Shown: in pieces, positions 1 through 64,000 of the stretch
How positions within the stretch are numbered: the stretch's first letter is position 1
How the letters are laid out: every line of letters starts with the position of its first letter
Assembly (NCBI RefSeq): GCF_003363265.1
Contig: NZ_QRBF01000002.1
Location: 369,741 to 433,740, forward strand
From: Dyella psychrodurans
GTDB lineage: Bacteria; Pseudomonadota; Gammaproteobacteria; Xanthomonadales; Rhodanobacteraceae
Reading direction: 5' to 3'
Length of the DNA: 64,000 nt
Made by a program: the position numbers and the translations under genes
Notes under the pieces: generated by a model
What the model was told of the DNA's origin: nothing
Databases searched by the model: none
What the model saw: only the letters and a program-made list of their open reading frames with translations

Positions 1-1
1 T

Positions 2-499
2 AACGACATTGCCGAACAGACGAACATCCTCGCCTTGAACGCAGCCATCCAGGCGGCATCCGCCGGTGAAGCAGGCCGCGGTTTCGCGGTGGTGGCGGAC
101 GAAGTGCAGCGCCTGGCGGAACGCTCCGCCAGCGCGACGAAACGAATTGAAACGCTGGTCCAGACGATTCAGTCCGACACCAACGAAGCCGTGAACTCGA
201 TGGAACAGACCACCGCCGAAGTGGTGGCCGGTGCCCGCAAGGCGGAAGATGCGGGTAGCGCACTGGGCGACATCGAACGCGTTTCGCACGACCTGTCGGC
301 ACTGATTCAAAACATCTCCACCGCCGCACGACAGCAATCCATCGCTGCTACAGATATTTCGCAATCCATGAATGCGATCCAGGAAATCACTTCGCAGACG
401 TCGCAGGGCGCAAGCCAGACGGCGGAATCGATTGGTTACCTGGCACAGTTGGCAAGCGATCTGCGTCGTTCCGTGGCGCACTTCAAGCTGCCGGGTTGA
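2..499 (+). CDS. pilJ: Pilus chemoreceptor PilJ, C-terminal part (partial at window start)
   Basis: The reading frame is open from base 2 to a TGA at 497-499, so the start lies outside the window. The visible 165 residues are the cytoplasmic signalling hairpin of a methyl-accepting chemotaxis protein, with the tip [19 protein letters not shown] followed by [20 protein letters not shown]. The C-terminus ends in [11 protein letters not shown], as in PilJ proteins. PilJ is the inner-membrane receptor that feeds the ChpA kinase controlling type IV pili. The ChpA gene follows 76 bp downstream, which fixes the identity better than the domain alone. Confidence 0.9.
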
Positions 500-575
500 C
501 ATCGGGCCATAACAAGAGGGCAACCTCGACGGTTGCGTGATGCGCAAAAACAAGCGCAGCCGCTGAGGGGGGCGC

Positions 576-3500
576 ATGAGACTTCAAGACCACATCGATT
601 TCACAACCCTGCAGTGGGTCAAGCCGGAGCTTGACGAGACCCTTGCGCTTGCACGACAGGCGCTGGAGTCCTACGTCGACAATCCCGGCGAGCGCGACGT
701 CATGCGCTCCTGCGCGGACAACCTGCATCAGGTGCAGGGCACGCTGCGCATGGTCGAACTGTACGGCGCCGCGATGGTTGCCGAAGAGATGGAAACACTC
801 TCCATCTCGCTGCTCGAAGACCACGTCCGCAACCGCGAGGATGCTTACGCCGCACTGATGCGCGGCCTGATGCAGTTGCCCGACTACCTCGAGCGACTTT
901 CCAGCGGTCACCGCGACGTACCGGTGGTGCTGCTGCCGCTGCTCAACGAATTGCGCGCAAGCCGCGACCAGGAGCCGCTGAGCGAATCGTCACTCTTCAC
1001 CCCCAATCTTGACGCACCGCTGCCGGCCCATGCGCCGGCAGCCGCCAACGCGGCGGACGCGCAGCGCCACAAAGGCGAAATCGCCGAATTGCGCCTGCGC
1101 TTCCAGCAACAAATGCTGGCGTGGTTCCGTGGACAGGGGACCGACAGCCAGCTCGCGGCCATGCGCAAAACGTTGAGCGCGATCGCCGCGCGCTGCGTGA
1201 CCACGCCAGGCCGTCGCCTGTGGTGGATCGCGTCCGGCGTGCTGGAAGGTCTCGATCACGGCATGCTGAAAAATCATGCCGCTGAAGTCCGTCAGTTGAT
1301 CGGCCGCGTCGATCGCAGCATCCGCCAGCTGATCGAGCAAGGCGAAGAAAGCCTGCAGGGCGGGGACGGCGACGATCTGGCGCGCAAGCTGCTGTACATC
1401 GTCGCGCAGTCCAAACAGCGCAGCCCGCAGATGGCACAGCTGGCGCAGACCTACAACCTGGACGGCCTGATTCCCGATGCCGGCGAGTTGGAACACGCCC
1501 GTGGCTCGATGACGGGCCACAACCGCGCGTTGCTCGATTCGGTGGCACGTGCCCTGAAAGACGACCTCCTGCGCGTCAAAGAAGCGCTCGACCTGTTCCT
1601 GCGTCAGGCCGATGCGGATCCCTCGCAACTGGGTGCGCAAGCGGAAGTCCTCGAACGTGTCGGCGACACGCTCGGCATGCTGGCGCTCAACGTGCCGCGT
1701 CGCGTGATCAACGAACAGCGTCGCGTGCTCGAGGAAATATCCAGCCGTCTGCGCACCCCGGACGAAGAATCGCTGCTCGATGTCGCTGGCGCCTTGCTCT
1801 ACGTGGAAGCATCGCTCGACGACCACATCGAAAGCCTCGGCGCTGAAAACGAACCGACTGACCAGCACTCCCAGGCGATGTTGCCGCGCAGTGAGGCGCG
1901 ACACATTCTCGCCACGCTGATGAGCGAAGCCGTTGCCAATACGGGCAAGGTGAAGAACGGCATCGTCGCCTTCGTCGAATCGGGCTGGCAGCATGAGCAG
2001 CTCGACGGCATGCCTGCGTTGATGGACGAAGTGGCCGGCGCGATGCGCATGCTTTCTTCGCCGCGTCCTGCGCAGATTGCCGAGGGCGTGGGCCGTTTCA
2101 TCGGCAACGAACTGTGCGTGGACCAGCGCGTGCCTAGCAGCGCACAGATGGACCAGCTTGCCGACGCACTGGCCGCGCTGGAGTACTACCTGGAGGCCGC
2201 ACGCGAACATCGCGGCGGGCTCGAACACATTCTCGATGTGGCCGAACACAGCCTGGGTGGGCTGGGTTATTGGCCGCCACCGCTTGCCAAGGCCTTGCCC
2301 GAGCATGCCGTCGAAACACACGTCGAAGCGCGTGCTCCGGCGCCGGTGCTCAACGAGCCGGTCAGCCTGGCGTATGGCGACGACGCGAGCGAGTTGTTCA
2401 TCGGCAGCAGCGAAACACCTGCGCCGTTGACGCACGATCTCACCGGCCTGAATCTGGTCGAAACCGAATCGGCCGCGGCGGGTGCGCCATCCGACGAGCA
2501 CGGCGACTGGATCGAAATCGAAGAAGAAATCGAAGAGCAGGTATTGGCGGCCGATCCGCTGGCAGCCAGCGCCGGTTTCCAGGCCAGCACGGAAGGCATC
2601 GACGACGACATCCGCGAAATCTTCCTGGAAGAAATGCAGGAAGAGATCAACAACCTGCGCCAGGGGCAGCAGGCGTGGATGGTCGATCCGACGCAGCTTG
2701 CCGAACTCTCGTCGATCCGCCGTTCCTTCCACACCTTGAAGGGCTCCGGTCGCCTGGTTGGCGCGAGCGTGCTGGGCGAATTCTCCTGGCGCGTGGAAAA
2801 CATGCTCAACCGCGTGCTGGATGGCACCATCCCGCCGCACGAAGGCGTTCAAGCTCTGGTGGGCCATGCCATCGGTGCGCTGCCGCAGTTGCTGGCGATG
2901 CTGAAGGACGGTGTGCTGCCCACGGCGCCGCTTGGCGCGATCATGCAGGCTGCCGATCAGCTCTCCGCGGGCGAACAGGCCACGGTGGAGCAATACGCCT
3001 CCGGCATTGCTACCGAAACGGTGCGCCGTACCGTGCGTCGTCGCGTACCGCGTATCGACGCGGCCATCGACGCCATCCCGGCCGCAACCCTTACGGATCA
3101 TTCCGTCGTTGCATCTGCGCCCGTCGAAGAATCCGTTGCAGTGTCGTTTGCCGACACCTTCCACGAACCGGTATTGCCGCCGGTGGACGCGGTTTTGCTG
3201 GAAATCCTGCGCAGCGAAGTGGCGCAATACCTGCAGACCATTCGCAATGTCGCGAACTTCGCCGACGGCGAGCTGCCGGTGGAAGATGGCTTGCTGCGTG
3301 CCGTGCATACGCTGCACGGCGCCATCGCGATGGTCGACATCCCGCTGCTGATCCATCTGCTGTCGCCGCTGGAGAGCCTGCTCAAGCGCCTGCGCGCGGC
3401 CGGCCAGCCGCTGTCCACCGAAGGCGTTCGCCTGCTTAGCCAAAGCGCGGACGTCGTGGACGAAGTGATGGCGCAGTTCGACGCACCGAATCCGCAGTTG

Positions 3501-6500
3501 CCGGATGCGTCCGCGCTCATCGCGCGCCTGGCCGAACTGCGCGACCATCAGCCCGAACCGCAGATGGCGCACGTCGTATTCGAACGGCGCGATGTGGAGC
3601 CGGAGCATGTCGAGCATGAGCCGCAGTCCGAACATATCGACTTCGGGCAGCTCGAGCACGAGGCTGTAGAGGAACATTCCGACGCGGCCCACGTCGGCGA
3701 AGCACCGTTGCATGCCGAGTCCGTCACGGACGATTACACGGCCGAACTGCTCGCCGGCCTTGCTGCGCACGAATCGGGCGAGGTGGTCGATGCGCCGGTT
3801 ACACACCGCGCCCACGAGCCGAGTCCCGAAGACGAAGAATTCGCCGAACTGCTTGCCAGCCTGGAAGCGTTGGAGCCGGAGCGACTTTCCGCCGTCACGC
3901 ACGACGAAGAGCCGGCATCCATCGAGCATCATGTCGAGTACGTCGCGGCCAATGAGCCGATCGACGAACTGATTGGCGAAGCCGGCATCGACGAAACAAA
4001 GGGCGAGGGAGCGGCGATCGAAGAAGCCATCGAGCCGGTGGTGCATGCTTCGCACGAAGAAGCGCCTGCTGCAGTCACCGAATCCGTGCACGAGTTCGCC
4101 GAGACCGCACCGGTCGGCGAGCTGATGAGCTTCGGTCACATCGATCCCGACTTGCTGGAAATCTTCAGCGAGGAAGCGCGCGAGATTCTCGACGATGCCG
4201 ACGGCCTGCTGGCCAAGTGGCATGCCGAGCCGGCCGAAGTCGAACACATGACGGGCCTGCTGCGTGCCCTGCACACGCTCAAGGGTGGCGCGCGCATTGC
4301 CGGCCTCACACCGGTGGGCGACCTCAGCCACGCGATCGAAACGCTGCTGGAACGCTCGCAGGGCATCGACTCGCAGCGTACCGGTACGCTGATCGGCACG
4401 CTCGAGGTGGCCTTCGACCAGATGCACGGTCTCGTGCAGCGTGTGTCGCAAGGCAAGGCCATTGCGTATCCGCGTGCGCTGATCGACCGCCTGCTGGGTG
4501 GTTCCGGCGTGGAGCACGCGCCGGCTGCCGAAGAGATCGTCGAGGCAGAGGTCACGGTACTCGCGCCTGCACATCCGCTGCCTGACATGGAACTGCCGTC
4601 GCTGTTGCCGGCAGAAGAAGCCCTGCCGGAAGAAGTCGCACGCACGTCGCAGGAACAGATCCGCGTACGCGCCGATCTGCTCGACAACCTCGTCAACAAC
4701 GCAGGCGAAGTCGCGATCTATCGTTCGCGCCTGGAGCAGCAGGTTTCGGCCTACCGCTTCAATCTGGTCGAACTGGAACAGACGGTGTCGCGCCTGCGCG
4801 GCCAGCTGCGCATGCTCGAAATCGAAACGGAAGCGCAGATCATCGCGCGCTTCCAGCGCGAGCACCGCGAAGCAGGCATCGGCGTGTTCGACCCGCTCGA
4901 GCTCGACCGTTTCTCGCAGCTGCAGCAGTACTCGCGCGCGCTGGCCGAATCGGTATCGGACTTGGTGTCGATTCAGAGCATGCTCGACGAACTGACCCGT
5001 CAGGCCGAAACCCTGCTGATCCAGCAGTCGCGCGTCAGCTCCGAACTGCAGGAAGGCTTGTTGCGCACGCGCATGCTGCCGTTCGACACCATGGTGCCGA
5101 ACCTGCGCCGCACGTTGCGCCAGGCTGCGCAGGAAGAAGGCAAGAGCGCCCAGCTTTACGTGGAAGGCGCGCACGGCGAAATGGATCGTAACCTGCTCGA
5201 TCGCATCAAGGCACCGTTCGAGCACATGCTGCGTAACGCCGTGGCGCACGGTATCGAATCGCCGGAAGACCGCCGCAAGACCAAGAAGCCGGAAGAGGGT
5301 GCCGTGCGCATCCGCGTGGCGCGCGAATCGACCGAGGTCGTCGTACGCGTGAGCGATGACGGCCGCGGCCTGGACCGCGAGGCGATTCGCAAGCGCGCGA
5401 TCGAGCGTGGTCTGGTGCGCTCCGAAACCCGCCTCAGCGACGACCAACTGCTCGCGCTGATCACCCAGACCGGCTTCTCCACCGCCAGCACCGTCACCCA
5501 GCTCGCCGGCCGCGGCGTGGGCATGGACGTGGTGGCCAACGAGATCAAGCAGCTGGGCGGTTCGCTGGCGATCGAGTCGCGCCAGGGCGAAGGCACCACC
5601 TTCGTGCTGCGCCTGCCATTCACCCTGGCGGTGACGCAGGCCATCCTGGTGCGCATTGGTGAATCGACGTTCGCCATTCCGATGACGTCGGTGCAGGGCG
5701 TCGCCCGCATCACGCCGGACGAACTGCAGCACCGAATGGCCGAAGATAACCCGCAGTTCGAATACAACGGCGAGGAGTTCGGCATTCACGATCTGGCCGA
5801 GCTGTTGGGTTTGAATGCCGGTCATGTGGGCGATGAAGAACAGCTGCCGTTGCTGCTGACGCGTTCGGGCGATCTGCGCGCCGCCATTCGCATCGATGCG
5901 GTGATCGGCTCGCGCGAAATCGTGGTGAAGTCCGTCGGTCCGCAGGTCAGTTCGGTGCCGGGCATTCTCGGCGCAACCATCATGGGCGATGGCTCGGTGC
6001 TCGTGATTCTCGACCTCGCACCGCTGGTTCGCCATGGCCTTGGCCGTCGCGAACAGCGTCTGGCCGAGGGCTTGCAGTATGCGACCACGGCGCCTGTCGT
6101 CGAGGACGTGCGCACCAAGCCCATGGTCATGGTGGTGGACGATTCGATCACCATGCGCAAGGTCACCAGTCGTGTGCTGGAACGTCACGAATACGAAGTG
6201 GAAACCGCGAAGGACGGTCTCGACGCACTCGAAAAGCTGCACGAGCGCGTACCGGACCTGATGCTGCTCGATATCGAAATGCCGCGCATGGATGGCTTCG
6301 AGCTGGCGACGCAGATGAAGGCCGACCCACGCTTCCGCAACGTGCCGATCATCATGATTACTTCCCGTACTGGCGAAAAGCATCGTCAGCGTGCGTTCGA
6401 CATCGGCGTCGAGCGCTACCTCGGCAAGCCCTACCAGGAAGCGGAATTGTTGGCGCAGATCAGCGAAGTCCTCGAGCAGCACGCGCGGGAGCCGGTGAAT

Positions 6501-6506
6501 GAGTGA
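576..6506 (+). CDS. chpA: ChpA/PilL hybrid chemosensory histidine kinase-response regulator
   Basis: This 1976-residue CheA-like kinase drives the Pil-Chp system, which controls type IV pilus extension and twitching through PilG/PilH-type regulators. Four phosphotransfer (Hpt) histidines are visible: H51 (HQVQGTLRM), H719 (FHTLKGSGRL), H911 (VHTLHGAIAM) and H1233 (LHTLKGGARI). They are separated by long acidic Ala/Glu/His-rich linkers. A CheA dimerisation domain starts near residue 1350. The ATPase domain has N1554 in the N-box and GRGVGMDVV near 1645. A CheW-like domain spans about 1685-1820. A C-terminal receiver has VDDS near 1850 and phosphoacceptor D1899. An AGGGGGGCGC stretch before the ATG is a plausible ribosome site. 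The 3' end overlaps the next gene by 8 bp, so the genes are probably translationally coupled. Confidence 0.95.
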   Translation: MRLQDHIDFTTLQWVKPELDETLALARQALESYVDNPGERDVMRSCADNLHQVQGTLRMVELYGAAMVAEEMETLSISLLEDHVRNREDAYAALMRGLMQLPDYLERLSSGHRDVPVVLLPLLNELRASRDQEPLSESSLFTPNLDAPLPAHAPAAANAADAQRHKGEIAELRLRFQQQMLAWFRGQGTDSQLAAMRKTLSAIAARCVTTPGRRLWWIASGVLEGLDHGMLKNHAAEVRQLIGRVDRSIRQLIEQGEESLQGGDGDDLARKLLYIVAQSKQRSPQMAQLAQTYNLDGLIPDAGELEHARGSMTGHNRALLDSVARALKDDLLRVKEALDLFLRQADADPSQLGAQAEVLERVGDTLGMLALNVPRRVINEQRRVLEEISSRLRTPDEESLLDVAGALLYVEASLDDHIESLGAENEPTDQHSQAMLPRSEARHILATLMSEAVANTGKVKNGIVAFVESGWQHEQLDGMPALMDEVAGAMRMLSSPRPAQIAEGVGRFIGNELCVDQRVPSSAQMDQLADALAALEYYLEAAREHRGGLEHILDVAEHSLGGLGYWPPPLAKALPEHAVETHVEARAPAPVLNEPVSLAYGDDASELFIGSSETPAPLTHDLTGLNLVETESAAAGAPSDEHGDWIEIEEEIEEQVLAADPLAASAGFQASTEGIDDDIREIFLEEMQEEINNLRQGQQAWMVDPTQLAELSSIRRSFHTLKGSGRLVGASVLGEFSWRVENMLNRVLDGTIPPHEGVQALVGHAIGALPQLLAMLKDGVLPTAPLGAIMQAADQLSAGEQATVEQYASGIATETVRRTVRRRVPRIDAAIDAIPAATLTDHSVVASAPVEESVAVSFADTFHEPVLPPVDAVLLEILRSEVAQYLQTIRNVANFADGELPVEDGLLRAVHTLHGAIAMVDIPLLIHLLSPLESLLKRLRAAGQPLSTEGVRLLSQSADVVDEVMAQFDAPNPQLPDASALIARLAELRDHQPEPQMAHVVFERRDVEPEHVEHEPQSEHIDFGQLEHEAVEEHSDAAHVGEAPLHAESVTDDYTAELLAGLAAHESGEVVDAPVTHRAHEPSPEDEEFAELLASLEALEPERLSAVTHDEEPASIEHHVEYVAANEPIDELIGEAGIDETKGEGAAIEEAIEPVVHASHEEAPAAVTESVHEFAETAPVGELMSFGHIDPDLLEIFSEEAREILDDADGLLAKWHAEPAEVEHMTGLLRALHTLKGGARIAGLTPVGDLSHAIETLLERSQGIDSQRTGTLIGTLEVAFDQMHGLVQRVSQGKAIAYPRALIDRLLGGSGVEHAPAAEEIVEAEVTVLAPAHPLPDMELPSLLPAEEALPEEVARTSQEQIRVRADLLDNLVNNAGEVAIYRSRLEQQVSAYRFNLVELEQTVSRLRGQLRMLEIETEAQIIARFQREHREAGIGVFDPLELDRFSQLQQYSRALAESVSDLVSIQSMLDELTRQAETLLIQQSRVSSELQEGLLRTRMLPFDTMVPNLRRTLRQAAQEEGKSAQLYVEGAHGEMDRNLLDRIKAPFEHMLRNAVAHGIESPEDRRKTKKPEEGAVRIRVARESTEVVVRVSDDGRGLDREAIRKRAIERGLVRSETRLSDDQLLALITQTGFSTASTVTQLAGRGVGMDVVANEIKQLGGSLAIESRQGEGTTFVLRLPFTLAVTQAILVRIGESTFAIPMTSVQGVARITPDELQHRMAEDNPQFEYNGEEFGIHDLAELLGLNAGHVGDEEQLPLLLTRSGDLRAAIRIDAVIGSREIVVKSVGPQVSSVPGILGATIMGDGSVLVILDLAPLVRHGLGRREQRLAEGLQYATTAPVVEDVRTKPMVMVVDDSITMRKVTSRVLERHEYEVETAKDGLDALEKLHERVPDLMLLDIEMPRMDGFELATQMKADPRFRNVPIIMITSRTGEKHRQRAFDIGVERYLGKPYQEAELLAQISEVLEQHAREPVNE

Positions 6507-8139
6507 GAAGCGCGTTGCGTTGTTCTTCGATGATGTTGAGCTGGGAGGTCACCTTCGCACTGCGCTCTCCGAGCATGGTGCGGAGATCGCGCACGAAGGA
6601 CCGCTCAGCAGTTTCGACGAGCAGCAACTTCGCAAAGCGGGTGTCGACGTGCTGGTGGTCAACCTCGACGACGCGGTGGACGACGCCACGCTCGATCGCA
6701 TCTACGGGCTGATCGATTCAGGCAAAACGCCGGTGGTGTTCAACGACGCGCAAGCCAGCCGAGGCCTGGATGGCTGGGATCGCGCGCGCTGGGCGCGCCA
6801 TCTGGTGGCGAAGGTGCTCGACAGCGACGTCATCGACCCGCCGCGACCCGACGATGCACGAGAGATTGATGCGCCTGTCGTAGTGGAAGCGGAAGCAGAG
6901 CAGCCGACCATCATGGCACCGATCGAGGAACCGGCTGAGGCTTTTGCAGCCGATCCGGTCGACGATGTTCCGCTGGTGCACGACGAATCCGTCCCCGATA
7001 CGGAAACCCTGGCCGCCGAACTCGAGGCGTTGCTGGCGTCCGACGAATCGGTGGATCCCCCGGAGGACGACTTCGGCTCCGGCCTGAAATACAGCGAGCA
7101 CGACGTCCTGCCCGAGCTGCATGACGGCGAGTTCGGTTTGCACGATGCAGCCATTCATGCCGAGGTGTCGGTCGAACTGGAGTCGCCCGCGCCATTGCCG
7201 GTCAAGGTCGACGCGCCGGCTTTCAATGCCGATATCGACCACCTCACGCTGGCTGCGCTGGACGACGAAGACGTCAAGGCGCCCGCGATCGAAAAAGCGA
7301 CCCTCGCCCAGCAGACGCCCGCGCCGACGGCACCGGAATGGGGTTTTGTCGAAGACGATGACATCGGCGCACCGCCAGCATCGGACACCAGGGCGGGCAA
7401 GGGCTTCGGCGTCGAGAAAGTCAGCGCAGCGGAATACCTGGCACCGGACGCCGAAAAAGCGGACGTGTCGGTTATGCCGCGCATGACGCTCGAGCTGGTA
7501 TCGATCGAGGAGGCCATTGCGCCTCGACAAGAGTACGAGCCGCAGGAAACGCGTCTGGACGAACTCGATGTCGCGTTTGCGCGCCTGCTTGTGTTGGGTG
7601 CGGCACGCGACAGCCAGGCCTCGCTTGCTGCCTTCCTGGCGGGATTGCCGAGCAATTTGAAGCTTCCCATCCTGCTGACGCAGCACCAGCACGGTGGATC
7701 GGTGGATCAACTGGCCGAAACGCTCGCACAAGGCAGTTCGCTGCCCGTGAAAGTCGCCGTGGCGGGCATGCGTGCGCGGGTGGGGGAAGTGGTGCTTGTG
7801 CCGCGCGGCCAGCAGGTGCGCATCCTTCGCGACGGCCGCGTGGAACTTTCCGCGGCGAATGACGAAGCCAGCGAACAAGCCCCGTCCATCGATAGCAGTT
7901 TCACCATGGCGGCCAACGTCTTCGGGCGCGATGCCTTGGCGATCATCTTCTCCGGCCGCGCGACCGATGCCGTGGCGGGTGCCCAGGCGATTCATGACCG
8001 TGGCGGCCAGGTGTGGGTCGAATCGTCGGCCAACGATCACTACGCAGACATGGTGCATGGCGTGCTGGCCGAAAGGCTGGCCAGTTTTTCCGGCTCGCCG
8101 CAGGAGCTTGCGGTAAGGCTGGTCGAGGATTTCCGATGA
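6499..8139 (+). CDS. ChpB-like degenerate CheB methylesterase-related protein
   Basis: The 546-residue protein lies between chpA and the CheW-like gene, where chpB sits in Pseudomonas. Residues 1-115 look like an unusual receiver-like domain and 118-340 are an acidic low-complexity linker. The last 190 residues follow the CheB methylesterase fold: LVLGAARDSQASLAAFL, then LLTQHQHGG, then a GEVVLVPRGQQVRIL strand, then IIFSGRATDAVAGA. CheB uses a Ser-His-Asp triad. The His (in TQHQH) and Asp (in GRATDAV) are present, but the GAS serine position is Ala369. I therefore expect it to bind receptors or the array rather than demethylate, unless Ser372 substitutes. Confidence 0.75.
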   Translation: MSEKRVALFFDDVELGGHLRTALSEHGAEIAHEGPLSSFDEQQLRKAGVDVLVVNLDDAVDDATLDRIYGLIDSGKTPVVFNDAQASRGLDGWDRARWARHLVAKVLDSDVIDPPRPDDAREIDAPVVVEAEAEQPTIMAPIEEPAEAFAADPVDDVPLVHDESVPDTETLAAELEALLASDESVDPPEDDFGSGLKYSEHDVLPELHDGEFGLHDAAIHAEVSVELESPAPLPVKVDAPAFNADIDHLTLAALDDEDVKAPAIEKATLAQQTPAPTAPEWGFVEDDDIGAPPASDTRAGKGFGVEKVSAAEYLAPDAEKADVSVMPRMTLELVSIEEAIAPRQEYEPQETRLDELDVAFARLLVLGAARDSQASLAAFLAGLPSNLKLPILLTQHQHGGSVDQLAETLAQGSSLPVKVAVAGMRARVGEVVLVPRGQQVRILRDGRVELSAANDEASEQAPSIDSSFTMAANVFGRDALAIIFSGRATDAVAGAQAIHDRGGQVWVESSANDHYADMVHGVLAERLASFSGSPQELAVRLVEDFR

Positions 8140-8612
8140 GCGAACAACCACTACCCCGCGAAATCAGATGCGTGCTGGTGCCCGTGGGCGATCTGCGCCT
8201 GCTGCTGCCCAACGCCACCGTGGCCGAAGTGATCACGTTGACCGCACCCGAACCGGTGGCCGGCGCTCCCGACTGGTTGCTTGGCCGTATTGCATGGCGC
8301 GGCTGGCGCGTGCCGCTGGTGTCCTTCACCAAGCTGGCCGGTGCGCAGGAAGGCGACACCGAACTGAGCATGCGCGTGGCGGTGCTCAAGGCACTCGGCG
8401 GCAATAGCGAAATGCCGTTTGTGGCGGTGCTGACCCAGGGCTTCCCGCGCCTGACGACGCTTAACTCGGAATTGATCATTCCCACGCACGACGGCAAGCC
8501 GCTGCCGCGTGGCGTCAAGGCACAGGTGCTGGTACGCGACGACGTAGCGCTGATTCCCGATCTGGAAGGCATCGAAAGCGAAGTCACCGAACTGCTGCAG
8601 CAGGCGAGCTGA
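8136..8612 (+). CDS. chpC: CheW-like adaptor protein (ChpC type)
   Basis: A 158-residue single-domain CheW-like protein. I chose the ATG at 8136 because it overlaps the upstream stop in an ATGA junction. An earlier in-frame ATG at 8013 lies deep inside the upstream gene. The sequence has the CheW pattern: RCVLVPVGDLRLLLPNATVAEV at the N-terminus, then APDWLLGRIAWRGWRVPLVSF, and a C-terminal VRDDVALIPDLEGIE strand. CheW proteins couple receptors to the CheA-type kinase. As the third gene behind chpA it most likely links extra receptors to ChpA. It closes the operon, since the next gene is on the other strand. Confidence 0.85.
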   Translation: MSEQPLPREIRCVLVPVGDLRLLLPNATVAEVITLTAPEPVAGAPDWLLGRIAWRGWRVPLVSFTKLAGAQEGDTELSMRVAVLKALGGNSEMPFVAVLTQGFPRLTTLNSELIIPTHDGKPLPRGVKAQVLVRDDVALIPDLEGIESEVTELLQQAS

Positions 8613-8669
8613 GTCTTCGAATGTAGTGCGCTATCTGCGGATAGCGTCGAGCGCTACGCGGTATCGCCT

Positions 8670-9404
8670 TCAGAAATCTCCGTGCAGCGCCTGCAGCGCA
8701 GCCAACGCTGCAAGCCCTGCCGTTTCCGTGCGCAAAATGCGCGGGCCCAGACGCAGACCCTGAAAACCTGTCTCGCGCAACGCGGCGACATCGCGATCGC
8801 CGAGACCGCCTTCCGGACCCACCACCAACAACCCGCGCGATGCACCAAAGCGTACCTCTCGTGTGCGCATCGTGCCTTCCGGCAACAAGGCGAGGCGTTG
8901 CGTGTCGTCGTCGGCAAGATTTTCCAGCCACGTCTGCAGCGGTTGCGCCGGGGTCACTTCCGGAACGCGAACACGGCCGCTCTGTTCGCAAGCGCTGGCC
9001 GCCACGGCACGCCAGTGCAAAAGGCGTTTCTCCGCGCGCGATGGGTCCAGTTTCACCTCGGAGCGCTCGGTGAACAGAGGCACGATCCGCGCAACACCCA
9101 GTTCGGTGGCCTTCTGCACGATCAGGTCCATCTTCTCGCCGCGCGCCACGCCTTGCGCCAGCGTGAGGTGGAGCGGCGATTCGTTGGCAACTAATTCACG
9201 GCTTTCAACGCGCACCATGACATCGCGCTTGCCGACAGCAACGACCGTCGCGGCATAGTCGTAGCCGTCGCCGTTGAATACGGTAAGCGCGTCGCCGGGA
9301 TTCATGCGCAAGACGCGCGCGACATGCTCGGCCGCCTGCGACGGCAGTGCGACTTCGGTGGATAAGGACAAGGGCTGGTCGAGGTGGATGCGGGTCGTGC
9401 GCAT
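8670..9404 (-). CDS. rsmE: 16S rRNA (uracil-1498-N3)-methyltransferase RsmE
   Basis: RsmE methylates U1498 of 16S rRNA in the 30S subunit using S-adenosylmethionine. I start at ATG 9404 (MRTTRIHLDQ), giving 244 residues, close to the usual 243. The upstream extension to 9464 does not look like coding sequence. SPOUT-knot signatures are clear: LLVVGPEGGLGDRDVAAL and, at the C-terminus, GPRILRTETAGLAAL. The N-terminal PUA-like part has AEHVARVLRMNPGD and DLIVQKATELGV. It is convergent with chpC, 57 bp away. Confidence 0.95.
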   Translation of the reverse strand: MRTTRIHLDQPLSLSTEVALPSQAAEHVARVLRMNPGDALTVFNGDGYDYAATVVAVGKRDVMVRVESRELVANESPLHLTLAQGVARGEKMDLIVQKATELGVARIVPLFTERSEVKLDPSRAEKRLLHWRAVAASACEQSGRVRVPEVTPAQPLQTWLENLADDDTQRLALLPEGTMRTREVRFGASRGLLVVGPEGGLGDRDVAALRETGFQGLRLGPRILRTETAGLAALAALQALHGDF

Positions 9405-9583
9405 ACGGGCTTGGCTTAACAAACAGACCGCGCAGCATACAACTTGCCTGGTCAGGCTGTTCATTCATATGAACGCAAAAACCGCCCTGGCCATGGGCTC
9501 TTGCAGTCACGGCCGCCCAGGATCAGCATGATCGAGGACCCACAGCGTGCTCGCCGTCCCCGCGTTGCGAGCAGGAGGTTGCC

Positions 9584-9916
9584 ATGTTCAGGTTTGTTCC
9601 CCTCGTCGCCGTGCTGGCTGCGGGCTTTGCCGTGACCGCATGGGCCACGCCGCAAAGCACGACAGCGCCCAGCCCCTCGGCTGCCGCGCCCTCCAACACG
9701 CAAGGTCACCAGTCGCCCATCAAACCGGGCGACCGCAATTGCCTGCGCTCTACGGGCAGCATGATCCCGCCCAAGAAAGGTGGGTGCCTGCCGGTGACCG
9801 GTCGCACCTATACCAAGGACGATATCGACAATACCGGCGCTCATACGCTCGGACCCGCGTTGGAAAGACTCGACCCCAGCATCACCGTTTCCGGCAACGG
9901 TTCCAACGGTAATTGA
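9584..9916 (+). CDS. Small exported protein of unknown function
   Basis: A 110-residue protein that I do not recognise. It starts with a clear Sec signal peptide (MFRFVPLVAVLAAGFAVTA, cleavage probably after AWA). A Pro/Ser/Thr-rich linker and a compact C-terminal part follow, with two cysteines in NCLRSTGSMIPPKKGGCLPV that could form a disulfide. An AGGAGG ribosome site lies at 9570-9575. It is transcribed alone between rsmE and bioA, which both point left. A periplasmic location is the only role that can be inferred. Confidence 0.7.
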   Translation: MFRFVPLVAVLAAGFAVTAWATPQSTTAPSPSAAAPSNTQGHQSPIKPGDRNCLRSTGSMIPPKKGGCLPVTGRTYTKDDIDNTGAHTLGPALERLDPSITVSGNGSNGN

Positions 9917-9958
9917 GCGGGTTCGCCTGGCCCGGTGCAGGGTAGGGTAGAGACGGTC

Positions 9959-11323
9959 TCAGGGTTTCGTAGCGTGCGCGATGCCCTCGATGGCGACATC
10001 GACCAGGTGATCGATGTCGCTCTCGCTCACTACGTAAGGCGGCATGAAATAGACGATGTTGCCCAGTGGACGCAGCAGCGCGCCACGCTTCAGGCCGTGC
10101 AGAAAAACGCGCAGGCCGCGCCGCTCGTCCGCAAGGAAGGGGCGGCGCGTTGCTTTGTCTGCAACCAGTTCCACGGCGGCGATCATGCCTTGCTGACGCA
10201 CGTCGGCGACGTGCGGGTGATCGCGCAATGGCGCAAGACGCGAGGCCAGATGAGCCGATAGCGCACGGTTGCGCTCCAGCACAGGTTCGTCGCGGAAGAT
10301 CGCCAACGTTTCCAGCGCGGCACGGCAGGCCAGCGGATTGCCGGTGTAGCTGTGCGAATGCAGAAAGGCCTTGCCGGCGCTGTATTCCGCATAAAACGCG
10401 TCGTAAACGCGCTGCGTCGTCAGCACGGCGGAAAGCGGCAGCGTGCCGCCCGTCAATCCCTTTGAGAGGCACATGAAATCAGGGGCGACGTGGGCCTGTT
10501 CGCACGCGAACATCGTGCCGGTGCGGCCGAATCCCACGGCGATTTCATCGGCGATGAAATGCACGTTGTAACGGTCGCAGAGTTGACGCAGGCCGCTGAG
10601 GTAACTCGGGTGATACATGCGCATGCCGCCCGCGCATTGCACCAGCGGCTCGACGATCACCGCACACGTTTCGTGCGCGTGTCGTTCGAGCAGCGCGCGC
10701 ATCTCTTCGAGACGACGCGCAGCCGTCTGCTCCGCCGATTCGCTGGGTTCGCCTTCGTAGGTGTCGGGAGAGGGCGCAAGAATCGGCGTGAGCAACAGCG
10801 GCGCGTATGTCTTGCGATATAGCGCGACGTCGCTCACCGACAGCGCGCCGAGCGTTTCGCCGTGATAACTGCCGGTCAGCGCGATAAAGCGCGTCTTTTC
10901 GCCATGCCCCTGGTTCAGCCAATAATGGAAACTCATCTTCAACGCCACTTCGATGGCGGCCGAACCGTTGTCGGCGAAGAACACTTTCTCCAGTCCCGCC
11001 GGCGTGATCTGAACCAGCCGCTCCGCCAGTTCAATGGCCGGTGGATGCGTGAAGCCGGCGAAGATCACGTGCTCGAGCGTTTTCGCCTGATCGGCGAGTG
11101 CGGCGGCGATGCGCGGGTTGGCGTGGCCGAACAGATTGGTCCACCACGAGCTGATGCCGTCGAGATAGCGGCGACCGTCGGCATCGATCAGCCATGGGCC
11201 TTCGCCGCGCACGATGGGCACCATGGGCACGCGCTCGTGGTCGTGCATCTGGGTGCAGGGATGCCAGATGTGCTGCAGATCGCGCCGGGCGAGGACGGCG
11301 TTGGCTTCGGAGGTGTAGGTCAT
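9959..11323 (-). CDS. bioA: Adenosylmethionine-8-amino-7-oxononanoate aminotransferase (biotin synthesis)
   Basis: BioA makes 7,8-diaminopelargonate from KAPA using SAM as amino donor and PLP as cofactor. The open frame extends to 11569, but homology-like sequence begins at MTYTSEANAVLARRD (ATG 11321-11323), giving 454 residues. Visible hallmarks are HIWHPCTQM and GISSWWTNLFGHANPRI near the N-terminus, FADNGSAAIEVALKM, ADEIAVGFGRTGTMFACE, and the PLP lysine in CLSKGLTGGTLPLSAV. No other bio gene is nearby. gspN diverges from it across 67 bp that must hold both promoters. Confidence 0.95.
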   Translation of the reverse strand: MTYTSEANAVLARRDLQHIWHPCTQMHDHERVPMVPIVRGEGPWLIDADGRRYLDGISSWWTNLFGHANPRIAAALADQAKTLEHVIFAGFTHPPAIELAERLVQITPAGLEKVFFADNGSAAIEVALKMSFHYWLNQGHGEKTRFIALTGSYHGETLGALSVSDVALYRKTYAPLLLTPILAPSPDTYEGEPSESAEQTAARRLEEMRALLERHAHETCAVIVEPLVQCAGGMRMYHPSYLSGLRQLCDRYNVHFIADEIAVGFGRTGTMFACEQAHVAPDFMCLSKGLTGGTLPLSAVLTTQRVYDAFYAEYSAGKAFLHSHSYTGNPLACRAALETLAIFRDEPVLERNRALSAHLASRLAPLRDHPHVADVRQQGMIAAVELVADKATRRPFLADERRGLRVFLHGLKRGALLRPLGNIVYFMPPYVVSESDIDHLVDVAIEGIAHATKP

Positions 11324-11390
11324 CCGGCTATGATCGGGGCAGTAGCGGTGCCGCTCAAGCATCACCGCGATCGGGTGCGGAAAAGGATGA

Positions 11391-12170
11391 ATGAAACAAC
11401 TGCGTATCGTACTGGCCGGCCTGGCCGTGCTCGTTCTGGCCTTGGCTGTGCTGGTGTGGTTCATGCCGGCAGGCCTTGCGTTGTTCCTGCTGCAGTCGCA
11501 CCTGGGCGGCCTGCGATGGAAGGAGGTCAGCGGAACGATCTGGCAGGGGCGTGCCAGCCAGGTATCCATGCCTGGTATCGATCTGGGAAGCGTTGCCTGG
11601 ACGCTGTCGCGGCGTGCCTTGATCGGCGATATCCGGCTGGGCCTTGATTTGCGTCAGCCGCAGTTTCAGCTGCAGGGGCAGATGCATCGCGTATCGGCCA
11701 CGTTGAACGAATGGCGTGACGTGACCGTGCGCGCCGATACCGCCTTGCTCGGCGCGCAGCCGTGGCTGCATGGGCAACCGAAGGGCATGCTCGAGATGCA
11801 TGTCGCGCAAGCGCAGTTGCAGGGTTATTGGCCTCTGCAAATGGAAGCTTCCGGGGTGTGGTCCAAGGCTGCCGTGCGAACCGGGCAGGAGCAGGCGCCG
11901 CTGGGCAAGATGTTGATTCGCGTCACCGGGCAGGCGGGTGTGATGCAGGCGATGCTCGACGACGACGGGCATGGCCCCTTGCAGACGGCTGGACGGCTAT
12001 CCTTCAGTCCGCTGGGCTGGGATCTGCGCGTGAATCTAAAGCCGCGTCGCAATGATCCGGTACTCTTGCATTGGTTGCACACGCTAGGTCCCCTTGCACC
12101 GGACGGGACCGTGCAACTCCGCTATCGTGGCGGTCTGAACGCATTCAATTCGACGACGGGAAATCCATGA
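11391..12170 (+). CDS. gspN: Type II secretion system protein N (GspN family)
   Basis: The 259-residue protein has one N-terminal membrane helix (residues about 5-31) and a beta-rich periplasmic domain with the early motif VSGTIWQGRA, as in the GspN family. GspN is an accessory inner-membrane component of type II secretion. No other gsp genes are in the window, so it is an outlying copy. Its stop overlaps the next start (ATGA at 12167-12170), so it is co-translated with a phosphatase gene of unrelated function. Family assignment rests on topology and the TIWQG motif. Confidence 0.75.
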   Translation: MKQLRIVLAGLAVLVLALAVLVWFMPAGLALFLLQSHLGGLRWKEVSGTIWQGRASQVSMPGIDLGSVAWTLSRRALIGDIRLGLDLRQPQFQLQGQMHRVSATLNEWRDVTVRADTALLGAQPWLHGQPKGMLEMHVAQAQLQGYWPLQMEASGVWSKAAVRTGQEQAPLGKMLIRVTGQAGVMQAMLDDDGHGPLQTAGRLSFSPLGWDLRVNLKPRRNDPVLLHWLHTLGPLAPDGTVQLRYRGGLNAFNSTTGNP

Positions 12171-12967
12171 GCGACCAGCGATGGGATGCAGCGCTGAAAG
12201 CGGCGCGCGAGGCAGCGGAGGCTGCGGCCGGGATCATTCGCCATTACTGGCAACGTGGTGTGGATGTGGAGATCAAATCCGATGCCACGCCCGTCACCGT
12301 TGCCGATCGCGAAGCCGAGCAGGCGATTCGCGCCGTACTCGGCCCGGCACTGCCGGGTGCGGCGATCTACGGCGAGGAATTCGGACTGGATGGCGACCGC
12401 GACGGTTTGCTGTGGCTGGTCGATCCGCTGGATGGCACGAAGAGTTTCGTGCGGCGCACGCCGTTTTTTTCCACGCAGATCGCGTTGATGCATCGAGGCG
12501 AACTGGTGCTTGGGGTATCCAGCGCGCCCATCTACGGCGAAACGATGTGGGCGAGCGCAGGCGGCGGTACCTGGTTCAACGGCGAGCGCGTGCAGGTGGC
12601 GCAGACCGCCGACATGGCGCAGGCTTCGATCTCCACCGGCAACGTCAAGACACTCACCGGCGATGCGCGCTGGCAGGCGCTCGGCGCCATGATTCGCGAC
12701 AGCAACCGCATACGCGGCTATGGCGATTTCTGTCACTACCATCTGCTTGCGCGCGGCGGTCTTGATCTGGTCATCGAGTCCGATGTGAATATTCTCGACA
12801 TTGCGGCCCTGGCGGTGATCGTGCGCGAGGCGGGCGGCGTATTCACCGATCTGGAAGGCGGCGCACTCACGCTTGACACCAGCAGCGTGTTGGCAGGTAC
12901 GCCCGCCATCCACGCACAGGCCCTAAAGCGTTTCTCCCTCTCCCCTTCGGGGAGAGGGCTGGGGTGA
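12167..12967 (+). CDS. Inositol monophosphatase-family phosphatase (histidinol-phosphatase HisN type)
   Basis: A 266-residue Mg-dependent phosphatase. The metal-binding motif LWLVDPLDGTKSFVRRTPFF and the preceding GEEFG glutamates are intact. The second motif reads NILDIAALAVIVREAGG, in the style of HisN histidinol-phosphatases rather than classic WDxA enzymes. I start at ATG 12167, coupled to gspN by ATGA. The last residues (SLSPSGRGLG) and the TGA stop are encoded by a REP-like repeat beginning at 12936, so the native C-terminus was probably replaced. Substrate is inferred: histidinol phosphate or a related monophosphate. Confidence 0.8.
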   Translation: MSDQRWDAALKAAREAAEAAAGIIRHYWQRGVDVEIKSDATPVTVADREAEQAIRAVLGPALPGAAIYGEEFGLDGDRDGLLWLVDPLDGTKSFVRRTPFFSTQIALMHRGELVLGVSSAPIYGETMWASAGGGTWFNGERVQVAQTADMAQASISTGNVKTLTGDARWQALGAMIRDSNRIRGYGDFCHYHLLARGGLDLVIESDVNILDIAALAVIVREAGGVFTDLEGGALTLDTSSVLAGTPAIHAQALKRFSLSPSGRGLG

Positions 12968-13090
12968 GGGGCAATCTTGCGACAGAGCTTCATTTCGCAA
13001 AAGCAGGAACACCAAGCATATCGCCTGAAACGACATCTTTATCGCAAGACTGAGCCCCTCACCCCAGCCCTCTCCCCACCGGGGAGAGGG
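12936..13090. repeat. REPIN-like inverted pair of REP elements, family A
   Basis: Two GC-rich copies about 46 bp long face each other: 12936-12981 and, inverted, 13043-13090. Each has a hairpin head (CCCTCTCCCC / GGGGAGAGGG), a tail GCTGGGGTGAGGGGC and an outer TCTTGCG. The arms differ only in the hairpin loop and near the tail end. About 60 bp of AT-richer sequence separates them. This is the geometry of a REP doublet (REPIN), normally mobilised in trans by a RAYT transposase, which is not in this window. The left copy overlaps the end of the phosphatase gene. Confidence 0.8.
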
Positions 13091-13115
13091 AGCAAAAAGC
13101 CGCTACAATCCCTAC

Positions 13116-13676
13116 ATGCCACGCTATCCCATCGTTCATGCGACACGCGACTCCAAAACAGGCAGCAGTTTCCTGCATGTGGAGCAAATCGACCTGGAAT
13201 TCGCCAACGGCGAACGTCGCACGTACGAGCGGTTGAAAGGCAGCGGATTGGGCGCGGTCATCATCGTGCCGATGCTGGACGACGAAACCGTGCTGCTGAT
13301 TCGCGAATATGGCGCCGGCGTGGATCGCTACGAACTTGGCCTGCCGAAAGGGCGCCTGGATCGCGACGAAACCGTGGAGCAGGGCGCCGACCGCGAATTG
13401 AAGGAAGAGGTCGGCTACGGTGCGCGCAAGCTGAAAATCCTGCACAACCTGTCGTTGTCGCCGTCGTACATGACGCACATGGCGCACGTGGTGCTGGCGC
13501 AGGATCTCTATCCCGAGCGTCTTGAAGGCGACGAACCCGAGCCGCTGGAAGTGGTGCCGTGGAAACTCGCCGACCTGCACACGCTGGTCGCGCGCGACGA
13601 CGTCACCGAAGGTCGTTCCATCGCCGCGCTGTTCCTTGCGCGTGAATATCTGGCTGGACGTCTGCAATTATCGTGA
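13116..13676 (+). CDS. nudE: ADP compounds hydrolase NudE (Nudix)
   Basis: A 186-residue Nudix hydrolase. The Nudix box is complete: G79, E85, then REL-EEVG at R93-G100 in LPKGRLDRDETVEQGADREL. The enzyme class cleaves ADP-ribose, NADH and Ap3A-like nucleotides, and the sequence around the box matches NudE. The GTG start of cysQ overlaps its stop (GTGA), and cysQ overlaps mazG. The three genes thus form a tight operon of nucleotide clean-up enzymes. nudE with cysQ is a common gammaproteobacterial pairing. Confidence 0.92.
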   Translation: MPRYPIVHATRDSKTGSSFLHVEQIDLEFANGERRTYERLKGSGLGAVIIVPMLDDETVLLIREYGAGVDRYELGLPKGRLDRDETVEQGADRELKEEVGYGARKLKILHNLSLSPSYMTHMAHVVLAQDLYPERLEGDEPEPLEVVPWKLADLHTLVARDDVTEGRSIAALFLAREYLAGRLQLS

Positions 13677-14494
13677 GCGATACCTTCGATCATCCCTTGT
13701 TGTTGGAGATCGCTTCGCTGGCGCGTCGCGCCGGCGAAGCAATCATGGCCGTCTACCGCGAAGACTTCGACGTCGAAGTCAAAGAAGATCATTCGCCGCT
13801 CACCGCGGCGGATCTCGCCGCGCAGAAAGTGATTGCCGCGGGGCTGGCGCAACTCGATACCGTGCTGCCGCTGGTGTCGGAGGAAGCGAGCCAGTTGCCG
13901 TGGGAAGAACGCCGCGGCTGGTCGCGCTACTGGCTGGTCGATCCGCTCGACGGCACGCGCGAATTCGTCAAGCGCAACGGTGAATTCACCGTCAATATCG
14001 CCATGATCGAAAACGGCGAACCGGTGATGGGCGTCGTGCTCGCGCCGGTGACCGAAGACCTGTTCGTCGCCGCGCGCGGATACGGTGCGTGGTGGCAGGT
14101 ACAGCCGGGCGATGCGTGGGAACGCATTTACGCACGCGAACTGGCCAAGCCGCCCGTGGCCGCCGGCAGCCGTTCGCACGGAGGCATGGCCGAAGCCGTC
14201 ATGCGCCGTCTGCTGGGTGAGGAATATCGCCTGCAGCCACTGGGCTCCTCGCTGAAGTTCTGCCTCATCGCACGCGGTGCGGCGGATGTGTATCTGCGCC
14301 GCGGACCGACCAGCGAGTGGGATACCGCCGCGGCGCAATGCGTGCTGGAAGAGGCCGGTGGCGCGGTGCTCGATCTCGAAGGACGGCCGCTGCGCTACAA
14401 CCGCGGCGAATCGCTGATCAATCCCGAATTCCTCGCGGTCGGCGATGTCGGCATCGACTGGGCCGCGCGGATGCGCGACGCCGGCCTGCCATGA
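13673..14494 (+). CDS. cysQ: 3'(2'),5'-bisphosphate nucleotidase CysQ
   Basis: CysQ removes the 3' phosphate from PAP, a by-product of sulfate assimilation, and is typically peripheral to the inner membrane. The 273-residue frame opens at GTG 13673, overlapping the nudE stop. Metal-site motifs are intact: SPLTAADLAA, PLVSEEAS, WLVDPLDGTREFVKRNGEFTV and the C-terminal SEWDTAAAQCVLEEAGG. SSLKFCLIARGAADVY is also typical. It is a paralogue by fold of the HisN-type gene 0.7 kb upstream, but with the classic WDTAA second motif. Confidence 0.95.
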   Translation: MSDTFDHPLLLEIASLARRAGEAIMAVYREDFDVEVKEDHSPLTAADLAAQKVIAAGLAQLDTVLPLVSEEASQLPWEERRGWSRYWLVDPLDGTREFVKRNGEFTVNIAMIENGEPVMGVVLAPVTEDLFVAARGYGAWWQVQPGDAWERIYARELAKPPVAAGSRSHGGMAEAVMRRLLGEEYRLQPLGSSLKFCLIARGAADVYLRRGPTSEWDTAAAQCVLEEAGGAVLDLEGRPLRYNRGESLINPEFLAVGDVGIDWAARMRDAGLP

Positions 14495-15303
14495 GCAACG
14501 CCACCCGCTACAGCCTGGAAGACTTGCTGGCGATCATGGCGCGCCTGCGCGACCCGGAGCGCGGCTGCCCGTGGGACGTGAAGCAGGATTTCAGCACCAT
14601 CGCGCCTTATACCGTCGAAGAAGCCTACGAAGTGGCCGACGCCATCGATCGCCGTGACTGGCACGATCTGCGCGACGAACTGGGCGACCTGCTGCTCCAG
14701 GTCGTATTCCACGCGCAGATGGCCCAGGAGCAGGGGCTGTTCGACTTTGACGATGTCGCGCACACGATCAGCGACAAGATGCGCCGGCGGCATCCGCATG
14801 TGTTCGGCGACGTCACCTACGCCGATTTGGACGAGCAGAAGCGGGCATGGGATGTCATCAAGGCCGGCGAGCGAGTCGCCAAAGGCGATGCCCACGACGG
14901 CAGCGTGCTGGCCGGCGTTTCGCGCGGCCAGCCCGAATGGCAGCGTGCTCTCAAGCTGCAACAGCGGGCAGCAACGGTCGGTTTCGACTGGCCCGACCAC
15001 CGGCCGGTGATAGAAAAACTGCACGAGGAACTGGCCGAAGTGCAGGCCGAGTTCGAGGCCGGCGCGGCCCCGGCCCGCCTGGAAGACGAGATCGGCGACG
15101 TACTGTTCGTGGCGGTGAATCTCGCCCGGCACGCAAAAGTCGACTTTGCCCGCGCCCTGAAGCACGCCAACGCGAAATTCGAGCGGCGTTTTCGGCGCAT
15201 GGAGCAGCTGGCCGGGGAGCGGGGGCAGGCACTTTCAGAATCGGATCTGCGCGCCCAGGAAGCCCTCTGGCAGCAGGCCAAAACCGAAGAACGCCGTTCC
15301 TGA
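14491..15303 (+). CDS. mazG: Nucleoside triphosphate pyrophosphohydrolase MazG
   Basis: MazG hydrolyses (d)NTPs to monophosphates and pyrophosphate. I start at ATG 14491, which overlaps the cysQ stop (ATGA) and gives 270 residues, the usual length. Both MazG repeats are visible: an N-terminal half (MARLRDPERGCPWDVKQDF, EEAYEVADAI, DELGDLLLQVVFHA) and a C-terminal half (KLHEELAEVQAEFE, LEDEIGDVLFVAVNLARH). The acidic EExxE/ExxD metal-binding residues are present in both. Last gene of the nudE-cysQ-mazG operon. Confidence 0.95.
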   Translation: MSNATRYSLEDLLAIMARLRDPERGCPWDVKQDFSTIAPYTVEEAYEVADAIDRRDWHDLRDELGDLLLQVVFHAQMAQEQGLFDFDDVAHTISDKMRRRHPHVFGDVTYADLDEQKRAWDVIKAGERVAKGDAHDGSVLAGVSRGQPEWQRALKLQQRAATVGFDWPDHRPVIEKLHEELAEVQAEFEAGAAPARLEDEIGDVLFVAVNLARHAKVDFARALKHANAKFERRFRRMEQLAGERGQALSESDLRAQEALWQQAKTEERRS

Positions 15304-15446
15304 CCGGCTATGCCTCTTCCTTGGGGAAATCAGGGTCAACCGGGGTAGGGCCATTTGAGCGATCATCCCGCGTCAGGCGGGCACAGGGATTCAACCTTTT
15401 CCGCCCGCCCAGCATCTCAGAATCGTACATTCACTGGAGATCCTGC

Positions 15447-16229
15447 ATGCGCCGCATCCTCGTACTACTTCCTCTGCTGTTGATCCCGCTGACCGCCGCG
15501 GCCGACGAATGCCGGTATACGGCCCCGCGGAATCTGCATGAAGATCTGGCTGGCGTACGCGGTGTGCAGGTCGAGCTGCACAGCCACGATCTGCACTTGA
15601 TGGGCAACGGCAATGCCACGGCGCTCGAACTGACCGGCCGTGCCTGCGCCTCGTCCGAGTCGGCGCTCAACAACTTGCAGGTCACTTCGCATCGCGAGGG
15701 CGATCAGCTGATCATCGACGTGGGTAGCACGCACACATTCAACGTCAGCGTGTTCGGCGTGTCCTACCAGTATCTCGATCTGCAGGTCCGCCTTCCTTCG
15801 AGCATGCCGGTGACCGTGACCGGTGGTTCGGGCGATGCTTACATCAGCGACCTGTCGCAGCTGGACGCCCAAACCGGCTCGGGCGATCTGCATATCGACC
15901 ACGTCACGGGTCAAGTGAGCGTGACTGCGGGTTCCGGCGACATCGAAATCAGCGACGTCGGCAGCCTGCGTGCGGGCTCGGTGGGTTCGGGCGACCTCAA
16001 GGTTCGCGTCGTGCACGGCGATGTGCACATCGGCAGCGTGGGTTCCGGCGACGTGGTGCTGGATCGGGTGGATGGCAGCGTCAACGTGGGAACGCTCGGC
16101 TCCGGCGACCTCAACGTCGATAACGTGCGCGGTGACTTGACCGTCGGTGCGAAGGGCAGCGGCGACGTGTCGCACAACAACATCGCCGGCAAAGTGAGCG
16201 TGCCGCACGACCACGATGACGACGATTGA
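15447..16229 (+). CDS. Exported GSGD-repeat beta protein (DUF4097/GIN-like)
   Basis: A 260-residue secreted or surface protein. The ATG at 15447 follows GGAGA at 15436-15440 and begins a Sec signal peptide (MRRILVLLPLLLIPLTAAA). The N-terminal third is a beta domain with two cysteines. From about residue 126 to 240 there are seven GSGD motifs spaced about 18-20 residues (for example TGSGDLHID, AGSGDIEIS, LGSGDLNVD), as in a right-handed beta-solenoid of the DUF4097 or GIN-domain type. The protein ends in an acidic HDHDDDD tail that might bind metal. Function unknown. Its stop abuts the convergent transporter gene with no spacer. Confidence 0.8.
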   Translation: MRRILVLLPLLLIPLTAAADECRYTAPRNLHEDLAGVRGVQVELHSHDLHLMGNGNATALELTGRACASSESALNNLQVTSHREGDQLIIDVGSTHTFNVSVFGVSYQYLDLQVRLPSSMPVTVTGGSGDAYISDLSQLDAQTGSGDLHIDHVTGQVSVTAGSGDIEISDVGSLRAGSVGSGDLKVRVVHGDVHIGSVGSGDVVLDRVDGSVNVGTLGSGDLNVDNVRGDLTVGAKGSGDVSHNNIAGKVSVPHDHDDDD

Positions 16230-17360
16230 TCAAGCCATGCGCATCACGGCATAAACCAGTGTTGCGCAAACCAGCAGAAACGGAATGGAAACCTCGTGAA
16301 ACAGCCGCATCCCATGCGGCTGTTTTGCTAATCGCAGCGCGATGAGATTCGCCAGCGACCCGATCACGATGCCGAAACCGCCGACATTCACGGCTACCGC
16401 CAATGCCATCGCATCAGGTGTGCGCTCAAGCAGCAGCACTGTGGCAGGCACATTGCTGATCAACTGAGAACTCACAATACCGCTGAGATAGAGCGTAAAT
16501 GGATGGCTGAAGTCCACGCCGTCCATCGCATGGCTGACCATCGGCAGCGCTGCAAAGTGGCCCAGCCCAAGAAAGATGGCGGTGAAGGTAGCCATCAGCA
16601 GCCAGTCGATCTGCTTGAGGCTGCGCCACGAAAACAGCGCGAACGGCACGATCAGGAAAAGAGCGCCGAGCAGTGCGTGGCCGCGCTCCATCATCAGCAC
16701 CATCATGATCAGGCTGGTGATGGAGAGTGCCGCCAACGACACCGAGATGGCGTGGCCATCCAGTCGATTGGCCTGCAAGGTCACGCGTTCCCTGGGCAGC
16801 CAAACCCAGGTAAGCAGCGCGACCAGCACGAACATCACGCCGGCCACGGGCAACATGTGGCCGACGAACGACAGGAAGGGAATCCGGTCGTATTGCCAGA
16901 TCAGAAGATTCTGCGGATTGCCGATCGGGCTGAGCGTGGAGCCTGCGTTCACCGCCAGCGCTTCCAGTACCGCCATGCGCAGGATCGGCAGGTTCGACAT
17001 GCTGCCGATCGCCACCGTCAACGGCACGACCAGGAACAGGCTGACGTCGTTCGTCAGCACCGTCGATAGCACGGCTGTCATGCTGACAAGCAGCAATCCA
17101 ACGCCACGCAGCGAATGCATGCGCGCCACCATCATGCCGGCAAGGCGCTGGATCAGGCCGCTGTCCCGGATGCCCTGAATCGCGATCAGCAAGCCGAGCA
17201 GGCCCGACAGCGTGGGCAACTGCAACCAGTGTCGATATCGCGTCAACGGTTGCGGATCGACGACCGCCAGGACGAGCGTAAGCGCTGCGAAGAGCAGTAG
17301 CAGCCACTCATGCTTCAAGCGGCTGCGCCAGTCGTGTGCGGGCAGGGTATCGCTGTTCAT
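16230..17360 (-). CDS. SLC13/CitMHS-type anion transporter
   Basis: A 376-residue integral membrane protein with about ten hydrophobic helices. Ion-transporter (IT) superfamily features are visible: TVLTNDVSLFLVVPL in the first half, NAGSTLSPIGNPQNLLIW (the SxxxPxGNPQN hairpin) and, in the second half, LSGIVSSQLISNVPATVLLL. These proteins carry dicarboxylates, citrate, sulfate or arsenite. The short length and the NPQN form resemble bacterial YbiR-like members. The substrate cannot be read from sequence. The start at 17360 lies 22 bp from the GST gene on the same strand. Confidence 0.8.
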   Translation of the reverse strand: MNSDTLPAHDWRSRLKHEWLLLLFAALTLVLAVVDPQPLTRYRHWLQLPTLSGLLGLLIAIQGIRDSGLIQRLAGMMVARMHSLRGVGLLLVSMTAVLSTVLTNDVSLFLVVPLTVAIGSMSNLPILRMAVLEALAVNAGSTLSPIGNPQNLLIWQYDRIPFLSFVGHMLPVAGVMFVLVALLTWVWLPRERVTLQANRLDGHAISVSLAALSITSLIMMVLMMERGHALLGALFLIVPFALFSWRSLKQIDWLLMATFTAIFLGLGHFAALPMVSHAMDGVDFSHPFTLYLSGIVSSQLISNVPATVLLLERTPDAMALAVAVNVGGFGIVIGSLANLIALRLAKQPHGMRLFHEVSIPFLLVCATLVYAVMRMA

Positions 17361-17382
17361 GGGTGGCGCGCTGCGGCGTGAA

Positions 17383-18012
17383 TCACCACTCGCTCAAGCC
17401 TTCCAGTTCGTAAAGCCGCTTCCAGCTCGGACGCGCGCGCATCAGGTCTGCGAGGCGCTTCAGCGAAGGCCATTCGGTCACCGGACGGGGCATGTTGCGC
17501 GACCAGCGCATCAGCATGATCAGCAGCAAGTCCACACCGGAAAACTCGGCGCCGAGCATATAAGGGCCATGCGCCGACAGATGCTCCTCAAGGTGATCCC
17601 AGATCTTTTCGATCCTGCGTTGCAGCGCTGCGCGAATGGCTTGCGGATGTTCCTCGTTGCCGAGTTCGTGCGGGTAGAACCAGAACCGGTAGCTCGACAT
17701 CAACGTGTTGCTCAGGTGCACCGACCATTGCAGCCATGCGTTGTGCGCAGGCGTGCCGGCCGGCGGAATCAGCTTCGCTTCCGGATGACGTTCGGCCAGG
17801 ATCGTAAGCAGGGCCACCGACTCCCACACGGGCTGGCCATCGATGATCAGCGTCGGCACGTGACCGCGCGGATTGAGCTTCAGATACTCGGCGCTGTGCT
17901 GAGCATCCTTCTCGATGTCGACCAGCTCGAGTTTGTAATCGGCACCGATTTCAAGCAGCGCCAGATGCACGACCATGCTGGCGGTGCCGGGGGAGTAGTA
18001 AAGCGTGTACAT
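17383..18012 (-). CDS. Glutathione S-transferase family protein
   Basis: The 209-residue protein has the GST layout. An N-terminal thioredoxin-like domain has YYSPGTASMVVHLALLEIGA and the cis-proline segment NPRGHVPTLIIDG followed by ESVALLTILAE. An all-helical C-terminal domain has GAEFSGVDLLLIMLMRW. The putative glutathione-activating residue is the Ser/Thr near position 10-12, as in bacterial beta or theta-like GSTs. It is cytosolic with unknown substrate. It sits 43 bp downstream of ybbP on the same strand and could be its last co-transcribed gene. Confidence 0.85.
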   Translation of the reverse strand: MYTLYYSPGTASMVVHLALLEIGADYKLELVDIEKDAQHSAEYLKLNPRGHVPTLIIDGQPVWESVALLTILAERHPEAKLIPPAGTPAHNAWLQWSVHLSNTLMSSYRFWFYPHELGNEEHPQAIRAALQRRIEKIWDHLEEHLSAHGPYMLGAEFSGVDLLLIMLMRWSRNMPRPVTEWPSLKRLADLMRARPSWKRLYELEGLSEW

Positions 18013-18055
18013 GCGCCGTCCTCGTGCGGATGGAAAGTAGCATCGTACCCGGCCA

Positions 18056-20539
18056 TCACTCTGCCCGCAGCAATCGCATCGGCGGCGTATGCGTCACTTT
18101 TCGCGTACCGGCCAATCCCAGCAGCATCACCACGATGGCAGCGGCGAGTGCGGCAAGCGCCAGCGGCATGGCTTGCGGCATGAAATCCTTGATGTGGAAC
18201 ACGCTGCGCCCCAGCCACCAGCCACCGACCATCGCGCCAAGTGCCGCGGTCACACCCGCGATAAGTCCGAGCAAGGCAAACTCGCAGGCGGCAGCGATGC
18301 GCAGCAATCCACGTCGTGCACCCAGCGTTCGCAACAGGGCAGCCTCGTGGCGGCGCTCCTGTCCGCTCGTGGCGAGCGCAGCAGCCAGTACCAGGGCGCC
18401 GGCCAGCAGGCTGAAGCCCAGCACCCACCGCACCGCGTCCGTTACGCGCTGTACGATCTCGCGGACACGATCGAGTAGCGCATCGACATCGACCAGGCTC
18501 AGGTTCGGGTAATCGCGCGACAGTCCCGCAAGGGCCTCGGCGTTGCCGCGCGGCAGATAGAAACTGGCGATCCAGGTATGCGGCAGTGCGTTCGCATGCG
18601 TGGGGTCCATCAACAAAAAGAAGTTGACCCGGAAGGTCGTCCAGTCGACATGGCGGAAACTGGTAATGCGTGCGTCGAGTTGACCTTCGCCGACATCGAA
18701 GCGCATCGTGTCGCCAAGTTTCAGCGCGTACATGTCGCGCCACATCGTATCCACGGACACTTCGGCCTCTTGCGGGTGAGGTGCGAACCAGTCGCCGGCA
18801 ATGACCGTATTCGAAGGCGGTAGCTCATCGGACCATGACAGGCGCAGTTGGCGATCGGACCAGTCTTTTGCGCGTTCGTCCTTGAAGCTCATCTTGTCGA
18901 TCGGATGGCCGTTGATGGCCGTGAGCTTGCCCACCGCCAACGGCATCATGTTGAGCTGGTTGGCACCGACGCGCGCGAGGGCCTTCGCGAAATCGGCGCG
19001 CTGATCGTCCTGCAGATTGAGCACGAACCAGTTGGGTGTGTCGGCTGGCAGTTCGCTGCGCCAGCCGTCTAGCAATGCGGGCGCGACGACGGCAAGCAAC
19101 AGCAACGCTGTGAGGCCCAGGCTCAACGCCGTGGCTTGCACGATGCTCAATCCGCGGCGGCGCGCCAACGCGGCCATGCCCAATCGCAGTGCAGGATGGC
19201 CGCCGGGCGTCACACGGCGTGCAATCCACAACATCAACGCGGCGAGCAAGGCGGCGACCACCGCCACGCCCAGGAGGCTGACGGCGAGAATGCCCGCCAG
19301 CCTGGCCGATCCGCTGAGATTCCAGATGAGTGCCAGCGCGACGACGGCGGGAATCAGGTACAGCGCGTCAAAGCGGCGTATCCGCCGCGCAAGACTGGCG
19401 CGAAACACGGCCACCGGGGGCACGTCGGCAAGTCGCACCAGTGGCGGCAGGGCAAAGCCCACCAGCACCGCGATGCCCATGCCTGCTGCCGCCAGCGAAG
19501 GCAGCACGGGCAAAACGGTGGGCACGCCGGCGAACAACTGACTGGCGAACATCCATGCCCCCTGCGCGAGCGCAAGCGCAAGCAAGACGCCGATGACGGC
19601 GGCCGGAATCGCCAATCCACCCAATGTGCCCAACAGCAATGCAAGCACGCGTCCGCGCGACGTACCCAGCGCGCGCAACAGGGAGACTTCGCTGGTCTTG
19701 CGTCGTGCGTAGCGCTGCGATGCCAGTGCGATGGCGACGCCGGAAAGCAGCGCCGAAAGCAGCGCGGTGAGTCGCAGGAATGCACCGGCACGGTCGAACG
19801 CGCTTCGCATCCGTTCCTGCGTCTGCTCGGGAGTGATGAGTTCGCCGCCTTGCGGCAACGCTGCGGATTGCGCCCATGTGCGCCAGCTCTGTACCGCGGC
19901 CGGCGCACCCGCCAGCAGCAGGCTGTGATGCGCGCGACTACCTACGCCGAGCAGGCCGGATTGTTCGGCGTCGCCGAGATTCATGAGTGCGCGCGGCGCC
20001 ATCGCCACCAGTTCGCCGCCGTCCGGCTGCTGCAGCAACTCGCCCGCAATGCGCAGATCGCGGCCGCCCACCTGCACGGTATCGCCGACGTGTCGTTGCA
20101 GCGCGACCAGTGCGCGATGATCGAGAAGGACCGTGCCGGCCGCTGGACCGTGTGTGACCACCTGTCGCCCGTTGGCATCGGCGATCTGCAAGGTGCCACG
20201 GAGCGGGTAGGCCGCATCGGTTGCCAACACGTCGAGCAACTGGCTTTGCTGCTGGGCGAAGGCCACGCTGGGAAAGCTTGCCGTGTGCGTCGCCGCCAAT
20301 CCACGTTCCAGGCCAGCCTGCGCAAAGGTGTCGGGGATGCGTTGTGGCGCGGACACACCCAGGTCGCCGCCGATCAATTCGGCCGCGCTGGCCAGCACGC
20401 CGCGTTCCATGCGCGCGGTAAGCGTGGTCACCACGCCCAGCGCGACGACCGCCAGCACCAACGACGCAGCCAGTGTGCGCAGTTCGGGAAGGTGCCATTC
20501 GCGCCGCAGGCTGCGCAAGGCCAACAGCCATATTTTCAT
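18056..20539 (-). CDS. ybbP: FtsX-like ABC transporter permease (YbbP family)
   Basis: The 827-residue protein is an inner-membrane FtsX/MacB-type permease. It has an N-terminal membrane anchor (LAASLVLAVVALGVVTTL), a periplasmic domain, a cluster of helices at about 260-480, a second periplasmic domain (about 490-680) and three C-terminal helices. The motif VSLLRALGTSRGRVLALLLG and its counterpart AALLRTLGARRGLLRIAAAC are the two FtsX core signatures. Start and stop overlap ybbA by 4 bp. In E. coli ybbA-ybbP diverge from tesA exactly as here. The exported substrate is unknown. Confidence 0.9.
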   Translation of the reverse strand: MKIWLLALRSLRREWHLPELRTLAASLVLAVVALGVVTTLTARMERGVLASAAELIGGDLGVSAPQRIPDTFAQAGLERGLAATHTASFPSVAFAQQQSQLLDVLATDAAYPLRGTLQIADANGRQVVTHGPAAGTVLLDHRALVALQRHVGDTVQVGGRDLRIAGELLQQPDGGELVAMAPRALMNLGDAEQSGLLGVGSRAHHSLLLAGAPAAVQSWRTWAQSAALPQGGELITPEQTQERMRSAFDRAGAFLRLTALLSALLSGVAIALASQRYARRKTSEVSLLRALGTSRGRVLALLLGTLGGLAIPAAVIGVLLALALAQGAWMFASQLFAGVPTVLPVLPSLAAAGMGIAVLVGFALPPLVRLADVPPVAVFRASLARRIRRFDALYLIPAVVALALIWNLSGSARLAGILAVSLLGVAVVAALLAALMLWIARRVTPGGHPALRLGMAALARRRGLSIVQATALSLGLTALLLLAVVAPALLDGWRSELPADTPNWFVLNLQDDQRADFAKALARVGANQLNMMPLAVGKLTAINGHPIDKMSFKDERAKDWSDRQLRLSWSDELPPSNTVIAGDWFAPHPQEAEVSVDTMWRDMYALKLGDTMRFDVGEGQLDARITSFRHVDWTTFRVNFFLLMDPTHANALPHTWIASFYLPRGNAEALAGLSRDYPNLSLVDVDALLDRVREIVQRVTDAVRWVLGFSLLAGALVLAAALATSGQERRHEAALLRTLGARRGLLRIAAACEFALLGLIAGVTAALGAMVGGWWLGRSVFHIKDFMPQAMPLALAALAAAIVVMLLGLAGTRKVTHTPPMRLLRAE

Positions 20540-21222
20540 GCCATCGGCTCCAATCGGCCTTCATGCAATTCCGCGCGACGTGCGCAACGTTCCGCCAATT
20601 GCAGATCATGCGTCACCAGCACCAACGTAGTGCCGTGATCGCGATTCAACGCGAACAGCAGATCGCACACGTGCCGCCCGGTGCGCCGATCCAGATTGCC
20701 GGTGGGTTCGTCGGCAAACAGCAGGCGCGGTCCGTGCACGAAGGCGCGCGCAATGGCCACGCGTTGTTGTTCGCCACCGGAAAGCTGCGCGGGGTAGTGC
20801 CTGCGACGCGCGCTGAGTTCGACTGCTTCAAGCGCGGCACGCGCTCTTTCGCGCGCGGCCGGATTGCCTTCCAGCTCCAGCGGCAGCATCACGTTCTGTT
20901 CGGCGGTAAGCGCCGGCAGCAGATGGAACGACTGGAACACGAAACCGACCAGGCGACGGCGCAGATCGGCGCGGGCCTCTTCATCGAGTTGTTCCAGCGC
21001 ATGGCCGTCGAGCTGGATGCTGCCTCGCGTGGGCGTATCCAGGCCGGCCAGCAGGCCAAGCAACGTGGTCTTGCCCGATCCGGATGCGCCGACAATCGCG
21101 AAACTCTCGCCGGTGTTCACCTGCATCGCGACATCGCTGAGGATATCCAGCCGCCCCTCAGGCCCGTTCACCGACTTGCTAACATCGCGAACTTCCAGAA
21201 CCGGACGAGAATCATCAGTCAT
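20536..21222 (-). CDS. ybbA: ABC transporter ATP-binding protein (YbbA family)
   Basis: A 228-residue LolD/MacB-class ATPase: Walker A GASGSGKTTLL, Q-loop FVFQSFHLLP, signature LSGGEQQRVAIARAF, Walker B LLFADEPTGNLD and H-loop LVTHD. It energises the YbbP permease encoded immediately downstream. The frame is open to 21612, but I start at ATG 21222 (MTDDSRPVLEVRDVSK), because the upstream part is antisense to tesA and not ABC-like. This start codon shares two bases with the divergent tesA start. Confidence 0.93.
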   Translation of the reverse strand: MTDDSRPVLEVRDVSKSVNGPEGRLDILSDVAMQVNTGESFAIVGASGSGKTTLLGLLAGLDTPTRGSIQLDGHALEQLDEEARADLRRRLVGFVFQSFHLLPALTAEQNVMLPLELEGNPAARERARAALEAVELSARRRHYPAQLSGGEQQRVAIARAFVHGPRLLFADEPTGNLDRRTGRHVCDLLFALNRDHGTTLVLVTHDLQLAERCARRAELHEGRLEPMA

Positions 21223-21832
21223 GCGTCGTTTCCTTTGTCTACTCGTTCTGCTTTGCGGTATCGGGGCGCTCCATGCGGCGCCGGCGAAGACCGTGCTTGT
21301 CTTGGGGGATTCGCTTTCCGCCGCGCATAACATTCCCGTGGAAGCGGGATGGGTGCATCTGCTGGAAGTACGCCTTGAAAACATGGAGCCGGGCTGGACG
21401 GTCGTCAATGCCAGCATCAGCGGCGATACATCGGTGAGCGGCCGCAATCGCCTGCCGGCGCTGCTGGCGCAACACCATCCGCGCATCGTGGTCATCGAGC
21501 TGGGGGCCAACGACGGCCTGCGAGGGCTGCCTCTGGCCGATTTGCGCACCAACCTGACCACCATGGTGGACGCCGCCCAGCACGCCGGCGCCAAGGTGCT
21601 GCTGCTCGGCATCGAGCTGCCCGTGAACTACGGACCGCAGTACCGCGATGGCTTGCGCGCCATCTACGCCGACCTGGCCCGCGAGAAGCATGCGGCGCTG
21701 GTGCCATTCCTGTTGGAAGGCGTTGCCCTGAACCCGGCGCTGATGCAGGAAGACGGCCTACACCCCGTGGCCGCAGGCGAGCCCATCGTGCTGGATACGG
21801 TGTGGCCGAAGCTTCAGCCTTTGCTGCACTGA
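21221..21832 (+). CDS. tesA: Periplasmic GDSL esterase/thioesterase TesA
   Basis: Multifunctional acyl-CoA thioesterase, lysophospholipase and protease I of the SGNH hydrolase family. The 203-residue precursor starts at ATG 21221 with a signal peptide (MRRFLCLLVLLCGIGALHA). Block I is LGDSLSAAHN with nucleophile S31, block III is ELGANDGLRGL, and block V is DGLHP with the catalytic Asp and His. The start codon overlaps that of ybbA on the other strand, so the two promoters must lie inside each other's coding region. Confidence 0.95.
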   Translation: MRRFLCLLVLLCGIGALHAAPAKTVLVLGDSLSAAHNIPVEAGWVHLLEVRLENMEPGWTVVNASISGDTSVSGRNRLPALLAQHHPRIVVIELGANDGLRGLPLADLRTNLTTMVDAAQHAGAKVLLLGIELPVNYGPQYRDGLRAIYADLAREKHAALVPFLLEGVALNPALMQEDGLHPVAAGEPIVLDTVWPKLQPLLH

Positions 21833-21934
21833 GACTGCGTATACGGTTTTGTTCACCTAAATTCACGTCCCGATTACGATCCCTGCCGGTAGCCTTCACA
21901 AATGTGAAGACAACAGTGGTGGGGCGAGGTGACC

Positions 21935-22666
21935 ATGAGTTCACGTGACGAGCATGCCGGACTGATCCTGTTGGTCGAAGACAATCGCCAGATCGCCGAA
22001 ATGGTCGGCGAATTCCTGGAGCGTCGTGGCTACTCCGTTGATTTTGCTCAAGATGGCGTCAGCGGACTGCATCTGGCGGTCTCCAACAGCTACGACGTGG
22101 TGGTACTGGACCTGATGCTTCCGGGCATCGATGGCCTCGATGTCTGTCGCAAGCTGCGCAGCGACGCCAAGAAGTCCACCCCCGTGCTGATGCTGACGGC
22201 CCGGGACACCCTGGAAGACAAGCTGATCGGCCTGGAAGCCGGCGCCGACGACTACCTGGTCAAACCGTTCGAGGTGCGCGAACTGGAAGCGCGCCTTCGT
22301 GCGCTGATCCGCCGCGATCGCCGCCAGGTGTCGAGCGAAATCCTCAACGTGGGCGACATGACGCTGGATACCGCCACGTTGCGGTTGACGCGCAGCGGGC
22401 AGGAACTCACCGTCTCGCCGATCGGCCTCAAATTGCTGGCGATCCTGATGCGCGAATCGCCGCGCGTGGTGAGCCGGCGCGATATCGAGCGCGAGATCTG
22501 GGGCGATACGCTGCCCGATTCCGATACATTGCGCTCTCATCTCTACAATTTGCGCCGGGTGATCGACAAACCCTTCGAGCGGGCGTTGTTGCATACGATT
22601 CACTCGGCGGGCTATCGACTTGCCGATCTTGATGCGGAGACGACCGCAGCAAGTCACATCGCCTGA
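21935..22666 (+). CDS. OmpR-family response regulator
   Basis: 243 residues: a receiver domain (LLVEDNRQIAEMV; phosphoacceptor D59 in VVVLDLMLPGIDG; K in YLVKPFEVREL) and a C-terminal winged helix (VSPIGLKLLAILMRESPRVV to HLYNLRRVIDKPF). I chose ATG 21935 because GGGGCGAGG lies about 5 bp before it. GTG 21929 is the alternative. It precedes a histidine kinase gene by 15 bp and forms a pair with it. The wing and operator motif give no hint of the regulon. Confidence 0.92.
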   Translation: MSSRDEHAGLILLVEDNRQIAEMVGEFLERRGYSVDFAQDGVSGLHLAVSNSYDVVVLDLMLPGIDGLDVCRKLRSDAKKSTPVLMLTARDTLEDKLIGLEAGADDYLVKPFEVRELEARLRALIRRDRRQVSSEILNVGDMTLDTATLRLTRSGQELTVSPIGLKLLAILMRESPRVVSRRDIEREIWGDTLPDSDTLRSHLYNLRRVIDKPFERALLHTIHSAGYRLADLDAETTAASHIA

Positions 22667-22681
22667 TCACTTGATGCGTTC

Positions 22682-23671
22682 ATGACGTCACGAGGTACTC
22701 CCAATCAGCGTGCCGGCTCGGCGCGCGGCAGCTTCCAACGCCGATTGTTGCTGATTTTCGGTGTGCAACTGGTGTTGGTGTTGCTGGCGTATTTGATGGG
22801 CTATTACAACGTTGCGCCCGCGGGAGCCGTGCTGCTGCTGATCGTGATCGTCAGTGCGCTGGCATGGCTTGCGGTGCAGCGCGTGTGGCGGCCGATCAGT
22901 GCGCTGGCGCGCTTGGTCGACAATTGGGATGGCGGGCAGGGCAGTCTGGATGCGTTGCTTCAGTCGGACCGATTCTCGCGACGGGCCGATGCTGATGTCG
23001 CGGCGCTGACGCGTGGATTCCACACTTTCGCCAGCCGCATCGCGGGCTACAACGAGCGAGAACGCAATTTCACGCGCGATGCCAGTCACGAACTGCGCAG
23101 CCCGCTTACCGTGATCAAGATGTCGACCGACATGCTGGCGGACGAAGCCAGCCTGAGCGAATTCGGCCAGCGTTCCGTGCAGCGCATTCGACGCGCCACG
23201 CGCGAAATGGAGGCGTTGGTCGAGGCGTTGCTGATCCTCGCGCGCGAAGCCGATAACGGCCAGGGCGAGCAGGTTTTCGTGGTGAACGACGTATTGCGCG
23301 ACGAACTGGTCGATGCGCGCGAAATGCTGCATGGTCATCCCATCGAACTGCAGTTCGAAGAGCCGGCCACGTTCGCGCTGCATGGATCGCCGCGCGTCTT
23401 CGCCGTGCTTTGCTGGCAGCTGATCCGCCATGCCAGTCAGTACACGGGGCAGGGCACCGTCCTGGTTACCGTGTTGCCGGGCGCGGTAAGCGTGACGGCC
23501 AGTGCCGGTGCTGACCACGATCCCGCGGAGCCGGGGCAGCAGGGATTCGAATACGCCATCGCGCGACGCATCAGCGAGCGCTTCGCGTGGTCCTTGCAAC
23601 TGCAGGTGCACGGTGGAAACCGCTACGTGGCGGAGATTCGGTTTCCGCAGCCGTTACCCGTTTCGGCGTAA
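22682..23671 (+). CDS. Histidine kinase with eroded ATP-binding domain
   Basis: A 329-residue membrane sensor: two helices at about 22-65 with a very short periplasmic loop (so probably sensing within the membrane), a HAMP-like linker, and a DHp domain with an intact H-box RDASHELRSPLTVIKMSTDM (H136). The catalytic domain is degenerate. The N-box reads LCWQLIRHASQYT, with Gln and His250 where the conserved Asn residues belong. No DxGxG or GxGxG motif can be found before the C-terminal FEYAIARRISERF. It may be a phosphatase or regulatory pseudokinase for the regulator encoded upstream. Confidence 0.85.
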   Translation: MTSRGTPNQRAGSARGSFQRRLLLIFGVQLVLVLLAYLMGYYNVAPAGAVLLLIVIVSALAWLAVQRVWRPISALARLVDNWDGGQGSLDALLQSDRFSRRADADVAALTRGFHTFASRIAGYNERERNFTRDASHELRSPLTVIKMSTDMLADEASLSEFGQRSVQRIRRATREMEALVEALLILAREADNGQGEQVFVVNDVLRDELVDAREMLHGHPIELQFEEPATFALHGSPRVFAVLCWQLIRHASQYTGQGTVLVTVLPGAVSVTASAGADHDPAEPGQQGFEYAIARRISERFAWSLQLQVHGGNRYVAEIRFPQPLPVSA

Positions 23672-23718
23672 CGGCTGCGATTCCCTCCCTTGCCCGCAGC
23701 CTGCAGGCAAGGGAGGGA
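23648..23718. terminator. Tandem hairpins between convergent genes
   Basis: Two perfect stems lie between the kinase and the convergent CoA-transferase gene. The first pairs GCAGCCGTTAC (23648-23658) with GTAACGGCTGC (23668-23678) and spans the kinase stop codon. The second pairs 13 bases at 23682-23694 (TCCCTCCCTTGCC) with 23706-23718. No long U-run follows on either strand, so these may act as transcript-end stabilisers or weak bidirectional terminators. Confidence 0.55.
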
Positions 23719-23727
23719 GAGCTTGGA

Positions 23728-25083
<1,356 letters not shown>

Positions 25084-25204
25084 GAGGGTGCCTTCTTACA
25101 GGGGAGGGTTAGCTGCATAGGATACGACGGATTGCTTTTAGGTCATGTTGTACCTATGTCGCAGGCGGATCCGGTGATCCGGGGGCCTGCCATGACCGCA
25201 CGCA

Positions 25205-25238
25205 GCAAAAGGCCCGCAGAGACGAATCTCGGCGGGCC
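25205..25238 (-). terminator. Intrinsic terminator after the beta-helix gene
   Basis: The stem GGCCCGC (25211-25217) pairs with GCGGGCC (25232-25238), extended inward by GAGA/TCTC around a CGAA loop. Read on the minus strand, the hairpin is followed by TTTTGCTGC (25201-25210). It lies 22 bp beyond the stop of the beta-helix protein gene and before the CoA-transferase gene on the same strand, separating the two transcripts. Confidence 0.75.
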
Positions 25239-25259
25239 CGCCAGCGCTGTGGATGAGAG

Positions 25260-26153
25260 TTACTGAACCGTCATCGTGCCCGTGGGTGCACCTTGGACAG
25301 AGTTGCCTGTCGACCGGTTGTTTCCGGCCGATGAAATAACGCCAGGATCTCCGCCGAATGCCACGACGTTGTTGAAAAAGTCAACATTGGAAACAGCGAT
25401 GGTCGCTGCCGAGCCGGCATCTACCGCAGTGCCATTGAACGAAAATAGACTGCTTTCCACATTGACCGACCCTACCTCGGCATAGACGCCATAGGCAGCA
25501 TTGTTCTGGAAGATCGAATGTGTGACGTCGATATGTCCACGCAGCGTTCGCAATGCAGTCTGCGTATTTTGAATCGTTACATTCTTCAGTGCCGCGGCTA
25601 CCGGGCCAGGGCCAGTGGAGCCATCGATCGCGACACCCTGATGGCCGCCCGTCATGGTGGAATCTTCGATCAGCACGTAGATGCTGTAGCTGGAGTTGAT
25701 TTCAACGTTGGTCTGAGCGAAGCCTTCAAAAATGCAGTGCTGAATGAGGACATTGCCGGCGCCGAGAATGGATACGCCATCCAGTCCTTGTCCCCCGATG
25801 CCGTCAAATGTCAGATTGCGCAGGATCACCTTGTCGCTGGCGCCCGCCGAAATCACCATACCGTTGGTTCCCGAAACCAATACGCCACTCAGGTTTCCGC
25901 CACCGTCGATCGTGATGGCCTTGGTGATGGTCAGGGCGCCGAAGCCACCTGGATCAAGTACATCGATTTCACCGCCTGCGACGGTTTTGGCGATGGCTCC
26001 GGCAAATGTCTTGCAAGGCGCGGTTCGGCTGCACGGATTAGCATCATCGCCGACACCCGATACCCAGGTTCTTGTAGCTTGCGCGTGCGCTGTTGTGGCG
26101 AACACGAACGCGACTGCCAGCGTAGACAGCAGTAATTTCAAAAATCGTTTCAT
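25260..26153 (-). CDS. Exported right-handed beta-helix protein
   Basis: A 297-residue secreted protein. I start at ATG 26153, preceded by AAGGGGTAAG, which opens a signal peptide (MKRFLKLLLSTLAVAFVFATTAHAQA, 26 residues). The longer frame to 26381 is rejected. After WVSGVGDDANPCSRTAPCKTFAGAI (two cysteines, residues about 38-50), the chain consists of parabolic-repeat strands such as DKVILRNLTFDGIG, GNVLIQHCIFEGF and YVLIEDSTMTGG, the pattern of pectate-lyase-like beta-helices. No catalytic residues can be assigned. It is a single-gene transcript. Confidence 0.8.
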   Translation of the reverse strand: MKRFLKLLLSTLAVAFVFATTAHAQATRTWVSGVGDDANPCSRTAPCKTFAGAIAKTVAGGEIDVLDPGGFGALTITKAITIDGGGNLSGVLVSGTNGMVISAGASDKVILRNLTFDGIGGQGLDGVSILGAGNVLIQHCIFEGFAQTNVEINSSYSIYVLIEDSTMTGGHQGVAIDGSTGPGPVAAALKNVTIQNTQTALRTLRGHIDVTHSIFQNNAAYGVYAEVGSVNVESSLFSFNGTAVDAGSAATIAVSNVDFFNNVVAFGGDPGVISSAGNNRSTGNSVQGAPTGTMTVQ

Positions 26154-27053
26154 CGCACTTACCCCTTGATGGCACGAAACGCAGCAACAGACGTAATGCC
26201 CGACCTTACAGCGGGTCCGTTGGGCTTCAGGCGGGCATCCCCTTTTCAACGTGCGGTAACCGCACGCTGAGGCTCCAAGAATAGATGAAAATTTGTGATT
26301 TGCATCCCATTTTTTTAGGGTGGTACTTGCTATGTGGCTGCGACTAACGGGGCCAAGCGATCTGTAGTCGTTTTGCTGCACAAAATTTTCCTCCAGGACC
26401 GCGCAGCCTAACTACCTGTCATGGCAGGTGATGGGGTGGTACATACAGTGAGGTCGCCGTCGTTCGTTGCAGAGGCGTGACAATTCATGCCGCGCGCGAA
26501 AGTCGACGGAGCTTGACCATCGACAAAAGACGCGTCGGGATCGTGATGGAGCCGGACGGTTCGCAGGGCCGCGTCGCGCCGCACGCCGCGCACTTTTCCG
26601 AACAGCGCAAGCTGAGCAAGAAAGGCACCGCCGAGCTCTGCAAATTGCAGCAAGAGCTCGACGACGATCAAACTTTACCAGCGTGCAACCGCTGGCATCC
26701 GTCACGGGTGCACACTGTTGCTGGTCTTTACGACTGCAGTACTCGTCGTAGGCGCATTGCCCAAATATTGTCGCCGTACGTTCGGTGCCGAGCGTACCTT
26801 TCTACTTTGATTGTTACCGTCTGCCGCGATGCTGACTACATGCGCTGGATGAGCAGCCCGTTACATGAACTTCGAGCAAATCTCTGTGGAAAGAGCATTG
26901 CAGTTGATCGCGAAGATTGACGGCAAGGGGGCCATATTCCAGGGCAAGCAGATTCGATGCGAGACTGCTTTGGACGAATGAAATATCCCCTTTGAGGGGG
27001 GTGACAGCTGGCTATACTGATCCCATCACGACACCCTCAGGGAGAGTGATCGG
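26154..27053. other. Gene-poor 0.9 kb region
   Basis: No convincing gene is visible. Only short overlapping ORFs occur on both strands (the longest runs 26477-26920), with no recognisable domain or ribosome site. Base composition is lower in GC than around it. Two palindromes stand out: CGTGCGGTAACCGCACG at 26250-26266, about 100 bp upstream of the beta-helix gene and a candidate operator, and GTACGTTCGG-TG-CCGAGCGTAC at 26776-26797. The last 60 bp hold the likely promoter of the peptidase gene (TATACT at 27013). The middle may be decayed coding sequence. Confidence 0.5.
26991..27018 (+). promoter_or_regulatory. Probable sigma-70 promoter of the isoaspartyl peptidase gene
   Basis: TATACT at 27013-27018 is a good -10 box. 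A weak -35 (TTTGAG, 26991-26996) lies 16 bp upstream, inside a small CCCCTTTGAGGGG hairpin. The distance to the ATG at 27054 leaves about 30 bases of leader that contain the ribosome site AGGGAGAG. Confidence 0.4.
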
Positions 27054-28097
27054 ATGAAACGCCGATTGTTTGTTGCACTAGCCAGTTTCGGAATTGCCTT
27101 CATGAGCCACGCCACTTCGCCGGTCTTGGTCATCCATGGCGGCGCGGGCGTCATCAAGCGCGAGATGAACCCGGCCAGGGAAAAGGCGGTGCGCGCCGCG
27201 ATGACCAAGGCGCTGCAAGATGGGTACGCGCAACTCAAGGCGGGCAAGCCGGCCATCGACGCGGTGACGGCGGCGCTCACGGTGCTTGAGGACGATCCCA
27301 ACTTCAATGCCGGCAGAGGCTCGGTGTTCACCCACGACGGCAAGAACGAAATGGATGCCGCGGTGATGGAAGGCGATACCTTGAGCGCGGGTTCCGTCGC
27401 CGGCGTGCATCGGGTGAAAAATCCGATTCTGCTGGCGCGTGCTGTCATGGAGCACTCGTCGCATGTAATGCTGGTGGGTGACGGTGCCGAGGAGTTTGCG
27501 AAAGAGCAAGGTATTGCGCTGGTCGATCCCTCCTATTTCCGCACCGAGGAGCGCTGGCAGCAGTTGCAGCGTGCCTTGAAAGAAGATGAGCAAAAAAAGC
27601 CGCACGCGGATCTTGAAACCGCCAAGCACTTCGGCACGGTCGGTGCCGTGGCGCTCGACAGCCAGGGACACCTTGCCGCCGGAACGTCGACTGGCGGGAT
27701 GACGGACAAGCGCTGGGGTCGCGTCGGCGATTCACCGATCATCGGCGCGGGTACCTACGCCAACGCACAATGCGCTGTGTCCGGCACCGGCTGGGGCGAG
27801 TTCTACATGCGAACGGTTGCCGCGCACGAGATCTGCATGCGCGTGTCGATGTTGGGCGAGCCGCTGCAGCGCGCGGCTGCCGAGGTCATCAATCAGGAAA
27901 TTCCGTCCATGGGTGGCAACGGCGGCGCCATTGCGTTGGACGGCAACGGAACCATCGCCATGCCGTACAACACGGAAGGCATGTACCGCGGCTGGATCGG
28001 TGCCGATGGCGTGCCGCATGTGGCGATCTACGACGACGAACCGGATCCCTCGAATCATCCGCCTGCACCAGCCTCGGCGAGTTCTTCCTCGGAATAG
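27054..28097 (+). CDS. Exported isoaspartyl peptidase / L-asparaginase (Ntn hydrolase)
   Basis: A 347-residue plant-type asparaginase (IaaA family) that hydrolyses isoaspartyl dipeptides and asparagine after self-cleavage. Family motifs are visible: LVIHGGAGVIKREM, NFNAGRGSVFTHDGKNEMDAAVMEG, the autocleavage site HFGTVGAVALD with nucleophile T195, and GTSTGGMTDKRWGRVGDSPIIGAGTYA. Residues 1-20 form a signal peptide (MKRRLFVALASFGIAFMSHA), so the enzyme should be periplasmic. AGGGAGAG precedes the ATG. The C-terminus ends in a Pro/Ser-rich tail. Confidence 0.93.
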   Translation: MKRRLFVALASFGIAFMSHATSPVLVIHGGAGVIKREMNPAREKAVRAAMTKALQDGYAQLKAGKPAIDAVTAALTVLEDDPNFNAGRGSVFTHDGKNEMDAAVMEGDTLSAGSVAGVHRVKNPILLARAVMEHSSHVMLVGDGAEEFAKEQGIALVDPSYFRTEERWQQLQRALKEDEQKKPHADLETAKHFGTVGAVALDSQGHLAAGTSTGGMTDKRWGRVGDSPIIGAGTYANAQCAVSGTGWGEFYMRTVAAHEICMRVSMLGEPLQRAAAEVINQEIPSMGGNGGAIALDGNGTIAMPYNTEGMYRGWIGADGVPHVAIYDDEPDPSNHPPAPASASSSSE

Positions 28098-28117
28098 TCG
28101 GGCGATGACGCTTGATG

Positions 28118-29338
28118 CTAAGCGCCACCCAGGTTGATGCCCGCAGCGAAGGATATGCACAGCAGGGTCATCGACACGACAAAGACGGCGAGACAAAGCT
28201 GGCCGAAACGTTTGTGCCTGCTCGTCCAAACGGAAAGCGCAAGATAAACGCCGGGCGCGATTCCCACATAACGGGTCATCGACATCAACGTACCCGTGGA
28301 TAGCGGGGCAAGAATCGTCAACGCCGTAAAGGTGGCGAGTCCACGCCAACCCCGTCGCCAGCAAGTCACGATACTGGCAATCCCGGTCACGGTTACGAGG
28401 AAGTTCAGCAGCTTCGGATTCCAGGGAGTCGCAATCCTGAAAGGCCTGTGCACGTAATCAAGAAGCGCTGTCCACGGCGCTGTAAATTCTCTTCCCCACG
28501 CGATCTGAATGTCCTTGAAGGCAAACGGATCGCCGGTGATGGTCCACAAGTAAAACATGAACGCGCCGATACCACCCGCCATGGGTAACAGCTTGAGGAG
28601 GTCGTGCGGTTTCCGTTCGCCGTGGAACCACCTCAGAACCACCGACGGCAACAGGAACGCGCCGTTGAGCCGGGCTGTTCCTGCAAACATGCCGGCGAGA
28701 CCTGCAAGCCACCAACGTTGATAGTAGGCAGACAGGAACGTGATCATCACCAGCGAGAAAAAAAGAGCTTCGGTCTGGGGAAGCATCATGAAATAGCTGG
28801 TGGGCCAGAACGCGGCGAACAGCACGGCGTCATCGGCCTGTTCCATCGATTGAGTCAATTTCTCGGCCAGTGTCCACAACATGCTCCAGCCGGCGAGTGT
28901 CAGGAGATTGACCATCAGTATCCCCGACCAGAGCCACTCGCCCGTAACCTTGGCCATGATGCGCCATAGAAGCGGATGAAGAGGGAAGAACGCCCAATTG
29001 GCTTGCTGTGTGGCGCTAAACGGACGATGTTCGTAACCGTTCTTGGCGATACCCAGGTACCAGGCGCCATCGTTGCCGAGTGCCACGTCGCGCAGTCCCT
29101 CGGCGACTGCCTTGCCATTGAGCTTGATGACGATACTGTCGTCACGTAACCACTGACTGGCCGGTATGTGCTGGATGAGCGGCACGATGGCCAATATCAA
29201 TACGATCACCAGCCGGGACAAAAGGAATGGCACAACAGTGCGACGCAGCCCCATCGGAATGTGAAGTCGCAGGCTGGGCCAGCGCGGGGACGACACCCGC
29301 AAATCAGATTGATCCATGGCAGTAAGTGGGACTTCCAT
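28118..29338 (-). CDS. PIG-V-like mannosyltransferase family membrane protein
   Basis: A 406-residue polytopic membrane protein with roughly nine helices. The luminal-side motifs GNDGAWYLGIAKNGYEHRPF after the first helix and WAFFPLHPLLWRIM match the GT-C fold of PIG-V/GPI mannosyltransferase-2-like proteins, which use lipid-linked sugars. The acidic residue in NDGAWY is the likely catalytic Asp. LLPQTEALFFSLV and GTARLNGAFLLP are also family-like. The bacterial role is unknown. It is monocistronic and convergent with the peptidase gene. Confidence 0.75.
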   Translation of the reverse strand: MEVPLTAMDQSDLRVSSPRWPSLRLHIPMGLRRTVVPFLLSRLVIVLILAIVPLIQHIPASQWLRDDSIVIKLNGKAVAEGLRDVALGNDGAWYLGIAKNGYEHRPFSATQQANWAFFPLHPLLWRIMAKVTGEWLWSGILMVNLLTLAGWSMLWTLAEKLTQSMEQADDAVLFAAFWPTSYFMMLPQTEALFFSLVMITFLSAYYQRWWLAGLAGMFAGTARLNGAFLLPSVVLRWFHGERKPHDLLKLLPMAGGIGAFMFYLWTITGDPFAFKDIQIAWGREFTAPWTALLDYVHRPFRIATPWNPKLLNFLVTVTGIASIVTCWRRGWRGLATFTALTILAPLSTGTLMSMTRYVGIAPGVYLALSVWTSRHKRFGQLCLAVFVVSMTLLCISFAAGINLGGA

Positions 29339-29476
29339 ATCGAGGTTGTGATGGCCGCTGCGCTAAGTGCCGCGCTGCATAGGCAGAAAAGCCCTGGCAT
29401 CAAATCGAATGAGTGACTCGATGCGGGTAAGGCCGGTATTTTTGGCCTCAACAGCCTTGAGGACGCGTGGAGAATA

Positions 29477-30064
29477 TCAGTCGTCGCTTTCCGGCCGTTC
29501 CCGCACGGGATGCTTGCTCAACTTGCGCTGCAGCGTGCGGCGATGCATGCCCAGGCGGCGCGCGGTTTCGGAGATGTTGCCGTCGCTCTCGGTGAGCACG
29601 CGCTGGATGTGTTCCCACTCGAGTCGACGCAAAGCGAGTGGGGCTTCCGGCGCATCAAGCACTTCGTCTTCGCCTTGTTGCGCCGAGTCGCCATCGAGCA
29701 GGGCTCTGACGACGGCATCGGCATCCACAGGTTTGGACAAGTAATCGTGCGCGCCGCGTTTGATGGCTTCGACGGCAGTAGCGATGGATGCATAACCGGT
29801 CAGCAACAGGATGCGCATGTCCGGTACGAGTTCGTGCAACTCGGGAATCAGTCGCAATCCGTTTTCTTCACCCAGCTTGAGATCGAGCACGCAATGGCGC
29901 GGTTGATGGCGTCGGGCCAGCGCGCGGGCCTCGTCGGCGTGGCGGGCGCTGATCACTTCGAAACCGCGCGAAGTCAAGGCCCTGGTCAATACGCGTACAA
30001 AAGTGTCGTCATCGTCCACGATCAAGAGCGGACGCGTGCCACCAGCCTGGTTCGGGTCAATCAT
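29477..30064 (-). CDS. regA: Redox response regulator RegA/PrrA/ActR type
   Basis: 195 residues from ATG 30064; the frame extends upstream but overlaps the kinase end region. The receiver has IVDDDDTFVRVLTRAL, phosphoacceptor D61 in CVLDLKLGEENGL, and T and K in LLTGYASIATAVEAIKRGAHDYLSKPVD. The C-terminal Fis-like helix-turn-helix is SDGNISETARRLGMHRRTLQRKL, with the conserved RRTLQRKL recognition helix of RegA/PrrA. It is encoded 59 bp downstream of the RegB-like sensor. Such pairs control respiration and redox-responsive genes. Confidence 0.9.
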   Translation of the reverse strand: MIDPNQAGGTRPLLIVDDDDTFVRVLTRALTSRGFEVISARHADEARALARRHQPRHCVLDLKLGEENGLRLIPELHELVPDMRILLLTGYASIATAVEAIKRGAHDYLSKPVDADAVVRALLDGDSAQQGEDEVLDAPEAPLALRRLEWEHIQRVLTESDGNISETARRLGMHRRTLQRKLSKHPVRERPESDD

Positions 30065-30123
30065 GTGCCACTTCCTGACAATCTGCCGCGCTATTTTGCC
30101 GGATATGCGCGGCGTCCGCTCGC

Positions 30124-31401
30124 TCAATGTTCGGCAATCACCGCCATTGGCAGGCGCAGGCACATTTCCGTGCCGTTTTCGCTGCTTGCGATCACCAGCT
30201 CGCCTGCCAGCCGTTCGGCGGTGGCTTCCGCCAAGGCCAATCCTATGCCCAGCCCGCTTAGTTTATCGCTACGGCCGATCGCCACGGGGGCGCCCGAGGG
30301 ATTAAATCCGGGGCCCTTGTCGCGCACGATCCACTCCAGCGAGCGGCCGTCGCGGCGCACTTCCAGCACAACGCTGTTCGAATCCTTCAATGCGGAAGCA
30401 TCGACGGCGTTGTTGAGAAGGTTGAGAAGGGCATGGCGTAATCCCGGCGGTGTGCGCAGCACGACATGTTCCAGGTTCGGCTGTACATGCAATTCGAAAT
30501 CCGCCTCGGGGCGCAGAAGTTTGAAACGTTCCACGCAGCCGTGAATGAAGTCGGGCAACGCAAGGCGTTCGGGTTCCTGCGATAACTGCGCCTGACCGAA
30601 GGCGACCATTTCGCGCAGGATGGTGCGGCAACGTTCCACTTGACCTTCCAGCAGCAGCAGGTCTTCGTCGAGTGCCGCATCGGAGCCATGTTCGCGACGA
30701 AGCTCCGGCAGCAGCGTGCGCATGGTGGATAGCGGCGTGTTGAGTTCATGCGCGGCGCCCGCGGCCTGGGTGGCGATCGCCAGGATGCCCTCGTCGCGCA
30801 GTGCGCGTTCGCGTACGCGCTGGACTTCCAACTGTTGCAATTGCACGGCGCGCGCTAGCCGATTGATGAAAAAGCCCAGCAGCAAGGCGGTGATGACGAA
30901 ATTGACGCCCATGCCCGCGACAAGCAGCGTCACGCCATGGTCATTGTGAGTCCACTCGTGTGCCGGCAGCGGCACCTTCCAGTTCAGCAAAACGAAATAA
31001 GCCGTTCCTGCAAGCATGGCCACTGCCAGAACAGCGCGCACCGACAAGGCCGCCGCGCTCAGCGCAATGGGTACCAGCAGCAACGTGATGAAGGGGTTGC
31101 TCGCACCGCCGGTGAAATACAGAAGGTAGCCGAGTACCAGCGTGTCGGCGGCAATGTGACATACCGTTTCCCACTCGCGCACCGGCCATGGTTGCCGGAT
31201 GCGCCACGCCGCGAAGACCGCAAACACGGCGAGCATGTCGATGCCGAGCAATAGCGTCAGCGTGGGGATGTCGATGCGCATCCACCACGAACACACCATC
31301 ACCGCGACGCTCTGGCCTGCAATGGCGCAAAGACGCAGCCACGCCAAAGTGCGCGTCAGCGCAAAGGGACCGATGTGTTGCTTGAGCTGGCGATGGGGCA
31401 T
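30124..31401 (-). CDS. regB: Redox sensor histidine kinase RegB/PrrB/ActS type
   Basis: The 425-residue kinase has six membrane helices. The quinone-site motif of RegB is present as TGGASNPFITLLLVPI. The H-box is AAGAAHELNTPLSTM (H218), and C258 in QVERCRTILREM lies exactly 40 residues after it, matching the redox-active cysteine of Rhodobacter RegB. The ATPase motifs LLNLLNNAVDAS, VRDKGPGFNP and KLSGLGIGLALAEA are intact. I start at the second Met (31401) because the first (31431) lies inside a perfect hairpin. It is co-directional with regA. Confidence 0.9.
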   Translation of the reverse strand: MPHRQLKQHIGPFALTRTLAWLRLCAIAGQSVAVMVCSWWMRIDIPTLTLLLGIDMLAVFAVFAAWRIRQPWPVREWETVCHIAADTLVLGYLLYFTGGASNPFITLLLVPIALSAAALSVRAVLAVAMLAGTAYFVLLNWKVPLPAHEWTHNDHGVTLLVAGMGVNFVITALLLGFFINRLARAVQLQQLEVQRVRERALRDEGILAIATQAAGAAHELNTPLSTMRTLLPELRREHGSDAALDEDLLLLEGQVERCRTILREMVAFGQAQLSQEPERLALPDFIHGCVERFKLLRPEADFELHVQPNLEHVVLRTPPGLRHALLNLLNNAVDASALKDSNSVVLEVRRDGRSLEWIVRDKGPGFNPSGAPVAIGRSDKLSGLGIGLALAEATAERLAGELVIASSENGTEMCLRLPMAVIAEH

Positions 31402-31418
31402 GGTCGGCAAGGAAGTGG

Positions 31419-31445
31419 CAATCCGCCGCATTATGCGGCGGATTG
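31419..31445 (-). terminator. Perfect hairpin between peptide transporter and regB
   Basis: CAATCCGCCGCA (31419-31430), loop TTA, TGCGGCGGATTG (31434-31445): a 12-bp perfect stem. It lies 22 bp past the transporter stop and 18 bp before the chosen regB start, on the same strand. No U-run follows, so it may be an mRNA-processing or stabilising stem rather than a strict terminator. It rules against the longer regB N-terminus. Confidence 0.55.
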
Positions 31446-31467
31446 CCAGCCGACCGGGATGTTCCGA

Positions 31468-33018
31468 TCAGGGCGTGTTGAATTCCTCGCTGCGCACGGC
31501 GGGCAGCGGGTCGTGATTCGTGGCCGCGTCGGAATGGCTGGCCGACAGCCGGTTCATCAACGGCAGCATCAACAGGGCGATGGCGGTGCAGCCGATGCCC
31601 ACGAAGCCGAGGATGTTGAACAGATGCGTATAGATCGCCAGCGACTGCAGCGGGTTAGTGATGTTGTCCGGGATGTGCGCGATGTTGGCCACCACGCTGC
31701 CCAGGTATTGCGAAATACCGACGGCGACGAAGTACGCGCCCATCATGAAACCGCCCATGCGCTCGGGCACGTAACGGGCAATCATCGCCAGGCCCAGGCC
31801 GCTCACCAGCAGCTCACCCAGCGAGTACAGGCCGTAGCCCCAGACCATGATCCAGGACGAAACCTGGCCGTTCGTCGACCAATTTGCGCCGAAACCGTAC
31901 ATGAAGAAGCCGAGCGCCACGGCGGCGAAGCCCCATGCGAACTTGGTCGCCACCGACGGATCTTTGCCAATGCGCCCGAGCGAGTTGTAGATGAAAACCA
32001 GCACGGGGCTCAGGACCACGATCCAGATCGCATTGAGGTTCTGGTACTGCTCGGGAATCCACGTGAGCATGTGCCAGCCAAACAGGTCGAACGACAGATT
32101 GACGTTGCGCTGCGCGAACAGATTCAGCGACGTTGCCATCTGCGCGTAGAAGATGAAGAAGAAAATGGTCTGCACCGTCAGCACGAGTGCGGCGATGAGG
32201 CCGGCGCGTTCGCTGGGGCGGCTGCTGCGAATCAGGTGGATGAAGATGCCGAGGATGACGACACCCGCTCCGTACACGCACCACTTGGCAACGGTTTCGC
32301 TTTGCAGAATGAAAGCGGAGATAAAGACCGTGCCGAGTCCGGCCAGCAACACCAGGGAAAGGCGCCTGATATCCACCGGCCGTTCGTCGGCCGGCGAACC
32401 GATGTGCGACAGCGTGCGGCTCATGAACGAGTAATTGATCAGGCCCGCGACCAGGCCTATCGAACATGCGCCGAACGCGGTATGCCAACCCATCGAGTCG
32501 CCGAACTTGCCGGCGATATAATCGCGAATCCACGGCGTCGCCGTCATGGAAATCATCGAGCCGACGTTCACCGCCATGTAGTAGATGGTGAATGCACTGT
32601 CGATGCGCGTTTCGTCGCCTTCGTAGATCTTGCGAACAAGGTTGCCCGCGTTGGGTTTGAAGAAGCCGTTGCCGACGACGATCACACCAAGCGCGAAATA
32701 AGTGGCGTAGGCATTGTCGGATGGCATCCACAGCAGGCCGTAACCGGCGGCGAGGATCACCGCGCCCATCAGCATGGTGCGACGCGTGCCGAGCAGCTTG
32801 TCGCCGACCCACCCGCCAATGGCCGGCGTGGCATAAATCAAGGCTGCGGCTGCGCCCCAGACCAGGTTGGCCTTGGTGTCGATGAAGCCCAGCTTCTTCA
32901 TCATGAAGGTGACCATCAACACCTGCATGCCGTAGAAGCCGAAGCGTTCCCACATCTCGATCAGGAAGACCGTGTAGAACGAACGGGTTTGTGAAACGGG
33001 CGGGTTCTGAGTTGCCAT
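31468..33018 (-). CDS. Proton-dependent oligopeptide transporter (POT family)
   Basis: A 516-residue MFS-type di/tripeptide:H+ symporter with 12-14 helices. POT signatures are present: the ExxER-like EMWERFGFYGMQ in helix 1, GGWVGDKLLGTRRTMLMGA (the loop 2-3 motif), and GNGFFKPNAGNLVRKIYEGDETRIDSAFTIYYMAVN (the PTR2 family region). I start at ATG 33018 (MATQNPP). The frame continues upstream to 33108 without family-like sequence. The predicted location is the inner membrane. Substrate specificity is not readable. Confidence 0.92.
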   Translation of the reverse strand: MATQNPPVSQTRSFYTVFLIEMWERFGFYGMQVLMVTFMMKKLGFIDTKANLVWGAAAALIYATPAIGGWVGDKLLGTRRTMLMGAVILAAGYGLLWMPSDNAYATYFALGVIVVGNGFFKPNAGNLVRKIYEGDETRIDSAFTIYYMAVNVGSMISMTATPWIRDYIAGKFGDSMGWHTAFGACSIGLVAGLINYSFMSRTLSHIGSPADERPVDIRRLSLVLLAGLGTVFISAFILQSETVAKWCVYGAGVVILGIFIHLIRSSRPSERAGLIAALVLTVQTIFFFIFYAQMATSLNLFAQRNVNLSFDLFGWHMLTWIPEQYQNLNAIWIVVLSPVLVFIYNSLGRIGKDPSVATKFAWGFAAVALGFFMYGFGANWSTNGQVSSWIMVWGYGLYSLGELLVSGLGLAMIARYVPERMGGFMMGAYFVAVGISQYLGSVVANIAHIPDNITNPLQSLAIYTHLFNILGFVGIGCTAIALLMLPLMNRLSASHSDAATNHDPLPAVRSEEFNTP

Positions 33019-33269
33019 GAAATCATCCGAATACGTGTACTGCGAGGCCGCTTGCGACCTGTTTATATGTCCCTTTGGACAGGGCACATTCGGCGAAGCG
33101 TAACCCATCCGTCATTAGCTTGAAGTTGCAATGCGGCAAGAAAAATCCTGCGATAGCCAGGTAAAGCGCCGGCTTGTGGCATCATTGCGCGCTGTTGCCT
33201 TCTCAGGGGGAGCGCCGCCTGCCATGCCGAAAAACGTCGTATCTCACCGCTCGGCAAGACGCTCGATCC

Positions 33270-33647
33270 ATGCCCGGTAGCGGATTTCGCGGCGATCCGC
33301 GCCAGCTCTGGCGCGCCTTCCGCTGGTCGATGAGCGGCCTGCGCGCGGGGTGGCGTCATGAAGCCTCGTTTCGGCTGGAGGCCATGCTCACCGTCATCCT
33401 GGTCCCCGTCGGCTTGTGGGTCGGGCACGGCGCGCTCGAAAAAATCGCCCTGGTGCTCCCGGTCATCCTGGTGCTCTCGGTGGAACTGCTCAATTCGGCG
33501 ATCGAGGCGGTGGTCGACAAGGTCAGCCCGGAATTCCACGAACTGGCCGGCCGGGCCAAGGACATGGGCTCGGCGGCGGTATTTCTGCTGCTCGTGCTGG
33601 TGGTGCTGTCCTGGGGCCTGATCCTCTGGCCCCGGTTCCTGGGTTGA
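33270..33647 (+). CDS. dgkA: Diacylglycerol kinase DgkA
   Basis: A small trimeric membrane kinase that recycles diacylglycerol to phosphatidic acid. From ATG 33270 the protein is 125 residues, near the usual 120. It has an N-terminal amphipathic stretch (GLRAGWRHEASFRLEA), three hydrophobic helices and the hallmark ELLNSAIEAVVDKVSPEFHELAGRAKDMGSAA with the catalytic Glu and metal-binding residues. The start is not firm, since no strong ribosome site is visible. It is followed 80 bp later by lemA. Confidence 0.92.
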   Translation: MPGSGFRGDPRQLWRAFRWSMSGLRAGWRHEASFRLEAMLTVILVPVGLWVGHGALEKIALVLPVILVLSVELLNSAIEAVVDKVSPEFHELAGRAKDMGSAAVFLLLVLVVLSWGLILWPRFLG

Positions 33648-33727
33648 TCGCGGAAGGGTTGATCGCAGGATTGCGCGCCCCTTCGGGGAATGATGCAATG
33701 ACGGCTCCACTGGATCGGAGCCGTCCC

Positions 33728-34360
33728 ATGAACGCTTTGCGTGTCGTCGTGCTGTTGTTGCTCGCTCTGATGCTTTCCGGATGCGGTTACAACTCGATCC
33801 AGAAACAGGATGAAGCGGTGAAGGCACAGTGGTCCGAAGTGCTCAACCAGTATCAGCGCCGAGCCGACCTGGTCCCCAATCTGGTCAACACCGTGAAGGG
33901 TTATGCGGCGCATGAAGAGAAGGTCTTCAGCGAAGTAGCCGACGCCCGTTCGCGCATAGGCACCATCCAGGTGAATGCCGACGATGCCGATTCGCTGGCC
34001 AAATTCCAGGCCGCGCAGGGGCAACTCTCCGGCGCGCTGTCGCGCCTGATGGCCGTAAGCGAAAACTATCCGAACCTCAAGGCCGATGGATTGTTCCAGA
34101 ATCTGCAGGCGCAGCTGGAAGGCACCGAAAACCGGATTACCGTGGCGCGCAACCGCTATATCCAGGGCGTGCAGCAGTACAACTCGCTCATCCGCACGTT
34201 TCCGAACAATCTCACCGCCAAGATGTTCGGCTATCAGGTAAAGCCCAACTTCACGGTCGAGAACGAGAAGGCCATTTCCACGGCACCGACGGTGGATTTC
34301 GGAACCGGTACGCCGGCCGCGCCATCGGCCAATCCGGCACCTGCTGCGTCGGCACACTGA
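33728..34360 (+). CDS. lemA: LemA family lipoprotein
   Basis: 210 residues. The N-terminus is a lipoprotein signal (VVVLLLLALMLSGCGYNS; lipobox LSGC) and the body is the helical LemA domain: YNSIQKQDEAVKAQWSEVLNQYQRRADLVPNLVNTVKGYA, ENRITVARNRYIQGVQQYNSLIRTFPNNL. LemA proteins are membrane-anchored four-helix bundles of uncertain function, commonly encoded with TPM proteins, as here. ATG 33728 follows GGAG. An in-frame ATG at 33698 is possible. The C-terminal tail is Pro/Ala-rich. Confidence 0.92.
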   Translation: MNALRVVVLLLLALMLSGCGYNSIQKQDEAVKAQWSEVLNQYQRRADLVPNLVNTVKGYAAHEEKVFSEVADARSRIGTIQVNADDADSLAKFQAAQGQLSGALSRLMAVSENYPNLKADGLFQNLQAQLEGTENRITVARNRYIQGVQQYNSLIRTFPNNLTAKMFGYQVKPNFTVENEKAISTAPTVDFGTGTPAAPSANPAPAASAH

Positions 34361-34361
34361 C

Positions 34362-35252
34362 ATGATGCGGCGCTGTCTGCGCCTCTGGATGGTTCTGGCG
34401 ATAGCGCTGCTGTCGCCCTGGACCTTGTCGCATGCCGACGACCAGCCGGCCGTCCCCACGCTCACGCGCCATGTCACCGACCTGACCGGTACGCTGACGC
34501 CGCAGCAGGTCGATCAGCTCGATGCGCAGCTGACCAATCTGGAAAAGCAGAAGGGCGCGCAACTGGTGGTGTTGATGGTCGGCACCACGCAGCCCGACGA
34601 CATCGAGGATTACTCCTTGCGCGTCGCCGAAGCGAACAAGCTCGGACGCAAGGGCGTCGATGACGGCGTGCTGCTGTTTATCGCCAAGAATGATCGCCAG
34701 GTCCGCATCGAGGTCGGCTACGGGCTGGAAGGTGCCATTCCCGATGCGGCCTGCGCACGCATCATTCGCGAATACATGGCGCCAAAATTTCGCAACAACG
34801 ATTACGCCGGCGGTATCAACGATGCGGTGGGTGCGTTGACACAGTTGATAAACGGCGAGCCGCTACCGCCGCCTGTGCACGGCAATGACGTCGAGCAACA
34901 TGGCCAGGATCTGCATGGCCTGTTCTTCTTCGGGATTTTTGCGCTGGTCTTCATGCGCGGCATCTTCGGTCGTACCAGCGCCTTCGTGCGCGCGCCGCTG
35001 GGCGCGATCGTGATCGGTGGCTTGTGCTGGCTGGTGGCGTCGCTGGGGATAGGCATTCTCGGCGCGCTGATCGGCGGCATTTTCATGTTGATACCTGCGG
35101 GTGCAGGCCGTTCCATCGGTGGCGGCGGCTGGGGAGGATTCGGCGGCTGGGGCGGCGGCGGTTTTGGTGGTGGCGGCTTCGGTGGCGGAGGTGGTGGATT
35201 CAGCGGCGGCGGTGGCAGTTTCGGTGGCGGCGGGGCCTCGGGGAACTGGTGA
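34362..35252 (+). CDS. TPM-domain membrane protein with Gly-rich tail (YgcG family)
   Basis: 296 residues: a signal peptide (cleavage near LSHA), a TPM_phosphatase domain (HVTDLTGTLTPQQVDQLDAQL, GVDDGVLLFIAKNDRQVRIEVGYGLEGAIPDA), two to three membrane helices at about 185-245, and a C-terminal tail of GGGGF/GGGGW repeats. TPM proteins are linked to photosystem II repair in plants and to membrane stress in bacteria. The start lies 1 bp after the lemA stop, and the second TPM gene starts 1 bp after this stop, so the trio is one operon. Confidence 0.9.
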   Translation: MMRRCLRLWMVLAIALLSPWTLSHADDQPAVPTLTRHVTDLTGTLTPQQVDQLDAQLTNLEKQKGAQLVVLMVGTTQPDDIEDYSLRVAEANKLGRKGVDDGVLLFIAKNDRQVRIEVGYGLEGAIPDAACARIIREYMAPKFRNNDYAGGINDAVGALTQLINGEPLPPPVHGNDVEQHGQDLHGLFFFGIFALVFMRGIFGRTSAFVRAPLGAIVIGGLCWLVASLGIGILGALIGGIFMLIPAGAGRSIGGGGWGGFGGWGGGGFGGGGFGGGGGGFSGGGGSFGGGGASGNW

Positions 35253-35253
35253 C

Positions 35254-35757
35254 ATGACACGTCTAAAGCGCCTGATTGCCAATCTCTTCGACGGCTGGTT
35301 CCAGATGCATCGACGCTTTCCGTCGGAGCTGCTCGACGAGATGACCAACGCCGTCAGCGCGGGTGAACACTTGCATCTGGGCGAAGTACGTTTCGCCATT
35401 GAGGCACGCCTCTCGCCGCAAGCCGTGCTGGAGGGAGTCGATTCGCGAAGCCGGGCGCGCGATGTGTTCAGCATGCTGCGCGTCTGGGATACCGAACACA
35501 ATTGTGGCGTGTTGATCTACGTGCTGATGGCCGAACACCGCATTGAAATCGTCGCCGATCGTGGCATCGCACGACGGGTCAACATCAACGAATGGACGTC
35601 GGTCTGCGATGCCATGCGCGAAAATTTCGCAGCAGGAAAATGGGGTGCAGGTGCCATGCGTGGTATCGCGGACACGCATGCCTTGCTGGCGAAGCATTTT
35701 CCGAGTCATGGCAAGCCCCGGCCGGATGAATTGCCGGATCGGCCGGTGCTGCTTTGA
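35254..35757 (+). CDS. Small TPM-domain protein
   Basis: 167 residues from ATG 35254, directly after the upstream TPM gene. It has no signal peptide or membrane helix. The TPM fold is recognisable from SGEHLHLGEVRFAIEARL, RARDVFSMLRVWDTEHNCGVLIYVLMAEHRIEIVADRGIARRVN and FAAGKWGAGAMRGIADTHALL. In this gene trio (lemA, TPM with membrane tail, soluble TPM) the products probably form a membrane-associated complex. That is inferred from recurrent neighbourhood only. Confidence 0.88.
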   Translation: MTRLKRLIANLFDGWFQMHRRFPSELLDEMTNAVSAGEHLHLGEVRFAIEARLSPQAVLEGVDSRSRARDVFSMLRVWDTEHNCGVLIYVLMAEHRIEIVADRGIARRVNINEWTSVCDAMRENFAAGKWGAGAMRGIADTHALLAKHFPSHGKPRPDELPDRPVLL

Positions 35758-35768
35758 TCAGCGCAGCA

Positions 35769-36335
35769 TCATGCCGGTGTGACGCACGGTGAAGCATCGG
35801 CGGCGGTTGCCACTTCGCCCCTGACGCGTCCCCGAAGTGCTATGAGCACCTTCAATGCCTGTTGCGGCTCATCCCGGATGCAGAACGTCAGGGTCTGATT
35901 GCTGCCAGCGAGGCTGCCATCCGTTTTGAAGGCTATGTATTTCTTCGCCTCGCTTCCCGCAATGGCGATCTTTTCCGAATAGTGGCCGCCGGTATAAAGC
36001 GGCGAGCCAAGAGGTTGTCCCTTGTTGTCCAGATCGTGCCGCCCGATCAGCCAGCCCCCGCTCCATGAGCCGTCGCCGTTGCACCGCAGGCCGTCGCGGC
36101 TTGGGCAAAAGATGATCTGCCGCTGCTCGTTGATGGCGAGATTGCGCGCATGCTGTAGCGCGGCGATGTAATCGGTTTGCGCCGCCCGCAGCTCGTGCCT
36201 TTCGAACAGGTGGTGGAACGATGGAATGGCCACCGTCGAAAGTACAGCCAGGACAACGAGCGTCATGATTTGCTCGATCAACCCAAAACCCCGCTGTGTA
36301 TCGCGAAAGGGTGCTTTGACGCGTTCCGGCCTCAT
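35769..36335 (-). CDS. Type IV pseudopilin, FimT/GspH type
   Basis: A 188-residue minor pseudopilin. The N-terminus has a prepilin peptidase site: QRGFGLIEQIMTLVVLAVLSTVAIP, a variant of G|FTLIE with Glu at +5, followed by the hydrophobic alpha-1 helix. The GspH/FimT domain has RNLAINEQRQIIFCPS and cysteines CPSRDGLRC. Such proteins prime pilus assembly or bind DNA in competence. It stands alone, away from other pil genes, and is convergent with the TPM operon (11 bp gap). Confidence 0.85.
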   Translation of the reverse strand: MRPERVKAPFRDTQRGFGLIEQIMTLVVLAVLSTVAIPSFHHLFERHELRAAQTDYIAALQHARNLAINEQRQIIFCPSRDGLRCNGDGSWSGGWLIGRHDLDNKGQPLGSPLYTGGHYSEKIAIAGSEAKKYIAFKTDGSLAGSNQTLTFCIRDEPQQALKVLIALRGRVRGEVATAADASPCVTPA

Positions 36336-36464
36336 CGGCAGGATGTTAGAGCGCAGGTTTCGCCCGCAAATTGGCGCCCGGATGGGCAGTGCGTCCGGTT
36401 CTGCTGACAGGTTGTGTCAGCATGCGGTGTTTAAAATGCACCAAGCTGCCCGCAGAGTAAGCCC

Positions 36465-38486
<2,022 letters not shown>

Positions 38487-38495
<9 letters not shown>

Positions 38496-38515
38496 CTGTC
38501 CTCTTCCCGTATACT
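38487..38515 (+). promoter_or_regulatory. Promoter of tRNA-Val
   Basis: TTGCGG (38487-38492), a 17-bp spacer and TATACT (38510-38515) form a good sigma-70 promoter. The -35 box overlaps the last codons of uvrB. Predicted transcription starts about 25 bases before the tRNA. Confidence 0.6.
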
Positions 38516-38547
38516 GCACGGCTCGCGCGGCTTGCCGGGCGAGCTAC

Positions 38548-38622
38548 GGGCGGTTAGCTCAGCGGTAGAGCACTTCCTTGACATGGAAGGGGTCACAAGT
38601 TCGATCCTTGTACCGCCCACCA
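38548..38622 (+). tRNA. tRNA-Val (GAC)
   Basis: Complete cloverleaf of 75 nt with encoded CCA. The acceptor GGGCGGT pairs with ACCGCCC, the D-arm is TAGCTCAGCGGTAGAGC, the anticodon stem CTTCC/GGAAG encloses TTGACAT (anticodon GAC), and the T-arm is ACAAG-TTCGATC-CTTGT. It has its own promoter upstream and a strong terminator just after. Confidence 0.97.
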
Positions 38623-38631
38623 ATTCCCGAT

Positions 38632-38662
38632 AAAACGGCGTGCTTCACGGCACGCCGTTTTT
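38632..38662 (+). terminator. Intrinsic terminator after tRNA-Val
   Basis: AAAACGGCGTGC (38632-38643), a six-base loop, GCACGCCGTTTT (38650-38661), continuing into TTG. The 12-bp stem is flanked by A and U runs, so it could act in both directions. The next gene begins 25 bp later. Confidence 0.88.
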
Positions 38663-38686
38663 GTTTGCGTCATCGGGAGTCACGAC

Positions 38687-39136
38687 ATGGTTTATCTGTG
38701 GGTCAAGACGTTCCATCTGTTGTTCGCCATTGCATGGATGTCGGCGGTGTTCTATCTGCCGAGGATTCTGGTGAATATCGCCGAGGCGGGCGATGACGCG
38801 GCGGTGAAAGCGCGGCTTTATTTGATGGGACGTCGCTTGTATCGGTTTGGCCACAATCTGTTCGGTATAGCGTTTTTGCTCGGGCTCACCCTGTGGCAGG
38901 GATGGCGGGTGTTTCCTCAGGCGCTGCCCAATGTGGTGGGTTCGATGCACTGGATTGACGCCAAGCTCACCCTGGTTGCCGTTTTGCTGATCTATTTTGT
39001 CTGGGCCGGGCGGATGCTCAAGAAGAGCGAGAAGGGTGGTGCGTTGCCTTCGGCGCGTGCGCTGCGGTTTCTCAATGAGTTGCCGGTGTTGCTGCTCTTG
39101 GGCGTGTTGTTCTTCGTCCTTGCCAAACCGTTCTGA
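38687..39136 (+). CDS. HemJ/CopD-like membrane protein
   Basis: A 149-residue integral membrane protein with four helices. The N-terminal motif VKTFHLLFAIAWMSAVFYLPRILVN carries the His and Arg typical of the UPF0093/HemJ family (protoporphyrinogen IX oxidase), and MHWIDAKLTLVAVLLIY supplies the conserved Lys in helix 3. HemJ oxidises protoporphyrinogen to protoporphyrin in heme synthesis. Many databases call such proteins CopD family. No heme genes are nearby, so the enzymatic role is inferred from these residues alone. Confidence 0.75.
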   Translation: MVYLWVKTFHLLFAIAWMSAVFYLPRILVNIAEAGDDAAVKARLYLMGRRLYRFGHNLFGIAFLLGLTLWQGWRVFPQALPNVVGSMHWIDAKLTLVAVLLIYFVWAGRMLKKSEKGGALPSARALRFLNELPVLLLLGVLFFVLAKPF

Positions 39137-39160
39137 CAAATAGGTTCCGGCTATCCCTCG

Positions 39161-39189
39161 CCGTCATTCCGGCGCAGGCCGGATGACGG
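39161..39189. repeat. Solo palindromic REP-like element, family B
   Basis: CCGTCATTCCGGC-gca-GGCCGGATGACGG, a near-perfect palindrome between the HemJ-like gene and the convergent epimerase. It shares the CGTCATTCCGG core with elements at 49179 and 55134. Its position between two convergent 3' ends suits a transcript-end hairpin. Confidence 0.7.
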
Positions 39190-39214
39190 CGATAGGGATT
39201 GAGTGGTGTCGTTC

Positions 39215-40228
39215 CTATGATTCGACGCGGTAGTAATCGCGATACCACTCGGCGAAGCGTTTCACACCAACCTCAATCGGCGTATTCGGTGCGTAACCCA
39301 CGTCACGGCGCAGTGCCGATACGTCGGCCCATGTGTCGGGCACATCGCCGGGCTGCATGGGCAGCAAACGCTTCTCGACCTCACGTCCGAGATTCTGCTC
39401 GAGCAGCTCGATAAAGCGCATCAGCTGCACCGGCTGGTCGTTGCCGATGTTGTACACGCGATACGGCGCATTCGACGTGCCAGTATTCGGGTGCAATGGA
39501 TCGTAGGCCGGGTCCGGCTGCGCCACGTGATCGATGGTGCGGACCACGCCTTCGACGATGTCGTCGACGTAAGTGAAATCGCGGCTGTGATTGCCGTAAT
39601 TGAAAACATCGATCGGCTCGCCGCGCACGATGCGATCGGCAAACAGGATCGGCGACATGTCCGGACGTCCCCACGGTCCGTACACCGTGAAAAACCGCAA
39701 TCCCGTCGTCGGCAGGCCATAAAGATGGCTGTACGTGTGCGCCATCAATTCGTTGGCCTTCTTGCTCGCCGCGTAAAGGCTCACGGGGTGATCGACCGCA
39801 TCTTCCACCGCGAAGGGCAGCTTGCGATTCGCGCCGTAGACGGAACTGGACGATGCATAGACCAGATGCTCCACCTTGCCGTGTCGGCAGGCCTCGAGCA
39901 CGTTGACGAAGCCGACGACGTTGCTTTGCACGTAAGCGTGAGGATTCTTCAGCGAGTAACGCACGCCGGCCTGGGCGGCGAGGTTGGCGACACGCTGCGG
40001 CTGAAAGGCTTGAAACGCCTGGGATATGGCCGAGGCATCGGCCAGATCGGCGCGCAGGTGGGTATAGCGCGGGTGCGTCGCGAAACGAGCCAGACGCGCT
40101 TCCTTTAGCGCCGGATCGTAGTAATCGTTGTGACTGTCGATGCCGAAAACCTCATCGCCACGGGCCAGCAGTCGTTCCGCGAGAGCGGCGCCAATAAAGC
40201 CGGCAGTACCGGTGACGAGAATGCGCAT
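39215..40228 (-). CDS. NAD-dependent nucleotide-sugar epimerase (UDP-glucuronate 4-epimerase type)
   Basis: A 337-residue short-chain dehydrogenase-type epimerase. The NAD-binding motif GTAGFIG (residues 7-13), LAAQAGVRYS, catalytic YASSSSVYG and YAASKKANE are present. FTVYGPWGRPDMSPILFADRIVRGEPIDVFNYG and RDFTYVDDIVEGV are characteristic of UDP-glucuronate 4-epimerases (CapI/GalE-like) that supply galacturonate for surface polysaccharides. Exact specificity is inferred. No polysaccharide cluster adjoins it. It diverges from the thrS operon. Confidence 0.87.
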   Translation of the reverse strand: MRILVTGTAGFIGAALAERLLARGDEVFGIDSHNDYYDPALKEARLARFATHPRYTHLRADLADASAISQAFQAFQPQRVANLAAQAGVRYSLKNPHAYVQSNVVGFVNVLEACRHGKVEHLVYASSSSVYGANRKLPFAVEDAVDHPVSLYAASKKANELMAHTYSHLYGLPTTGLRFFTVYGPWGRPDMSPILFADRIVRGEPIDVFNYGNHSRDFTYVDDIVEGVVRTIDHVAQPDPAYDPLHPNTGTSNAPYRVYNIGNDQPVQLMRFIELLEQNLGREVEKRLLPMQPGDVPDTWADVSALRRDVGYAPNTPIEVGVKRFAEWYRDYYRVES

Positions 40229-40295
40229 CGGGGGTTCCCAAAGGGTGACCGCCTTATTCTATCGTCCGGCCCATGGTTTGGCTGATGCTGCTGAA

Positions 40296-40324
40296 TTGAC
40301 ACCGCCGCCGCGCTAAACTAGCTT
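40296..40324 (+). promoter_or_regulatory. Candidate promoter for thrS operon
   Basis: A consensus -35 TTGACA (40296-40301) with a 17-bp spacer to TAGCTT (40319-40324), a weak -10. The predicted start near 40331 precedes the short Thr-containing frame and the hairpin, leaving a leader of about 230 nt before thrS. Confidence 0.45.
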
Positions 40325-40414
40325 TTCATTCCCGAATGACGGAGACAAGGTGGCCCGCGCCCACGCGCCGGTCGAGTGTGCGACATGGCAACTACGAACT
40401 TCCGACGCTGAGCC

Positions 40415-40463
40415 CGCCACGCCTTGTGCTTCCACAAAAGGGCGCGTGGCGCCTTTATTTTTG
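40415..40463 (+). terminator. Intrinsic terminator in the thrS leader
   Basis: The outer stem CGCCACGC (40415-40422) pairs with GCGTGGCG (40444-40451). The inner stem TTGTG/CACAA is closed by a CTTC loop. CCTTTATTTTT follows directly. The hairpin begins four bases after the stop of the MATTNFRR frame, the usual geometry of an attenuator. Confidence 0.65.
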
Positions 40464-40559
40464 CCTGTCATCCAGACAGGTAAGGAAAAACCGGCCATCC
40501 ATGGCCGGACTCTTCAAAAAAAATCACGTCGCCCATAGGGACGTGACAGGTAAACAGCC

Positions 40560-42461
40560 ATGATCGAAATCACGCTACCCGACGGCAGCAAGCGCCCCTT
40601 CGACCACCCCGTCACGGTGCAGGACGTGGCCGCCTCCATTGGCGCCGGCCTGGCCAAGGCCACGTTGGCCGGCAAGGTGGACGGCAAGTTGGTGGATGCC
40701 GATTTTCCCATCGACCACAACGCCAGTCTCGAAATCGTCACCGAGAAAAGCCCGGAGGCGCTGGAGATCCTGCGTCACTCCACAGCGCATCTGCTGGCGC
40801 AGGCGGTGCAGCGTCTGTTCCCGGGCGCGCAGGTCACGATCGGCCCGGTGATCGACAACGGCTTTTATTACGACTTCGCGTACGAGCGCCCCTTCACGCC
40901 CGACGATCTGGTGAAGATCGAGGCGGAGATGGAAAAGATCGTGAAGGAACAACTGCCCGTCACACGCAGCGTGAAGTCGCGCGACGACGCGGTGAAGTTC
41001 TTCCGTGGCATCGGCGAGGCTTACAAGGCCGAGATCATCGAAAGCATCCCCGCGAACGAAGAGCTTTCGCTCTACTCGCAGGGCGAATTCACGGATCTCT
41101 GCCGCGGCCCGCACGTGCCCAACACGGGCAAGCTGCGTGCGTTCAAGCTCATGAAAGTGGCCGGCGCGTATTGGCGCGGCGATTCCAATAACGCGATGCT
41201 CACGCGCATCTATGGCACGGCCTGGCTCAACGACAAGGATCTGAAGGCCCACCTGCATCAGCTGGAAGAGGCTGAAAAGCGCGATCACCGCAAGATCGGC
41301 AAGACGCTCGATCTCTTCCATCAGCAGGAAGAAGCACCGGGCATGGTGTTCTGGCATCCGAACGGTTGGGCCATCTGGCAGGTCGTGGAGCAATACGTGC
41401 GTGGCGTGTATCGCGGCAGCGGCTACCAGGAAGTGCGCGGCCCGCAGATCATGGACGTGAGCCTGTGGAAGAAGTCCGGCCACTGGGACAACTACCAGGA
41501 AAACATGTTCTTCACGGAGTCGGAAAAGCGCACGTATGCGCTCAAGCCGATGAATTGCCCGGGCCACGTGCAGATCTACAACACGAACCTGCACAGCTAT
41601 CGCGATCTACCCATTCGCTACGGCGAATTCGGTGGTTGTCATCGCAACGAGCCGTCGGGTGCTCTGCACGGCATCATGCGCGTGCGCGCCTTCACGCAGG
41701 ACGATGGCCACATCTTCTGCACAGAAGGGCAGATCGAATCCGAAGTCACGGCTTTCCATCAGCAGGCGATGAAGGTGTACGGCGACTTTGGGTTCGAGGA
41801 CATTGCCTTGAAGATCGCCCTGCGCCCCGACAAGCGCATCGGCGGCGACGACGTGTGGGATCGCGCCGAGGACGCCTTGCGCGCCGCTCTGCGTGCCGCC
41901 GGCGTGCAATGGGACGAGCTGCCGGGCGAGGGCGCGTTCTACGGTCCGAAGATCGAGTACCACATGAAAGACTCGATCGGCCGCGCGTGGCAGGTCGGTA
42001 CGATGCAGGTAGACTTCATGATGCCCGAGCGCCTCGGCGCCGAGTACGTGGACGAACACAGCCAGCGCAAGCATCCGGTGATGCTGCACCGGGCCATCGT
42101 CGGGTCGATGGAGCGTTTCATCGGCATCCTGATCGAGCACCATGCCGGCAACCTGCCAGCCTGGCTGGCACCGGTGCAGGGGATGGTCTTCAGTATTACG
42201 GATGCGCAATCGGACTATGTCCGCCAGGTGACGCAAACCCTTGTCGACAAAGGCTTCCGCGTGCAGGCCGATTTGCGCAACGAGAAGGTCGGCTATAAAA
42301 TCCGCGAACATACGATGCAGAAAGTGCCCTACCTGCTTGTGGTCGGCGATCGCGAAAAGGAATCGGGCAATGTTTCCGTGCGTACCCGTTCGGGCGAAGA
42401 TCTAGGCAGCATGCCGCTTGCCAGCTTCATCGAACGTCTGGAGGCCGAGACGCGGCGTTAG
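40560..42461 (+). CDS. thrS: Threonyl-tRNA synthetase
   Basis: The 633-residue class II synthetase charges tRNA-Thr. The domains are TGS (1-60), the editing domain with [16 protein letters not shown] and the zinc-like HxxxH, the catalytic core with motif 2 [41 protein letters not shown] and motif 3 [20 protein letters not shown], and a C-terminal anticodon-binding domain ([20 protein letters not shown]). It is the first gene of the translation operon with infC, rpmI and rplT, possibly preceded by an attenuator. Confidence 0.98.
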
Positions 42462-42504
42462 TGCCGCCCGGCCGAACTCGTAAACTCTTCTGGAGGATAG
42501 TGGT

Positions 42505-43029
42505 ATCGCCACCACAGAAACTAAGGGCAACCGTCGTAACCATGAGATCCGTGTACCCCGTGTACGTGTGATCGGACCGGATTCCGAGCAGCTCGGCATC
42601 CTGACCCGCGACGAGGCGCTGCGCGCAGCCGAAGAAGCGGGGCTCGACCTGGTCGAGATCCAGCCCAACGGCGACCCGCCGGTCTGCCGCATCATGGATT
42701 ACGGCAAGTTCAAGTTCGAAGCCCAGAAGAAGGCCCAGGCCGCCAAGAAGAAGCAGAAGCAGGTCGAGATCAAGGAAGTGAAGTTCCGTCCGGTCACGGA
42801 CGTGGGCGACTACCAGATCAAGCTGCGCAACATGCTTCGCTTCCTGGAGGAGGGCGACAAGGTCAAGGTCACCATCCGCTTCCGCGGCCGCGAGATGTCC
42901 CACCAGGACCTCGGTCAGGACCTGGCCAAGCGTATCCAGGAAGATGTGGGCGAGAACGGCGTCATTGAGTCCTTCCCGCGCCTGGAAGGGCGCCAGATGG
43001 TCATGATGATCGGGCCGAAGAAGAAATAA
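42505..43029 (+). CDS. infC: Translation initiation factor IF-3 (AUC start)
   Basis: IF-3 binds the 30S subunit and rejects wrong start codons. The first standard in-frame start (GTG 42568) would cut off the conserved N-terminal tail. Homologous sequence ([20 protein letters not shown]) runs back to ATC at 42505, with GGAGG at 42492-42496, 8 bp away. I therefore call an AUC start, giving 174 residues. infC genes classically use AUU or similar codons so that IF-3 represses its own synthesis. Motifs [24 protein letters not shown] and [12 protein letters not shown] are present. Confidence 0.95.
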
Positions 43030-43043
43030 ACCCTCCGGGTTTC

Positions 43044-43201
43044 CCCTCTCCCCTCCCGGGAGAGGGCAGGGTGAGGAGGCAACCTCGCCTCGCCTTTTCC
43101 AGCTTGGAAGCCCCGTGGCTTTTTTACGCGCCGACCCCGCTTCGTAGTGGGCTTTTCGGTGGCGTGGCCCCTTGCCCCGGCCATCTCCGGCGGGGAGAGG
43201 G
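43044..43201. repeat. REPIN-like inverted pair, family A, between infC and rpmI
   Basis: The left copy, 43044-43080, has the head CCTCTCCC/GGGAGAGG and tail GCAGGGTGAGGAGGC. The right, inverted copy, 43168-43201, reads in reverse complement CCCTCTCCCCGCCGGAGATG followed by GCCGGGGCAAGGGG, a decayed version. The sequence matches the doublet at 12936. It fills most of the 351 bp between infC and rpmI, and no gene is seen there. A short AAACCC-TCC-GGGTTT hairpin (43028-43042) precedes it. Confidence 0.7.
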
Positions 43202-43380
43202 AGTCGCGTGCGGAGGCTGGCTTTGCCGCCTCGATTTCCGTATACTTTCCAGTTCGACCCGCAAGGAAGGGTCGTGAACCGATCATGGCAGGACGGAAAG
43301 CGTGGCTCGAGCCACCGCCAGATCAGTCAGAAACCGGGGCTGCTCTCATGAAAAGAGCCACCCCATCAAGGAGCATTCCC

Positions 43381-43578
43381 ATGCCCAAGATCAAGACCAA
43401 TCGCGCGGCTGCGAAGCGTTTTCGCAAAACCGCGTCCGGCAAGTTCAAGGCCGGCCATGCGTTCAAGTCGCACATTCTGACCAAGAAGTCGACCAAGCGT
43501 AAGCGCAACCTGCGCGCCACCAACCACGTCAAGGCATGCGACACCAAGGGTGTAGCACGCATGTTGCCGTATCTCTAA
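43381..43578 (+). CDS. rpmI: Ribosomal protein L35
   Basis: A 65-residue basic protein, [20 protein letters not shown] at the N-terminus and a C-terminal [14 protein letters not shown], the normal length and sequence of bacterial L35. AAGGAG precedes ATG 43381. It lies between infC and rplT, as in most bacteria. In E. coli L20 represses this pair through the rpmI leader. The leader here is altered by the REP doublet, and no L20 site could be recognised. Confidence 0.97.
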
Positions 43579-43594
43579 GGCGGAGGACTGAACC

Positions 43595-43954
43595 ATGGCT
43601 CGTGTAAAGCGTGGCGTTACCGCCCGTCGTCGTCACAAAAAGATCATTGGCCGCGCGAAGGGTTACTACAACGCCCGTCGCAAGGTCTTCCGCGTCGCTA
43701 ACCAGGCCGTCATCAAGGCCGGTCAGTACGCCTATATCGGCCGCAAGCAGAAGAAGCGCCAGTTCCGCGCCCTGTGGATCGTGCGTATCAATGCGGCGGC
43801 CCGTCAGTTCGGCCTGTCCTACAGCCGTCTGATCAACGGCCTGTCCAAGGCCGGCATCACGGTTGACCGCAAAGTGCTGGCTGACATCGCCGTGCACGAC
43901 ATCAAGGCGTTTGGGGCCATCGCAGAAAAGGCGAAGGCCAGTCTGGCCGCTTGA
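43595..43954 (+). CDS. rplT: Ribosomal protein L20
   Basis: A 119-residue 50S assembly protein: [60 protein letters not shown] and [11 protein letters not shown] are all canonical. GCGGAGGA precedes the ATG. It begins 16 bp after rpmI, is followed by a strong terminator, and then pheS. Confidence 0.98.
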
Positions 43955-43987
43955 TCGTCAACCACTGACGATATGATGTGAATCAAG

Positions 43988-44025
43988 CGGGGAGAAGGCC
44001 AAACGCCTTCTCCCCGTTTTTGTTT
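43988..44025 (+). terminator. Strong intrinsic terminator between rplT and pheS
   Basis: CGGGGAGAAGGC (43988-43999), loop CAAAC, GCCTTCTCCCCG (44005-44016), then TTTTTGTTT. The 12-bp perfect stem lies 33 bp after the rplT stop and 34 bp before the pheS start. Transcription of pheST must either read through or start at the hairpin's 3' side, so this is also the natural place for control of pheST. Confidence 0.88.
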
Positions 44026-44037
44026 GTGTTTCTGTGA

Positions 44038-45054
<1,017 letters not shown>

Positions 45055-45075
45055 TCGCAGCAGGAACCGACACGC

Positions 45076-47487
45076 ATGAAATTCTCCGAAAATTGGTTGC
45101 GTCACCATGTTCCGACCCGCGCTTCGCGCGACGAACTTGCTGCGACGCTGACGGCAATCGGCCTGGAGGTCGAGGACGTCGCTCCATTGGACAACTCGCT
45201 TGATGGCGTGATCGTGGCGCGCATCGTCAGCGCCCAGAAGCACCCGGAGGCCGATCGCCTGCAGGTCTGTGAGGTGGACACGGGCAGCGGCGTCGTGCAG
45301 ATCGTCTGCGGTGCACCCAATGCGCGCGCTGGTTTGGTCGCTCCGCTGGCGACCGTTGGCGCCAACCTGCCTGGCGGCATCGCGATCAAGGCGGCGAAGC
45401 TGCGTGGGGTTGAGTCGTTCGGCATGCTTTGCTCGGCCAAGGAACTGGGCGTCGACCCCGATGCGTCGGGCCTGCTCGAACTCCCGGCCGATGCGCCGAT
45501 CGGTACGCCGCTTGCGACCTACCTCGGTCTGCCGGATGCCAGCATCGAAATCAAACTGACGCCTAACCGTGCCGATTGCTTCAGCGTGCGTGGCATCGCA
45601 TTCGATGTCGCCGCGGCGCTGGGCAGCGAGGTGATCCCGCTCGATTCGGCGCCGGTGCCGGCCCAGAGCGATGCCACGATGAAGGTCGTGCTCGATGCGG
45701 GTCCGCGCGTGCCGCGCTTCGCGGGTCGCGTCATCGACAGCGTGAACGCCAAAGTCGAAACGCCCGTGTGGATGGCCGAGCGGCTGCGTCGCAGTGGTTT
45801 GCGTCCGATCAGCTTCCTCGTCGACGTCACGCAGTACGTCATGCTGGAACTTGGCCAGCCCATGCATGCGTTCGACAAAGACAAGCTGGAAGGCGAGATC
45901 GTCATACGCCCGGCGCGCGCGCGCGAACCACTCGCGTTGCTTGATGGCCGCACTGTCGAGCTGGATGACGACTTCCTTGTGGTCTCCGATAGTCGTGGAG
46001 GCAGAGGAGCGCGTGCCGTCGCGCTCGGCGGAATCATGGGTGGATCGGATACGCGCGTCACCGACGACACGCGCAACGTGTTTCTGGAAGCCGCGCACTG
46101 GATTCCGTCCGCCATCATCGGCCGCAGCCGCAAGCTGGGCATGCACACCGATGCCGGACACCGCTTCGAACGCGGCGTCGATCCGGAACTCCCTGGCATC
46201 GCCGTCGAGTACGCGACGCGGCTGATCCTCGACATTGCCGGCGGTGTCGCCGGCCCGCTGGTGGACGTTACGTTGCCGCAACACCTGCATTCGCCGAAGC
46301 CGATCCTGCTGCGCCGCGAGCGGCTGGCGCGCGTGCTTGGCCTGACCGTCGCCGATGGCGAAGTCGTACGTATCTTCACGGCGCTCGGCATGAAGGTCGA
46401 GCCGTTGGCCGAGGGTTGGCAGGTCACCGCGCCAAGCCGCCGCTTCGACATCGAGCGCGAGGAAGACCTGATCGAAGAGGTTGCGCGCATCCATGGCTAT
46501 GAAAACATCCCCACGCACACGCCGGCCGGCGCGCTGACGCTCGCCGCGGAACCCGAGGCCCGCCTCAATGAGCTGGCCGTGCGCGAGCAACTGGCGGCGC
46601 GCGGCTACTACGAAGCGGTCAACCTCGCCTTCATCGGCCATGATGTGCTCCAGCGCTGGGGTATGACCGAGCAACTGGTGCCGCTGGCCAATCCGCTTTC
46701 GGCGGACCTGGCCGTGATGCGTCCCTCGCTGTTGCCGGGTCTGATCGTGGCGTTGTCGCACAACCGTGCCCGCCAGCAGGAGCGGGTGCGCCTGTTCGAG
46801 TTGGGCCGCACCTTCCGCATCGGCGAAGAGGCCGCTGCCCGCAAGGACGCGCCGACCGAGACGCCTGCGCTGGCTATCGTGGCCTGCGGTACAGCAGGGG
46901 CCGAACAATGGGGTGAGGCCGCCCGGCCGCTCGACTTCTATGACCTCAAGGGCGACCTGGATGCCCTGATTGCATGGGGCGGGGAACCGCAGCGCTGGAC
47001 CATCCATGCCGATGGCTTGCCTGGCTGGCTGCATCCGGGCCGTGGGGCCCGCGTGGCGCGCGACGGACAGACGGTCGGCTACCTCGGGGCATTGCATCCG
47101 CAATTGGCCAAGGCGCTCGATCTGGGGCCGGACGTCCATGTGCTCGAACTCGCCCTCGAGCCCCTGTTGGGGCGCCGCCTGCCCAGAGCCCAGCCGGTCC
47201 CGCGTTTCCCGGCGGTCCGTCGGGATATCGCCGTTGACGTTCCTGAACAGGTGAACTGGTCACAAATTGACCAAACCGTTCGCGGCACCCTGGGATCGGT
47301 CCTCGCGGAGCTGCGCCTGTTCGACCGCTACAGCGGCAAAGGGGTCGAAGCGGGCCGAAAGAGTCTCGCTATGGGCTTGATTTTGCAGGACGCTTCACGC
47401 ACCCTTACCGACGACGACGCGGATCGCTGCGTTCGAAATGCGGTGGCTGCGTTGGAGGCGTCATGCGAGGCAAAATTGCGAGGGTAA
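45076..47487 (+). CDS. pheT: Phenylalanyl-tRNA synthetase beta subunit
   Basis: 803 residues: an N-terminal tRNA-binding OB fold ([24 protein letters not shown]), the B3/B4 editing domain ([36 protein letters not shown]), the B5 core ([18 protein letters not shown]), a catalytic-like domain ([18 protein letters not shown]) and the C-terminal ferredoxin-like anticodon domain ([17 protein letters not shown]). The length is typical. It ends 1 bp before ihfA. Confidence 0.98.
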
Positions 47488-47488
47488 G

Positions 47489-47791
47489 ATGGCGGCGCTG
47501 ACAAAGGCGGAGATGGCCGAGCGCCTCTTCCTCGAGGTAGGCCTTAACAAACGTGAAGCAAAAGAGTTCGTGGACGCCTATTTCGAGGTGGTCCGCGAGG
47601 CTTTGGAAAGGGGCGAACAGGTCAAGCTGTCGGGATTCGGCAACTTCGACCTGCGGCAGAAGAACCAGCGACCGGGCCGTAACCCCAAGACGGGCGAAGA
47701 GATTCCGATCTCGGCCCGCCGGGTGGTGACGTTCCGGCCAGGGCAGAAACTCAAGGTGCGAGTCGAGGGCTATGCTGGATCAGGGGAATAA
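47489..47791 (+). CDS. ihfA: Integration host factor alpha subunit
   Basis: 100 residues from ATG 47489, one base after the pheT stop. The HU/IHF fold is clear: [65 protein letters not shown]. The beta-arm RPGRNPKTG with the intercalating Pro is the IHF-alpha form. It bends DNA as a heterodimer with IhfB. pheT-ihfA linkage is conserved in gammaproteobacteria. The 3' end overlaps the merR gene by 20 bp. Confidence 0.97.
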
Positions 47792-48128
47792 CACCGAACT
47801 GCCTGCCATCCCGGCCAAGCGCTACTTCACCATCGGTGAAGTCAGCGACCTGTGCGGGGTGAAGCCACACGTCCTCCGTTACTGGGAGCAGGAGTTTCCT
47901 GCGCTCAATCCGGTCAAGCGCCGTGGCAACCGCCGTTACTACCAGCGCCACGACGTGCTGATGATCCGTCAGATCCGTTCGCTGCTGTACGACGAAGGCT
48001 TCACCATCACCGGTGCGCGTGCCCGGCTGGAAGGCCCGCAGGCGCGGATGGAAGCGAGCATGTCGCACCAGATCGTGCGCCAGGTGCGCATGGAGCTGGA
48101 AGAAGTTCTCGCGCTGCTGCGCCGCTGA
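47772..48128 (+). CDS. MerR-family transcriptional regulator
   Basis: 118 residues: a MerR helix-turn-helix and wing ([49 protein letters not shown]) and a short C-terminal dimerisation helix ([15 protein letters not shown]), with no effector domain or metal-binding cysteine pair. It overlaps ihfA by 20 bp. A small MerR-like protein at this place after ihfA is common in proteobacteria. Its targets are unknown. Confidence 0.93.
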
Positions 48129-48183
48129 GCTCTACCGGCAGGCACGCCGGAACTGCTACAATTTTCTTCTTTAGCCGAACAGT

Positions 48184-48260
48184 CGGGGCGTAGCGCAGCC
48201 TGGTAGCGCATTTGCCTGGGGGGCAAAGGGTCGTGGGTTCGAATCCCGCCGCCCCGACCA
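48184..48260 (+). tRNA. tRNA-Pro (GGG)
   Basis: A 77-nt cloverleaf with encoded CCA. The acceptor CGGGGCG pairs with CGCCCCG, the D-arm is TAGCGCAGCCTGGTAGCGC, the anticodon stem TTTGC/GCAAA encloses CTGGGGG (anticodon GGG), and the T-arm is CGTGGG-TTCGAAT-CCCGCC. A TACAAT -10 box lies at 48157-48162 without a convincing -35, and a terminator follows. Confidence 0.97.
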
Positions 48261-48274
48261 ATTCGGTGAAGCAG

Positions 48275-48299
48275 AAAACGGCGCCTTGGCGCCGTTTTT
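48275..48299 (+). terminator. Intrinsic terminator after tRNA-Pro
   Basis: AAAACGGCGCC (48275-48285), loop TT, GGCGCCGTTTTT (48288-48299). The compact stem with flanking A and U runs lies 15 bp after the tRNA. Confidence 0.85.
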
Positions 48300-48429
48300 C
48301 ATTTTGAGTGTTCGGCGCCTCGGCACTGCTTTTTGTTTCCGGCGTTCTCCTGCATGGACATGTGAATGCAGCGGCGACGCGCTAGTCTCCGTGCCAGTGC
48401 TTTTCACTGTGCCGCTAGGAGATCCGCCG

Positions 48430-49167
48430 ATGCCGTCGAATACCTGCCACCCCAACGCGCCGCATGTGAAGTTGAAGGCGCCCGACTGGTACATGTCGTC
48501 GCTGATGCTCGATCGCGCGCTCGATGCCATCCTCAGGCGGGTCAAGAACCTCGACCGCAACCACGACATTCCCTATCTCGCCGGCTACAGCCAGGACGGC
48601 AAGACGATCTACATCGATCGCCACCTGCCCAAGACGTTCACTTTCCGCGGCCGTACCGTCGAGGTGGATCGTTTCCTGATCCTGCACGAGGAAGTCGAGA
48701 AGACGCTGATCGATCAACTCGGTCTGCACTACCTGCATGCCCACCAGATCGCGACGCGCGCCGAGGAAGCGGCCGTGCACGCGCAGCGAATCACCTGGAA
48801 AGCCTACGACCGGTTCATGCAGAAATACGTCAAAGCCATCGGTGACGAACGGCTTACCAAGGTGCCGGACGATCTCGATCTCAAGCCTTATCGTGACTAT
48901 CACGATTACGACCTGCTGCGGCAGATGGAGCAGCACATGGAGCGTGTCAAAGGCGCCGGGGCGAAGGAGAAGACGGAATTGAAGCGTTATGCAGACGCAT
49001 TCCGCGAAGAGTTGCGCATCCAACATCGTCATGAACTGCATGACGATCCGCCCTCGGATAAACGTCGCAAGCCCGCCGCTAAAAAGCCAGGTGCAGCGAA
49101 GGTAAAACCCAGTAAACCAATCAAAGCGACAAGCAAGCGCCGCTCGACAGCGAAGGCAACAAAATAG
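48430..49167 (+). CDS. Conserved-type protein of unknown function with histone H1-like tail
   Basis: 245 residues from ATG 48430 (TAGGAGAT upstream). I do not recognise the family. The N-terminal 170 residues look folded and mixed alpha/beta, with [19 protein letters not shown] and a helix [37 protein letters not shown] rich in His/Glu that recalls, but does not match, HExxH metallopeptidases. The last 40 residues are Lys/Ala/Pro-rich ([20 protein letters not shown]) and should bind nucleic acid or stay disordered. It is a single gene. Confidence 0.75.
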
Positions 49168-49178
49168 CACCCTGATGT

Positions 49179-49206
49179 CGTCATTCCGGCTTGAGCCGGG
49201 ATGACG
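49179..49206. repeat. Solo palindromic REP-like element, family B
   Basis: CGTCATTCCGGC-ttga-GCCGGGATGACG, a 12-bp inverted repeat with one mismatch, between two convergent genes. It has the same core as the elements at 39161 and 55134. Confidence 0.7.
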
Positions 49207-49228
49207 AGCAGTTGGTCTTGGGTACTGC

Positions 49229-50839
49229 TTACGCTGCTTCAGCCATATCCGCTTCGCCGGCGGACTCGACAACCTTGAAGAACTCCACGCTCTCCACCAG
49301 AGAACGTGCGCGAACTTGAACCGTGTCGGCAGCGGCAGCGGCTTCCTCGACCAATGCCGCGTTGCTCTGCGTCACCTCATCCATCTGGCGCACAGCGCGA
49401 TTGACCTGCCGAATGCCGTTGGCCTGCTCGATGCTCTGCTCGGCGATGGAACTGACCGATTGCGCAACGTTGTCCACGCTCTCCAGCAGCTTGCCGACCA
49501 TCCACTCCGCGCGACCGATCATCTGCGTGCCGCTGTCGATGATGGTGACGGATTCCTCGATCAGCGTCCTGATTTCCCGCGACGCCGTACGCGAACTGCG
49601 CGCCAGCGATTGCACCTCCGCCGCGACCACATTGAACCCTTTACCCGCTTCGCCTGCGCGCGCGGCCTCCACCGATGCATTGAGGGCAAGGATGTGCGTC
49701 TGCGTGGCGATGCGATCGATCATGTCCGTGATTTCAGTGATGCGACCGGCAACGTTTTGTACCTGAGTCATTGCACCCACTGCCTCGGTCATGGCCGTGC
49801 TGCTCTGGCGCGCGATGTCCGATGCTGATTCGACCAAGCGGCTTGCTTCGTGCGCACGTGTTGCATTGGCGTTGACGCTATCGGTGAATTCCTGCATCGA
49901 CGCTGCCGTCTGCTCCAGTGCCGCCGCCTGTTCGCTGGTGCGCGCGGAAAGATCCTGATTGCCGCTGGCGATCTGCTTCGTGGATGTCGAGATCTCGGTG
50001 GAACCCACGCGAATGGAATTGACGACGCTGCGCAATTGTTCGTTCATCGCACCCAGGGCGCTCAGCAGCTTGCCCGTTTCGTCGTGGCTGTCCGATACCA
50101 CGTGAGTCGACAAATTGCCTTCTGCGACAGCCTGCGCCACTTTTACCGCGTGACCGATCGGTACCGTGATGCTGTAGGCAAGTGCCCAGATCAGGAACGC
50201 ACCAGTAATCATGGCGCATGCCGCTACCGATACGAGCAGCACGCTGGCATCGTGGTAAGCGGTGCTGCTTTCTTCGTCGATACGCTTGGTGGCGGCTTCG
50301 GCATCGCGTTTCATGCTCGCGACGAGTCCATCGATAGCCGTCGTAGGAGGACGATCGATGCCGGCGACAAGTTGATCGACGACATGCACGCTCTTGGCAT
50401 CGTTGGCGTCGTAGTGCTGAATCGCAGCCAGGTACTTGGTTCCAAGATCCGCGTGCGTGGCGATGGCTTTATCCACGCCGCTGCCGTCGATGTCGAGATC
50501 CTTCATCTGCCGTTTCAGCGTGCCCAGATCGGTGTCGACATGCTGGCTCTCGTCGATGAACGCATCGTGGTATTTCTTGAACGAGGCAGCATCGGCTCCA
50601 CGCAAGAGCAGATCTTTCCATTCCTGAACCTGCTTTTTGAAATCGACTTGCGCAACGCGCGCCGTATCCACGGCCGCGGCAAATTTCGCCGCGGTTGCCG
50701 CGGAGCGGACCTGCAGGTCGTGCGTGCGATCCAGTCCGTGCCAACCGCCATATCCCACGATGATCGTCGCGGCCAGCATGATGAAACCGAGAAAGGTCAG
50801 TTTGACGGCGATACGCAGATCGCGAAATCGTAATTTCAT
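49229..50839 (-). CDS. Methyl-accepting chemotaxis protein
   Basis: A 536-residue transmembrane receptor. I start at ATG 50839 (MKLRFRDLRIAVKLTFLGF). The parts are helix 1 (about 11-30), a periplasmic four-helix-bundle ligand domain (about 31-205), helix 2 (about 206-228), HAMP, and a signalling domain with the tip DRIATQTHILALNASVEAARAGEAGKGFNVVAAEVQSLA. The tip has His where most receptors have Asn in QTNILALN. No CheB/CheR-binding pentapeptide is at the C-terminus. The ligand is unknown. It is not adjacent to other che genes. Confidence 0.93.
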   Translation of the reverse strand: MKLRFRDLRIAVKLTFLGFIMLAATIIVGYGGWHGLDRTHDLQVRSAATAAKFAAAVDTARVAQVDFKKQVQEWKDLLLRGADAASFKKYHDAFIDESQHVDTDLGTLKRQMKDLDIDGSGVDKAIATHADLGTKYLAAIQHYDANDAKSVHVVDQLVAGIDRPPTTAIDGLVASMKRDAEAATKRIDEESSTAYHDASVLLVSVAACAMITGAFLIWALAYSITVPIGHAVKVAQAVAEGNLSTHVVSDSHDETGKLLSALGAMNEQLRSVVNSIRVGSTEISTSTKQIASGNQDLSARTSEQAAALEQTAASMQEFTDSVNANATRAHEASRLVESASDIARQSSTAMTEAVGAMTQVQNVAGRITEITDMIDRIATQTHILALNASVEAARAGEAGKGFNVVAAEVQSLARSSRTASREIRTLIEESVTIIDSGTQMIGRAEWMVGKLLESVDNVAQSVSSIAEQSIEQANGIRQVNRAVRQMDEVTQSNAALVEEAAAAADTVQVRARSLVESVEFFKVVESAGEADMAEAA

Positions 50840-50915
50840 AGGGAAAACCGCGCTAAAAATGGAGCCGAGTCGATAAGCTATCGGCCGTACGGCGGCTTTC
50901 CTTGAATCGGAGCAT

Positions 50916-50944
50916 AAAAAACCGCGCATTTTGCGCGGTTTTTT
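50916..50944. terminator. Bidirectional-type terminator after serA
   Basis: AAAAAACCGCGC (50916-50927), loop ATTTT, GCGCGGTTTTTT (50933-50944). The 12-bp stem ends in six A/U pairs, giving a U-run on either strand. It lies 44 bp beyond the serA stop and ahead of the chemoreceptor gene on the same strand, so it separates the two. Confidence 0.88.
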
Positions 50945-50988
50945 GCAGTGATTGTTAGGCAGCAGATGATGTCAATGAACCGGGTAGT

Positions 50989-52221
50989 TCAATAAAGCAC
51001 GCGCGTTCGCAACGTTCCCGGAATGGCCGCGAGTTTGTCTTTCAGCGAGGCGGCTTGGTGCTCATCGGCCGAAACATCGATCACCACATAGCCCACTTCC
51101 GCATTCGTCTGCAGGAACTGTGCGTCGATGTTGATGTTGCCGGCGGAGAACAATTCGTTGATGCGCGAAAGCACGCCGGGCACATTGCGATGGATGTGCA
51201 GCAAGCGGCGGCTGCGCGGATGTTCCGGCAATGTCACCTCGGGGAAGTTGACGGCCGACAGCGTCGAGCCGTTGTCGCTGTAACGCACCAGCTTGCTGGC
51301 GACTTCGATGCCGATGTTGTCTTGCGCTTCCAGCGTGCTTCCACCGATGTGCGGCGTGAGGATGACGTTGTCCATGCCGATCAGTGGTGAAACGAACGGA
51401 TCGTCATTGCCTTTCGGCTCCACGGGAAAGACGTCGATCGCAGCACCACCGATGTGTTCCTTGCGCAAGGCGTCGGCCAAGGCATCGATATCGACCACCG
51501 TGCCGCGCGATGCGTTGATAAGCAACGCACCTTTCTGCATCTTGTCCAGCTCGTTCTTGCCGATCATCAACTTGGTCGAAGGCGTTTCGGGCACATGCAA
51601 CGTGACTACATCGGAACGCTCGAGCAGATCGTCCAGATGCGCCGCGGCGCGTGCGTTGCCCAGCGAAAGCTTGGATTCGATATCGTGGAAGATCACACGC
51701 ATGCCCAGGCTTTCAGCCAGCACACCCACCTGCGTGCCGATATGCCCGTAACCGACGATACCTATCACCTTGTCGCGTACTTCGTAGCTGCCGGCCGCCG
51801 ATTTGGTCCAGCCGCCGCGATGGCACAGTGCGTTACGCTGTGGAATGCCGCGCATCAGCATGATCGCTTCGGCGATCACCAGCTCCGCCACACTGCGAGT
51901 GTTGGAGTAGGGCGCATTGAACACAGGAACGCCCAGTCGTTCCGCGGCCGCAAGATCCACCTGGTTGGTGCCGATGCAATAGCAGCCGATGGCGATAAGG
52001 CGCTTGGCCTGATCCAGCACCTCGGCGGTAAGGTGCGTGCGTGATCGGATACCGACGATATGCGCATCGGCGATGCGCGCTTTCAACTCGTCCTCAGGCA
52101 GCGATTTGGCGTGGTACTCGATCTGGCTGTAGCCGGCGCGCTGGAAGGTTTCCACGGCCGTGCGGCTGACGCCTTCGAGCAGCAGCACCTTGATGTCTTG
52201 CTTGGGGAACGAAGTCTTCAT
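50989..52221 (-). CDS. serA: D-3-phosphoglycerate dehydrogenase
   Basis: SerA makes 3-phosphohydroxypyruvate, the first step of serine synthesis. 410 residues, the short E. coli type: an NAD-binding Rossmann motif GIVGYGHIGTQVGVLAESLG, catalytic Arg/Glu/His in INASRGTVVDIDAL and PHIGGSTLEAQDNIG, and a C-terminal ACT domain (HRNVPGVLSRINELFSAGNINIDAQFLQTN) for serine feedback. It diverges from a D-2-hydroxyglutarate dehydrogenase gene. That enzyme re-oxidises the 2-hydroxyglutarate SerA makes when it uses 2-oxoglutarate as electron acceptor. Confidence 0.97.
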   Translation of the reverse strand: MKTSFPKQDIKVLLLEGVSRTAVETFQRAGYSQIEYHAKSLPEDELKARIADAHIVGIRSRTHLTAEVLDQAKRLIAIGCYCIGTNQVDLAAAERLGVPVFNAPYSNTRSVAELVIAEAIMLMRGIPQRNALCHRGGWTKSAAGSYEVRDKVIGIVGYGHIGTQVGVLAESLGMRVIFHDIESKLSLGNARAAAHLDDLLERSDVVTLHVPETPSTKLMIGKNELDKMQKGALLINASRGTVVDIDALADALRKEHIGGAAIDVFPVEPKGNDDPFVSPLIGMDNVILTPHIGGSTLEAQDNIGIEVASKLVRYSDNGSTLSAVNFPEVTLPEHPRSRRLLHIHRNVPGVLSRINELFSAGNINIDAQFLQTNAEVGYVVIDVSADEHQAASLKDKLAAIPGTLRTRVLY

Positions 52222-52278
52222 GGCGGTCCCGTGTTTGGAAGTCCAAACACTATGCCAGATTTTTGCCGCGATGCAGCG
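52222..52278. promoter_or_regulatory. Short serA upstream segment
   Basis: The 57 bp between the serA start and the MITE-like element must hold the core serA promoter unless the element supplies it. No strong consensus boxes are visible. Any upstream control sites originally shared with the divergent dehydrogenase gene have been pushed about 295 bp away by the element. Confidence 0.3.
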
Positions 52279-52573
52279 CTAGGGATGCTCTGATCAATTC
52301 TTCGTAGGCGTCACCAGTCCTGTCTGTTCGCAGGCCGCAGGACCGTCGGCGAAGGCAGACTGGCCGTCTGTCGAGACGGCGGGCCGAAGGCATGCGGACA
52401 GACAGGACTGGCCCCAACGTGCTGAATTTAAGTGATGGGGTGATGTCCAGAAGGCCCGCAGGCTGCGCCGCACGGCTTGGAAAGACGGCCAGTCTTCCCG
52501 GCGCCGCGCAACACAGCCTGCAGGCCTTCTGGACATCATGCCGCCTGCGAAGAATTGATCAGAGCATCCCTAG
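52279..52573. mobile_element. MITE-like element with long terminal inverted repeats and two internal hairpins
   Basis: Terminal inverted repeats at 52279-52310 and 52542-52573 match at 31 of 32 bases and begin CTAGGGATGCTCTGATCAAT. Inside are two further inverted repeats: 52314-52332 with 52393-52411 (18/19, CCAGTCCTGTCTGT core) and 52442-52465 with 52514-52537 (23/24, GATGTCCAGAAGGCC core). No transposase is encoded. CTAG stands at both outer ends and fits a 4-bp YTAR-type target duplication as made by IS5-group elements. Open frames through it on both strands are by-products of the palindromes. Confidence 0.75.
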
Positions 52574-52622
52574 ACGCACGGGCGATGCACTGGCACGCTG
52601 GGGACTTCGCCCCGGAGCCGCT

Positions 52623-55090
<2,468 letters not shown>

Positions 55091-55133
55091 TCGCGCGCGC
55101 CAGAATTGTTCATAAGTTCAACCTTTATCGATA

Positions 55134-55252
55134 CGTCATTCCGGTGAAGGCCAGAATCCAGTGCAAATGGTGATGTGCGAAGCACTCGATATAGATTTTG
55201 TGCGCTTCGCGCTGCGTATTGACACTGGATTCCGGCCTTCGCCGGAATGACG
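55134..55252. repeat. REPIN-like inverted pair, family B
   Basis: Two 30-bp arms face each other: 55134-55163 (CGTCATTCCGGTGAAGGCC then AGAATCCAGTG) and 55223-55252 inverted, identical at 28 of 30 positions. About 60 bp lie between, with a weaker inner inverted repeat (GCGAAGC/GCTTCGC). It fills the space between pip and upp, which converge. Solo copies of the core occur at 39161 and 49179. Confidence 0.75.
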
Positions 55253-55292
55253 GTGTGGTAGGGATAAAGGGTGTGGTGTGAAGTAACGCGCC

Positions 55293-55937
55293 TCAATCCA
55301 CAGCCGGCAACTGCTTCGTGCCGAAGATCTTGTCTCCGGCATCGCCAAGCCCCGGCAGAATGTAGCCGTGTTCGTTGAGCCTTTCGTCAATGGACGCGGT
55401 GTAGATCTCGATGTCCGGATGCGCGGCTTCGATGCGCTTGAGTCCCTCCGGCGCAGCAACGAGGAACAATCCCTTGATGCGTTTGCAACCGGCAGCCTTG
55501 AGCATGTCCACCGTGGCAACCAGCGTGCCCGCAGTGGCCAGCATGGGATCGACGATCAGCGCGATGCGCTCGTCCATGCGGCCGGTGAGCTTTTCGTAAT
55601 AGGTCGTCGGTTGCAGCGTGTGTTCGTCGCGCTGCAGACCGACCACGCTGACTTTCGCCGCGGGAATCAGTTCGAGTACGCCGGGCAACATGCCCAATCC
55701 CGCACGCAGGATCGGCACGATGGTGATCTTTTTGCCCTTGATCTGCTGCACGCGTACCGGGCCTGCCCAGCCTTCGATGTCCGTTTCGACCGTTTCCAGA
55801 TCCTTCGTTGCTTCGTAGGTCAGCAGCGAGCCGACTTCGGATGCGAGCTCGCGAAATTCCTTGGTGCTGATGCCGGCGCGTCGCATCAGGCCGAGCTTGT
55901 GCTGGATCAAAGGGTGGCGGACTTCGACAATCTTCAT
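55293..55937 (-). CDS. upp: Uracil phosphoribosyltransferase
   Basis: A 214-residue salvage enzyme making UMP from uracil and PRPP. Signatures: [41 protein letters not shown], the PRPP loop [19 protein letters not shown] and the uracil-binding [16 protein letters not shown]. It is monocistronic and convergent with pip across the family B repeat. Confidence 0.97.
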
Positions 55938-55983
55938 GCGCGAGGATTCTCAAAGGGAGATGCCACCAGCATAGCCGCAAACG

Positions 55984-56012
55984 AAAAGGGCGCCGCCAGT
56001 TGGCGACGCCCT
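55984..56012 (-). terminator. Intrinsic terminator after the PsiF-type gene
   Basis: AGGGCG (55987-55992) pairs with CGCCCT (56007-56012), and CGCC with GGCG inside around an AGTT loop, with one mismatch. On the minus strand the stem is followed by TTTTCGTTTG. It lies 36 bp past the PsiF-type stop and 47 bp before the upp start, on the same strand. Confidence 0.65.
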
Positions 56013-56047
56013 CGGTCGAAACAGATTCGCCGGTTTTTCCGGGAATC

Positions 56048-56380
56048 TCAGGAGCCCTTCAGGCAACTGCTCATGGCGGCTTTGTAGTCGGCGCCCTTCT
56101 TGCCGGCATTGGCGTGGCTGCAGTCGGCCATCTTCTGCTGTTGAGTCTTCTTGGCGTCAGAGGCGGCTGGCGCGGCCGCGCCGGTGTCGCCCTTCATGCA
56201 GGCGGCGACAGCGCTCTTGTAGTCGGCGCCGGTCTTGCCGGCGTTGGCGTGGCTGCACTGGCCCAACTTGGTGGAATGCCCCGTCGTGCTGCTGGGCGTG
56301 CTCTGCGGCGCTGCGAAAGCGGCTGTGGTGGCCAAGGCCAGAACAGCACTGGCGACGAGCAGGCTGATACGCGTGGACAT
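56048..56380 (-). CDS. PsiF-repeat periplasmic protein
   Basis: 110 residues with a signal peptide (MSTRISLLVASAVLALATTA, cleavage after AFA). Two PsiF repeats follow, each with two cysteines: KLGQCSHANAGKTGADYKSA-VAACMKG and KMADCSHANAGKKGADYKAA-MSSCLKG, joined by an Ala-rich linker. PsiF is phosphate-starvation induced in E. coli with unknown role. The open frame extends far upstream only as a shadow of the aminotransferase gene. AGGAGG lies 8-13 bp before the ATG. Confidence 0.9.
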   Translation of the reverse strand: MSTRISLLVASAVLALATTAAFAAPQSTPSSTTGHSTKLGQCSHANAGKTGADYKSAVAACMKGDTGAAAPAASDAKKTQQQKMADCSHANAGKKGADYKAAMSSCLKGS

Positions 56381-56509
56381 GATGCTTCCTCCTGAAGTTA
56401 TGACCGGCGGCTGTACCGGCTGGGCCAGTCTATGCCGACCGCATGACACGGCGGAAGGTGTCCGGCAGCCGGTTTTGTACCGTGCTTCAGGATTTGTCTC
56501 GGCGTGGCG

Positions 56510-56544
56510 CATGCCTCGCAGCCGGAACCCGGTTGCGAGGCATG
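56510..56544. terminator. Long hairpin after the aminotransferase gene
   Basis: CATGCCTCGCAGCCGG (56510-56525), loop AAC, CCGGTTGCGAGGCATG (56529-56544): a 16-bp stem with one G-U pair, 10 bp beyond the aminotransferase stop. No good U-run follows, so termination may rely on the stem or on another mechanism. Confidence 0.55.
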
Positions 56545-56553
56545 TCCATGGGG

Positions 56554-58050
56554 TCAGGCGGCCTGGGCTTCGCTCTTGCGCGGGCCTTCCAGCAGGGCAT
56601 GGCGCACGTGCGCGATGACCATGTCCACTTCCTTGCTGGTGATGTTGAAGTGCGGGGTGAAGCGCAGCGAGTTGACGCCGCCGTGGATCACGCCGATACC
56701 GCGTTCGCGCAGGTATTCCTCGGTGGAGCCTGCACCGTAGCACTTGAACTGCGGAGCCAGCTCGCACGAGAACAGCAGGCCCGTGCCCTGCACCTTGGTG
56801 ATGAGGCCGCCGAGTTCGTCCTTCAGCGCGTTGAGCTTGTCGACGAATTCCTTGCCGCGGGTGCGGATGTTCGCGCGCACGTCGTCCGTCAGCAGTTCGA
56901 GCGTCGCCACCGCGACATCGAGCGCGCGCGGGTTGGCCGTCATCGTGTTGCCGTAGATGCCTTTGCGATAAAGGTTGGCGGCGCGTTCGCTCACCGCCAG
57001 CACCGACAGCGGATACTGACCGGCATTGAGCGCCTTGGAGAAGGTTTCCATGTCCGGCGGCGCGAGCTTCTCGAAACCCGGATAGTCGGTCAGCGACAAC
57101 ACGCCGTGGGCGCGCAGGCCGGCCTGGATCGAGTCGATCATCAGCAGCGAACCGTGCGATTCGGTCAGCGCACGCGCAGCCTGATAGAACGCCGGCGTCA
57201 CGGCACGACCCGGATCGCCTTCGCCCATCACCGGTTCCAGGAACATCGCTTCGATGAACCAACCATGCTTGTCGGCGTCGGCGAACACCGCTTCCAACTG
57301 TGCAATGTCGTAAGGCGCAACCGTCAGCAGCGTATCTTCGTGACGGTAGCTGGCGAGGTGCTGGACATACGTACGGCGCGAAGAATCGGAATACAGCGCC
57401 GGCTTGTCGGTGCGGCCGTGGAACGCGCCTTTCACCGCAACGCGCTTGATCACGCGACCGGCATAACGTCCGCCGGCATCGGTCATCAGCTTGGCGTTGA
57501 CGTCGGCGATGCGGCAGGCCAGTCCCACGCCTTCGGAGCCGGAATTGAGGCACAGGAAACGCGTATACGGATTGCCTCCGCGATGACGTCCAAGCTCGCG
57601 TTGCAGCGCCTGCGTGAAACGCAACTGGGACACGCTCGGCGTCATCACGTTGGCCATCACTTGCGGACGCGCCAGCGCAGCATCGATCGCCGCGTTGTTG
57701 TGGCCGAAGCCGAGCATGCCGTAGCCGCCGTTGTCATGCACCACGGCACCCTTGAGGGTCACGACCCACGGGCCGCGCGCAGCAGCGGGCACGTAGGGAT
57801 TGATAGCGTCGTCGGGATAGAAGTTGACGAAACCGGCCAGCGCATGCGCCAGTTGCTCGGATTCGTCGAGCTTCAGGAAGTCGCCCAGTTCCGCGCGCAG
57901 TTCACGGTGGCGCGCAACGGCTTCGGAAATGGCCTGTCCGAGCAAAGGATCGGTGGCGGCCATACGCTCGATGGTGGCGTCGTCAAGGCCAGTGGTCCGC
58001 GGCTTGCCGCCAAATTCGCGCAGTTCGCGCAGCTGATCGATTACACCCAT
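56554..58050 (-). CDS. Class III PLP-dependent aminotransferase
   Basis: 498 residues. The class III fold is clear: LNSGSEGVGLACRIAD (cofactor phosphate site), VAVKGAFHGRTDKPALYSDSSR, FLEPVMGEGDPGRAV, LLMIDSIQAGLRAHGVLSL with the Asp that holds PLP, and the PLP lysine in DMETFSKALNAGQYPLSVLAV. An 85-residue N-terminal helical extension precedes the catalytic part, unlike ornithine or GABA aminotransferases. The substrate is not predictable. It is a single gene, divergent from the ABC operon across 276 bp. Confidence 0.85.
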   Translation of the reverse strand: MGVIDQLRELREFGGKPRTTGLDDATIERMAATDPLLGQAISEAVARHRELRAELGDFLKLDESEQLAHALAGFVNFYPDDAINPYVPAAARGPWVVTLKGAVVHDNGGYGMLGFGHNNAAIDAALARPQVMANVMTPSVSQLRFTQALQRELGRHRGGNPYTRFLCLNSGSEGVGLACRIADVNAKLMTDAGGRYAGRVIKRVAVKGAFHGRTDKPALYSDSSRRTYVQHLASYRHEDTLLTVAPYDIAQLEAVFADADKHGWFIEAMFLEPVMGEGDPGRAVTPAFYQAARALTESHGSLLMIDSIQAGLRAHGVLSLTDYPGFEKLAPPDMETFSKALNAGQYPLSVLAVSERAANLYRKGIYGNTMTANPRALDVAVATLELLTDDVRANIRTRGKEFVDKLNALKDELGGLITKVQGTGLLFSCELAPQFKCYGAGSTEEYLRERGIGVIHGGVNSLRFTPHFNITSKEVDMVIAHVRHALLEGPRKSEAQAA

Positions 58051-58326
58051 GACTACTCTCCTCGAATCTTGTCAGCGCCTCGCACCCAGCGCGAAGCAGG
58101 CCGACAGGATGTGTTGCGTGCTGGGAGGGCGCTGAAGGCCCGCGGGCGATGCGCCCGATCGCACAACGCCGCGTGTAGGGGAAACCGCTGGCGTACGCCC
58201 ATAAGGATAACTTGTCCACCGGGGTGGCCGGTACCCCCGGATGACGGCTGTCATGCCCGATGGCTGACGCGAGCGACTGGGGGAAAACCCTTGCCACGCC
58301 TACGCTGCAGTGCAAGGAGGCCCACC

Positions 58327-59244
58327 ATGAAACCTACCAACGACGTAGTAGCCCGTCTTTCCGGTGCCGTGAAGCGTTACGGCAATCTCACCGCCCTTGA
58401 TGGCGTGGATCTCGTGTTGCACCGCGGCGAACTGCTCGCCGTACTAGGCCCAAATGGGGCCGGCAAGAGCACCAGCATCAGCCTTTTGCTGGGTTTGATC
58501 CGCCCGGATGGCGGCCGAGCCGAATTGTTCGGGCTCGATCCGCAGCAAATCGATGCGCGCCGCCGCATCGGCGTGATGCTGCAGTCGGCGATGCTCCCGC
58601 TCACCTTGCGCGTGGGCGAACTGCTGCGCCTGGTGGCCAGCTATTACCCGAATCCGCGCCCGCTGATTGAAAGTGCCAAGCTCGCCGGCATTGGCGACTT
58701 GCTGCAGCGGCCTTACGGCAAGCTGTCGGGCGGTCAGCAGCGACGCGTGCAATTCGCCCTGGCCTTGTGCGGTCGTCCCGAGATCGTGTTTCTGGACGAA
58801 CCCACGGTCGGCATGGATATCGATGCCCGGCAGAAACTCTGGGCGGCGATGCTCGCGCTGGTTGCCGACGGTTGCTCGGTGGTGCTGACCACGCATTATC
58901 TGGAAGAAGCCGAATCCCTGGCGCAGCGCGTGGTGGTGCTAGGCAAGGGACGCGTGCTCAGCGAAGGAAGCGTGGATGCCTTGCGTGCGCAGGTACCGCT
59001 TACGCGTATTCGCTGCGTGACCGATCTCGATCCGGCCGTGATTGCGACGTGGCCGCAGGTCGCATCCGTCGAGCATGACGGCTCGCACATGCGCATCAGC
59101 ACCAGCGCTGCGGAAAACGTGCTGCGACGCATGCTCGAAGCCGATGCATCGCTGCGCGAACTCGAAGTGCAGCGGGCAGGCCTGGCCGAGGCCTTCACCG
59201 AACTGACCCGTGAAGAAAATGCCGTTGAACAGGAGGCCGCGTAA
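58327..59244 (+). CDS. ABC exporter ATP-binding protein
   Basis: 305 residues from ATG 58327, which has AAGGAGG 7 bp upstream. Walker A is GPNGAGKSTSISLLLGLIRP, signature LSGGQQRRVQFALAL, Walker B IVFLDEPTVGMD, H-loop LTTHYLEEAE. The DrrA/CcmA-type C-terminal extension (about 80 residues) is typical of ABC-2 exporters. Its stop overlaps the permease start (TAATG). The operon continues with a DesK/DesR-type pair, as in lipid- or peptide-stress modules. Confidence 0.93.
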   Translation: MKPTNDVVARLSGAVKRYGNLTALDGVDLVLHRGELLAVLGPNGAGKSTSISLLLGLIRPDGGRAELFGLDPQQIDARRRIGVMLQSAMLPLTLRVGELLRLVASYYPNPRPLIESAKLAGIGDLLQRPYGKLSGGQQRRVQFALALCGRPEIVFLDEPTVGMDIDARQKLWAAMLALVADGCSVVLTTHYLEEAESLAQRVVVLGKGRVLSEGSVDALRAQVPLTRIRCVTDLDPAVIATWPQVASVEHDGSHMRISTSAAENVLRRMLEADASLRELEVQRAGLAEAFTELTREENAVEQEAA

Positions 59245-60041
59245 TGGACGCCGTAACCATCTCTACGCCGTCGAGCGCGACGGTTTCCAACCACATGAGC
59301 ACCGCACGCGTAATGGGCGCTTATCTCGCCGAGGTGCGCAGCGAGTGTCTGCGCTATATGCGCAGCCCGGGCTTCATGTTGCCGATCATGTTGTTTCCCT
59401 CCATGTTCTACCTGCTGTTTGGCATCGTGATGGCCAAGTCCGAAGGCGCGGACGCAGCGCGTTATCTGCTAGCCAGTTACGGAGTATTCGGTGTCATGAG
59501 TCCGGGCCTGTTTGGCTTCGGTGTGTCGCTGGCATTGGAACGCGACGGCGGTTTGCTCACTTACAAGCGTGCATTGCCGATGCCGCCTGGCGCCTACCTG
59601 CTCGGCAAGATGGTGATGGCGATGCTGGCTGCGGCCGTCGTGATTCTGTTGCTGCTGGCCATGGGCATCGGCATGGCGCACGTGACGCTTTCGGCAGCGC
59701 AAGCCGGCTTGTTGCTGCTGACGGGCGTGCTGGGCGTATTGCCTTTCTGCGCACTCGGCATGCTGGTGGGAACGCTGATCAAGGGGCAGGGCGCACCCGG
59801 CATGCTCAACCTGGTGTATCTGCCGATGTCTTTCCTGTCCGGTCTGTGGATTCCGATGGGCATGTTGCCCAAAGTCCTCCAGCAGATCGCACCGATCTGG
59901 CCGAGTTATCACTTGCACCAGGTGGCGCTTGCGGCCGTGGGCATGGATCACACCGGCTTGTTGGCGCATATGGGCGTGCTGCTGGGTTTTGCCGCGCTGT
60001 TCTTTGTGGTGGCGGCCCGCAGGCTGCGGCGTTACGGTTGA
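59244..60041 (+). CDS. ABC-2 type exporter permease
   Basis: A 265-residue permease with six hydrophobic helices (LPIMLFPSMFYLLFGIVM, YGVFGVMSPGLFGFGVSLA, MVMAMLAAAVVILLLLAMGIG, LLLLTGVLGVLPFCALGML, NLVYLPMSFLSGLWIPMGML, MGVLLGFAALFFVVA). The YLPMSFLSGLWIP segment is the ABC-2 signature region. It forms the membrane part for the ATPase encoded just upstream. The start overlaps that gene's stop by one base. Confidence 0.92.
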   Translation: MDAVTISTPSSATVSNHMSTARVMGAYLAEVRSECLRYMRSPGFMLPIMLFPSMFYLLFGIVMAKSEGADAARYLLASYGVFGVMSPGLFGFGVSLALERDGGLLTYKRALPMPPGAYLLGKMVMAMLAAAVVILLLLAMGIGMAHVTLSAAQAGLLLLTGVLGVLPFCALGMLVGTLIKGQGAPGMLNLVYLPMSFLSGLWIPMGMLPKVLQQIAPIWPSYHLHQVALAAVGMDHTGLLAHMGVLLGFAALFFVVAARRLRRYG

Positions 60042-60085
60042 AGTAGGATGTCACCGGGGAAAGTGCTGGTGCGGGGTAAGCAAAC

Positions 60086-61270
60086 ATGACCATCCATGCC
60101 GCCGTTCGAAACTGGTTTACGCCGGCGCCGGATTCCTATGCCGCGCGCAGCGTGCGCCGCGGCAAATCGCCTTGGGTGGATGCGATACACCTGCTGTGGT
60201 CGATATGGGTATTCATCATCCCCGCGTTCGACCATTACACGTGGCAGTGGGGAGTGATCACGCTCGTCACCTATCCGCTCTTCCTGGCGTTGTACGCGAA
60301 GACTTGCGTGGCATCGCAAAAGCAGACGCCGATGTATGCGCTTTCGATGATCGCGCTCTGCTTCGCGTTGATGCCCTGGTACGCCAGCAGCTTTTGTTAC
60401 TTCATCTATGGCTGCGTGATGCTGCGCAGTTGCCGCTTCGAGTTGCGCACCTACATGGCGACGCTGGCCACGCTCAACCTCATATTCGTGGGTGAGGCCT
60501 TGTTGCTGCATTATCCGTGGCAGTCGGTGGTGTCGATTCCTGTCACGTCCTTCATCATCGGCATCATCATCAAAGCCGAGACGACGACTGAGGAAAAGGA
60601 TGCGGAGCTTCGCCTTTCGCACGATGAAGTGCGCAGATTGGCGGCAACGGCCGAGCGTGAGCGCATCGGACGAGATCTGCACGATCTGCTTGGTCATACC
60701 CTCTCGTTGATCACCTTGAAGCTTGAGTTGTCGCGCAAACTTTTCGACCGCGATAGCGCCGCCGCAAAACGTGAGCTGGAAGAAGCCGAGCGCGTTGCTC
60801 GCCATGCACTTGCCGAAGTGCGTGCAGCCGTAACGGGCATTCGTTCTACCGATCTGGCTGCTGAGCTGGCTTCCGCACGTTTGTTGCTGGAGTCCTCGGC
60901 AGTGCATCTGGATTGCGGCAATCTGCCGGATTCGCTGCCGCCGGATGTCGAGCGCGGGCTCGCACTGGTCATTCGCGAAGCTACCACCAATATTCATCGA
61001 CACGCGGAGGCTTCGGAAGCCAGCGTGCGCTTTACCAGGACGGCGGAAAAATTGGATATGCAGATCTGCGACAACGGACGCGGCGGACTCGCCACGCATG
61101 GCAATGGCGTCAACGGCATGCACGAACGCGTTCGTGCGCTCGGCGGCAACATGCAGATCGATTCGCCGCCACGTCGCGGTACACGATTGCTGATCAGCGT
61201 TCCCTTGCGAGCGCACCGGCATATCGAACACGTGGCCGGCGATTCGGAATCGTTGCGGGGTGCCGCATGA
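60086..61270 (+). CDS. DesK-like sensor histidine kinase
   Basis: 394 residues: about five membrane helices (residues 30-165), a coiled linker, and a HisKA_3 dimerisation domain with ERERIGRDLHDLLGHTLSLI (H199). A HATPase_c domain follows with an N-box REATTNIHRHA and G-box CDNGRGGLATHGNGVNGMHERVRALGG. The soluble kinase parts are intact. The organisation matches the membrane-fluidity sensor DesK. It is coupled to the regulator gene by an ATGA overlap and sits behind an ABC exporter it probably controls. Confidence 0.92.
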   Translation: MTIHAAVRNWFTPAPDSYAARSVRRGKSPWVDAIHLLWSIWVFIIPAFDHYTWQWGVITLVTYPLFLALYAKTCVASQKQTPMYALSMIALCFALMPWYASSFCYFIYGCVMLRSCRFELRTYMATLATLNLIFVGEALLLHYPWQSVVSIPVTSFIIGIIIKAETTTEEKDAELRLSHDEVRRLAATAERERIGRDLHDLLGHTLSLITLKLELSRKLFDRDSAAAKRELEEAERVARHALAEVRAAVTGIRSTDLAAELASARLLLESSAVHLDCGNLPDSLPPDVERGLALVIREATTNIHRHAEASEASVRFTRTAEKLDMQICDNGRGGLATHGNGVNGMHERVRALGGNMQIDSPPRRGTRLLISVPLRAHRHIEHVAGDSESLRGAA

Positions 61271-61869
61271 TCCGCGTCCTGTTGGCCGAAGATCAAGCGA
61301 TGGTGCGTGGCGCGTTGTCGGCGTTGTTGAATCTCGAATCGGATATCGAAGTGCTTGGTTCCGCATCTGACGGCGAATCCGCATGGCGCGAAGTGCAGCG
61401 GCTGAAACCGGATGTGCTGGTGACGGATATCGAAATGCCAGGCATCACCGGGCTCGAACTCGTGCAGCGCATACAGCGCTACGAATTGCCGGTGAAGTCG
61501 ATCATCGTCACCACGTTCGCGCGGCCCGGCTTTTTGCGTCGCGCGCTGGATGCGGGAGTGTCTGGTTACTTGTTGAAAGACGCGCCCGCGGAAAATCTCG
61601 CCGAAGCGTTGCGCACGGTGCACCGCGGCGGTCGCTCGATCGATCCGCAACTGGCCTTGGAAGCCTGGTCCGAAGCCGACCCGTTGAACGATCGCGAACG
61701 GCAAGTATTGCGCTTCGCTGGCGAAGGATTATCGGCGAGCGATATCGCCACGAAACTCAATCTCTCGCACGGCACCGTGCGCAATTATCTTTCCGAAGCC
61801 ATCGGTAAGTTGGGTGCGGCCAACCGTATCGAGGCATATCGATTGGCGCGACAAAAAGGCTGGTTATAG
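61267..61869 (+). CDS. DesR-like LuxR-type response regulator
   Basis: 200 residues from ATG 61267 (ATGA overlap with the kinase gene). The receiver has LLAEDQAMVRGALSALL, D54 in VLVTDIEMPGITGLEL, and T and K in IIVTTFARPGFLRRALDAG and GYLLKDAPAENLAEAL. The helix-turn-helix is NDRERQVLRFAGEGLSASDIATKLNLSHGTVRNYLSEAIGKLGA. It closes the ABC-DesK-DesR operon. No terminator is visible right after the stop. Confidence 0.93.
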   Translation: MIRVLLAEDQAMVRGALSALLNLESDIEVLGSASDGESAWREVQRLKPDVLVTDIEMPGITGLELVQRIQRYELPVKSIIVTTFARPGFLRRALDAGVSGYLLKDAPAENLAEALRTVHRGGRSIDPQLALEAWSEADPLNDRERQVLRFAGEGLSASDIATKLNLSHGTVRNYLSEAIGKLGAANRIEAYRLARQKGWL

Positions 61870-61971
61870 GAATTATTCTTAATCATTAAAAATTCACTTG
61901 CATTGCGAATTTTGCTCGCGTAATGTTCGCCTCCTTCGCCAATATCGGCGATTTAACCTGCGGAATTTTTC

Positions 61972-62085
61972 ATGACGTATCACTTCGCCAACGCTGCTTT
62001 GCCATCGCGACTGAATCGCGATGCGATGCCGTGCGCGGTAATTGAACGCCATGCGCCGCGCAAAGGTTTCTTCCTGAAAGACTGA
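61972..62085 (+). CDS. Possible 37-residue leader peptide
   Basis: A short frame from ATG 61972 to TGA 62085. The peptide begins MTYHFANAALPSRLNRDAM and ends HAPRKGFFLKD, with two adjacent Phe codons near its stop. The stop codon overlaps the first base pairs of a chain of alternative hairpins ending in a terminator, the normal layout of an amino-acid leader. The ribosome site (GCGGAA, 61960-61965) is weak. It is not similar to any protein I know. Conservation in relatives would decide it. Confidence 0.45.
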   Translation: MTYHFANAALPSRLNRDAMPCAVIERHAPRKGFFLKD

Positions 62086-62169
62086 TCTCGCTCGTGGAGA
62101 TCGGTCACCCCGATCTCCCGAGGCAGCGCGAACGCCCTCGGGTCGCCACACCCGGGGGCGTTTTGTTTT
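62084..62169 (+). promoter_or_regulatory. Attenuator-like RNA with four overlapping hairpins and terminator
   Basis: Successive stems share strands: GATCTC/GAGATC (62084-62102); GAGATCGG/CCGATCTC (62097-62117); CCCGAGG/CCTCGGG (62117-62142); and the terminator CGCCCTCGGGT/ACCCGGGGGCG (62133-62160) followed by TTTTGTTTT. Each stem excludes its neighbour, so stalling of a ribosome on the short frame upstream would decide whether the terminator forms. No biosynthetic gene follows. The next features are the tRNA-like pair and the slipin gene. Confidence 0.6.
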
Positions 62170-62412
62170 GGGCGTTCGAGAAGGATGCGCATGCATCGAA
62201 AAATGTTTTGGAATGCGATTTCCGGAAGTTTTCTTCCGCCCTGAAGCATCCGGTCGTGCAAGCGGCCGAGGCATAGGCGCGGCTGCGACAAGCGCATGTG
62301 CGCTGCGCCTGGATGCTTCGGCGCGGGCGGTGCGGGAATCGAATTTCATCACTTTAGGCGTTTTCGCCTTAATGCATTGCCGATTTGAAAGTCGGTAATA
62401 CGCAGCATTAAT

Positions 62413-62428
62413 CGGCAGGTTTTCAGCG
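62413..62428 (+). promoter_or_regulatory. Weak sigma-54-like promoter motif
   Basis: CGGCAGGTTTTCAGCG has the GG-N10-GC spacing (GG at 62414, GC at 62426) and the GGCA of the -24 box, but CAGC replaces TTGC at -12. It would start transcription about 70 bases before the tRNA-like pair. RNA-repair (rtc) operons are sigma-54 dependent through RtcR, which is why it is listed. On sequence alone the match is marginal. Confidence 0.2.
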
Positions 62429-62508
62429 GTTCGGGTTCCAAGGCCCGTCCGGTGCGCGCGGCTGTGCCGCCAGCGTATGCCGAGGCATGTACGAGAGTGT
62501 TGCGACTG

Positions 62509-62577
62509 TGACGTTAGCTTAGAGGTCAAGCAGCGGTGTATGCCGTGCACGCCGGTTCGATTCCGGCACGTCAACCA
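62509..62577 (+). ncRNA. Degenerate tRNA-like sequence 1 (with CCA)
   Basis: Ends TGACGT (62509-62514) and ACGTCA (62568-62573) pair perfectly for 6 bp and are followed by ACCA. A D-arm GCTT-AGAGGTC-AAGC and a full T-arm GCCGG-TTCGATT-CCGGC are present. The middle 19 bases (AGCGGTGTATGCCGTGCAC) are 3-4 nt too short for a normal anticodon arm plus variable loop and fold only as an irregular stem. It cannot be an ordinary tRNA, but keeps the features recognised by CCA-binding and T-arm-binding proteins. Confidence 0.55.
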
Positions 62578-62649
62578 CTGGATAGCTCAGTTGGGTAGAG
62601 CATCGGACTGTTAATCCGAGTGTCGCGGGTTCGAATCCTGCTCCAAACA
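62576..62649 (+). tRNA. Degenerate tRNA-Asn(GUU)-like sequence 2
   Basis: The D-arm TAGCTCAGTTGGGTAGAGC, anticodon arm TCGGA-CTGTTAA-TCCGA (anticodon GTT) and T-arm GCGGG-TTCGAAT-CCTGC are all intact. The acceptor stem pairs only in its inner four base pairs (TGGA/TCCA), the outer three do not match, and GGG replaces CCA. It begins inside the CCA of the preceding tRNA-like sequence. It is therefore a tRNA-Asn pseudogene or a deliberate tRNA mimic rather than a charging-competent tRNA. Confidence 0.6.
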
Positions 62650-63048
62650 GGGAATGCGAGTTCCCTCACAACGGAAACACCTCATGCGTTGCCTGGCGCG
62701 ATGGCCAGGGAAGGCTTTCAGCCAGACAGCGCAGCGAGTATGGAACCGGATGTTTGCCCCGAATGCGCGCGGGTGATCGTCGAGAGATGTTTATGCGGCG
62801 TGCCGTATCGACAGATCGAAGCGACAACCTCCACGCACAAGGCGTGATCGTCCCGCGCCACATTCGTGCAGAGGTGTTTCCACCTTATTCGATGTTGTCG
62901 ACGCTCGTTCAATATCGGGCGCGATGGTCCCGCGAGGGAGGCGGCACTGCGCCGTCGATGTGTTGAACAGGTTATCCCGCGGGAACGGTCCATCCGCGCG
63001 AATGGCCAAATCACATGGACCAAGCCAGGAATGAAAAGGAGTATTCCC
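62650..63048 (+). other. Structured leader before the slipin gene
   Basis: About 400 bp with several perfect small hairpins: AGGGAA/TTCCCT (62649-62666), CCTGGC/GCCAGG (62692-62709), TCCCGCGGGA (62975-62984) and GGTCCAT/ATGGACC (62987-63021), the last ending 16 bases before the slipin ribosome site. Apart from the 35-residue frame at 62740 no gene is visible. The density of stems suggests a long structured 5' leader continuous with the tRNA-like pair. Confidence 0.4.
62740..62847 (+). CDS. Possible 35-residue protein with CPEC and CLC motifs
   Basis: The short frame begins MEPDVCPECARVIVERCLCG. CxxC followed by CxC eight residues later could ligate zinc. An in-frame ATG at 62701 would give 48 residues. 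The ribosome site is poor. It lies between the tRNA-like pair and the slipin gene on the same strand. I cannot tell whether it is translated. Confidence 0.25.
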   Translation: MEPDVCPECARVIVERCLCGVPYRQIEATTSTHKA

Positions 63049-64000
63049 ATGTTCTGGATCAAGCAAATCGTGATCGGCGACGGCGAGCGCGGTTTGCTGT
63101 ATCGCAACCGTCGACTGCAAGCTGTACTGCAAGCGGGCGTGTACCGCTACTTCGATCCGTTCGATCGGACCGCGGTCGTCGTGCACAACGTGGCCCGTCC
63201 GGAATACGCCGGCAATGATGCCGAGGTGCTGATGGGTTCGATGGACGCCAAGTTGGCCGCGCATTTCGTGCTGGCCGACGTCGCTACGGATCAGGTTGGT
63301 CTCGTGTTGAAGAACGGCAAGCTCGAGGACGTGCTGGTGCCGGGTACGCGCAAGCTGTACTGGAAGGATCTGGTACCGGTTGAGGTGCGCCTGGTGTCGA
63401 TGGCCGAAACGTTGGATGTCGATGCCGATGTGCTCGGTCGTCTGCGTCAGCTCGGTGTGCTTGCCAAGGTCGCCGTGACGGTCGACGTGCCGGTCGAGTC
63501 GGCGGGCCTGCTGTTCGTCGATGGCAAGCTGGTGCGTACGCTGAAGCCGGGTGCTTATGCCTTCTGGAATTTCCGGAAGAACGTGGCGGCCGAGGTGATC
63601 GACCAGCGCGTGCAGTCGCTGGAAGTGTCAGGTCAGGAACTGTTGACCCGCGACAAGGTGAGCCTGCGTGTGAACCTTGCGGCGAGTCTGCGCGTGGTCG
63701 ATCCGGTCGCGGCGCGTACGAAGGTTGCCAAGTACGGTGACTATCTGTACCGCGAGTTGCAGTACGGACTGCGCAAGGCGGTATCGGCCAAGACGCTCGA
63801 CGAACTGCTCGGCGACAAGGCCTCGCTGGATGCCGACATCTTCGCGTACGTACACGGGCGCGTCGGTGAGTTGGGCCTGGAAGTGCTCGGCGTGGGTGTC
63901 AAGGACGTCATCCTGCCGGGCGACATGAAGGAGATCCTCAACAGCGTGGTGCAGGCGGAGAAGGCGGCGCAGGCCAACGTCATCCGTCGTCGCGAGGAGG
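63049..64000 (+). CDS. Slipin/SPFH (band 7) family protein, partial at window end
   Basis: The frame is open from ATG 63049 (AGGAG 7 bp upstream) to the window end, 317 codons, without a stop. The SPFH domain follows a triplicated N-terminal motif: GERGLLYRNRRLQAVLQAGV, QVGLVLKNGKLEDVLVPGTR and AGLLFVDGKLVRTLKPGAYA. It then has FWNFRKNVAAEVIDQRVQSLEVSGQELLTRDKVSLRVNLAASLRV and DYLYRELQYGLRKAVSAKTLDELL. There is no clear membrane helix. Related slipins occur beside RtcB RNA ligase genes in RNA-repair operons, a link that cannot be checked here. Confidence 0.88.
   Translation, partial: MFWIKQIVIGDGERGLLYRNRRLQAVLQAGVYRYFDPFDRTAVVVHNVARPEYAGNDAEVLMGSMDAKLAAHFVLADVATDQVGLVLKNGKLEDVLVPGTRKLYWKDLVPVEVRLVSMAETLDVDADVLGRLRQLGVLAKVAVTVDVPVESAGLLFVDGKLVRTLKPGAYAFWNFRKNVAAEVIDQRVQSLEVSGQELLTRDKVSLRVNLAASLRVVDPVAARTKVAKYGDYLYRELQYGLRKAVSAKTLDELLGDKASLDADIFAYVHGRVGELGLEVLGVGVKDVILPGDMKEILNSVVQAEKAAQANVIRRREE

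What the first reader, a model, noticed from the sequence alone, without database searches (positions are those of the whole stretch)
62509..64000. Two abutting degenerate tRNA-like sequences at the head of a slipin gene: possible RNA-repair locus
The sequence shows a CCA-ending tRNA-like element with no proper anticodon arm, immediately fused to a tRNA-Asn-like element with perfect D, anticodon and T arms but a broken acceptor. A stem-rich leader and a slipin gene follow on the same strand. Slipins are established neighbours of RtcB/RtcA RNA-repair genes, and Y RNAs with tRNA-like modules occur in some of those operons. A tandem tRNA mimic transcribed with a slipin could be the RNA sensor or substrate of such a system. 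The link to Rtc genes is inference, since the downstream genes lie outside the window.
Basis: partly seen in the sequence, partly recalled or inferred. Interest (0 to 1): 0.78.

Follow-up and report, generated by a model that had tools for sequence, protein, structure and literature searches.

The report
Conserved tRNA-mimic RNA heading RNA-repair operon
What looked like two decayed tRNA genes is the centre of a large conserved structured RNA that sits in front of a slipin gene, here followed by the RNA-repair ligase RtcB, and that in this group of bacteria is preceded by what looks like a switch that turns the genes on when protein synthesis falters.

Summary
The two tRNA-like elements (62508-62576, 62579-62645) are real and not decayed tRNAs. 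They are the core of a covarying RNA: 95.6% of cells paired, 30 of 37 pairs with compensatory changes in 57 rows. One or more T-arms lie upstream of slipin in 126 of 130 loci collected by slipin. After slipin, outside the window, comes RtcB. Anticodon triplets differ between species. The RNA also has a three-way-junction domain (62398-62506) and a long-range helix; in Xanthomonadales it is preceded by a sigma70 promoter (63 of 66), a 33-46-codon leader ORF ending on the first strand of alternative helices (59 of 61) and a terminator: a translation-coupled attenuator by anatomy. This genome has no RtcR or RtcA; in 8 of 55 other loci rtcR adjoins the unit, 6 with a sigma54 motif. An E. coli version is in 1,624 of 5,426 genomes. 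Rfam knows only the tRNA-like parts. Function of the RNA (decoy, substrate or scaffold) is inferred.

The parts
61898..61926 (+). sigma70-type promoter: -35 TTGCAT (61898-61903), 17-nt spacer, -10 TAATGT (61921-61926)
   Evidence: TTGnnn-(16-18)-TAnnnT at the aligned place in 63 of 66 leaders (3 more of the 69 too short), against 55 of 3450 random windows of the same leaders
61972..62085 (+). leader ORF (37 codons, ATG..TGA); stop codon lies in region 1 of the attenuator
   Evidence: in the 61 of 69 leaders with ATG at this place the frame stops 11-24 nt before P2 in 59; the other frames stop in the -30..-5 window in 3 and 4; amino-acid sequence near neutral
62080..62106 (+). attenuator helix P1: GACTGATC 62080-62087 with GATCGGTC 62099-62106
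   Evidence: 90.2% of cells paired in 51 rows, slid versions at most 53.8%
62096..62118 (+). attenuator helix P2: GGAGATCGG with CCGATCTCC, exclusive with P1
   Evidence: 99.3% paired, slid versions at most 62.1%
62117..62142 (+). attenuator helix P3 (antiterminator): CCCGAGG with CCTCGGG
   Evidence: core of 5 pairs counted, 95.1% paired, slid versions at most 62.1%
62133..62169 (+). intrinsic terminator P4 (62133-62143/62150-62160) followed by TTTTGTTTT
   Evidence: 92.5% paired, 7 of 11 pairs with changes on both sides
62129..62178 (+). helix P5: CGAACGCC with GGCGTTCG, spanning the terminator (needs read-through)
   Evidence: 91.3% paired, 3 of 8 pairs with changes on both sides
62243..62319 (+). 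helix 62243-62247/62315-62319 of the read-through RNA
   Evidence: covariation scan
62398..62506 (+). domain A: three-way junction with a highly conserved GGTGCGC...GCGTATGCC hairpin
   Evidence: 23 pairs, 14 with changes on both sides in 50 rows; model R1 finds it in 39 of 53 slipin loci outside the training set at E<=0.05
62508..62576 (+). tRNA-like element 1
   Evidence: ARAGORN; Rfam 35.5 bits; covariation
62579..62645 (+). tRNA-like element 2; anticodon loop CTGTTAA here, other triplets in relatives; 4-bp acceptor
   Evidence: Rfam 55.8 bits
62649..62666 (+). hairpin AGGGAA/TTCCCT after the tandem
   Evidence: covarying columns 62653-62654/62661-62662
62673..62881 (+). 3' domain closed by an 11-bp long-range helix (62673-62683 with 62871-62881)
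   Evidence: 9-12 bp found in 42 of 59 leaders, in several compensatory versions, no shuffled control; covarying pairs 62675-62680/62874-62879 and nested pairs
63049..64000 (+). slipin / SPFH gene (374 aa; continues past the window; RtcB follows outside the window at G000:C9:434000-435223)

Best explanation
The locus makes a long structured RNA with two side-by-side tRNA-like domains, joined to a slipin and here to the RNA ligase RtcB, as one inducible RNA-repair unit. In Xanthomonadales a translation-coupled attenuator controls it. A ribosome that finishes the leader ORF covers region 1, P2 forms, region 4 is left free and the terminator forms (OFF). If ribosomes fail to reach the stop (damaged or missing tRNAs, arrested ribosomes), P1 and P3 form, the terminator is pre-empted and RNA polymerase reads through into the tRNA-like RNA, slipin and RtcB (ON). 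In some other Pseudomonadota the same kind of unit appears to be switched by RtcR/sigma54. Shown: the RNA folds, the leader ORF, the exclusive helices and the gene order. Inferred with good support: the attenuator logic. Inferred with weak support: that the tandem tRNA mimic then acts as a decoy or substrate for tRNA-cutting or tRNA-handling enzymes, gathered with RtcB on a slipin oligomer.
For: Covariation in every domain (101 for the long-range helix). Anticodon triplet not conserved while D arm, T arm and stem pairing are. Leader ORF ends in region 1 in 59 of 61 leaders and its peptide is near neutral. Nascent RNA up to region 4: with region 1 free, mean probabilities P1 0.67 and P3 0.72; with region 1 masked, P2 0.99 and P3 0.32 (51 leaders; in the window P1 1.0 and P3 1.0 against P2 1.0 and P3 0.06). 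Promoter conserved. RtcB next to slipin in 17 of 20 loci of the family. rtcR beside the unit in 8 of 55 other loci, 6 of them with the sigma54 pattern; no RtcR here. Precedent: PMC12057347 (passages) describes a proposed transcriptional attenuation by leader peptide PA5471.1 with stalled ribosomes in front of armZ, called there an RtcB-like RNA ligase.
Against: No expression data. At equilibrium the terminator wins with or without region 1, so the switch must be kinetic; with region 1 masked P3 still exceeds 0.5 in 15 of 51 leaders, and with it free P1 exceeds 0.5 in only 36 and P3 in 38 of 51. For P1 and P2 the number of pairs with changes on both sides is not above the shuffles (149 and 229 of 500 reach it), although the cells with such changes are (0 of 500). 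8 of 69 leaders lack the ATG and 8 of 69 lack the P2 pattern. For 47 of the 55 other loci no RtcR was seen in the DNA held, so their control is unknown. The loci were collected by slipin, so their RNA-slipin link is partly by design; in the slipin-blind class search only 4 of 21 slipin genomes gave a linked domain A hit. Two genomes have slipin and the RNA but no RtcB at E<=1e-60 (G032, G048), and 28 of 80 loci have no RtcB downstream in the DNA held (25 none, 3 upstream). Nothing here tests decoy, substrate or scaffold; the RNA could act only in cis.
Confidence: 0.68

Rival explanations
1. The tandem tRNA-like region is a processing signal: RNase P (and 3' tRNA-processing enzymes) cut at the two elements so that the slipin-rtcB mRNA is released with a new 5' end. 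The rest of the leader only stabilises it.
For: Conserved D and T arms give the elbow that tRNA-processing enzymes read (the enzymology is recalled). Many element-1 copies end in CCA (by eye). Some relatives have a near-complete tRNA as element 1 (L027).
Against: The acceptor stems that could be counted have 6 and 4 pairs. The processing idea gives no reason for domain A and the 3' domain to be conserved.
Confidence: 0.15
2. The RNA is the RNA part of a stable ribonucleoprotein with the slipin (a ring or cage, as SPFH proteins form), in the way Y RNA serves Ro60 or vault RNA serves the vault. The tRNA-like domains are docking handles for tRNA-binding proteins.
For: Loci with slipin and the RNA but no RtcB exist. 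SPFH relatives with solved structures include stomatin, HflK/C, prohibitin and flotillin complexes. Foldseek lists major vault protein at rank 11 (E 7.1e-11).
Against: The N-terminal half alone gives no match at E<=0.001 and no vault protein in the 50 rows shown. Pfam recognises only Band_7 domains in most of 42 slipins, no RNA-binding domain.
Confidence: 0.25
3. The tRNA-like RNA feeds RtcR: when it is cut by a tRNA-cleaving enzyme its fragments sustain RtcR activation (positive feedback) in the genomes that keep RtcR.
For: RtcR binds tRNA 5' fragments ending in 2',3'-cyclic phosphate (PMC7790460, passages). rtcR adjoins the unit in 8 of 55 other loci.
Against: The window genome has no RtcR. 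PMC9650030 reports that tRNA fragments did not activate RtcR for transcription in vitro (passages).
Confidence: 0.1
4. The elements are decayed tRNA genes left by an old tRNA cluster or integration event.
For: tRNA similarity; no readable anticodon in element 1.
Against: 30 of 37 pairs show changes on both sides in 57 rows. T-arms are upstream in 126 of 130 slipin loci, two or more in 113.
Confidence: 0.01

Closest known systems
rsr-yrlBA-rtcBA RNA-repair operon with YrlA Y RNA (Salmonella; PMC7790460, passages read)
   Same: A noncoding RNA with a tRNA-like domain encoded with RtcB; some relatives of the unit here also lie beside rtcR
   Different: Rfam's YrlA model has 114 positions; here two tRNA-like domains lie inside a leader of about 1.1 kb, the partner gene is a slipin, there is no Ro60 in the genome, and the YrlA score is 23.6 against a gathering score of 69
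PA5471.1 leader peptide-armZ attenuator (Pseudomonas aeruginosa; PMC12057347, passages read)
   Same: Leader ORF and a proposed transcription attenuation that responds to impaired ribosomes; the gene controlled encodes an RtcB-like ligase
   Different: Here RtcB itself is in the unit, preceded by a large tRNA-mimic RNA and a slipin; sequence relationship of the leaders not tested
Large ornate RNAs GOLLD, ROOL, OLE (PMC12286853, search listing and start of abstract only)
   Same: Long structured bacterial RNAs
   Different: No Rfam match to them in the leader (that they are in Rfam is recalled); here the RNA contains tandem tRNA-like domains and lies before slipin
paFlo8 SPFH gene inside the rtc locus of P. 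aeruginosa PA14 (PMC13086221, passages read)
   Same: An SPFH gene embedded with rtcA, rtcB and rtcR
   Different: The passages read do not describe an RNA; orthology to the slipin here not tested

Membership tests
Canonical tRNA gene | tRNA fold above the Rfam gathering score | tested here: met
   35.5 and 55.8 bits against 29
Canonical tRNA gene | Conserved readable anticodon and 7-bp acceptor | tested here: not met
   Element 2: 47 of 57 loops have 7 nt, with many different triplets; acceptors of 6 and 4 counted pairs; element 1 has no readable anticodon
YrlA / bacterial Y RNA | Rfam RF02553 above gathering | tested here: not met
   23.6 bits against 69
YrlA / bacterial Y RNA | Ro60 (TROVE) in the genome | tested here: not met
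   PF05731 0 of 1 genome; control rang in Deinobacterium
Ribosome-mediated transcription attenuator | Leader ORF ending at the first strand of alternative helices | tested here: met
   59 of 61 leaders with the ATG, 8 of 69 without it
Ribosome-mediated transcription attenuator | Mutually exclusive helices and an intrinsic terminator | tested here: met
Ribosome-mediated transcription attenuator | Readthrough depends on translation of the leader ORF | not testable with these tools
   needs a reporter assay
RtcR-controlled rtcBA operon | RtcB present | tested here: met
   Pfam RtcB 8e-126
RtcR-controlled rtcBA operon | RtcR and RtcA present in this genome | tested here: not met
   PF06956 and PF01137 0 of 1; E. 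coli control rang in both
SPFH slipin | Band_7/SPFH domain | tested here: met
   Pfam 2.2e-28; PDB stomatin 3.7e-30 with the alignment
Major vault protein / vault RNA | N-terminal vault repeats | tested here: inconclusive
   Full model matches vault protein at rank 11; N-terminal model has no match at E<=0.001 and no vault protein in the 50 rows shown; a missing match is weak evidence
Other Rfam families (T-box, GOLLD, ROOL, OLE and the rest) | Rfam match above gathering in the leader | tested here: not met
   61850-63100 at E<=5: 6 matches listed, only the two tRNA ones above gathering

The most novel reading that the evidence does not exclude
A previously undescribed class of large noncoding RNA, built around a three-way-junction domain and tandem tRNA mimics with swappable anticodon loops, is the RNA half of a slipin ribonucleoprotein spread across Pseudomonadota. 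It acts as a tRNA decoy or repair platform for RtcB, and its control has been exchanged in evolution between RtcR/sigma54 and a leader-ORF attenuator.
Probability: 0.35. Interest if true: 0.9.

Novelty: new variant of a known kind. Interest (0 to 1): 0.8.

Why it matters
What bacterial RtcB repairs in vivo, and what the tRNA-mimic RNAs near Rtc genes do, are open questions. This RNA is conserved before slipin in Pseudomonadota yet easy to miss: it carries no annotation in the ten E. coli records looked at, and ARAGORN calls parts of it tRNA genes in several others. In Xanthomonadales it lies behind a conserved, testable switch that predicts what turns RNA repair on: failing translation. A version in 1,624 of 5,426 E. 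coli genomes brings part of the question within reach of a standard laboratory host.

Tried and rejected
Decayed tRNA copy: rejected by covariation and conservation. Ro60/Y RNA: rejected. Circularly permuted tRNA across the junction of the two elements, suggested by the weak YrlA match: I saw no acceptor hairpin at the junction by eye; not pursued. Vault-like slipin: the full model matches major vault protein, the N-terminal half alone does not; kept only as a rival. Amino-acid-specific sensing by the leader peptide: 59 ORFs show no run longer than 3 of one residue, so general translation is favoured; composition differs somewhat from slipin and RtcB (more A, R, P, H, C) and was not tested further. 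Phage origin: the 20 phage rows shown (of 444 records) match only about a third of the query, in the tRNA-like part, mostly under tRNA genes. Thermodynamic folding of 62398-62900 alone gives z = -3.37 but does not recover the tandem cleanly, so the structure rests on covariation. The pattern for paired T-arms first missed variants and was loosened.

Rows dropped: from the 100 loci L008-L107, the 22 outside Xanthomonadales and close relatives (L086-L107), six duplicates (L028, L031, L032, L070, L074, L077), two truncated (L029, L064) and L011 (5' part replaced) were left out of the 69-leader alignment. Alignments A2, A3 and A4 used 51, 50 and 57 rows taken from the lists. Six loci had no T-arm pair (L029, L064, L066, L068, L072, L075). 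One search dropped eight loci as duplicates but is not fully de-duplicated (for example L098 and L136 look identical). Its four loci without a T-arm are L141, L143, L150 and L170; L141 and L150 seem to read into coding sequence at the assumed place.
Full report
What was checked. The genome behind the window was found (G000:C9:369741-433740) and the DNA past the window end was read. After the slipin (374 aa, Band_7) comes RtcB (408 aa), then queA, tgt and, by my reading of the ORFs, secD and secF, all in the same direction. The genome has no RtcR and no RtcA and no TROVE/Ro60. An unnamed relative classed as the same genus (G066) shares contig length and leader sequence with Dyella acidisoli, so the host is probably a Dyella, family Rhodanobacteraceae (inference).

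The elements are conserved. The slipin occurs in 20 of 117 genomes of the family, with an RtcB next to it in 17 of these 20. A scan of named genomes with the slipin alignment gave 80 loci, of which 52 have RtcB downstream on the same strand, 3 upstream and 25 none within the DNA held. Over 130 slipin loci with at least 500 nt upstream, 113 have two or more T-arms 150-750 nt before the slipin, 13 have one and 4 have none; block-shuffled sequence gives about one locus in 130 with a single T-arm and none with two. These loci were collected by slipin and are not fully independent. In an alignment of 57 tandems, 95.6% of cells pair, 30 of 37 pairs show changes on both sides, and 225 cells have such a change against a shuffled mean of 53; slid structures pair 32-46%. 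In element 2, 47 of 57 anticodon loops have 7 nt but the triplets are many, CAT (8) and GTT (7) being the commonest, while the 5-bp stem covaries. Decoding is therefore not what is kept.

The RNA is larger. A covariation scan over 69 leaders (effective number 54) lists helices from 62243 to 62879; the attenuator helices vary too little to appear in it and were counted separately. Domain A (62398-62506) is a three-way junction with 23 pairs, 14 of them with changes on both sides. Its covariance model, built on 50 leaders, was searched in 53 slipin loci not used to build it and hits 39 upstream of the slipin at E 0.018 or better; 14 loci have no hit, and two further hits elsewhere in L102 and L167 are probably chance. 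In a search of 369 genomes of the class that did not ask for slipin, the four strongest of 23 matches (E 2.1e-8 or better; one is the window's own) lie upstream of a slipin. The other 19 (E 5.6e-5 or worse) are not on the contig of a slipin found, and 17 of the 21 slipin genomes gave no linked hit under that search's stricter filters. A long-range helix of 9-12 bp (62673-62683 with 62871-62881 here) is found in 42 of 59 leaders in several compensatory versions; no shuffled control was run. Rfam has no family for any of this beyond tRNA.

The switch in Xanthomonadales. A sigma70 promoter is conserved in 63 of 66 leaders long enough to show it. It is followed by a leader ORF: in the 61 of 69 leaders with an ATG at the aligned place, the frame ends 11-24 nt before helix P2 in 59, while the other two frames end in the -30..-5 window in 3 and 4. 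Eight leaders lack that ATG; the five Stenotrophomonas ones have TTG there. The 59 ORFs have 33-46 codons; in 11 close pairs the substitutions are near neutral for the amino acid (synonymous 28, non-synonymous 50; expected 21 and 57) and no residue runs longer than 3. So the act of translation, not the peptide, appears to be kept. Five helices follow, partly exclusive of each other: P1 90.2%, P2 99.3%, P3 95.1%, the terminator P4 92.5% and the spanning helix P5 91.3% of cells paired in 51 rows; their slid versions reach at most 53.8, 62.1, 62.1, 58.5 and 36.8%. The number of pairs with changes on both sides exceeds the shuffles for P3, P4 and P5 (4, 0 and 9 of 500 reach it) but not for P1 and P2 (149 and 229 of 500); the number of cells with such changes exceeds all 500 shuffles in all five. 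Folding the nascent RNA up to region 4 gives mean probabilities of 0.67 for P1 and 0.72 for P3 when region 1 is free, and 0.99 for P2 and 0.32 for P3 when region 1 is masked; in the window sequence P1 and P3 are 1.0, against P2 1.0 and P3 0.06. Once the terminator's second strand exists it wins in both cases (P4 0.94 and 0.96), as expected only of a switch decided during transcription. None of the 69 leaders carries the sigma54 pattern, and 61 of 69 carry the P2 hairpin pattern.

The same unit elsewhere. In 8 of the 55 loci outside the aligned leaders (the set) rtcR lies divergently upstream: Citrobacter L152, Burkholderia L153 and the unnamed L147, L158, L159, L160, L161, L164. The sigma54 pattern matched in L153, L158, L159, L160, L161 and L164; L152 has a variant seen by eye and L147 none; L151, the E. 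coli locus, has the pattern without rtcR beside it. Each of the eight carries RtcB or RlaP after slipin. T-arms are present in all eight, two or more in six and one in L152 and L164. The domain A model hits L147, L153 and L160; in L152, L158, L159, L161 and L164 I see domain A-like sequence only by eye. For the other 47 loci no RtcR was seen in the DNA held, so their control is unknown. The E. coli locus (slipin and RlaP, a reduced RNA with one T-arm) is in 1,624 of 5,426 complete genomes, on the chromosome, with no annotated feature under the ten matches shown. A slipin of this kind is in 23 of 398 genomes drawn from the phylum.

How it most likely works. Translation of the leader ORF keeps the unit off; failure of translation turns it on; the product is a tRNA-mimic RNA together with slipin and RtcB. 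Precedent for the switch: the PA5471.1 leader peptide in front of armZ, an RtcB-like ligase gene, for which transcriptional attenuation with stalled ribosomes is proposed (PMC12057347, passages). Precedent for tRNA damage as the Rtc signal: PMC7790460 (passages) and PMC9650030 (passages); [quoted passage not shown] What the RNA does once made is not shown. I favour a decoy or substrate role at a slipin oligomer, with low confidence: slipin with the RNA also occurs without RtcB (G032, G048), which argues that the RNA-slipin pair has a role of its own. AlphaFold gives a slipin model with pLDDT 84.5 and pTM 0.60, in which I read two extra small beta units before the SPFH domain; its best structural matches are stomatin and HflK/C, with major vault protein at rank 11, but the N-terminal half alone does not find the vault in the rows shown.

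Novelty. The paper searches made here listed no paper that I recognised as describing this RNA; only titles, starts of abstracts and the passages cited were seen, and two likely sources are not held. tRNA-mimic RNAs in Rtc operons and leader-ORF attenuators are known kinds, so I file this as a new variant; the RNA itself may prove to be a new class.

Noticed in passing
L151:4680-4870 (E. coli STEC639 record): A reduced version of the RNA before slipin and RlaP behind a sigma54-like motif; present in 1,624 of 5,426 complete E. coli genomes, with no annotated feature under the ten matches shown.
   Followed up: partly
L158:2916-3061, L159:2920-3065, L163:2989-3135, L157:2871-2942: ARAGORN reports parts of the RNA as tRNA-Leu, tRNA-Ile or undetermined tRNA genes, so annotation pipelines may count false tRNAs here.
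   Followed up: no
L062:7282-8160 and the similar gene in L073: A gene of about 293 aa between slipin and RtcB in two Lysobacter genomes; no Pfam match at E<=0.001 for the L062 protein.
   Followed up: no
L005:2217-2246: Perfect inverted repeat (12-bp arms, loop AGGGAA) directly after the slipin stop and before RtcB, with no T-tract.
   Followed up: no
L011 (upstream part, oriented): The far 5' part of this leader is replaced by unrelated sequence with long inverted repeats, while the tandem is kept.
   Followed up: no
L075, L078 (Arenimonas): rtcR lies upstream of slipin in leaders that also carry the attenuator helices, possibly an intermediate between the two control types.
   Followed up: no
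L086, L089, L095: Outside Xanthomonadales the second tRNA-like element can be reduced to little more than a T-arm (by eye).
   Followed up: no
G014, G019 and others: A second RtcB clade (62-68% identical to the window's RtcB), not beside the slipin; some genomes with it (G021, G040, G053, G091) also have the slipin unit.
   Followed up: no
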